From: Planctomycetia bacterium
GTDB lineage: Bacteria; Planctomycetota; Planctomycetia; Pirellulales; JALHLM01
Reading direction: 5' to 3'
Length of the DNA: 35,265 bases
Assembly: GCA_034440135.1 (NCBI GenBank)
Contig: JAWXBP010000477.1
Location: 1 to 35,265 of the forward strand
Shown here: positions 1 through 35,265 of the stretch, piece after piece
Layout: the number at the start of each line of letters is the position of its first letter
Position numbering within the stretch: the stretch's first letter is position 1
Notes under the pieces: generated by a model
Database searches by the model: none
What the model was told of the DNA's origin: nothing
What the model saw: the letters and a program-made list of their open reading frames with translations, nothing else
Translations under genes and position numbers: made by a program

Positions 1-161
1 AAAAAACAACCCGAAACTTCGCCGGCATGATCAAATGGGCCTGCCTCTTACAATACCTGCGATATGACGTCAAAATCGCGTTTTGAGACAAGGCCTAGTA
101 TGTCGAGAGTTTTTCCAGCCTCCGAAGGCAATGAACTCGCTTCGTACACTCCCAAACGACA

Positions 162-194
162 GCGGCCGCGTCATGACTGGCATGACGCGGCCGC
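162..194. terminator. Perfect hairpin downstream of the mono-haem gene
   Basis: Two perfect 14-base arms (162-175 and 181-194, GCGGCCGCGTCATG and its complement) flank a 5-base loop. The hairpin lies 32 bases beyond the stop of the minus-strand gene at 226. It is a likely transcription end, although the minus-strand sequence after it has only a short T-rich patch, so it may rely on the stem alone. I see no gene in the first 225 bases. Confidence 0.5.
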
Positions 195-225
195 GCGTGT
201 TAATCAACGACTTGCTAACTGTTGG

Positions 226-1458
226 CTATTCCACCAGCGTCGTGATCTTCTGATACAGCCGGTTCGGGTGCTTCTTGGTATTGAAGCGTTGCAGCATTCC
301 AGCGCTAATCAGTTCATCACGCATCGAGGGGCGGCTGCCGAAGCCGTTGCCGGAGACGGTGCCAGGTTCGAACGGATGGAACGAGAAAATCCCGTCCGAA
401 CCGCGGATGCGGCCGTACCAATCGCGGCCGCCGTCGAAGCGATCGACCGATTGATTGGTCGTCTTGTGGCACCGCATGCACGAGGCGCTATCGATCTCGA
501 TAAAGCCGGCGTCGTAGTTCTTGGGCACCACATGGTAGGAAGCCAGCGTTGTCGGCGCGAAGCTCTTCACGCCGTTTTTGCCCTCGCGCCATTTCTTGCC
601 GAGGGCGGATTGGAACTTGGTGCTGCCGAGCAACTCGTTCACCAGGTTGTCATCGGCCAGATCCGGCAACGTGTCGACGCCCGCCTTCTGGGTGAACGCT
701 GGACTGGGATGATCGTCTTCCAATTTGCGGTACGGCAGTGCTTTCGGCTTTTCCAAATGCTCGACGAACTTCACCAGGTTCGGTTGTTCCGCCCAGTTGG
801 GACGCAGTTCCTTGACCCGCGCCGCGAGTTCTTCCGCCGTGGGGAAGGGGCGAAACACATCGACGTCCCAGTCGTTCGTCATCCGCGTGCGCGTGCGCAC
901 TTCGAATGTGCGGCTGAAACCGTCCGGACACTTCACGTACAACACTTCGCCGAACACGGTGCCGAGGGGAAAGGTCCAACCATAGCCTTCGCTGGAATCG
1001 CCGCGCAGGTATTTGCGATACCACACGACGGGCAACACCTTGCCGTTCGCATCCTTCGGCAAGTACATGAAACGGAATTCGCTGACGTCCGACGAACGAT
1101 GCGTGCCCGCCGGTCCGTTCCAGGGAAACTCCAAGTTTCCGTTGCCGAACGGCTCGCCGCTGTTCGCGGAGATGTTGTAGTCGGCCGTGTGAACGCCTTG
1201 CAGATCACCCGCCCACAGCTGGTAAACGCGGGGCATCTCGGCTTCGGTGTAAATGAGCAAACGCTCGTCGTCGAACATCGTTTGCACATGCACGTCGGCC
1301 ACTTTGGGCAACAGCTTGCGCAAGCGGGCTTCTTTTTTCGCAGACATCAGCTTGAGCGGCTTGGCTTCGGCGGCTTGCGCTGTGACCTCCGGTTGACGCG
1401 AGGCTTCCGCGTCGCCCGCGTTGGCCAAGGCCAGTATCGCCACCAACAATGCTTGCAT
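226..1458 (-). CDS. Exported mono-haem cytochrome-like protein
   Basis: A 410-residue protein with a short hydrophobic N-terminus (MQALLVAILALANAGDAEA), so it is probably exported. A single c-type haem motif, CMRCH, lies at residues 327-331, and PSM about 50 residues later could supply a methionine ligand, though this is a guess. The region before the motif is rich in Trp, Tyr and charged residues and matches no fold I recognise. A start at 1458 is preferred over the longer frame beginning at 1626: it places the signal peptide at the front and has GGAG a few bases upstream, while the extra 56 residues look non-coding. The gene stands alone. One haem and a long unknown domain suggest a periplasmic redox or sensing role, but substrate and partner are unknown. 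Confidence 0.75.
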   Translation of the reverse strand: MQALLVAILALANAGDAEASRQPEVTAQAAEAKPLKLMSAKKEARLRKLLPKVADVHVQTMFDDERLLIYTEAEMPRVYQLWAGDLQGVHTADYNISANSGEPFGNGNLEFPWNGPAGTHRSSDVSEFRFMYLPKDANGKVLPVVWYRKYLRGDSSEGYGWTFPLGTVFGEVLYVKCPDGFSRTFEVRTRTRMTNDWDVDVFRPFPTAEELAARVKELRPNWAEQPNLVKFVEHLEKPKALPYRKLEDDHPSPAFTQKAGVDTLPDLADDNLVNELLGSTKFQSALGKKWREGKNGVKSFAPTTLASYHVVPKNYDAGFIEIDSASCMRCHKTTNQSVDRFDGGRDWYGRIRGSDGIFSFHPFEPGTVSGNGFGSRPSMRDELISAGMLQRFNTKKHPNRLYQKITTLVE

Positions 1459-1863
1459 CGTCTCGTCTCCGTACACTGATTCAAGAAACGTTGAGGAACA
1501 CTGCCGCCGCTTCGCAGCGCCGATCCACGGCGCATAGTACGGAGCACAAGGCAGTCGCCCGCCATAACAAGCGGGCTCACCATGCGCGGGAGTGTTCCGC
1601 GCGCACGACGGTGTGGTGATCAACAACTACATGGCGTGGGCGTTCATCAGGGGTTCAGCTCGTCGGAAGTAGTTCGTGCATCCTGCGGCGAGCTTGCATC
1701 CTGCATCTAGGAGGGCGATGAACGTGAGCGATCCGGTTCCGTCGGCGGATCGCCCGTCGGTATGTGCAATGAGCCTAGTCGAGCGTCCAACACGGTGCAA
1801 CCACCGGATAGCGGGGTACGAGGGGTTGATTTTTTCCAAGATCAATGAACCGAAAACGAACTG
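1459..1863. other. Gene-free divergent spacer
   Basis: About 400 bases between the minus-strand haem protein and the blaI promoter. A 49-codon ORF (1718-1867) has a GGAGG-like site only 3 bases before its ATG. Its composition is not convincingly coding, so it is not called. No repeat of note was found. Confidence 0.4.
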
Positions 1864-1904
1864 TTGACGTAAGACGACTACTTCAGTAGTATTACCCGAG
1901 TAGT
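1864..1904 (+). promoter_or_regulatory. blaI promoter with overlapping BlaI-type operator
   Basis: TTGACG (1864-1869) and TAGTAT (1887-1892) are separated by exactly 17 bases, a good housekeeping-type promoter. A perfect dyad, ACTACT-TC-AGTAGT, spans 1877-1890 and overlaps the -10 box. A further AGTAGT half-site lies at 1899-1904, near the expected transcription start. BlaI/MecI repressors are known to bind TACTAC/GTAGTA dyads, so this arrangement predicts autorepression of the downstream pair. Binding itself is inferred. Confidence 0.7.
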
Positions 1905-1938
1905 TGACAGGGAGTTTTGAACGGCAGTGGAGGTCGCG

Positions 1939-2316
1939 ATGAAGAAAGTGCGTTTGGGAGTTCTGCAACTGAAGATCATGAACGTGCTCTGGGAGCAAGG
2001 TCCCGCCACGGTCGCGGAAGTGCAGGAACGCTTGGTCGACGGCGCGGAGTTGGCGTACACGACGATTGCCACCATGCTGCGCAAGATGGAAGTGCGCGGA
2101 CTGGTAAAGCACAGGAGCGAAGGACGGCGCTTTATCTACCGCGCGGGTGTGGAACCGGAGGCGGTCTCGCGCACGATGGTCGACGACCTGATCGACCGCG
2201 TGTTCGGCGGCAGTTTGGCCGATGCCGTGAGCCATCTGCTGGAGACGCGCGACGTCAGCCGCGACGAATTGCGCCAATTGGAAAAACTCATTCAACAACG
2301 CAAGCAACAACGATGA
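1939..2316 (+). CDS. blaI: BlaI/MecI-family transcriptional repressor
   Basis: A 125-residue winged-helix repressor of the penicillinase-repressor family. The N-terminal half carries the family pattern: LQLKIMNVLWEQGPATV, then AYTTIATMLRKME as recognition helix, then the wing GRRFIYRAG. The C-terminal helices should dimerise. ATG 1939 is chosen because GGAGG (1929-1933) sits 5 bases upstream; the GTG at 1927 would use up that site. It overlaps the M56 gene by ATGA, so the two are translationally coupled. In studied systems the repressor leaves its operator when the M56 partner receives a signal. A matching operator overlaps its promoter. The inducer need not be a beta-lactam: planctomycetes hold many such pairs of unknown input. 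Confidence 0.92.
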   Translation: MKKVRLGVLQLKIMNVLWEQGPATVAEVQERLVDGAELAYTTIATMLRKMEVRGLVKHRSEGRRFIYRAGVEPEAVSRTMVDDLIDRVFGGSLADAVSHLLETRDVSRDELRQLEKLIQQRKQQR

Positions 2317-5255
2317 ACGACGCGATGATTCCGACGGCGCTCGTCACGACCGCCGTATTTCTCGCCGCAGCCACGGCCATCACCGTAGCTCTTGTCGCGC
2401 TCGCGGCGCGCGGGCTACGTGAGCCAGGCACGCATCGCACGCTCTGGCGGGCGGCGCTGGCGACTATCTTCACTCTGTTTGTCGGCGAAGCCACCGGCCT
2501 GTTCGCTGCTGGCGGCGCATGGATGCGGTATCAGCTCGCATCGCCAAAGCGGCGGGCAGATGTTGTTCCACTTCCACTCATTGCCGCAGTCGACTTCGAA
2601 CCCGCATCACTCGCCGTGATTGACGAGGAACTGGATTCGCAGCTTGCCTCGGAAGCCTCGGCGGAACCGATGTCGCCGGAGGCGCAAGCCATCGACGACC
2701 GTGTTAGTGAAGTTGAATTCGACTTTGAGGCGGACTTAGCGCTGGTAGAACTGCCGGAGGACGTCGCATTTGGAAGTCCGGAATTGACGGAGCAGGAAGT
2801 TGTTGCTGGGGAGTCGTTCGCTACTGTGCCAAGTGCATGGGACGAAATCGAGCCAACGCGCAGTGCAACCCTCGCGCCGTCAGGAATCTTGATTCCCTGG
2901 CAACGCATCTTCGGCTGGACGTGGGCCGCGATCGCCGTCGCGTTGACGCTGCGATTGACCTTCGCGCGGTTTGTCTGGCTCTGGCGGTATCGTCACGCGC
3001 GACCGGTGGGCGATCGCGAAATCAAGCAGTGCGTCGGCGCCCTGGCGCGCGAGCTGGGCTTGCGCCGTCGCGTGGCGATCTGGTCGTCGCCGCGCTGGGT
3101 GGCGCCGGTGGCCTGGGGCGTCTGGCGGCCGTCGATCGGGTTGCCGGAGGATTTTCGCGAGACATATTCGCAGGCGGAGCGCGACGCGATGCTCGCACAT
3201 GAGCTGGGACATCTCGCGGCGCGCGATCCGGCCTGGCAATGTCTCGCCGACGGCGTCGTGGCCTTGCTCTGGTGGGCGCCGTGGTGCTGGTGGCTGCGAA
3301 GGCAGTTGCGAATCGCGGCGGAGTGGATGGCGGATGAAGCATCGCTGCTGGTGACCGACGGACCGCAGGCGCTCGCTGAATGCCTGGTGCTGCTCGGTCG
3401 CCGCCTGACGCCGGAGCCCGCGGCCTCGTTCTCGGTGACCGGAAGTTTTCGATCCAATTTGGGAAGACGCGTCGAGCGCCTGTTGCAGTTAGCCGAAGCG
3501 ACAGGCGTGGAGGGCCGCGCGCGACGACCGGATCGCTGGAGGATGCCGGCATTGGCGTTGTGCGCGGCCTTGAGCATGGTGGCAGGTTCGGCCTGGGCAC
3601 GTTCTGGAATTGAGTCAACACAAGGAGCGGATCACATGCGATGGTTTGAACAATCCTGGCGCCGGTCGTTGGCCGGCGGCATTGTATCCTTGGCGCTCGG
3701 CGCGCCGACCACGGCAATCTTGGCCGAGGAAGTCGATTTCGAAGTAGCAGTCGCCGTCGATGACGACGACGACGACAGTGTTGACGACGCCGATGACGAA
3801 GCGGAGGCCGCGGCAGAAGAAGCTGCAGAAGAAGCTGCAGTAGAGGCTGCCGAGCAGGCGGAGGAAGCAGCTGAAGAGGCGGAAGAAGCCGCTGAGGAAG
3901 CGGCCGACAACGCCGAAGAAGCAGCGGAAGAGGCCGAGGAGGCCGCAGAAGAAGCGGCCGAGGAAGCTGAAGAGGCCGCTGAAGAAGAATCTGAAGAATC
4001 CGAGGAATCGGACGAAGCCGCTGAGGAAGAATCTGAGGACGCGGAAGACGATGCCGACGACGACGATGATGACTCGGATGAGAAACAAGACGACGGCGAT
4101 GTCGACGAGGAGGATGTCAATGTCGATATCGAAGTCGAGATCGACGCCGTCGGCGAAGAAATCGCCGCCGCGATGGAAGAAGTCGATGAGGAACTCGCCG
4201 GCGCGCTCGATGAGGTCTCCGTCGAGATCAAAGCCGGCTTGTCCGAGGTTTCGGAGGAGCTCGACTCTGCGTTAGCCGAAGCGGACGAAGCTGTCGTCCG
4301 AGTGCAGGCCGAGGTCGAAGTGGCGCTCGAGGAAGCCAAGGCCGAGCAAGGCGACGAGAATGGCGAAGCCTCCGAGGAAGTCAAGCAGAAAGTGGCCGCC
4401 AAGGCGGATGAGGCCAAAGCGAAGGCCATGCACAAGGCGATTGAGGGCCAGCGAAAGGCGCTTGACAAAATGCGCGAGAAGCTCGGCGAGGGCCTGAAGG
4501 ATCGTGAGGAAAAAACTCGCGGCATGCAGGAAAAGATGCACAAGCAGCGCGAGAAGACGGTCCGCAAGCTCGAAGAAGCCCGGGGGAAGGCGCAAGAAAA
4601 GTTGAAGCAAGCCCGCGACAAGGGTGGCCCGGAAGCCGAGGAGTTGGAAGGCAAGCTGCACGAGCAGTTGGGCCAGATGGAAAAGCAACTCGTCGAGCAA
4701 GAATTCATGATGCAGGACCGCATGCGAGAAGCGAAACGAGCTCAACAAGACGCCCATCGCGAAGCCGTAGAGCGGCTCAGGATGGAGGAACAGCAAATGG
4801 AGGAGCGCATCCAGCAGCAACTGGGACAGGACGGCGAGGAGCGAGCCGTCGTGCGCAAACGCCTCAAGGATCAGAATCAACAGCGCGGCAAGGCCCGTGG
4901 GCAGTTGCTGAAAGCGCGTGCGGACCAGAAGCGGGCCGAAGGGCGAACGTCCGATGAGGCGCAGCAGAAGCATCTTCACGACGTGATCGACCAGCTGCGC
5001 AAGCAAGGTCACGAAGATGCCGCGAGTCAGGTGGAGGAGATCTTTATAAATCAGATCTCGGAGGACGAAGAGGAAGTCGTTGTGGAGAAGGGCGACAAGG
5101 ACTCGAACGGCAAGCAGGGGCCCGACGGCGAACTGCAAGGTCGCGTCGACGAGCTTCAAGGCGAAGTCAACGCCCTGCGCGGTGAAATCGGCGAACTGCG
5201 CGATCTCTTGAAGCAAGCGTTGTCCGAGAAGAAGGACTCGCCCCCGGCGCCGTAG
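2313..5255 (+). CDS. M56 membrane peptidase fused in frame to acidic coiled-coil protein
   Basis: A 980-residue frame in two parts. Residues 1-441 form a BlaR1/MecR1-like M56 peptidase: membrane segments near 10-32, 45-70 and about 195-215, and a zinc motif HELGH at 296-300 followed by further hydrophobic stretches and EWMADEAS. Residues 442-980 begin with a second export signal (MRWFEQSWRRSLAGG), continue into an Asp run and an extreme Glu/Ala tract (about 480-590), then a long charged coiled coil ending in a Lys/Pro tail. Codon 442 (ATG 3636) has AAGGAG 8 bases upstream, so the second half may also be made as a separate exported protein. No stop separates them. The M56 part likely senses an envelope signal and inactivates the upstream repressor. 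The role of the acidic part is unknown. Confidence 0.85.
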   Translation: MNDAMIPTALVTTAVFLAAATAITVALVALAARGLREPGTHRTLWRAALATIFTLFVGEATGLFAAGGAWMRYQLASPKRRADVVPLPLIAAVDFEPASLAVIDEELDSQLASEASAEPMSPEAQAIDDRVSEVEFDFEADLALVELPEDVAFGSPELTEQEVVAGESFATVPSAWDEIEPTRSATLAPSGILIPWQRIFGWTWAAIAVALTLRLTFARFVWLWRYRHARPVGDREIKQCVGALARELGLRRRVAIWSSPRWVAPVAWGVWRPSIGLPEDFRETYSQAERDAMLAHELGHLAARDPAWQCLADGVVALLWWAPWCWWLRRQLRIAAEWMADEASLLVTDGPQALAECLVLLGRRLTPEPAASFSVTGSFRSNLGRRVERLLQLAEATGVEGRARRPDRWRMPALALCAALSMVAGSAWARSGIESTQGADHMRWFEQSWRRSLAGGIVSLALGAPTTAILAEEVDFEVAVAVDDDDDDSVDDADDEAEAAAEEAAEEAAVEAAEQAEEAAEEAEEAAEEAADNAEEAAEEAEEAAEEAAEEAEEAAEEESEESEESDEAAEEESEDAEDDADDDDDDSDEKQDDGDVDEEDVNVDIEVEIDAVGEEIAAAMEEVDEELAGALDEVSVEIKAGLSEVSEELDSALAEADEAVVRVQAEVEVALEEAKAEQGDENGEASEEVKQKVAAKADEAKAKAMHKAIEGQRKALDKMREKLGEGLKDREEKTRGMQEKMHKQREKTVRKLEEARGKAQEKLKQARDKGGPEAEELEGKLHEQLGQMEKQLVEQEFMMQDRMREAKRAQQDAHREAVERLRMEEQQMEERIQQQLGQDGEERAVVRKRLKDQNQQRGKARGQLLKARADQKRAEGRTSDEAQQKHLHDVIDQLRKQGHEDAASQVEEIFINQISEDEEEVVVEKGDKDSNGKQGPDGELQGRVDELQGEVNALRGEIGELRDLLKQALSEKKDSPPAP
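3622..3638 (+). promoter_or_regulatory. Internal ribosome binding site and restart codon
   Basis: AAGGAG (3622-3627) lies 8 bases before an in-frame ATG (3636). The following codons encode a charged N-region and a hydrophobic core ending near APTTAILAEE, a typical signal peptide. This is what one expects at the start of a separate gene, yet the upstream frame is open. The neighbouring frame holds a TGA at 3611-3613, so a one-base indel would restore two separate genes. Confidence 0.55.
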
Positions 5256-5286
5256 CTCACGCTCGGCACAGGGGACGATTCTGCCC

Positions 5287-5350
5287 AAGCCCAGGGAGGG
5301 TCCCAACGACGCCGGTGATCCCGACATCATCGGTGGCCTTCCCTGGGCTT
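5287..5350. repeat. CCCAGGGAAGG palindrome, copy 1 (terminator of the M56 gene)
   Basis: Arms at 5287-5300 and 5337-5350 pair over 14 bases with one G-U. Five T residues (5349-5353) follow on the plus strand, so this copy fits an intrinsic terminator 31 bases after the M56 stop codon. It belongs to a family of six copies in this window. Confidence 0.75.
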
Positions 5351-5376
5351 TTTATGTTCACACGATCCACGCCGCT

Positions 5377-5442
5377 AAGCCCAGGGAAGGTCTTCGAAGT
5401 CTTTGCTATCGGCAACGACTACTTGTGACCTTCCCTGGGCTT
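5377..5442. repeat. CCCAGGGAAGG palindrome, copy 2
   Basis: Perfect 16-base arms AAGCCCAGGGAAGGTC (5377-5392) and its complement (5427-5442) flank 34 bases unrelated to the centres of other copies. It lies 26 bases after copy 1, between two convergent genes. No clear T tract follows on either strand. Confidence 0.75.
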
Positions 5443-5458
5443 GTCTTGTTAACGCGAT

Positions 5459-8278
5459 TTACTTCGCCACTTCGCGTTGCAGTTCGACGCGGGCACGCAG
5501 CCCCTGTTCCTCGAACGTCAGCCCGAAGTTGCCGCGGCGGAGTTGTTCGAGCGGCGCGACTTCGACGTTCTCCAGCTTCGGCGTCGCAGGGCTGCCGAAG
5601 ACGGTCGATTCCATCGTCTGGTACTCGTCATTCCAGACGTACTCGCCGCCGCCGGCGCAGACTAATCTGGCTTGCCAATACGTTTCATGCAGCTTGACCG
5701 GGTCTTGATCCGGGAAGCGGCGCTTCCATTCGTTCAAGATCGGCAAGTTCTGCCACGACAGCCGTTGCAACTGCTTGCGGTATTGATCGCCGCTCAGTGC
5801 AAACTGGGCCTGGGCCGCCTCGCGATCGGCCTGCAATGAGACGTTCTCACCCAACCAGGGCTGCACCGATTTGGCCGGCTGCTGCGGTTGATCTTTCGCC
5901 GCGGGAGCAGATTGTCGATCGATAGCCCGCTTCAGCACGTCCTCGTTAGGCGTCAACACCAGGGCGCTGCCGACGACGCTGTAGTACAACGCCGCGTTCT
6001 CCGGCACGCCGGTCTCGCCGGCCTGCGCCGTGGCGCCGATCTTGACGTAGGCATGTTCGCCATGCTTGAGCGATTCCCAAGCCGTGAGGCCCGGCGCGGT
6101 TTGTTCGATGAACGCCCGCAGTCCCGTCAGGAACCCGGCGAGTTTGAGATTACTCTTCGAATCGATCCGCACCGCCAATGGCACGGCAAAGTTGTGTTCG
6201 TTCAGGAACTTCTCGCGATCCTGGTTCGTGAGTTGCGGATTCAAAAGCTCCGCCCAGACGGGATCACGGTCGAGGTACACGCCTGCCGTATCGCCAAGCC
6301 AACTCAACACGTCGATCTTCGCGCCGGGGGCCATCGCCGTGGCCAGGCCCGCGTATTGCCGCACCGGCAGCGCGTCGCGATTGATCGCCATGATGAGATG
6401 GGCGAACGTGTCATGCGGATCGCCGGCGCCCTGCGCGATTTTCGCGCCGCGGGTGATGGCGATGAACTGCGCGTACTCCGTGTTGGCGATGAGCGGCATG
6501 ACGGTCATGTCGGCGCCGAGGAGGTCTTCACGCACTGTCAACCGCACGGCCACGGGATCGAAAGCCCAACGCCAGTTGCGTTGATAGTTCGTGCGCCAGC
6601 GATCATAGGCGTCCCGTTCTTCCGCGGTGACTTTGTCGATCACCAATTCCGAAATCGGCGTCTGGAAATCAAGCGTGTTGTAAACGGGCGAACGCACGCC
6701 GGTCGGTTCCAGCATCAGTTCGCCAGAGCTGATCATCGTCAGATCGGTGTGAATCGGGCCGGACTGTGCTTTGCCCTTGACGATCCGCTCCAGATAGGTC
6801 GCCTGCATTTCGGCGAGCACGGCGACGTCGCGCGTGCGGCGCGACCCGGCGATCCGCCATTTCGGCCCGCACCAACGACGAATCGTGGCGTCGGACAGAA
6901 ACACGAGCGCCGTTTCTTCCTCAACACCGCGCGGATAACGATCGCGGAAGAACGTGAACTCCGGCAAGGAAGCGAGCGACGCGGATTTACTTTCCACGAC
7001 CGCGGCGGCGCGCTCCATCTGATGGGGCGAATTCGTCAGCAGTACCGCGCCCGGCAGCGCTGCAACATACCCGCTAATGCGTCGATCGTCCGAGCGGAGG
7101 CCTTGATACGCGACTGGGCCGATCTCGACCTTGATCTCGTGCGCTGTTGTTCCCTGCGCATTCAGTTTCATGTTGGCCCAAAGGATGTCTCTGAGCGCCT
7201 CCGGGTTATCCGTCTCGAACAGGAACGCCACATCCGTGCCGACGCGAAAGTACGGATCGCCGCCGGTGAGCGCGACGCTCTTTACGACCTGGCCGCCCAA
7301 GAGTCGGGCCGCCGAGTTCAAGGGCACGCCGAGTTGCGTTTCGTAACGGGCGACGCTGCGCGCGTCTTCCGCGCGAGGTTCCGTGAGTCGCAACACGGGC
7401 GCGGTGTTGCCCTTCAGTTCGTCCACGGTCCGCAGAAACGCGGCGAACGACGGGAAGAACAGCGCGTGTTGATCGGACGGAATTAGCTTGGCGAGCGGAT
7501 CGAGCGCCGGCGCCTTGCCTGCATTGAGCTTGGTCCAATCGATCTCCGCGATGGTGATCCCTTCAATTTCGGCGAGCGGGACTGTCAACTCGGTCGAGTC
7601 GCCGGCGGGATTCAACGGACGATCCAGCGCCAGGTTTTCACTCAACGCCCGGCCGCCGCTGAACAAGGCGTAGGTTTGGTCCAAATCGGTCCCGCCGAAC
7701 TGATTGAATCGGGCCACGTCCGCCGCCGGCGCCTGCGGAGCTTGATTCAACCGGCGTCGCGTTTCACGTAACTCATGCCGGAACCAAGCGGCGCCGGGGA
7801 CTTGTTCGTTCAAGAGTTGTTGCAGTTCCTCGACTTTGGCAAGCTGGAAGCGCTCTCCGCTCGGCAGTCGATACTTGTCCGCCGGAATGCGGAACCGCAC
7901 GATGGCGTATTCGCTCATCTCCTTGGACGGCAGATAGACGCGGCCGTTGACCTCGCGCGCCGCCGGTACGCGGACCAGCACTCGGGCGTCGAGCAAGTTT
8001 TGTGCGGTGAACGACCAGGGCGTGGCGCGATTTTCCATCTGCACGATGCCCTCACCGCCGCCGTCGATCGCCACGTACGGCGAAGGCGAAGTGCGCTGGC
8101 CCGACAGCGGCCACTCTAGTTGCGCTGTGAGGTCATACTCCGGCAGCTTCCCGTCGGTCAGCTCCAAATCGGCGACACGGACGTCATAGAAAACGTCCTC
8201 GGCGTTCGCCGTGGATGCCAGCGCGGCGAGGATGACGCCGCAAGTCATGCGCAAAAGCGCGCGAGGGATCGGTCTCAT
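5459..8278 (-). CDS. Large exported protein of unknown function
   Basis: A 939-residue protein with a clear signal peptide (MRPIPRALLRMTCGV, then a hydrophobic core ending ASTANA). I recognise no domain. The body is a mixed alpha/beta sequence without membrane segments, low-complexity tracts or sorting signal, and cysteines are very rare, which suits an extracytoplasmic location. The start at 8278 is chosen because it opens the signal peptide and has GGAG upstream; the frame is open 13 codons further. The gene is followed by a convergent gap with two palindromic repeats and preceded by another, so it is probably its own transcription unit. Similar-sized orphan exported proteins are common in planctomycetes, but nothing here supports a specific job. 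Confidence 0.8.
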   Translation of the reverse strand: MRPIPRALLRMTCGVILAALASTANAEDVFYDVRVADLELTDGKLPEYDLTAQLEWPLSGQRTSPSPYVAIDGGGEGIVQMENRATPWSFTAQNLLDARVLVRVPAAREVNGRVYLPSKEMSEYAIVRFRIPADKYRLPSGERFQLAKVEELQQLLNEQVPGAAWFRHELRETRRRLNQAPQAPAADVARFNQFGGTDLDQTYALFSGGRALSENLALDRPLNPAGDSTELTVPLAEIEGITIAEIDWTKLNAGKAPALDPLAKLIPSDQHALFFPSFAAFLRTVDELKGNTAPVLRLTEPRAEDARSVARYETQLGVPLNSAARLLGGQVVKSVALTGGDPYFRVGTDVAFLFETDNPEALRDILWANMKLNAQGTTAHEIKVEIGPVAYQGLRSDDRRISGYVAALPGAVLLTNSPHQMERAAAVVESKSASLASLPEFTFFRDRYPRGVEEETALVFLSDATIRRWCGPKWRIAGSRRTRDVAVLAEMQATYLERIVKGKAQSGPIHTDLTMISSGELMLEPTGVRSPVYNTLDFQTPISELVIDKVTAEERDAYDRWRTNYQRNWRWAFDPVAVRLTVREDLLGADMTVMPLIANTEYAQFIAITRGAKIAQGAGDPHDTFAHLIMAINRDALPVRQYAGLATAMAPGAKIDVLSWLGDTAGVYLDRDPVWAELLNPQLTNQDREKFLNEHNFAVPLAVRIDSKSNLKLAGFLTGLRAFIEQTAPGLTAWESLKHGEHAYVKIGATAQAGETGVPENAALYYSVVGSALVLTPNEDVLKRAIDRQSAPAAKDQPQQPAKSVQPWLGENVSLQADREAAQAQFALSGDQYRKQLQRLSWQNLPILNEWKRRFPDQDPVKLHETYWQARLVCAGGGEYVWNDEYQTMESTVFGSPATPKLENVEVAPLEQLRRGNFGLTFEEQGLRARVELQREVAK

Positions 8279-8393
8279 GGAATTGAACTCCAACTGGGGA
8301 AACGCGGTGCTTGCCAATAGACTATAGGCTACGGGCGCGGCCGGATATAACGCGCGTAGCGCGCGGTTTCTGGGCTCGCCGCGGAATAGAAAA

Positions 8394-8458
8394 AAGCCCA
8401 GGGAAGGCCCTCGTAGTCGATTTGTTCTTCGACGACTGGGGTGGCCTTCCCTGGGCTT
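8394..8458. repeat. CCCAGGGAAGG palindrome, copy 3 (terminator of metG)
   Basis: Perfect 16-base arms AAGCCCAGGGAAGGCC (8394-8409) and its complement (8443-8458). Read on the minus strand, the stem is followed by six T residues (complement of 8390-8395), so it suits an intrinsic terminator 30 bases after the metG stop. The outer flank CTTAGCG recurs mirrored beside other copies and may mark the element's true end. Confidence 0.78.
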
Positions 8459-8488
8459 AGCGCGAACGCCCTTTGCTTCAAAAGATCG

Positions 8489-10522
8489 TTAGTGCAACCG
8501 CTGCCCCGGTTGCGCCCCGCTGTCTGGGCTGAGCAGGAACACGTCCTTCCCGCCGGGGCCAGCGGCGACGACCATGCCTTCGCTGAGGCCGAATTTCATT
8601 TGCCGGGGCTGCAGGTTGGCAACCACGACTACGAGACGGCCGACGAGTGAATCCGGTTGGTACGCCGCCTTGATGCCGGCGAAGACCGTGCGGCGTTCTT
8701 CGCCGCCGAGGCTGACCGTGAGCTTCAACAACTTGTTGGCCGTGGGAACTTCCTCGGCGGTGACGACCCGGGCGATGCGGAGATCGAGCTTGGCGAAATC
8801 GTCGATCGTGATCGTCGGTTGCAGCGGCTCGGCGGTGAGCCATTCGCCGCTGTCGCTCGTAGCTGCGGCGGGAGTTTCGGGAGCGCTTTCCTTGCTCGCT
8901 TCAATCATCGCGGATACCTGCGTGGGTTCGACTCGGGTGAGCATGTGTTGGAATTTATTGACGGGCGCGGCGATGCGCGGCGTGACGGCCTCCGACCAAC
9001 TGGTGATCGGTTCGCCGAGCAATTCGCCAGCTTGTTGTGCCAATCGCGGCAGCACCGGCGCCAGGTAAATTGCAAGTTGCCGGAACAAGTTCAGGCCGAT
9101 CGTGCAGACGTCCTGCAGTTCGCGCTCCTTGCCGGGTTCTTTTTTCAAGACCCAAGGCGCGCGATCGTCGATGAACTTGTTTGCGTGGTCGGCCAGCAGC
9201 ATGATGTGCCGCATGGCCTGGTTGTAATCGCACGATTCATAGTGCGCGGCGATCGTCTCGCCGGCCGTGGCGGCGCGCTCGAACAGCCCGCCGTCGTCCG
9301 GATAGCTCGGCGACAGTCCCGTGGTCTTCAAGAAGCCCGCCGTGCGGCTGGCCAGATTGACGACTTTGCCGACGAGATCGGAATTCACCTTGGCGACCAG
9401 CTCGTCGAGGTTCATATCGACGTCGTCCAAGCGCGAGCCGAGCTTCGAGGCGTAGTAATAGCGCAGGAACGAGGGATCGAGGTGCTCCAGGTACGTCGCC
9501 GCGCGGACGAAGGTGCCTTTGCTCTTCGACATCTTCTCGCCGCCGACGGTGAGAAAGCCGTGGATGTGGACCCTCGCCGGCAGGTTGTAGCCGGCCGTCT
9601 TGAGCATCGCCGGCCAGAACAACGTGTGGAAGTACGTGATGTCCTTGCCGATGAAGTGATGCACTTCCGTGGCCGGGCTGCGCCACCAATCGTTGAGCTG
9701 CTCGCCGTTGCGTTTGCACCATTCCCAGGTGGAAGCCAGGTAACCAATCGGCGCGTCGAACCAGACGTACCAATAGTCGCCGGGACTGTCGGGGATCTCG
9801 AAGCCGAAATACGGCGCGGGACGCGAGATGTCCCAATCCCGCAGCGGCTCGCCGAGGAAATGTCCCTTCAAGTAGTTGGCGACCTCGTCCTGCAGGTGCT
9901 CGCCTCCTTGCGACCAATCCTCCAGAAAGCCGTGCAGTTGTTCGATGTTGACGAACAAGTGCCGCGCACTCCGCACTTCCGGCGTCGTGCCCGTGTGAAC
10001 GCTGATCGGGTTGATCAACTCGGCGGGCGAGTACGTGGAACCGCACTTGTCGCAGCTATCGCCGTATTGATTCTCCGACTTGCAGCGCGGGCACGTTCCT
10101 TTGACAAAGCGGTCGGCCAGGAACGTACCGGCCTTGGTATCGAAAAGCTGCGTCACGTCGCGTTCGATCACCAGGCCCGCGTCGCGCAGGGATTTCCAGA
10201 ACACCGCGCACAGTTCGCGATTCTCCGGGCTGTTCGTGCTGCTGTAGTTGTCGAAGGCGACGTCGAAGCCGGCGAAGTCGCGGATGTGGTGCTCGCGCAT
10301 GTCGGCGATGAGCGCCTCTTCGCTGCGTCCCTCTTGCCGGGCGCGGATCATGATCGCCGTGCCATGCGTGTCGTCGGCGCAGATGAAGATGCAGCGATGC
10401 CCGCGCAATTTCTGGAAGCGCACCCAGATGTCGGTCTGGATGTACTCGACCAGGTGGCCAATATGAATATGGCCATTGGCGTAAGGCAGCGCGGCGGTAA
10501 CCAATATACGGCGAGGCGTCAT
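8489..10522 (-). CDS. metG: Methionine-tRNA ligase
   Basis: A 677-residue class I aminoacyl-tRNA synthetase that charges tRNA-Met with methionine in the cytoplasm. Seen in order: the HIGH signature at 20-23 within [10 protein letters not shown]; a zinc knuckle CPRCK...CDKCG near 143-160; the KMSKS loop near 330 ([11 protein letters not shown]); an alpha-helical anticodon-binding region; and a C-terminal EMAP/Trbp111-like OB fold from about 570 (DLRIARVV...), a tRNA-binding module present in the longer bacterial form. Length fits that form. A linker rich in Ala, Ser and Glu joins the OB fold. The ATG at 10522 lacks a strong ribosome binding site, but the N-terminus starts just where the family does. 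A hairpin plus T tract ends the gene. Confidence 0.97.
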
Positions 10523-10633
10523 GCGGGCCTATCGAGACGGTTGCGGAGCCGGTCAATGCAGTGCGGCATTCTACCGGGTGGGCCGAAAATGCGGGAGACG
10601 GCGGTTGGTAACTATAGCACGGGTGTTTTCGAT

Positions 10634-10716
10634 CAGTTTGAAGTTTTCAGTGTTCAGTTTTCAGTGCTTGGGCTCGAAGTCCTCACTGAAAACTGAACAC
10701 TGAAAACTTCAAACTG
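10634..10716. repeat. Perfect 33-bp-arm palindrome between divergent genes
   Basis: Arms at 10634-10666 and 10684-10716 are perfect complements with a 17-base loop. Each arm is built from the short tandem unit TTTTCAGTG. It sits between the divergent starts of metG and the secretin-like gene, so it could affect both promoters or fold in either transcript's leader. The rest of the gap (10523-10820) shows no gene. Confidence 0.85.
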
Positions 10717-10820
10717 CCCCAAAATAGGATTCGCGTCGCCGTTGACCGGTTCGCCTGGATTTGCTATTTCCCCGCGCTGACGGCCCCGGTTCTCACTTTT
10801 TGGTTGCACGGAGGTAGGCC

Positions 10821-12509
10821 ATGCGGAAGGCGTTTGCACTGCGGCTTGGGCTAGCGGCATTGATGGTTTTTCAGAGCTTCCCGCTCCGCGCGGACGCGCC
10901 GGACGCCGCCCATCGTGCGGAATTGCAGCAGCGCCTCGACGCCAAGCTGGCCGAATTGGAGGCCGTCGAGCGCGAGGTGCAGCAACTCCAACAGGAACTG
11001 AACCTGCGGCCGCAGTTGATGGTTCACGTGAAGATGTTCGAGGTGAGCCTGACGAAGATGGAGCAACTCCAGATGGGTTGGGCGAAGATCCTGCCCGGCG
11101 CGAAGACCGGCCAGTCGCTTGATTTGGAAACACTCAGCGCGGTGGACTGCAAAATCGTCGACGAACTGGTCGCGAAGAACCTTGCCCGGATCAAGGCCGA
11201 TCCCACGATTGTGACACTCGCAGGGCGGCCGGCTCAGTTTCACACAGGGGGCGAAACGCCAGTCGCCAAGACGTCCGACGGGCAAATCAAGTACGAGAAA
11301 TTCGGCACGCACGTGGAATTGACTGGCTCGCTGACCGGCAAGGACCGAATTCGACTGGAACTGAAGGTCAACCAGTCGGACCTCGATTTTGGTCGGCTGA
11401 TTGAGATCGACGGCAAGAAACACCCCGGGCTGCGGGTCTCGGAGATTCAAACGTCCCTGGCGTTGAAGCCCGGCGAGTCCGTGTTGTTGCCGGGGCGCAC
11501 GGAAGAACGCACGGAAACGGCGCTCTACACCGGCGGCCGCAAGGTGACCCATGTCAACAAGATTCAATCGATGATGCTGGTCACTGCGGAACTAATCGAG
11601 GCGCCGTTGCCGGGCGTTTCGACGGTCCACCTACAGGGTCAACAGCCGCCGCAACCGGATCAGAGCGGCTATTCGTGTCAGGTCGGAGGAACTGGCAAGC
11701 TGATTGCGCCACACCCGCTGCCAATGCAGGAAGGCGTGAAAATCCAAGTCGAGATGATTGAATTGTCGCTGACGAAGCTGCGGAACCTCGGCTATGACGT
11801 TGACGACGTCAATGTTTGGAAATCTGCGATGGGGCTTGACAAGTTGCTTGAACAGAAACTGGCTGTCGCTGGCGACCAGGATGTGATTCTCATCACGCCG
11901 CCACGGGACGTCGAACGTATTCAGGGGCTTGTAAATAGCTTTCAAACACAAACGGCGAAGGTGGCCGAAAGCGGTGCGGCGAAGAATGTCGGCAGTCCGC
12001 GGGCATTCGCGAAAAGCGGAGAGCAGGTCTCGATGACGCTATCATCGCCAGGCGCACAACGCGAGACGCGTCAGGCGTCCTACGTTTCGCTTGGCCCCGG
12101 CGAACTCGTGAAGACGTCGGACGAGGTTGTGCAACTTGTCGACGCGGCGAATCCGCTGGGCTATCGCCTTGAGATGACGCCGACGGTCTTGGACCTTAAG
12201 AAAAATGAAGTCGAATTGACCTTGAACTTCTCGCTTAGCGAACCGCTCCCGGGCGCTGCGGCGAATGAAAGCGCGGCCCAGTCCGGCAATGTCGTTTCCC
12301 GCACTGAGCGGAAGTTGCATTTCATGAACGGGCAACACGCATTTTTCAGCGGTGAGAAGTTTCAACGCGCGGTGGTCGACTCGAACGGCGAGCAGAAGCC
12401 CGAGGTGATCGAGGAATTCGTGCCGGTGTACATGGTCGTGGCGTTTCCCACGTTGGTCGCTCCGGCAGTTCCTCCGTCGACGGCCGCGGAAAGCACGAGG
12501 CGCAAATAG
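10821..12509 (+). CDS. Exported secretin-like protein with internal duplication
   Basis: A 562-residue protein with a signal peptide (1-24) and a short coiled coil (30-62). Residues about 65-265 resemble the core of type II/III secretins and pilus CpaC: a segment like ADPTIVTLAGRPAQF, then GGETPV, GTHVELTGSL, RIRLELKVNQSDLD and LALKPGESVLLPG. From about 306 a second, diverged copy begins (VEMIELSLTKLRNLGY echoes VKMFEVSLTKMEQLQM), ending in MTPTVLDLKKNEVELTLNF. There is no obvious long terminal membrane-barrel extension, so it may be a secretin-fold envelope protein and not a true export channel. ATG 10821 has GGAGG upstream. No type II secretion or pilus genes lie nearby, so partners are unknown. 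Confidence 0.75.
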   Translation: MRKAFALRLGLAALMVFQSFPLRADAPDAAHRAELQQRLDAKLAELEAVEREVQQLQQELNLRPQLMVHVKMFEVSLTKMEQLQMGWAKILPGAKTGQSLDLETLSAVDCKIVDELVAKNLARIKADPTIVTLAGRPAQFHTGGETPVAKTSDGQIKYEKFGTHVELTGSLTGKDRIRLELKVNQSDLDFGRLIEIDGKKHPGLRVSEIQTSLALKPGESVLLPGRTEERTETALYTGGRKVTHVNKIQSMMLVTAELIEAPLPGVSTVHLQGQQPPQPDQSGYSCQVGGTGKLIAPHPLPMQEGVKIQVEMIELSLTKLRNLGYDVDDVNVWKSAMGLDKLLEQKLAVAGDQDVILITPPRDVERIQGLVNSFQTQTAKVAESGAAKNVGSPRAFAKSGEQVSMTLSSPGAQRETRQASYVSLGPGELVKTSDEVVQLVDAANPLGYRLEMTPTVLDLKKNEVELTLNFSLSEPLPGAAANESAAQSGNVVSRTERKLHFMNGQHAFFSGEKFQRAVVDSNGEQKPEVIEEFVPVYMVVAFPTLVAPAVPPSTAAESTRRK

Positions 12510-12523
12510 CCGCGTCGTCCGTG

Positions 12524-12604
12524 GAGCCGGGAACGTCAGTGACCGGAGCGCGCCCAAGAAACGCGCCGTCTCCGGCGCGCTCCGGTCACTGACGCTTCCG
12601 GCTC
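12524..12604. repeat. GC-rich palindrome after the secretin-like gene
   Basis: 31-base arms (12524-12554 and 12574-12604) match at 29 of 31 positions around a 19-base loop, starting 15 bases after the stop codon. ATTTTG follows on the plus strand, so it may act as a terminator. Its sequence is unrelated to the CCCAGGGAAGG family. The remaining gap to 12722 holds no gene. Confidence 0.8.
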
Positions 12605-12722
12605 ATTTTGATTCTTGGCCACCGCCCGGCTGGCGTAGCCAGCTTTGCCCAGGCGGATTAAACTACCTCGATTGCCTGACCCGCTGGGGAGGTGGGTTTC
12701 GTTCTGGGTCTTGGAGGCCCTC

Positions 12723-13949
12723 ATGGCCGAGCGGTCCTTCCGGTTGCTGCATGCTGGCGATTTTCATCTCGAACAACCGGCCCACGGGCTGACCGACGCG
12801 CCGGATCACCTGCGGTCGCTGCTCCTGGAGCTGCCGTACCGGGCGGCCGAGCGGGTGTTTGACCTCGCCATTTCCGAGCGGGTCGATTTCGTCGTCCTGG
12901 CCGGCGATCTCCTGGACGCCTCGCTGGCCGGACCCCATGGGCCGAAATTCTTGTGCGAGCAGTTCGAGCGGCTCGCTTTGAGAGGCGTGCCCGTGTACTG
13001 GTCCTCCAGTGGGCTCGACGCCGCGGAGCGTTGGCCGCACGGCTGCCGGCTGCCAGACAACGTCCATCGGCTGGTCCGCAATCGCCAGGAAGCCTGCGTG
13101 TTCGAGAACGACGGGCAGCCCATGGCGTGGATCACGATCCCGCCGCACGAAACGTTCGAACGGCCGAGGCTGAGGGGCATCCCGTTGGAGCGCGAGGAAT
13201 TGCGGCACATCGTCGTCGCGCACGGGGAGTACGTGCCGTTCGACCTGGATGAAAAGGTCGACTATTGGGCGCTTGGCGGCAAGCATCAACGCGAAACAGT
13301 GCGCGATTCCGACAGCGTCGCCCATTACGCGGGGACGACGCAGGGGCGCTCGTTCGCCGAGCCGGGCGTGCATGGCTGCACGTTAGTGCAGATCACGTCG
13401 TTCGCACCGCCGCGGTTGAGTTTCCTGCCGACCTCGGCGCTGGTTTGGCACGATTTGACTTTGGAAATCGACGAGACCACGACGCGCGAGCGGCTGGAAC
13501 GCCTGTTGCGAGAGCGAACCGCGGCGCTGGCCGTCGCGCAACCCGAGCGCGACCAATTCATTCGCTGGATGGTGCATGGCAGCGGCCCGTTGTTGCGGCG
13601 ATTGCGGCACGGCACGCTGGCCGCCGATCTGGTCGGCACGCTCCGCGAACAATTCGGCCGCACGCGCCCGGCGGTTTGGACCGAATCGCTGCGCATTCGC
13701 GCGGCGGATGTGATCGGCACGACCAGCGAGGAGGACACGCTGCTCGGTGCGTATCTGCGCGAGCTGCGAACTTACCGCTTCGACGAACAACAGCCGCTCG
13801 ACCTGCGCGAATACCTGCCGGAAGGCCGCACGCCTGACGCTTTGGGGGACGCGGCCTGGCGCGACAGCGATCAGCCGCGCACGGCGTTGCTCGAGGAAGC
13901 CGCCGCGTTGGGCATCGATCTGCTCAGCGAGCCGGAGGAGCTGTCATGA
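12723..13949 (+). CDS. Mre11/SbcD/YhaO-like metallophosphoesterase, altered active site
   Basis: A 408-residue calcineurin-like phosphoesterase of the DNA-repair exonuclease group. Motif I (AGDFHLEQ, D13/H15) and motif II (LAGDLLDAS, D62) are intact. Motif III, normally GNHD, reads SGLD at 96-99 (VYWSSSGLDAAE), so the Asn and catalytic His are missing. Later motifs are VVAHGE and ALGGKH, the latter where GHxH is usual. Start 12723 has GGAGG 5 bases upstream and begins right at the domain. It overlaps the next gene, a Rad50/SbcC-like ATPase, by ATGA, so the two should form one complex, as SbcCD and YhaN/YhaO do. Because motif III is changed, nuclease activity cannot be assumed; binding or altered chemistry is possible. 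Confidence 0.85.
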   Translation: MAERSFRLLHAGDFHLEQPAHGLTDAPDHLRSLLLELPYRAAERVFDLAISERVDFVVLAGDLLDASLAGPHGPKFLCEQFERLALRGVPVYWSSSGLDAAERWPHGCRLPDNVHRLVRNRQEACVFENDGQPMAWITIPPHETFERPRLRGIPLEREELRHIVVAHGEYVPFDLDEKVDYWALGGKHQRETVRDSDSVAHYAGTTQGRSFAEPGVHGCTLVQITSFAPPRLSFLPTSALVWHDLTLEIDETTTRERLERLLRERTAALAVAQPERDQFIRWMVHGSGPLLRRLRHGTLAADLVGTLREQFGRTRPAVWTESLRIRAADVIGTTSEEDTLLGAYLRELRTYRFDEQQPLDLREYLPEGRTPDALGDAAWRDSDQPRTALLEEAAALGIDLLSEPEELS

Positions 13950-16900
13950 AAATCCACGAACTTGCCGTCTCCGGCTTTGGCGTCTGGCGCGATTTGAAGC
14001 TCTCAGGCTTGAGCGACGGCCTGAACGTCTTCTACGGTGCAAACGAGTCCGGCAAGACGACATTGATGCAGTTCGTCTGCGCGATGTTCTACGGTTTCTC
14101 GCCGGCGCGGCGCAAGCGGTACTTCCCGCCCGTGCATGGCGGGTTGCCCGGCGGCGCGTTGCGATTGCAGAACTCGCAGGCCTGGACGCTCGATCGTCAC
14201 GACTTCGACGCTGAATTCGCGCCGCTCGGCAAATGGTCGCTGGTAGACGAACATGGCATGCCGGCCGAGGACTCGCGGCTGCGCGAACTCTTGGGGGGCG
14301 TCGACGAAGCCACGTACGTCAACATTTTCGCCGTCGGGCTGCACGAGCTGGAAGAGCTGCGTTCGCTAAGCGACACCGACGCCGCAGATTTGCTCTATAA
14401 GCTCAGCAGCGGGCTGGACCGCGTGTCCCTCGTGGAAGTCATGCGCGAGCTGGGCGTTTCGCGCAATCGGTTGCTCGCGTCCGACGGCCGCGTCTCGCAA
14501 ATCACGCAACTCGAAGGACAACGCGCACGCATCAGCGGTGAGATCGACGAGCTCCGCGCGGCCGTGGATCGGTATGCGGAGTTGTCAGGCGACCAGCACG
14601 ATTTCGACACTTCCGTGCAGCGACTTCAAGACGACGTGCGGCACTACGAACGCGAGGCGCGATTGCTCGAAGCCGCCGTTGGCCTGCGCGAGAAATGGGC
14701 CGAACGCCGCCGTCTCGCGCGGCAGTTGGGCGAGTTCGGCGACGTTCCGAAATTCCGCCCTCAGGTGTTGGAAGAGCTGGACGAAATGAACGCCCGGATC
14801 GCGCGGCGGCGCGAACAACTGGCGAAGTGGAAATCGCGACAACGTCGCGCGCGTCGCTTGGCCAAGGGGCTGCAAGTCAACGAAGCCCTGGAGCGCCAGG
14901 CGCCGCGCATCGCGGCCGCGGCCGAGCAATTGGCGTGGATCGGTGATCTGGAAAAACAAGTTGCACAACTGCGCGACGAAGTCGCCCAACTGGAAAAACA
15001 GTCTGCAATCGCCGCAGCGACGCCGAAACCGAAACCGGTTGTCGCGCAACACAGCTATAAGACGCCGCCGCAACAAGCGATCGCACAACTGAAACCTTTG
15101 TCGATCGCCTTGCGCAAGGCCAAAGAAAGCCTGCAGGCAGCACATGAGCTGCATCGCGCCACCGAAGCGACGGCTCAAAAACTTGCGGCTGTGCCGAAAC
15201 CCTTGCCGATGCCAGTCGTGCGCCCGCCAGCGAGTTCGATCGAGGCGGCCGGCGCATTGGTGACGTCGCTGCGCAAGCGGATGCAACTCGAAGAAAAGCT
15301 CGAAAAGCTCGCCTTGCAAGAAGCAGAGATCGCCGACCAAGGCCGGCTGCACTTGGAGCATCGCGTGCTTTCCAGCAACATGATGATGGTGCTCGCCGTG
15401 CCGTTTGTCGGAGGCTCCACGGCCGCCTTTGGCAGCTTGTTTCTGGGCGACGAGCTATTCGGCGGGAATTGGATCGGCATGTCGCTGCTGGGCGGCATTT
15501 GCGTCTTCGGCGCCGTGGCCGCTAAGAGCGTCATGGAGCACAAAGCGGCGACGCGGTACGAGGAAGCCCGCGAGCAATTGGAACAAGTGGAAACTCAGGC
15601 GACTCGACTGCGCTCGGAACGCGATCGGCTCGACGCGGAATTGCCGTCGGGTGGCGGCCCGTTGGCGGTGCGGCTCCGCACGGCGCAGGACGAACTGGCC
15701 AAGTTGCAAGGCGTCGTGACCGCGACGGAAACGCGCCAAGCGGTTCAGGACGAGGCCGTCGTCTCGCGCGAGCAATTGGACGAGGCCATCGACGCCTATC
15801 GCCGCGCCCGCAAACGCTGGCGCGAAAAGGTCGCGCAACTCGACCTCCCGGCGAACATTCAACTGCGGGCCTTGCGCGAACAAGCCGAAGCCGAAGCGAA
15901 AATTGTCCGTGAAGTCGTCCCAGAGGTGCCGGATGTCTCACGCCCGCTTGAATTAAAACGGACAGAGCTGCAACAGCGCAAGCGCGAGTTGGAATCGGTC
16001 GAGGAGCGACTGCGGCAACTGGTCGCGGAGACAGGCTTTGAGGTCTCCGGCGTGCGCCCCGCCGAGCAAATCCGGCAACTCCGCGCGGAACTATCGCGGC
16101 AGGACGACCTACGCGTGCGCCGTGAACGATTCATCGTTCGACGTCGCAAATGCACCGCGCGGTACGCCAAAGAACGACGCCGTTTGCGCCGTTCACTTCG
16201 GGCGCGTCGTCGGTTGCTTCGCACGACCGGCGTGTTGCGGGAAGATGAGCTGCGTCAGTTAGTCGCTACGCATTCACGCTCAGCGGCGCTTCGCCGCGAT
16301 GCGGAATCGCTCGAACGCGAGGTGCTGGCGGCCATCGGCGGCGTCTGCACGTTGCCTGAGATCGCCGAGTGGCTCGACGCGGATCCAGAAACCGATCTCG
16401 AAGCGCGCTGGGACGCCACGACCGCCAAGCTCCAGGAATCAGAGCGGCAGTTGCGCGACTTATACGAGCGGCGCGGTCGGCGCGGCGAGCAGATTTCTTC
16501 GCTGTTGGCCGATCGACGCTTGCCAACCAAGGTGTTCGAGCTGGGGCTGGTCGACGAGCAATTACGCCAGGCCATCGACCGTTGGCGGGTCGTCGCCATG
16601 ACCGGGAAAACGCTGGAGCAAGTCCGCCGAGACTTCGAACGCGATCATCAGCCAATTGTCTTGCGCGAGGCGTCGCATCATTTGGCGCGACTGACGCGCG
16701 GCCGATATACGCGCATTTGGGCGCCGCTGGATCGGCCGATCCTGCGAATCGACAACGCCGATGCCGAGACGATCGATGTGGAACAACTCAGTCGCGGCAC
16801 GCGCGAGCAGATTTTCCTGGCTCTGCGGTTGGCTCTTGTCGCGGCGTACGCCCGGCGCGGCGTGCGATTGCCAGTGGTGCTCGACGACGTGCTCGTGAAT

Positions 16901-17539
16901 TTCGACCAGGACCGCGCCGCTGCCGCCGCCGAAGTGCTGCGCGACTTCGCCGCCGAGGGACACCAACTGCTTGTGTTCACCTGCCACGAGCACATCTTCA
17001 AACTGTTCAAAGCGCTAAGGGTCGCCACGCAAATTCTGCCCGACCATGTGGCGGCTGTCGTGGAACTGCAGGTCATCGAAGCACCACTTCCGCCGCCGAA
17101 ACGCGTCCCGCGGCCTCGCGCGCCACGCAAGCCGAAGGAGGTCGTTGCGCCGCCGGAATCGAAGCCCTTCCCGACGTTGACGATCGTCGAACGCCCGGAG
17201 CCAGTTCCGCCAACACCGCTGCCTCGTCCGTTACCGGTCATGGAAGAAGCGCTGCCGGAGATCGACTTCTCGGCGCTGCTGCAAGTTGTCGAAGCGATCA
17301 TTCAGCCGGCGCCACCGATCGAAGCGTTGTCGTCTACGGTGCTACCGATCGTGGAGGCGATCCCTGCGCCGATCGAGATTTCGCTGCCGCCCAGCGAGCC
17401 GCTCCCTCCTGTAACTCCACTGCGTCCCAGGCGGGTGCGCTACTTCAGGGACGATCGCCATCGCTTCACGTGGGAAGACCCGGTCGATCTGAAGCCGACC
17501 GGCGATCACTTCCTGGATGACGAAGGGGAAGAGGCGTAG
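13946..17539 (+). CDS. Rad50/SbcC/YhaN-like AAA ATPase with membrane hairpin
   Basis: A 1197-residue SMC-like ATPase. Walker A is GANESGKTT (31-39); the ABC signature region near 948 reads LSRGTREQIFLALRLAL; Walker B near 977 is VVLDDVLVNFD. Long coiled coils lie between. At their centre, about 476-527, two hydrophobic segments (around MMMVLAVPFVGG and IGMSLLGGICVFGAVAA) replace the CXXC zinc hook of Rad50, as in the YhaN type, which suggests membrane tethering of the coil tip. After the ATPase comes a Pro-rich basic tail (about 1045-1197) not needed for the core fold. It is coupled by ATGA to the phosphoesterase gene and likely drives a DNA-end processing complex. Its last 34 bases overlap a convergent gene. 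Confidence 0.88.
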   Translation: MKIHELAVSGFGVWRDLKLSGLSDGLNVFYGANESGKTTLMQFVCAMFYGFSPARRKRYFPPVHGGLPGGALRLQNSQAWTLDRHDFDAEFAPLGKWSLVDEHGMPAEDSRLRELLGGVDEATYVNIFAVGLHELEELRSLSDTDAADLLYKLSSGLDRVSLVEVMRELGVSRNRLLASDGRVSQITQLEGQRARISGEIDELRAAVDRYAELSGDQHDFDTSVQRLQDDVRHYEREARLLEAAVGLREKWAERRRLARQLGEFGDVPKFRPQVLEELDEMNARIARRREQLAKWKSRQRRARRLAKGLQVNEALERQAPRIAAAAEQLAWIGDLEKQVAQLRDEVAQLEKQSAIAAATPKPKPVVAQHSYKTPPQQAIAQLKPLSIALRKAKESLQAAHELHRATEATAQKLAAVPKPLPMPVVRPPASSIEAAGALVTSLRKRMQLEEKLEKLALQEAEIADQGRLHLEHRVLSSNMMMVLAVPFVGGSTAAFGSLFLGDELFGGNWIGMSLLGGICVFGAVAAKSVMEHKAATRYEEAREQLEQVETQATRLRSERDRLDAELPSGGGPLAVRLRTAQDELAKLQGVVTATETRQAVQDEAVVSREQLDEAIDAYRRARKRWREKVAQLDLPANIQLRALREQAEAEAKIVREVVPEVPDVSRPLELKRTELQQRKRELESVEERLRQLVAETGFEVSGVRPAEQIRQLRAELSRQDDLRVRRERFIVRRRKCTARYAKERRRLRRSLRARRRLLRTTGVLREDELRQLVATHSRSAALRRDAESLEREVLAAIGGVCTLPEIAEWLDADPETDLEARWDATTAKLQESERQLRDLYERRGRRGEQISSLLADRRLPTKVFELGLVDEQLRQAIDRWRVVAMTGKTLEQVRRDFERDHQPIVLREASHHLARLTRGRYTRIWAPLDRPILRIDNADAETIDVEQLSRGTREQIFLALRLALVAAYARRGVRLPVVLDDVLVNFDQDRAAAAAEVLRDFAAEGHQLLVFTCHEHIFKLFKALRVATQILPDHVAAVVELQVIEAPLPPPKRVPRPRAPRKPKEVVAPPESKPFPTLTIVERPEPVPPTPLPRPLPVMEEALPEIDFSALLQVVEAIIQPAPPIEALSSTVLPIVEAIPAPIEISLPPSEPLPPVTPLRPRRVRYFRDDRHRFTWEDPVDLKPTGDHFLDDEGEEA

Positions 17540-18432
17540 TCGTTCGCTTTGAGCGGCGCGGGCCAGGTGGCCGCACGTTTGCTACGCATCTCGACGGCCA
17601 GCGATCCGGCGCCGCTGAGCATCATGGCTTCGGCGCCTTCGCCGCGTTTGTCGGACAGCGTGACCGGGCCTTCCCAGACGAATCCGACGACGCGGCAAGT
17701 GTCGATATCAAGCTGCATTTGGCCTTCAATGCGCATCGCCATGTGCGGCTCCTCGGGCGAACGGGCCGTCATCTTGGCGTCCAGCAAGGCGTAGTTGCCG
17801 CGTGTCGTGGCGTGCGTTTCGCTGAGCGCCAACGTGAGCGACGCGACTTCGCCGACGGCGTCGCGGAAACCAAAGATTTCTCGCGCGATCTCCGGCGGCA
17901 CGTCGATCGACGTGCCGCGTACAAATTCCCGGCCGTGCAGGAATCGCCCCAAGGCGTTCGGCCGCCCCACGGTGTCCATCGCGCGCGCCAGGTATTCCGC
18001 TTCCTCTTTGCTCGGCGTGCTGCCATCAGACGAGCTGACCAACAGATCCTGGCCGCTACGAGTGATCGTGTAAGTCCGCCGGGCGACCGGTTCGTCGACC
18101 GGCTCGGCAGGACGGTTGTCGCTGATTTGCGTTTCCTTCGCGACGTCGAACCGGACCGCCACCTGCGTAACGACGTCCTGCTGCATCGCCAGCACTTGCG
18201 TCCAACGGGTCTGCACGCGTTCCACCGATTTGACGGACTTGTACAACTCGCGCCCGTCGTGGCTGATCGTCAGCTTGAGGTCGATCAGAAAATCGAGCTC
18301 CTGGCAGGAAACTTCGCCAATCCGCGCCGGCACGAACCGGAACTGGCAGCTCTCGGCGGCCGTGGCCATGCGTCCGAGACTCATCGCTAGCAGTACGAGC
18401 AGCCAACGCGGGCGGGCGAATGGAAAGAGCAT
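17506..18432 (-). CDS. Exported protein of unknown function
   Basis: A 308-residue protein with a signal peptide (MLFPFARPRWLLVLLAMSLG... to about 25). The body is rich in beta-type sequence, with two Cys near the front and one further on, and no recognised domain. A segment near 225-275 (MRIEGQMQLDIDTCRVVGF, then a WEGPVTL stretch) looks like a beta-barrel or lipid-binding sheet, but I cannot name a family. Its 3' end overlaps the convergent ATPase gene by 34 bases, ending in a Ser-rich tail (SPSSSRK) that is read from the opposite strand of that gene. Such overlap suggests the tail is not structurally important. The start at 18432 is supported by the signal peptide. Confidence 0.75.
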   Translation of the reverse strand: MLFPFARPRWLLVLLAMSLGRMATAAESCQFRFVPARIGEVSCQELDFLIDLKLTISHDGRELYKSVKSVERVQTRWTQVLAMQQDVVTQVAVRFDVAKETQISDNRPAEPVDEPVARRTYTITRSGQDLLVSSSDGSTPSKEEAEYLARAMDTVGRPNALGRFLHGREFVRGTSIDVPPEIAREIFGFRDAVGEVASLTLALSETHATTRGNYALLDAKMTARSPEEPHMAMRIEGQMQLDIDTCRVVGFVWEGPVTLSDKRGEGAEAMMLSGAGSLAVEMRSKRAATWPAPLKANDYASSPSSSRK

Positions 18433-18549
18433 GGCGAGTCACCTTGAACGAAGTAACGACCGGCACGGCGGCGGGATGTTATCGCGAAATCGGGTCGGAA
18501 GGCAACGTCGACCACGGTTTCGGCCTCCGAAAACGCGCTATTCGAAAAT

Positions 18550-18614
18550 AAGCCCAGGGAAGGCCTCCGTTAACTTTTTTATTGGCAAAGTCTCCGAGGG
18601 CCTTCCCTGGGCTT
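18550..18614. repeat. CCCAGGGAAGG palindrome, copy 4
   Basis: Arms AAGCCCAGGGAAGGCC-TC (18550-18567) and the complementary 18596-18614, differing only by one extra C. It lies between divergent gene starts (18432 minus, 18795 plus), where no gene ends, so a terminator role is unlikely for this copy. The rest of the 362-base gap (18433-18794) holds no gene. Confidence 0.75.
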
Positions 18615-18794
18615 GGCGAGCACACGCTGCTTTTCCGTGCCCTTGGCCGGCGCCGGCAACTATGGAGCATTTCCCCCGTCAACGCTAAGATACGGCCGCT
18701 GTGTGAATTTGGGGGGATCGGCAAGAATCGCCGTCGTCGTGCGAATGGACTGCGAGTCGACCACGTTAAGCCGTCAGTCAGGAGCCGCAGCCCG

Positions 18795-19454
18795 ATGAAA
18801 TGCCCGAAGTGTGCGACGGAAGTTCAAATCGAGGCGGTCTATTGCCCGGCCTGCGGCGCTCGGCTGGACGAAGTCGCCGACGCGCGGCCGATGTCCGATT
18901 CCAACGCCGAGGGCAAGCAGAACTTCAACCAGCGGGTCGAGGTCTCCCGGGCCAAATCGGACACCGCCGAGCAAGACCTCTGGCAGGGCGGCTTTTCCCC
19001 GCGGGCCATGGTCGGCACTTGGATTCTCTACGGCGTGATTTCGATCGTGGCCTTGATTGCCTCATTCTTTTTGATGCCCGTGTTGACGCCGGTCGTGTGG
19101 CTGGTCACGATTCCGGCTCTCGCACTATTGTGGGCGTATCAAGGCGTTCGTTTCGCAGTCCGCCGGCTGGGGCTACATTATCGCCTCACCAATCAGCGGT
19201 TCTTTCACGAGTCTGGCATCTTCAGTCGCACGACAAATCGGATTGAAGTGATCGACATGGACGACATCACCTTCGTGCAAGGGTTCGTCGACCGCTTCTT
19301 CGGCGTCGGGACGATCAAAGTCTCGTCGACCGACATCACGCACCCGGTGTTGATGATCACGGGTATCGACGATGTGCAGAAAGTCGCGGGGTTGATCGAC
19401 AACGCGCGCCGCGCCGAACGTCTACGCCGCGGGCTGCATATCGAGACGGTTTAG
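18795..19454 (+). CDS. Zinc-ribbon membrane protein with bacterial PH-like domain
   Basis: A 219-residue protein. The N-terminus is a zinc ribbon (CPKC at 3-6 and CPAC at 17-20). A polar linker is followed by two membrane segments (about 73-95 and 98-115), then a domain of the bacterial PH/YdbS type: HYRLTNQRFFHESGIFSR, NRIEVIDMDDITFVQGFVDR, GVGTIKVSSTD. Such domains sit on the cytoplasmic membrane face; their function is mostly unknown. ATG 18795 is chosen because it opens the ribbon and has AGGAG 10 bases upstream; the frame is open for 71 more codons but those overlap a palindromic repeat. It is convergent with rpoN, with a 26-base gap. Confidence 0.82.
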   Translation: MKCPKCATEVQIEAVYCPACGARLDEVADARPMSDSNAEGKQNFNQRVEVSRAKSDTAEQDLWQGGFSPRAMVGTWILYGVISIVALIASFFLMPVLTPVVWLVTIPALALLWAYQGVRFAVRRLGLHYRLTNQRFFHESGIFSRTTNRIEVIDMDDITFVQGFVDRFFGVGTIKVSSTDITHPVLMITGIDDVQKVAGLIDNARRAERLRRGLHIETV

Positions 19455-19480
19455 CAGCGTGCGACGAGAATCGTCGACGT

Positions 19481-20986
19481 CTACTTCGAATCCGGCGCTT
19501 TGCCGTTTTCCACGGTCCAGTCGCGGCGTTGGCGCGAGGTGGGGATGTTCATCGCCTTGCGGTATTTCGTTACCGTGCGGCGGGCGACCGTAATGCCGTG
19601 CTTGGCGAGTTCTTCGACCAGGGCGTCGTCGCTCAACGGGTCGTGCTTGTTCTCGTTGTCGATGATTTCCTGCAGCTTGAGTCGGACCGCGTCCCAGGCC
19701 ACTTCCTCTCCGTCGGCGCTCGTGGTGCCGCCGCCAAAGAACCGCTTGAGCGGGAAGATGCCGCGCGGGGTTTGAATCCACTTGTCGTCGACGGCCCGGC
19801 TAACCGTGGTGACGTGGACGCCGACTTTATCAGCGATCTGCTGCATCTTGAGCGGCTCGATGTGCTCTGGGCCGCTGTTCAGGAACTCGGTCTGGTGATC
19901 GACGATCGCCTGCGCCACCTTGGTGAGCGTATTGCGGCGCTGCTGGATCGAGTCGATCAACCACTGGGCACTATTGATCTTCTGCTTGATGTATTCCTTG
20001 GCCTTGGCGTCGGCCTGACCGTTCATCAGCATTTGGCGATAGTAATTGCTGATGAACAAGTTCGGTGTGCGGCCGTCTTCGAGCCGCACCTTGTAGGAGC
20101 CGTCCGTCGCCTGCTCGATGAACACGTCCGGCGTCACCGAGGGGACGTACGTGTCGTTGAACCGCGCGCCGGGCTTGGGGTTCAGCTTGCGCAGTTCCTC
20201 GCGGGTCTCCTGAATCAACTCGATCGAATACCCGGTCTTGCGTTGAATGACCGGCAGCCGATTGTGTTCCAGGTCTTCGAGATGATTGGCGATGATCGTC
20301 CGCAATTGTTCGAAGAACGGCATCACGGAGGTGAGTTGCAAGAGCAGGCACTCCCGGAGATCGCGCGCGCCGACGCCCGGCGGGTCCAGCTTCTGCACGA
20401 CCTCGAGCGCTTTGCGAGCCAGGACCAATCCATTCGGGCCGGCTTCCGCGTCGACCAGGTCTTCCAAGCGGCCTTGCAAGTAGCCGTTCGAGTCGAGGCT
20501 GTAAATGACCTTGTCGACCATCGGCCGGAGCGCCGCGTCCAGTCCGAACCAAGAGAGTTGATCGCGCAAATAATCGTGCAGCGATTGCGGGCGATCGACC
20601 ATGTTCGCCATGGCGTCGTGCTTGCGGTCCCCTTCTTCCTCGATCCGGGCGCTCGATACCCGGGGGCGTTCGTCGTATTCGGACGACCACTCTTCGCCGA
20701 GGTTGAGCAGCCGCTCGAAATCGTCGGCGTTGTCCTTGGTCTCGTCGACGACCAGCTCGCGCTCTTCGGAAGTCGGCGCGTCCGGGTTCTCGACTTCCGC
20801 TTGCTCTTCGGGGAGGTCCGGGTCCTCCTCCTGCATGGTGAGCAGCGGGTTTTCCTCCATCTCCTGCTCAATCCGCTCCTCCAGTTCCATGATGGGGAGC
20901 TGCAGGATTTCCATCGACTGGATCATCCGCGGCGCCAGCATTTGCTTCTGCTGCATCCGCAGTTCTTGGCCGAAGGAAAGACGCAT
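19481..20986 (-). CDS. rpoN: RNA polymerase sigma-54 factor
   Basis: A 501-residue sigma-54, which directs RNA polymerase to -24/-12 promoters and needs AAA+ enhancer-binding activators. The Gln-rich N-terminal activator region (FGQELRMQQKQMLAP..., with MEILQLPIMELEERI) is followed by an acidic stretch (about 50-110), the core-binding region, a helix-turn-helix (QQIADKVGVHVTTVSRAV) and the RpoN box at 468-477 (ARRTVTKYRK). The start at 20986 matches the family N-terminus (MRLSFGQEL). The frame is open 34 codons further, but that part is encoded by a repeat of ATGATGAAT units and is not protein-like. It is last in the dnaX-ebfC-recR-rpoN run, after a 130-base gap holding a palindrome, so it may have its own promoter. 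Confidence 0.95.
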   Translation of the reverse strand: MRLSFGQELRMQQKQMLAPRMIQSMEILQLPIMELEERIEQEMEENPLLTMQEEDPDLPEEQAEVENPDAPTSEERELVVDETKDNADDFERLLNLGEEWSSEYDERPRVSSARIEEEGDRKHDAMANMVDRPQSLHDYLRDQLSWFGLDAALRPMVDKVIYSLDSNGYLQGRLEDLVDAEAGPNGLVLARKALEVVQKLDPPGVGARDLRECLLLQLTSVMPFFEQLRTIIANHLEDLEHNRLPVIQRKTGYSIELIQETREELRKLNPKPGARFNDTYVPSVTPDVFIEQATDGSYKVRLEDGRTPNLFISNYYRQMLMNGQADAKAKEYIKQKINSAQWLIDSIQQRRNTLTKVAQAIVDHQTEFLNSGPEHIEPLKMQQIADKVGVHVTTVSRAVDDKWIQTPRGIFPLKRFFGGGTTSADGEEVAWDAVRLKLQEIIDNENKHDPLSDDALVEELAKHGITVARRTVTKYRKAMNIPTSRQRRDWTVENGKAPDSK

Positions 20987-21040
20987 GGAAAGTGCCTTGA
21001 GAGCGCCGGTCGAGTATGAAAACGGGGTTAGGTGGTGTTC

Positions 21041-21112
21041 GGAATGATGAATGCAGAATGATGAATGCCGGAAGGCCCAATTCATCATTCATCATGCGTC
21101 GTTCATCATTTC
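21041..21112. repeat. Palindrome of ATGATGAAT units
   Basis: Left arm 21041-21067 and right arm 21081-21112 are imperfect complements, each made of two or three ATGATGAAT/ATTCATCAT units. It fills most of the recR-rpoN gap and creates a false N-terminal extension in the rpoN frame. Confidence 0.7.
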
Positions 21113-21116
21113 TCCG

Positions 21117-21716
21117 TCAAAACTTCTGTCGTCCTGTCATGGCGTCCGCCAGAATTTCTTTGTTAGCAAATTCTAGCACGCTGCCGGTCGTGATCCCCCG
21201 GGCAAGTCGCGTGACCTGTACGGATTGATCGGCAAGCAAGTTGGAAATGTGCAGTGCCGTGCCATCCCCTTCCAACGTCGGGTTGGTGGCCATGATGATC
21301 TCCCGGACGCCGCCCGCCCGGACGCGTTTCACCAGGGCGTCGATGGTGAGCTGATCCGGGCCGATCCCCTCCAATGGTGCAATGCGGCCGAGCAGCACGT
21401 GATACCTGCCACGATATACGCCGGCCTGTTCCAAGGCCAGCAGATCGCGCGGCTGCTCCACGACGCAAAGCAACGACGGATCGCGACGCGAATCGCGGCA
21501 GATCGCGCACTCGTCGCCTTCGGCCAAATTATAGCAAATCGCGCAATGATGGACGTTGCGCTTCACATCGGCGATCGCCGATGCCAGCCCCAGGGCCTCG
21601 GCTTCCGGTACACGGAGAATGTGGTACGCCAGCCGCTCGGCCGACTTTTTGCCGATCCCTGGCAGTCGAGCGAACTCGTCGATCAGACGCGTGACAGACT
21701 CGGCAAACTCAGCCAC
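21117..21716 (-). CDS. recR: Recombination mediator RecR
   Basis: A 199-residue RecR, which works with RecO (and RecF) to load RecA on gapped DNA. Seen: an N-terminal helix-hairpin-helix ([18 protein letters not shown]), a four-Cys zinc finger (C58, C61, C70, C73), a Toprim domain beginning [10 protein letters not shown] (E87) and continuing through [11 protein letters not shown]-like sequence, and the C-terminal [19 protein letters not shown]. Length is typical. It follows the ebfC gene by 42 bases on the same strand, the conserved dnaX-ybaB-recR order, and is probably co-transcribed. Confidence 0.97.
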
Positions 21717-21758
21717 GGCGGCACCGCGAGGAACGTTGTTCCAAGTTCAACAGGCCTC

Positions 21759-22133
21759 TCATCCCTTGCCTCCAGTTAAGCCGGCCATGGCTTCCTGGAG
21801 ACCAGGCAGATTCATCCCGCCAGCGAGTGATTGCATCGCTTCGGCGTGGATTTGCCGGGCCTTGGCGAGCGCTTCATTCGTCGCGCCGACCAGCAGGTCT
21901 TCCAGCAGTTCCCGGTCTTCCTCCCGCATCAGTTTCGGATCGATCTTACAGCCGAGGACTTCCTGCAATCCGTTGACTTCGACCTCGACCATGCCCCCGC
22001 CCGCGCTGCCGGTGGTGCGACGGGATTTGAGCTCCGTCGAAATGCCTTCCAGCTTGCCGCCCATCTGCTGGGCCTGCTTCATCAGGGACGCCAAATTGCC
22101 CAATTGTCCAAACACGTTTGCCCCCACGTTCAT
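21759..22133 (-). CDS. ebfC: YbaB/EbfC-family nucleoid-associated protein
   Basis: A 124-residue small DNA-binding dimer. The family core is clear: LGNLASLMKQAQQMGGKLEGI, then GGGMVEVEVNGLQEVLGCKIDP and a helical C-terminus (LEDLLVGATNEALAKARQ). Its start overlaps the dnaX stop by ATGA, which fixes the start codon and indicates translational coupling. The C-terminal tail is Gly/Leu-rich. The precise role is debated; nucleoid organisation and recombination-linked functions have been proposed in other bacteria. Confidence 0.95.
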   Translation of the reverse strand: MNVGANVFGQLGNLASLMKQAQQMGGKLEGISTELKSRRTTGSAGGGMVEVEVNGLQEVLGCKIDPKLMREEDRELLEDLLVGATNEALAKARQIHAEAMQSLAGGMNLPGLQEAMAGLTGGKG

Positions 22134-23860
22134 TCCGGCGGCGCGACTTGCGAGTCGTCGACGTTCACCGGTTCGGCTTCGAAAAGTTCCATCGCGCGAC
22201 GCACGAATGGTTGTTCCGACACTTCCTTCAAGCGGTTGCGTTTCACGGCGGGCCGGGCTTCGACCGGCATGTTTGCGCGCTCGGCCGCGGCCCCGTTGCC
22301 GGTGACTTCAATATCGACTTTTACGATCCGACCGGTCGCATCGTAAAGGGCCTTCTCGAGCCGCGCCAGCTTGTCCGGCTTGCGGCAGAGATCGGCGTAG
22401 GAATCATACTGCGCGCTAAAAACCAGGGCCAGCCGATTCGGGGCGACGAGACGCACGCAATCCGCGAAACCAGCGGCCACGCCCAACGAATCGGTAACTC
22501 TTGCCAAGGCGCTGCGCAAAACCGACTCGGCCGTGGCCTCGGTTAGCTCCGCCAACGGCTGCACCGGCACATCCGTAACTTCCGGCAAGGCCGTCACGGC
22601 CGCCGCTACGGCGGACTCAGACGCTTTTTTTTTAAGGTCGGGTTGGGTCGCTGATGCGGCGGCAGGCGGCAAGGACACCTGTACGTCGCCGCCAGCACGC
22701 AGCGCCCCCAGCAAATCCGAGAGGGCGACGAGGTTTTCCATCCGCGAGAGCCGCACCACGGCCAGTTCGGCCAGCGTGCGACCATAGGTGCTGAATCGCA
22801 TCCGCGAAAGCGTCTGATCGACGACTTGGATCAGCGCCAATACGGTGTCGACGCCCAATCGTCGGCCCGTTTGCACGGCCTGCTGTTGCTGGGCGTTCGA
22901 CGTGAAGCGAAACGACTCCGGTCCGCAGCCGGCGGCGGCCACAAGCAAATCGCGCAGGTAGCCGAGCAACTGGTCCATCAACAGTCCAGGGTCGACGCCT
23001 AGAGTAAACGCGCGATCCAGTTCGCCGAGCGCCGTCGCGGCATCGTGAACGAGAATGGCGTCAACCAAGGCCTCGATGCGTTCATCGCCAACGGTGCCCA
23101 GCAATCGCTGGACATCCTCGACGGTGATTCGCTCGCCGCCGAAGGAAAGTAATTGTTCCAGCAGCGATTGACTGTCGCGCATCGAGCCGTTTGCCCGACG
23201 GGCGAGGACCGCCAATGCGTCGGCATCGGCCTGGACACCTTCGGCGGCCGCGATCTGCGCCAGGCGATCTGCAATGGAGCGTGTCTCGATGCCGGCGAAA
23301 TCAAACCGCTGGCAGCGCGACAGGATCGTGATCGGAATCTTGTCTGCTTCGGTCGTACAGAAGATGAACTTCACATGCTCCGGCGGCTCTTCCAGCGTCT
23401 TCAACAACGCGTTGAAGGCCTGCGTGGTGAGCATGTGGACTTCGTCGATGATGTAGATCTTGTAGCGCGCCCGACTCGGCCGCACATTGACGTTCTGCCG
23501 CAGTTCGCGGATCTCGTCGATGCCGCGGTTACTGGCGCCGTCGATCTCCAGCACGTCGACGTCGCTGCCCTGGCTAACGCCCTGGCAGATATCGCACTCG
23601 CCACAGGGAGCAGTTGTCGGCCCCTGCACGCAATTCAGGCACTTGGCCAAGATGCGAGCCGTCGACGTCTTTCCCACGCCGCGGGCGCCGGTGAAGAGAT
23701 AGGCATGCCCCACGCGATTCGTATGAATCGCCCCGCCCAAGGCCTTGGCGACATGGTCCTGCCCGAGCAATTCGGTAAACGTCTGCGGCCGATAACGCCG
23801 CGCGACGACGACGTAATTCGTGTCGTCACCGGATGCAGCGGGAGATTTGGTATCGGACAT
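22130..23860 (-). CDS. dnaX: DNA polymerase III subunits gamma/tau
   Basis: A 576-residue clamp-loader ATPase. Walker A is GARGVGKTS (58-66); a zinc module uses cysteines at 77, 86, 89 and 92; Walker B is IIDEVHM (138-144); the sensor region reads FIFCTTEADKIP, followed by SRCQRFDF. The AAA+ and collar domains end near 375; a low-complexity linker leads to a tau-type C-terminal domain. Codons 410-412 are AAA AAA AAA in an A9 run, where slippage gives a short gamma-like product. The start at 23860 is preferred: residues before it (from 23917) are unlike the family, and a G-rich stretch precedes the ATG. It heads the dnaX-ebfC-recR run, with the SRP RNA upstream. Confidence 0.95.
   Translation of the reverse strand: MSDTKSPAASGDDTNYVVVARRYRPQTFTELLGQDHVAKALGGAIHTNRVGHAYLFTGARGVGKTSTARILAKCLNCVQGPTTAPCGECDICQGVSQGSDVDVLEIDGASNRGIDEIRELRQNVNVRPSRARYKIYIIDEVHMLTTQAFNALLKTLEEPPEHVKFIFCTTEADKIPITILSRCQRFDFAGIETRSIADRLAQIAAAEGVQADADALAVLARRANGSMRDSQSLLEQLLSFGGERITVEDVQRLLGTVGDERIEALVDAILVHDAATALGELDRAFTLGVDPGLLMDQLLGYLRDLLVAAAGCGPESFRFTSNAQQQQAVQTGRRLGVDTVLALIQVVDQTLSRMRFSTYGRTLAELAVVRLSRMENLVALSDLLGALRAGGDVQVSLPPAAASATQPDLKKKASESAVAAAVTALPEVTDVPVQPLAELTEATAESVLRSALARVTDSLGVAAGFADCVRLVAPNRLALVFSAQYDSYADLCRKPDKLARLEKALYDATGRIVKVDIEVTGNGAAAERANMPVEARPAVKRNRLKEVSEQPFVRRAMELFEAEPVNVDDSQVAPPE
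22600..22633 (-). other. Predicted dnaX slippage site (A9) with downstream hairpin
   Basis: On the coding strand nine A residues (complement of 22625-22633) form codons 410-412. One extra A, or a -1 ribosomal slip, gives Ser-Val-stop; one A fewer gives Arg-Leu-Ser-Pro-Pro-stop. A hairpin CCGCC-GUAGC-GGCGG (22614-22600) starts 10 bases later, and a second (GGCCG-UGA-CGGCC, 22601-22589) overlaps its end. A9 in Thermus dnaX is known to cause transcriptional slippage, and E. coli dnaX uses A-rich ribosomal frameshifting; activity here is inferred. Confidence 0.65.
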
Positions 23861-23915
23861 TGCGCCCCCAAGAAGCGCGGGTGCCTGGGGCAGGGGCACA
23901 CATCGCGCGGTATCC

Positions 23916-23944
23916 AATATCCAACGCGCTGGGGCTTAGTTCAA
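23916..23944 (-). promoter_or_regulatory. Candidate dnaX promoter
   Basis: Minus-strand TTGAAC (23944-23939), a 17-base spacer and GATATT (23921-23916) precede the dnaX start by about 55 bases. The spacing is ideal but the -10 box matches only 4 of 6, so this is tentative. Confidence 0.35.
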
Positions 23945-24056
23945 TTCTTTAGTGGGCCGCCGCGATGCCCCAGACGTCACGCTCGCTTCGTCTTTCCGGG
24001 CGCCCCAGCCCCAGGCACCCGACAGTTTTTACGAAATGTCCATTAATGCGAGTCGC

Positions 24057-24176
24057 CCGGCGGCCTCCGACGAGAGGTCCACTACACAAGTGGATGGATG
24101 CTTAGGGCTGCTGTCTTTCGACCCTGACCCGGTTCACAGATCCCCATTGCAGGGACCTCTCGTCCGAGGCCGCCAG
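24057..24176 (-). ncRNA. ffs: Signal recognition particle RNA (small bacterial type)
   Basis: On the minus strand the SRP domain IV core is visible: GGTCAGG, GTC-GAAA-GAC apical hairpin, then AGCAGCC, as in 4.5S RNA (CAGG opposite AGCAG is the Ffh-binding internal loop). Long flanking arms at 24059-24080 and 24153-24174 pair over 22 positions with one mismatch, closing a single rod of about 120 bases. The GAAA tetraloop is a permitted GNRA variant. It lies just upstream of dnaX on the same strand, the same neighbourhood as scr-dnaX in Bacillus. The RNA joins Ffh to target signal-peptide proteins to the membrane. Ends are approximate. Confidence 0.9.
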
Positions 24177-24208
24177 CGAAAGCACCGCCCGGCCGCCTGA
24201 GACGCTCC

Positions 24209-24237
24209 TTTGTACGGCTGACGCATCGCGACGTCAA
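24209..24237 (-). promoter_or_regulatory. Candidate promoter of the SRP RNA
   Basis: Minus-strand TTGACG (24237-24232), a 17-base spacer and TACAAA (24214-24209). Transcription would begin near 24202, some 25 bases before the paired rod, so a short 5' leader would be trimmed. Confidence 0.5.
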
Positions 24238-24302
24238 ACCAGCGCGGCAGGGAAACGAGGAAATCAGCGTCGACGAACGGTTCGACGACCCTATTGGCCA
24301 CT

Positions 24303-24368
24303 AAGCCCAGGGAAAGCAGCCCAAAACCACTGATCCACCAAACAGTTGCGCCGGCTTTCCCTGGGATT
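24303..24368. repeat. CCCAGGGAAGG palindrome, copy 5
   Basis: Arms 24303-24317 and 24354-24368 pair over 15 positions with one mismatch (AAGCCCAGGGAAAGC against AATCCCAGGGAAAGC). It is a diverged copy between the SRP RNA and the dehydratase gene. Confidence 0.7.
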
Positions 24369-24397
24369 CAGCGCGGATGTATGAGTAGGCGGTTTCT

Positions 24398-24463
24398 CCC
24401 CCAGGGGAGGCCTCCCATGTCGAGCAATATGGCCAAGCCTTCCAGGGCCTCCCCTGGGCTTAG
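24398..24463. repeat. CCCAGGGAAGG palindrome, copy 6 (variant)
   Basis: Inner arms CCCAGGGGAGGCC (24400-24412) and complement (24446-24458). The right end continues as CTTAGCG like other copies, while the left end has lost AAG. It lies 30 bases after copy 5, echoing the tandem copies 1 and 2. The 24181-24571 gap otherwise holds only promoters. Confidence 0.65.
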
Positions 24464-24501
24464 CGGCCTGTCCGCGTTCGCGATCGCCACCAGCCCCGCC
24501 G

Positions 24502-24530
24502 TTGCCCCTGCTGCGCCCGCCGGATATAAC
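24502..24530 (+). promoter_or_regulatory. Candidate promoter of the dehydratase gene
   Basis: TTGCCC (24502-24507), 17-base spacer, TATAAC (24525-24530), 41 bases before the ATG at 24572. A similar GGATATAAC context occurs near 8342 without an obvious plus-strand gene. Confidence 0.4.
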
Positions 24531-24571
24531 TAGCGGCTTCGGTTTTTTGGGCTCAGGGGCGATCGGTTCCG

Positions 24572-25054
24572 ATGCGGTTTACGTTGATCGACCGGGTGAT
24601 TTCCCTCGAGCCGGGGCGGAAGATCGTCGCTGCCAAGAACTTGTCGCTGGCCGAGGAGTATCTGGCCGACCATTTTCCGGGCTTTCCCGTGATGCCGGGC
24701 GTGCTGATGCTAGAGGCGATGACTCAGGCCGGGGCCTGGCTCATCCGGGTGACCGAGGACTTCGCCCACAGCGCCGTGGTGCTCAAGGAAGCCCGCAACG
24801 TGAAATACAACAGCTTCGTCGAGCCAGGGCAGACGCTCCTGGTCACCGCGGAGCTGATCAGCGAATCCGGCCGCGAAGTGAAGCTCAAGGCCGAGGGTAC
24901 GGTCGACGGCCAGGCCACGGTCAGCGCTCGGCTCACGCTGGAGCGTTACAATCTGGCGGAATCGGACGCCCGGAAGCAGGAAACCGACGACGTAGTCAAA
25001 CAACAAATGCGCGAGTTGTTCGCGCTCTTATATCAGCCGGCGGCGACGGCCTAA
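24572..25054 (+). CDS. FabZ-like 3-hydroxyacyl-ACP dehydratase
   Basis: A 160-residue hot-dog-fold protein. The active-site stretch HFPGFPVMPGVLMLEAM (34-50) carries the catalytic His34 and Glu48 of the FabZ type; FabA enzymes have Asp at that place. Start 24572 begins at a family-like position (MRFTLIDRVISLEPG); an A/G-rich site is weak. It would remove water from 3-hydroxyacyl-ACP in fatty-acid or related acyl synthesis. The next gene on the same strand, 199 bases on, is an acyl carrier protein, so the pair probably works together in a specialised pathway; no ketosynthase or reductase is in the window. The helical C-terminal extension after residue 135 is unusual in length and its role is unknown. 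Confidence 0.88.
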   Translation: MRFTLIDRVISLEPGRKIVAAKNLSLAEEYLADHFPGFPVMPGVLMLEAMTQAGAWLIRVTEDFAHSAVVLKEARNVKYNSFVEPGQTLLVTAELISESGREVKLKAEGTVDGQATVSARLTLERYNLAESDARKQETDDVVKQQMRELFALLYQPAATA

Positions 25055-25080
25055 GTGCGAACTCAAAACAAACCAAACGA

Positions 25081-25174
25081 TGGGTGCCACTGGCGGCTTG
25101 TCCGCCAGTGCAGTTTTGGACGCGCTGCTGAGGCGAACCCCAGCACTGGCGGACAAGCCGCCAGTGGCACCCCA
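25081..25174. repeat. Palindrome with self-complementary arms
   Basis: Left arm 25081-25111 and right arm 25143-25174 are complements apart from one extra base. Each arm is itself a hairpin: CACTGGCGG-CTTGT-CCGCCAGTG, a 9-bp stem with 5-base loop. It fills the gap between the dehydratase and ACP genes, so transcripts could fold as two hairpins or one long rod. Confidence 0.85.
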
Positions 25175-25253
25175 TATCCAACCTTTTGCTGTTGAATCTA
25201 GCAATCCAGCGGCCCGACAAATCAGCTTGCCAACGAACGGAAAGGTCACGCAC

Positions 25254-25640
25254 ATGCCGACGACGGAAGAAGTCTACGAGAAGATTCAAACCGCCCTGGT
25301 CGATGCGCTCGGCGTGGAACCGGAAGAAGTCACCCCGGACGCGACGCTAATCGGGGACCTGGGCGCCGAATCGATCGACTTCCTCGATATCGTCTTCCGG
25401 CTGGAGAAGGCCTTCAACATCAAGATCCCGCGCGGCGAGCTGTTCCCCGAGGATATTCTCTCGGCCAACAGCAAGTATCTGAAGGACGGCAAGGTGACGC
25501 CGGAAGGCGTCGCCGAACTGCGCAAGCGGATGCCCTTCATCAACCTGGACAACTTCGCGAAGAACCCCAACGTCAAAGACTTCGGCGGCCTGCTGACGGT
25601 GCAGGACATGGTACGGTTCGTGGAAGGGAAGCTCGGGTAG
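25254..25640 (+). CDS. Acyl carrier protein, extended form
   Basis: A 128-residue carrier protein. The 4'-phosphopantetheine site is Ser40 in LGAESIDFLD, where classic ACPs have DSLD. The front half matches the four-helix ACP fold (VYEKIQTALVDALGV...EEVTPDATLIGDLG). It is about 50 residues longer than housekeeping ACP (about 78), because a segment (GELFPEDILSANSKYLKDG and following) is inserted before the last helix (LLTVQDMVRFVEGKLG). ATG 25254 has AAAGG upstream; the frame is open further back, but that part is encoded by a palindrome. It follows the FabZ-like dehydratase, suggesting a dedicated acyl chain pathway. Its stop codon overlaps another palindrome, which may end transcription. Confidence 0.88.
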   Translation: MPTTEEVYEKIQTALVDALGVEPEEVTPDATLIGDLGAESIDFLDIVFRLEKAFNIKIPRGELFPEDILSANSKYLKDGKVTPEGVAELRKRMPFINLDNFAKNPNVKDFGGLLTVQDMVRFVEGKLG

Positions 25641-25739
25641 TAGGTCAGGCTTTCCAGCCTGACGGAGCGGCCGTCGCTTCAGACACACCGAATGCAATCG
25701 ATTGACGCAGTCAAAGTCAGGCTGGAAAGCCTGACCTAC
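25640..25739. repeat. Palindrome with self-complementary arms at the ACP stop codon
   Basis: Perfect 24-base arms (25640-25663 and 25716-25739). Each arm contains the hairpin GTCAGGCT-TTCC-AGCCTGAC. The left arm starts in the last base of the ACP stop codon. Sequence differs from all other palindromes here, but the architecture equals that of 25081-25174. Confidence 0.88.
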
Positions 25740-25767
25740 GAGTCCGTATTCGTTGCCGCCTAACTTC

Positions 25768-26403
25768 TCAGCCTTGTATCATTGTTGGCGTCCAATAGGG
25801 AAACGACAAAACGAATTCAATCGTCAGGTTGCAAGCCTGCATGGATCGCACGGATTTGCCGTCCACCAAAGCTGAAGCGACGCCTGATGCGGCAGCGCCC
25901 CAGAGGCTTGGCTTGAGCACGCCGCCATCGTCGAGGAGGAGCGTGAGCTCGCTGATGCTCGCAAATCTCTTGATCACTTGAATCGCGTCGTGGGCACTTT
26001 TTCCGATGCGCGTCTGACCGGAGAGATGTGCCTGACGCTCGACTGACCACTTGCGTCGCTTTGCCTCTTGCGCACGACGCTCTTTTGCGCTCGCGCATTC
26101 TGACGTGTTCAGAGAGGTGCGCCCGACGAAGTCAAATTCGCCGACGATGAAATGGTTTTGCAACGCGTCGCGCCACGCGCCGAAGGGCCCGTCATAACCG
26201 CCGTAGTTTTCGCCTATGACAATGGGCGCGCCGGAAAACCTCGCCGTCCAGGTTGGTGTTTCGTCCGGCATAGCGAATCCTGCATTCATCGCAAGACATC
26301 TCCTGCCAGCGCATTCGTTCAAAAACGCCAGATGGTCGGGATCAATGAAGCCCCATAGCCGAATCGTCTGGCGGTCCGATGAACTCAACATTGGTAGACT
26401 CAT
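25768..26403 (-). CDS. Hypothetical protein
   Basis: A 211-residue protein (215 or so if the ATG at 26418 is used). I do not recognise it. No signal peptide or membrane segment is visible. The middle has a basic, helical stretch (SECASAKERRAQEAKRRKW) and the end an alpha/beta segment with LTLLLDDGGVLKPSLWG. By eye it uses more A/T-ending codons than its neighbours, which could reflect recent acquisition. No convincing ribosome binding site is seen at any of the three nearby ATGs. It sits between the ACP gene (opposite strand) and the rhomboid gene (same strand, about 190 bases upstream). Confidence 0.6.
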   Translation of the reverse strand: MSLPMLSSSDRQTIRLWGFIDPDHLAFLNECAGRRCLAMNAGFAMPDETPTWTARFSGAPIVIGENYGGYDGPFGAWRDALQNHFIVGEFDFVGRTSLNTSECASAKERRAQEAKRRKWSVERQAHLSGQTRIGKSAHDAIQVIKRFASISELTLLLDDGGVLKPSLWGAAASGVASALVDGKSVRSMQACNLTIEFVLSFPYWTPTMIQG

Positions 26404-26463
26404 TGCGTAGCTGCACAAATATTGACTGCTTACGTTTCAACGAATGGCTCGATCGCTTGACGG

Positions 26464-26592
26464 TTACGAAGGCTCGTCCTCCGGTTCCGCAAAAAACTCT
26501 TTCCCCTCGATCAACTCCGGCTGATACGGCGACAGCAACCGGCCGTACATCGCGTTCGCCAGGTCTTGGGGGCTGGTGTCGCGATGCTTCGC
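26464..26592 (-). pseudogene. Coding-like tail in frame after the rhomboid stop
   Basis: Directly after the rhomboid TAA (26593-26595) the same frame stays open for 42 codons and ends at 26464. Its third positions are strongly G/C, as in real genes here, and the peptide reads naturally (MYGRLLSPYQPELIEGKEFF near the middle). It could be a former C-terminal extension cut off by a stop mutation, a remnant of another gene, or a tiny gene from the ATG inside it. None is proven. Confidence 0.35.
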
Positions 26593-27510
26593 TTAGCTGC
26601 GGTTGACGAGCGTTGCTGCTACCAAGCCGACGGCCAGGCCCACGACGTGGGCGGTGTTTGCAACCGGGCCCAGGGCGCCGGTCATGCAGACGACGAGCCA
26701 GCCGAGCATCATGAAGACGCTATTGGGATGAATCATGTAGCCGGCGCTGCCGCCCCGGCTGCGGAACCAGATGTAGCCGAACAGCGCGTAGTTCACGCCC
26801 GACATGCCGCCGAAGTTGCCGCTCGAAATGATCGTCGCGTGCAAGGGATCGTTGAGGAATTCCGTGTTGAAGACGTTGCTGCCGAAGTACTGGGCGAGAT
26901 TCGAGATGACTGCGCTTAGCAGCACGAGCGTGATGAAACGCCCAGTACCCTCGCGAGTTTCGATCAGCGTCCCCATGTTCTGCAACATCATGAAGTTGAA
27001 AATGAAGTGCAGAACGCCGAAATGCAGGAGAATCGGCGTGACGAGCCGCCAGAGTTGACCATGCAGCACTTCGGGCAGGGCGGTGGAGGACTCGCCGGCA
27101 TACGAAGAAATGTGCAGCCATTGCGCAACGTTGAAGCCGAGCATACTCGCCAGCGCGACGGCGATCATCAGGCCGAGCAGCGTCATGGTGATCGGCGCCC
27201 GGCCGGTAATCGGTTGCGCCCAGCCGCGGCGGACGTCCATCAGGTTTTTGCGATACTCCTTTTCCTTGGCCTCCAGGTCTTGGCGAATTGCCCGCGCGCC
27301 GTCTTCGGCCATGCGGTACTTGGGATCCGCCCGGTTGGCCAGGAACTCCGCGAGCTCTTGTCGGCCGCGTTCCAAGTCCTGCTCGTCTTTGATCCAGACG
27401 ATGCGCCCGTGGTCGCCTCCGTCGATGCGCGTTTTGATCCCCAAGGTCAGCAGATAATCCGCAAACCGTTCGGCATCGGCGTCGGGGGGTAACGTGCCGG
27501 CTTGGCGCAT
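26593..27510 (-). CDS. Rhomboid-family intramembrane serine protease
   Basis: A 305-residue rhomboid, which cleaves transmembrane segments of other proteins inside the membrane. Residues 1-95 form the cytoplasmic N-terminal domain typical of GlpG-like rhomboids (GTLPPDADAERFADYLLTLG). Six membrane segments follow. The catalytic Ser237 lies in GGMSGVNYALFG, the partner His288 in ANTAHVVGL, and the supporting HxxxN motif is H168-N172. All active-site residues are present. The start at 27510 has no good ribosome binding site but begins at the family N-terminus. It precedes nothing obvious in an operon; nagB is 56 bases upstream on the same strand. Substrates are unknown. The frame continues after its stop for 42 coding-like codons. 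Confidence 0.93.
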   Translation of the reverse strand: MRQAGTLPPDADAERFADYLLTLGIKTRIDGGDHGRIVWIKDEQDLERGRQELAEFLANRADPKYRMAEDGARAIRQDLEAKEKEYRKNLMDVRRGWAQPITGRAPITMTLLGLMIAVALASMLGFNVAQWLHISSYAGESSTALPEVLHGQLWRLVTPILLHFGVLHFIFNFMMLQNMGTLIETREGTGRFITLVLLSAVISNLAQYFGSNVFNTEFLNDPLHATIISSGNFGGMSGVNYALFGYIWFRSRGGSAGYMIHPNSVFMMLGWLVVCMTGALGPVANTAHVVGLAVGLVAATLVNRS

Positions 27511-27566
27511 GGGGAGGAAGGCGGGTGAGAGGTTCTATTGTTCAACCGCGATTCGTTGTCGCTGGA

Positions 27567-28370
27567 CTAGACTTCTGTTGGACGCAGCATTCCTTGTTTC
27601 AACATCGATTGCGCCCGTTCGACCTCTCGATAGTATTCGCGTCGCTCCAGCAATCTTCCGGCTTCTTCGTCGACGATCGAGACGACTTCGCGGTGCAATT
27701 GCAGCGCGGAAGCCGTGACCTGCGCCGTGACGGGGCCTTCGACGGTATCGCGAATGGCCTTGGCCTTGTGATCGCCGCAGGCCAGGAGCAAGCACTTGCG
27801 GGATTCAAGAATCGTCCCGATCCCCATCGTGATTGCCAATCGCGGCACTTCGGCCTGGCTACCGAAGAACCGGGCGTTATCCCGGACGGTCTCGGCGGTG
27901 AGCGTTTTCAACCGCGTGCGGCTGCCGAGGGATGAACCGGGCTCGTTGAAGGCGATGTGGCCGTCGCTGCCGATGCCGAGAATCTGCAGGTCGATGCCCC
28001 CCTCGTCCTGGATCATCCGCTCGTAGCGTTCGCAGTGAGCCTCGAAATCAAGCGCTCGGCCGTCCGGCACGTGGGTGTTCCGCACATCGATGTTGATGTG
28101 ATTGAACAGATGCTGCTGCATGAAGAAGCGGTAGCTCTGCGGATGGGCCGGCCCCAGCCCGACGTATTCGTCGAGGTTGAAGCTCACCACCCGGGAGAAA
28201 TCGAGCTGCTCCTCGCAGTGCAGCCGGATCAGCTCCGCGTAAAGCCCCAGCGGCGTCGAACCGGTCGCCAGCCCCAGCACGCAGGTCGGTTTACGGCGCA
28301 ATAATTCGGCCAGGATCTGAGCGCCGGACCGGCTTACGGCAGCGATATCTTTTTCAACGATGACGCGCAT
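27567..28370 (-). CDS. nagB: Glucosamine-6-phosphate deaminase
   Basis: A 267-residue NagB, which converts glucosamine 6-phosphate to fructose 6-phosphate and ammonia. Active-site residues fall at the positions known from short (Bacillus-type) NagB: Asp67 (SFNLDEYVGL), Asp136 and His138 (GIGSDGHIAFNEPG), Glu143. The phosphate-binding loop is LATGSTPLGLY (35-45). The C-terminal allosteric tail of the E. coli enzyme seems reduced, so it may not respond to N-acetylglucosamine 6-phosphate. Start 28370 (MRVIVEKD) fits the family; the open frame before it is encoded by a purine-rich palindrome. No other amino-sugar genes are near. The gene supports use of amino sugars from cell walls, chitin or mucins. 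Confidence 0.96.
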   Translation of the reverse strand: MRVIVEKDIAAVSRSGAQILAELLRRKPTCVLGLATGSTPLGLYAELIRLHCEEQLDFSRVVSFNLDEYVGLGPAHPQSYRFFMQQHLFNHINIDVRNTHVPDGRALDFEAHCERYERMIQDEGGIDLQILGIGSDGHIAFNEPGSSLGSRTRLKTLTAETVRDNARFFGSQAEVPRLAITMGIGTILESRKCLLLACGDHKAKAIRDTVEGPVTAQVTASALQLHREVVSIVDEEAGRLLERREYYREVERAQSMLKQGMLRPTEV

Positions 28371-28383
28371 GGAGTCAGTAGGG

Positions 28384-28473
28384 GGAGGAGTAAAGGAGAA
28401 AAGGAGCAAGGGAGTTTCGCAAATCGGCAATTTCGTTCTCTACTACTTTACTTCTCTACTCCTTTACTCCTCC
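28384..28473. repeat. Palindrome of GGAGTAAAGGAG units
   Basis: Outer arms GGAGGAGTAAAGGAG (28384-28398) and its complement (28459-28473) are perfect; inner parts continue as purine-rich and pyrimidine-rich short repeats. It lies immediately upstream of nagB, in its likely leader. Confidence 0.75.
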
Positions 28474-28568
28474 GACATTCTGGGATTGGGTCGTTCATTC
28501 CGCGACGATTATAATGCCCCCCGGACCGCCGGGGAGGCGTCTTCGCTTCCCCCGTCCAGTCCTCCCGC

Positions 28569-28678
28569 TCACACTAGCCCGTAGCGCCAGCGAGGGAGAG
28601 TTGACGTGGCTGAGAGTTTCCGGCCCAAACTCTCGACGACGTCGTTTCTCCCTTGCTGGTGCTACGGGCTAGTGTGGG
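28569..28678. repeat. Long palindrome upstream of parA
   Basis: 52-base arms (28569-28620 and 28627-28678) match at about 43 positions around a 6-base loop; the outer 17 bases, CACACTAGCCCGTAGC, are perfect. It ends 34 bases before the parA start, so it could form a hairpin in the parA leader. Confidence 0.85.
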
Positions 28679-28712
28679 AGCCCGTTTCGACCCGCAGCGA
28701 AAAGGATTTCCG

Positions 28713-29579
28713 ATGCGCACGATCGCCGTTTTGAATCAAAAAGGGGGCGTCGGGAAGACGACTACTTCCGTGAACCTGGCGGCGGCGCTCGCAGCGGCCG
28801 GGAGCCGGGTCCAACTGATCGACCTCGATCCCCAAGCCCACGCCACGCTCCACCTGGGCGTCGCCCCCGGCCGGCACGATACGTCGATCTACGACGTGCT
28901 GGTGAACAACGCCACGCTCGCTTCCGTGCGGCGTGAAATCGACGAAAACCTGTCGCTGGTCGGCTCGCATATCGATCTGGCCGCGGCCGAGCTGGAACTG
29001 GCCGGCGTCGTCGGCCGGGAAGTCATCCTCCGCGACGCGATGGCCGCCGATTCGGCACAGTTCGACTATTGCCTGATCGATTGCCCGCCGTCGCTGGGCA
29101 TTCTCACATTAAACGCTTTGGCGGCCGTCGACGAGGTGCTGATCCCGCTCCAGCCTCATTTCCTGGCGTTGCATGGTCTCAGCAAACTGCTGGAAACCAT
29201 TCAACTCGTCTCGCGCCGCCTGAACAACCGGCTTTCGCTGCGCGGCGTCGTGCTGTGCATGTACGAATCCGGCACGCGCTTGGCGGCCGAGGTCAGCCGT
29301 GACGTGGAAGAATTCTTCGCCCAACATCGCGGCGGCGAAGGTCCCTGGCGCGAAACGAAGGTCTTCCAAACCCGAGTCCGCCGCAACATCCGCCTGGCGG
29401 AAGCCCCCAGCTTCGGGCAATCGATCTTCCAATACGCCGACGACTCGCACGGCGCGGCGGATTATCAGTCGTTGGCGAAGGAATTGCTCGGTTGCCATGC
29501 GCCGACGCCTCAAACGTCGAGAATCGAACCGCTGATGAACGCGGCTACGACGTACGACTTTTTGTTTACGGGCAACTAA
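28713..29579 (+). CDS. ParA/Soj-family ATPase
   Basis: A 288-residue deviant-Walker ATPase. The P-loop KGGVGKTT lies at 10-17 with the signature Lys10 and Lys15; the A' motif reads LIDLDPQAHAT; Walker B is YCLIDCPPSLG. The middle (IPLQPHFLALHGLSKLLETI) and end (RRNIRLAEAPSFGQSIFQYA) match chromosomal Soj-type ParA. Start 28713 has AAAGGA upstream and begins at the family start (MRTIAVLNQ). Such proteins segregate chromosomes or position cargo along the nucleoid. No parB gene follows; the next gene is glyA after a 450-base gap. It is therefore an orphan here, and its cargo is unknown. The last 25 residues are unusual. Confidence 0.9.
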   Translation: MRTIAVLNQKGGVGKTTTSVNLAAALAAAGSRVQLIDLDPQAHATLHLGVAPGRHDTSIYDVLVNNATLASVRREIDENLSLVGSHIDLAAAELELAGVVGREVILRDAMAADSAQFDYCLIDCPPSLGILTLNALAAVDEVLIPLQPHFLALHGLSKLLETIQLVSRRLNNRLSLRGVVLCMYESGTRLAAEVSRDVEEFFAQHRGGEGPWRETKVFQTRVRRNIRLAEAPSFGQSIFQYADDSHGAADYQSLAKELLGCHAPTPQTSRIEPLMNAATTYDFLFTGN

Positions 29580-29642
29580 GTTGTCGGCGCTCACTCGACG
29601 GCAGCCGAGGTCAAAGCCCTCGTTCTCCGACATATATCGGAA

Positions 29643-29805
29643 GGAACCACGAAAGGCACGAAAAACACGAAAGTTTGGCATGCTTTGGAGGGCTACGGCG
29701 GTCAATCCATGACTAACCGTCGAGCCGACGTCTTGTTCGCATCTGCAACACGAATCGATTCTCTACAAGACGTTCGTGCCTTTCGTGTCTTTCGTGGTTG
29801 CCTCC
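29643..29805. repeat. Palindrome of CACGAAA units
   Basis: Left arm 29643-29673 has CACGAAA three times; right arm 29771-29805 has the complement three times. About 97 bases separate them. The 29580-30029 gap contains this element and about 220 further bases leading to glyA, in which I see no gene or recognisable riboswitch. Confidence 0.7.
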
Positions 29806-30029
29806 GGATGCCCGGAAAAAGATTGGTAATTCAACGAGGCCTGTGGCTGCTGCACATCGATGGCCGGCCTCACAGAGTCCGGCTACCGTTTGCAACGGCC
29901 ACTTCGCCTCTCAGGGAAGCTCGTCCCGGCCGGTTGACGCCCCGCGGGCGATTTCGACAATCAGGCGGGTATTGACCGCGCGTCCCCGGCGGCGGACGCC
30001 GCGTATTCCTTTGCCGGAGCTAGCTCATC

Positions 30030-31286
30030 TTGGCCGACACCAATTTCGTCCAGCAGGAAGATCCCGAGGTCTGGGGGGCGATCGCGCAAGAGATCGAGCG
30101 CCAGCAGGACGGCCTCGAAATGATCGCCAGCGAGAACTACACCAGCCCGGCCGTCATGCAGGCCGTGGGCAGCGTGCTCACCAATAAGTACGCCGAAGGC
30201 TATCCCGGCCGGCGGTACTACGGCGGCTGCGAATATGTGGACGTTGTCGAAGAACTCGCCCGGGAGCGGGCATGCCGGCTGTTCGGGGCCGAACACGCCA
30301 ACGTGCAGCCGCACTCCGGCAGCCAGGCCAACATGGCGGTCTATGTCACGGCGATCAAGCCCGGCGACACTGTCCTGGGGCTGGACCTGGCCCACGGCGG
30401 CCACCTCACGCACGGGATGAAGCTGAACATTTCCGGTCAGCTTTACCACTTCATCAGCTACGGCGTCACCGCCGACACGCATCGCCTGGATTTCGATCAA
30501 ATCGCCCGGCTGGCCCGCGAACATCAGCCCAAGCTGATCGTGGCCGGCGCCAGCGCCTACCCCCGGGAGATCCCCCACGCGCGGTTCGCGGAGATCGCCA
30601 AGGAAGTGGGCGCCAAATTGTTCGTCGATATGGCCCACTACGCCGGACTTGTGGCGGCCGGGCTGCACGACAACCCGCTGCCGGTCGCTGATTTTGTCAC
30701 GACCACGACGCACAAGACCCTGCGGGGCCCTCGCGCCGGGCTCACGATGTGCAAGGCTGAATACGCCAAGGAGATCGACAAGGCGGTCTTCCCTGGGTTA
30801 CAAGGCGGGCCGCTGATGCACGTCGTGGCCGGGAAGGCGGTCTGCTTTGGCGAGGCGCTGCGGCCGGATTTCAAAGTCTATGCGCAGCGGATCATCGACA
30901 ACGCCAAGGTGCTCGCGGAAGTGCTCATGGCCGGCGGCGTAAAGCTCGTCAGCGGCGGCACGGACAATCACCTGATGCTCTGCGATGTGACGCCGCTCGG
31001 CCTGACGGGCAAAACGGCCGAGGCGGCGCTCGGCCGCGCCGGCATCACGGTCAACAAAAACATGATCCCGTACGATCCACGGAAACCACTCGATCCCTCC
31101 GGCGTCCGCGTTGGCACGCCGGCGCTGACCACGCGCGGCATGGGCGTCGACGAAATGCGCCGCGTCGGCGCTTGGATGCTGGAAGCGCTTCGCGGGGCTG
31201 AGAACGAACAAGCGCTGCAGCGCGTCCGCGGCGCAGTCCGCGATTTGTGCGAATCGTTCCCGGTGCCGGCGGCGAAGTTAGGCTGA
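30030..31286 (+). CDS. glyA: Serine hydroxymethyltransferase
   Basis: A 418-residue PLP enzyme that interconverts serine and glycine while loading one-carbon units on tetrahydrofolate. The PLP lysine is Lys229 in [14 protein letters not shown], the same number as in E. coli. Other family stretches: [10 protein letters not shown] (folate/serine site), [32 protein letters not shown]. Length is normal. The start is TTG 30030, with GGAG (30016-30019) upstream; the next in-frame ATG would remove the conserved N-terminus. It is probably followed in the same transcript by the two-gene nucleotidyltransferase cassette 38 bases on, although no functional link is evident. Confidence 0.97.
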
Positions 31287-31324
31287 TTCAATAACAGAAG
31301 TCCTCTTGATGGCCAGCACGGAAC

Positions 31325-31774
31325 ATGGGCCAAATACCGAACTTTAGCTCGACTGGAGACTTGCCGCCTGGGGTTTATGCGGCGACGATGGAAGGTATAC
31401 GGACGAGATTTGGCAGCGAGACGCCGGCACGTTTGATCATGATTCAACGCCTCGAACGCGCATACGATTTGGCTACGAGAACACGTTTCCTGAAACGACT
31501 CATTGTATTTGGCTCCTTTGTCACCGCGAAACTGGAGCCAAATGATGTGGACATATTCATGGTTATGGACGACGGCTTTATGCTGGACTCACTTCCTGAA
31601 GAAGAGCGAATCCTGTTCGATCATGCAGAGGCGGATTCGGCAATTGGCATGAGCGTGTTCTGGTTGCGTCAGTCCGCGATCATGGGAACAGAGGAGGAGG
31701 CCATCGAGTTTTGGCAAGGCAAACGTGCTGGTGGGAAACGCGGAATCATTGAGATTGTGGAACCGAGCACATGA
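31325..31774 (+). CDS. Nucleotidyltransferase-like protein of a two-gene cassette
   Basis: A 149-residue protein. Residues 60-78 carry a minimal nucleotidyltransferase signature, FGSFVTAKLEPNDVDIF, with Gly63-Ser64 and the metal-binding Asp74 and Asp76. A helix-rich front (MEGIRTRFG, then a region like MIQRLERAYDLATRT) precedes it; the C-terminal half (SVFWLRQ, FWQGKRAGGKRGIIEIV) is conserved-looking but unknown to me. The stop overlaps the ATG of the next small gene (ATGA at 31771), so the two are translationally coupled. MNT-domain proteins paired with a small partner often form toxin-antitoxin modules, but no HEPN partner is seen and the target is unknown. By eye it is more A/T-rich than its neighbours, consistent with transfer. 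Confidence 0.72.
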   Translation: MGQIPNFSSTGDLPPGVYAATMEGIRTRFGSETPARLIMIQRLERAYDLATRTRFLKRLIVFGSFVTAKLEPNDVDIFMVMDDGFMLDSLPEEERILFDHAEADSAIGMSVFWLRQSAIMGTEEEAIEFWQGKRAGGKRGIIEIVEPST

Positions 31775-31977
31775 TTCAATCTGACGAAGAGCTGCGAGCC
31801 GCATTAAGCCGGATTGCTTATATGCAGGCGCAGCTTGCTAAGCTGCGGATGGTGGAAACCAACGCGGCCAATTACCATGCGTCCGCCTCCGGCTTCCTAC
31901 GGGAGATTGATCGCATGCAACTCGAAGTGCGGGAATACTTGAGCATGCATCCCACGGAACTGATCTCACCTGCATAG
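31771..31977 (+). CDS. Small helical partner of the nucleotidyltransferase-like protein
   Basis: A 68-residue, mostly helical protein (MIQSDEELRAALSRIAYMQ...AQLAKLRMV...FLREIDRMQLEVREYLSMHP). The start overlaps the stop of the upstream gene by ATGA, which argues it is real despite its size. I recognise no domain; the pattern of charged and hydrophobic residues suits a coiled-coil dimer or a helical cap on its partner. In toxin-antitoxin terms it could be the antitoxin, but this is only inferred from gene order, size and coupling. Confidence 0.65.
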   Translation: MIQSDEELRAALSRIAYMQAQLAKLRMVETNAANYHASASGFLREIDRMQLEVREYLSMHPTELISPA

Positions 31978-32047
31978 CGAAGCGCCTCGATCGGCGACTT
32001 CAACCAACCTTAGAGTCCGACTTCTTGCTTCTGATACTTCCCTTCCC

Positions 32048-32491
32048 ATGCTCCAAAGTCGAATTCTCATCGCGGACGACAACGAGACCAACGTCGAGTT
32101 GCTCGAAGCCTATTTAGCGGACGTGGATTGCGCACTCGGCGTGGCGGTCGACGGCCGAGATGCGCTCGATAAGGTCGCGTCGTTCAAGCCGGACTTGATC
32201 CTGTTGGACGTCATGATGCCGAAGCTCTCCGGCTTCGAGGTCTGCCAGAAACTCAAGGACGACCCCGCGACGAAGGGGATCATGATTTTGATGGTCACCG
32301 CGCTCAACGAGCTGGGAGACATCGAACGGGCCGTCAACGCCGGCGCCGACGATTTCCTGAGTAAACCGGTGAACAAACTGGAACTACTCAAACGCGTCGA
32401 CAACATGCTCAAACTGCGCCACGTCTCCGACGAACTGGAACGCCTGCGGCGCTATATCCAGCAGATGGAAGACGATGCCGGGCCGCGCTAA
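32048..32491 (+). CDS. Single-domain response regulator
   Basis: A 147-residue CheY-like receiver. The acidic pocket is Asp10-Asp11, the phosphorylated residue Asp54 (LILLDVMMPKLSG), with the switch Thr84 and Lys106 (SKPVNK). A helical tail of about 25 residues follows (SDELERLRRYIQQMEDD), a coiled-coil extension and not an output domain. No histidine kinase lies next to it, so its input is elsewhere. It may act by protein contact, as in phosphorelays or c-di-GMP-type regulation. The short gap before it (31978-32047) has no obvious site. Confidence 0.92.
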   Translation: MLQSRILIADDNETNVELLEAYLADVDCALGVAVDGRDALDKVASFKPDLILLDVMMPKLSGFEVCQKLKDDPATKGIMILMVTALNELGDIERAVNAGADDFLSKPVNKLELLKRVDNMLKLRHVSDELERLRRYIQQMEDDAGPR

Positions 32492-32842
32492 GATGCCATG
32501 CGCGGCCGATAGGTGCTTGCCCCTATCCTGGCGGGGCTGTCGTGCCCAAATAAATTGCTAATTTCTTGGCAAGGATCATTGACGATCCGTACCGACGGAT
32601 TTACCCTTGAACTCGCTCGCGACATTTGCCAGCCGCCCAGCTTGGTCGCGACCGCCGTGCATGGAATCACGGCCCTCGATATCGGTTCACCGCGGAAGAG
32701 ATCTGAGGCGAACCGGCCTACCTCCATTCGCTGGTGCATTAAGCGGCCAAAAGAAGGCGTCGCGAGGGCTTTCGTGCTCCTGCGCTCGTTATTCCACGCC
32801 GCTCCGTGTTGGGCATCCCTGTTTCAGAGAAGGAGTCACTAA
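32492..32842. other. Gene-free stretch before the secreted protein
   Basis: About 350 bases. A minus-strand ORF (32488-32739) overlaps the end of the response regulator gene and lacks a ribosome binding site. The stretch around 32620-32760 has an even, coding-like look without a good frame and may be a decayed element. AAGGAG (32830-32835) belongs to the next gene. Confidence 0.4.
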
Positions 32843-35265
32843 ATGCTTCGGTGTAAGTGTGTTGTTCTCTTGGCCCTGACGGCGACGGTCGCTATTCCCG
32901 CGACGCTGCCGGCGGCTCCGTCACTCATCCCCTTTGCCCATTATCGCCTGGGCGAAGAAGATGCGGACACTCCCACCCCCGGACAACCCCCAGAGAGCGG
33001 CCTGACGTACGACGAAATCAAGTACGAAGGTGCAGAACGCGACCTGGCGACGTTTGGGACACCGCTCTACAGCGATTTCGCGTCACCGGGCGGCTACAGT
33101 TCGTTGTCCATGCAATTTGATGGAGTCAGCGATTTGTTCGGAAGCGCGACGCAATGGCATGGCCAGCCGCCAAACACGTTTCGCATCGGGATGGAAGCCT
33201 GGGTCTGGATTGACCCCGTCATGGAAAATACCGAATTCGTCCCGTTCACCAATGGTTCCGGGATGGGCTTTGTCGGCACGGCTGACGGACAATGGACGAC
33301 TTACGGCACGGGCGGCTTCCCGTTGGCGGGCGAAATCAGGTACGGCGAATGGCAACACATTGCCTTTGCCACCAATGGCAGTCAATGGAATTTTTACCTG
33401 GACGGCGTGCAGACCGTCTTCGCTCACGGTGGGACGTATGGCGCCACCAGCGGATCCATTTCGATCGGCGGCGACTCGAACGGCGACCGCCGCATGACCG
33501 GCTTTGTCGACGAGGCGCGTTTGTTCCGCTGGGGCAACATCCTCCCGAACCAACTCAATTTGCAAATCGACGATCTGCTGATTTACAGCGGCTTGACCAA
33601 GGGCGACGTGAACGCCGACGGCATCGTCGATGCGACGGACTACGATGTCTGGCGCGCCAACGTCGGCGCCGACATCAGCGCGCTGACCGGAATTGAGTCG
33701 CTCGAATTGGGTAACGTCAATCACGATGATCGGATTGACTTGGACGACTTCGGTATCATCAAGGCGAGCCAAACGCCGGGCGCATCGCCCGTGCCGGAAC
33801 CCTCGACTTGGGTGCTTGCCGGCATCGCCGCCGCGGTGGTTGGCCTCCGCAAAGCTGCCCGCGGCAGGAAGACTTCAGTGGTTGCCCTCGTCGCGGCGCT
33901 GGGAACCGTGCTGATCTCTGCGTCGCCGTCCAATGCACAGATCGCGCAGTGGAATGGCTCAAATGGCAATTGGACGGACGCCAATTGGACCGGAGGGACC
34001 GGTCCCGGTGGAGCGCCAGCGGCGGACGACACGGCTGAGTTTCTCGCCGGAGGGACGGCGACGATCAACACGGACGTCGGTGAGTACGCCCAACTTGTAA
34101 CGCGGCAAGGCGGCACGATCGATATCGCGCCGACGGGTTCGGTCGCGTTCGACAACGTCAACCTCGGCGCAAGCGGCGCGAATGGCGCGGGTATCATCAA
34201 TCTGCAAGGATCGCTCAACGTTCCGGTGTATCTGTCACTGGCGCTGGGTGACAATGGCAATGGAAACGCCACGAGTCAGTTGAATATTTCGGGTTCCGGA
34301 ACCTTGCGCACGCCTACGCTCGATGCGTTTTGGGCGACGCCCGGTGCACGCGTCTCGATGACGGGACCGGACACGGACGTCGAAGTGGGCGACTTCGTCT
34401 TGGGGATCTCCACTTTTGTGGCAAACATCACTGACGTGACCCATTCCCCTGTGAAGGCGACGAACTCCTTTGATATCTTTGCAGAGGGGAGCGTTTTGCC
34501 AGGTTCCAAGATCGAAGTCCACTTCGACCTCGGCGACGCAGCACCGGAGTTTGGAGATTCCTGGACGCTTGTGGATACTCCGGCATTTACAAATGCCGCC
34601 GTGGGCGTGGCCAGTGGCGCCACGTTTAAGCCCGAGAACGTGAAAGTCGATTTTCTGGACTCGCCTGGTCTCCGCGGAGAGTTGGTCTACAAGGCCGGCG
34701 GCACGCTCGGTCAGGTGTTGGCCGTCGACGTGGTCCACAACCTGAACCTCAAGATCGATCCCTCGACCGGCGACGCGACGTTGGAAAACCCGACTGTCGG
34801 CGGCGGCGCGTTCGAAATTGACGGGATCATGATCACCTCGGCGTCGGGTTCGCTGAACGCCGCCGGGTTTGATGGACTGGGGCTCAATGGTTGGGCGTCT
34901 GGTCTGAATCAGAGTGCGGTCACCCTCAGTGAATCGAGTCTGTTTGGTTCGACGTCGATCGCCACCGGCGCGACGTTGGAACTGGGCAACTTGTTCACGC
35001 TTGGCAGCACCAACGATTTGATCTTCGAGTACCATGTGGTCGGCGGGACTTCCATCCGCGGCACCGTCCAACTCGAAGAAGGACCTGTCGGCCCGCTCGG
35101 CGACACGGATGACGACGGCGATGTCGATATCACCGACTTGAACAACGTCCGTAATAACTTCAGCGGCGCGGGGTTGGGCGATACGGACAACGACAACGAT
35201 GTCGATATCACCGACCTCAACAACGTTCGTAACAACTTCGGCGCTGGTCAGCCGGTTGGCAGCCC
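32843..35265 (+). CDS. Secreted LamG/dockerin/PEP-CTERM protein fused to a second exported dockerin protein (3' partial)
   Basis: One open frame of at least 807 codons, cut by the window end. Start 32843 has AAGGAG 7 bases upstream. Part one: signal peptide (1-25), a LamG/concanavalin-like domain (about 110-235, with WQHIAFATNGSQWNFYLDG), a dockerin-like Ca-binding pair from 254 (GDVNADGIVDATDYDVW; then NVNHDDRIDLDDF), and a PEP-CTERM sorting signal from 317 (VPEPS, hydrophobic helix, RKAARGRK). Part two follows at once: a second hydrophobic export-like segment ending PSNAQ, an autotransporter/cohesin-type beta region with NWTDANW near its start, and two dockerin-like repeats (DVDITDLNNVRNN, from 753). 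Codon 346 (GTG 33878) has AGGAAG 6 bases upstream, so part two may start separately. Likely surface-anchored; ligands unknown. Confidence 0.8.
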   Translation, partial: MLRCKCVVLLALTATVAIPATLPAAPSLIPFAHYRLGEEDADTPTPGQPPESGLTYDEIKYEGAERDLATFGTPLYSDFASPGGYSSLSMQFDGVSDLFGSATQWHGQPPNTFRIGMEAWVWIDPVMENTEFVPFTNGSGMGFVGTADGQWTTYGTGGFPLAGEIRYGEWQHIAFATNGSQWNFYLDGVQTVFAHGGTYGATSGSISIGGDSNGDRRMTGFVDEARLFRWGNILPNQLNLQIDDLLIYSGLTKGDVNADGIVDATDYDVWRANVGADISALTGIESLELGNVNHDDRIDLDDFGIIKASQTPGASPVPEPSTWVLAGIAAAVVGLRKAARGRKTSVVALVAALGTVLISASPSNAQIAQWNGSNGNWTDANWTGGTGPGGAPAADDTAEFLAGGTATINTDVGEYAQLVTRQGGTIDIAPTGSVAFDNVNLGASGANGAGIINLQGSLNVPVYLSLALGDNGNGNATSQLNISGSGTLRTPTLDAFWATPGARVSMTGPDTDVEVGDFVLGISTFVANITDVTHSPVKATNSFDIFAEGSVLPGSKIEVHFDLGDAAPEFGDSWTLVDTPAFTNAAVGVASGATFKPENVKVDFLDSPGLRGELVYKAGGTLGQVLAVDVVHNLNLKIDPSTGDATLENPTVGGGAFEIDGIMITSASGSLNAAGFDGLGLNGWASGLNQSAVTLSESSLFGSTSIATGATLELGNLFTLGSTNDLIFEYHVVGGTSIRGTVQLEEGPVGPLGDTDDDGDVDITDLNNVRNNFSGAGLGDTDNDNDVDITDLNNVRNNFGAGQPVGS
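33866..33880 (+). promoter_or_regulatory. Internal ribosome binding site and GTG restart
   Basis: AGGAAG (33866-33871) lies 6 bases before an in-frame GTG (33878), just after the Arg/Lys end of the PEP-CTERM signal. The following codons encode a hydrophobic core ending ASPSNAQ, as a signal peptide would. A second, separately started exported protein is plausible. Confidence 0.5.

Follow-up and report, generated by a model that had tools for sequence, protein, structure and literature searches.

A conserved poly(A) run in planctomycete dnaX is a probable transcriptional-slippage site for gamma and tau

Introduction

Opinions have long differed on whether bacteria require gamma, the short form of DnaX. 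In Escherichia coli, gamma is produced by -1 ribosomal frameshifting in dnaX; it is the shifted product, which ends within a few codons.

A different route to gamma and tau is described for Thermus thermophilus, in which dnaX undergoes transcriptional slippage (Larsen et al. 2000, as recounted in PMC5009743, PMC1088944 and PMC4320859). The stops in Thermus dnaX are located 2 and 16 codons past the run (PMC4320859), and the presence of both lysine tRNAs may explain why this organism uses slippage of RNA polymerase over ribosomal shifting (PMC5009743). In yet other dnaX genes, two open reading frames (ORFs) are accompanied by a run of A9-A10, and tau arises by recoding (Antonov et al. 2013, PMC3711429). 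Slippage that truncates its product is hard to test by comparative genomics (PMC1088944).

In this study, we analyzed a 35,265-nt stretch of DNA from a planctomycete (hereafter the window), together with dnaX genes of related genomes. The dnaX gene of the window carries an uninterrupted run of nine A residues which, judged by comparison of sequences, is probably a selected slippage site of the Thermus type that would make both gamma and tau. This kind of system is already known, but its class-wide conservation in planctomycetes appears unreported: no description of dnaX slippage in planctomycetes was found in the literature searched.

Results

The dnaX gene of the window (22130..23860, minus strand) has 576 codons plus a stop, from an ATG at 23860 to a TGA at 22130-22132, and its zero frame encodes a tau-type protein. 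The N-terminal part of the product matches TIGR02397 (dnaX_nterm) with an E value of 3e-134, far over the cut-off, and residues 11-306 match E. coli gamma/tau structures (E about 1e-82). Pfam matches cover the delta2/AAA clamp-loader ATPase, the lid and domain III, the last of which ends at about residue 382 of 576. The A9 run follows at codon 410, and the zero frame then continues for 164 residues. This tau-only part (22133..22624, minus strand) consists of a variable linker and a C-terminal domain that is conserved within the order. It matches PF12362 (DnaX gamma/tau C terminal) weakly, below the cut-off (E 0.012), and a sequence search of the PDB with the domain returned nothing meaningful and no solved relative.

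The gene is the first in a dnaX-ybaB-recR cluster, with ybaB/ebfC at 21759..22133 (minus strand; PF02575, E 3.5e-28) and recR at 21117..21716 (minus strand; Toprim, RecR HhH and RecR zinc finger). The ATG of ybaB overlaps the TGA of dnaX as ATGA (22130-22133), which among 56 checked genes was seen only in the window and in L002. Given this overlap, translation of slipped dnaX messages would stop about 480 nt short of ybaB, and expression of ybaB and recR might drop. We also asked whether translational coupling of dnaX and ybaB could account for the site, and rejected this, because among the genes checked only these two have the overlap.

The A9 run itself (22625..22633, minus strand; T9 on the plus strand) spells codons 410-412, AAA AAA AAA. 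An initial sequence-only reading had located it at these codons and had predicted that a gained A would end the product after Ser-Val and a lost A five residues on; the window sequence and the ORF bear out all three points. When one A is gained, or the frame shifts by -1, a TGA at 22617..22619 (minus strand) is met after two codons, and the predicted gamma has 414 residues and ends in KKKSV. When one A is lost or two are gained, a TAG at 22606..22608 (minus strand) is met after about 5-6 codons, and the predicted gamma has 417-418 residues and ends in KRLSPP, preceded by the lysines of the run (KKKRLSPP).

Dinucleotide shuffles of the window alone do not make the run exceptional, as at least two A8 matches, the number observed, occurred in 22 of 100. 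It does stand out in the whole 7.29 Mb genome, where only 11 A9 matches are present on both strands. The relatives sampled were the 52 genomes of the order in which a dnaX match was obtained; they hold 54 dnaX genes. These were checked for interruption of the run by AAG codons. An uninterrupted A9 or A10 is present in the linker after domain III in 45 of the 54 genes (43 of 52 genomes, 18 of 20 families), which leaves the slippage reading unrefuted. The run always lies within codons 399-453, and its length is A9 in 29 genes and A10 in 16, with no others. At the genome-wide density of A9 in the order (1.25 per Mb per strand), chance would place A9 in dnaX in 0.13 genomes, versus the 43 observed; two genomes (G007 and G039) have only two A9 matches each in total, one being in dnaX. 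Since the 45 genes share ancestry, they do not amount to 45 independent events.

The run is found in codon phases 0, 1 and 2 in 6, 9 and 30 of the 45 genes, respectively, and the encoded peptides vary with phase (KKK, EKKT, QKKN and AKKK) within a poorly conserved linker. Its presence in all three phases indicates that DNA or RNA is conserved, not protein, and the distribution over phases that the conserved element is not a constant peptide or a constant heptamer. Lysine in dnaX codons 1-390 across the order is encoded by 347 AAG versus 146 AAA codons (70% AAG); AAG is thus the preferred codon, and an uninterrupted A9 goes against this preference. Copies of dnaX within the genus share an identical A9 and a conserved CTGAG, and the linker around them differs.

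One assembly of the same genus (G001) holds two dnaX genes, L002 and L032, each with an A9, whose products share 93% and 85% identity with the window protein; these may represent either a duplication or a mixed bin. In L061 and L062, from the same class, tandem runs (A9-TTG-A9) occupy dnaX codons 427-434 and would constitute a doubled slippage site.

For analysis of out-of-frame stops, zero-frame codons 3' of the run were shuffled in order, 400 times per gene, and stops were scored within 30 nt. A stop is present at this distance in the +A frame in 39 of 45 genes (null 11.3, maximum 20), in the -A frame in 38 of 45 (null 9.8, maximum 19), and in both shifted frames in 34 of 45 (null 2.2, maximum 8 in 400 shuffles). 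The nearer stop is usually in the +A frame (median 9 nt versus 17 nt in the -A frame). Fourteen further planctomycete dnaX genes, six from a genome sample of the class and eight from named records, gave both-frame stops in 10 cases (null 1.9). Conservation of the run and enrichment of stops in two frames among relatives together support the earlier proposal that the A9 is a candidate gamma/tau slippage site.

That proposal had also included two small hairpins 3' of the run. Both are present in the predicted fold, among them CCGCCGTAGCGGCGG (22600..22614, minus strand), but in neither the window (z -0.56; 53 of 200 dinucleotide shuffles were as good) nor 44 relatives (mean z -0.21) does the region fold better than expected by chance. 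The hairpins are weak and probably incidental, and we rejected them as stimulators, although a small context-specific effect is possible. A Shine-Dalgarno-like motif upstream of the run is absent in the window and occurs in 4 of 44 genes, compared with 3.5 expected. By tRNA annotation, the genome of the window encodes both tRNA-Lys(UUU) and tRNA-Lys(CUU). The CUU anticodon-arm pattern is present in 54 of 57 genomes of the order, and for this reason a tie between the distribution of tRNA-Lys(CUU) and loss of the run in family f17 was dropped.

A phylum-wide tree of 161 DnaX N-terminal regions placed the window in a 61-gene clade of the class (SH-aLRT 99), in which the run is kept in 52 genes. 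It traces the run to the base of this clade and needs 15 gains or losses across the phylum. In the best reading of these data, a putative dnaX slippage site has been retained through the class, with losses in some lineages. The nine dnaX genes of the order that lack A9 or A10 are L042, L046, L047 and L048 (family f17) and L021, L029, L036, L040 and L043; the longest A-run in their linkers is 7, and no substitute signal was seen there by eye. As nine genomes, including all four of f17, have neither the run nor an obvious substitute, a dnaX slippage site is not indispensable. These nine genes are natural controls for the need of gamma. Named records carrying the run are from Aporhodopirellula, Gemmata and Schlesneria, and isolated A9 runs occur at the same place of dnaX in metagenome-assembled genomes named Verrucomicrobia, Ignavibacteria and Bacteroidetes.

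Two other arrangements were found in the phylum. In L145 and L155, the layout is reversed at about dnaX codons 392-408: the zero frame meets a stop 6-7 codons from where an A10 begins, and a tau-like C terminus is available only in the gained-A/-1 frame, so that tau would need slippage or frameshifting at the A10. Family f22 (L129, L140, L146 and L148), which shares a well-supported subclade with L155, has no A-run. Near codon 391 it has an invariant G_GGA_AAA GCC followed by a zero-frame TGA, with GGAG upstream of G_GGA_AAA in three of the four genes and a GC-rich stem 6-7 nt downstream that shows three compensatory pairs and also broken pairs (total covariation term +0.38). The -1 frame encodes about 80 residues and ends in RARELFAPE, similar to other DnaX C termini. 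In these four sequences, G_GGA_AAA is a candidate -1 ribosomal frameshift signal that would make the longer DnaX and may replace the run.

Discussion

The arrangement in the window suggests the following mechanism. RNA polymerase would slip on the template T9 and generate dnaX mRNAs with 9 +/- n A residues. Messages with 9 or 9+3n residues would direct synthesis of the full 576-residue tau, and other counts would lead into either of two frames, with a stop in 2-6 codons, to give a gamma-like protein of about 414-418 residues. This protein would retain domains I-III (ATPase, lid and oligomerisation; to about residue 382) but not the tau-specific C-terminal domain. Observed in the genes themselves are the run, its nucleotide-level conservation in three phases, its pairing with stops in the other two frames and the lack of ribosomal-frameshift stimulators; slippage, its efficiency and the incorporation of gamma into clamp loaders are inferred.

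The same run could be read by the ribosome. Every run of at least nine A residues holds an in-phase A_AAA_AAA on which ribosomes can slip by -1, the -1 frame coincides with the +A frame that has the nearer stops, and frameshifting in E. coli reached 40% with an A9 cassette and 10% with an A7 cassette, with transcription versus translation not fixed as the source (PMC3711429). Frameshifting of the E. coli type on A_AAA_AAA or A_AAA_AAG, alone or beside slippage, might thus make gamma. A seven-nucleotide signal, however, has no need of 9-10 A residues, and it leaves the free codon phase of the run unexplained, as well as the equal enrichment of stops in the +1 frame, which is out of reach of -1 shifting. 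An in-phase A_AAA_AAG occurs in only 6 of 45 genes, and the window has A_AAA_AAA but no A_AAA_AAG. With neither a Shine-Dalgarno nor a hairpin signal, and with tRNA-Lys(CUU) present, we consider this explanation unlikely, though the ribosome may make some contribution on A_AAA_AAA.

Two further explanations are much less probable. The run could be a mere lysine patch in a disordered linker, maintained by protein constraint or there by chance: it encodes KKK in the window, Lys-Lys is common to all phases, and shuffles of the window do not make it improbable. This is very hard to reconcile with the scarcity of A9 in the genome, the preference for AAG, the retention of the run in three phases with differing peptides and the excess of stops in both shifted frames, and we regard it as largely refuted. 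Alternatively, replication slippage at the run could switch between tau and gamma genotypes by phase variation of the DNA, as replication slippage is especially frequent at homopolymers and the run in L145 and L155 is out of frame for tau. Yet each of the 45 runs of the order has a length that leaves tau in frame. Tau ought also to be indispensable for coupled replication, and phase variation mostly affects surface or modification genes (PMC3711429). Of the explanations considered, this appears the most remote. Transcriptional slippage remains the probable function of the run.

A broader scenario is that an ancestral frame switch in planctomycete dnaX has been repeatedly rewired, as gamma-making slippage in most of the class, as reversed, tau-making slippage in L145 and L155, and as a -1 ribosomal shift on G_GGA_AAA with a stem-loop in f22, selection acting on two lengths of DnaX while the mechanism changes. 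We offer this tentatively, and rate its chances at somewhat under even. The run is held at 9-10 A residues through a class in whose genomes A9 is otherwise rare, and both alternative frames are guarded by stops; this is evolutionary evidence for selection of the short form. Conservation of a run irrespective of phase, combined with the two-frame stop test, also provides a comparative test of truncating slippage. Aporhodopirellula, Gemmata and Schlesneria are candidate genera for direct RNA tests. If slippage takes place, its effect should follow run length and not reading phase (A9 versus AAGAAAAAG).

Among known dnaX systems, that of E. coli is similar in the length of gamma (about 430 residues, versus 414 predicted here), but the window differs from it in having no in-phase A_AAA_AAG, upstream Shine-Dalgarno sequence or significant stem-loop, and in the conservation of +1-frame stops among its relatives. 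The two-ORF dnaX genes of Antonov et al. share with the window a run of 9-10 A residues in the linker that would act as a frame switch, and L145 and L155, from the same phylum, have their layout; in the window, by contrast, the zero frame already encodes tau and the slippage product would be the shorter one. The closest counterpart is found in Thermus. In both organisms a single ORF for tau carries an A9 past the gamma domains, gamma and tau being the predicted outcome here, both other frames stop, with the nearer stop 2 codons away in the +A frame, and two lysine tRNAs are present. The run is located at about 71% of the ORF (410/576) in the window versus seven-eighths in Thermus, and the second stop is 6 rather than 16 codons away. 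Conservation of the putative system of the window could be followed here over a whole class.
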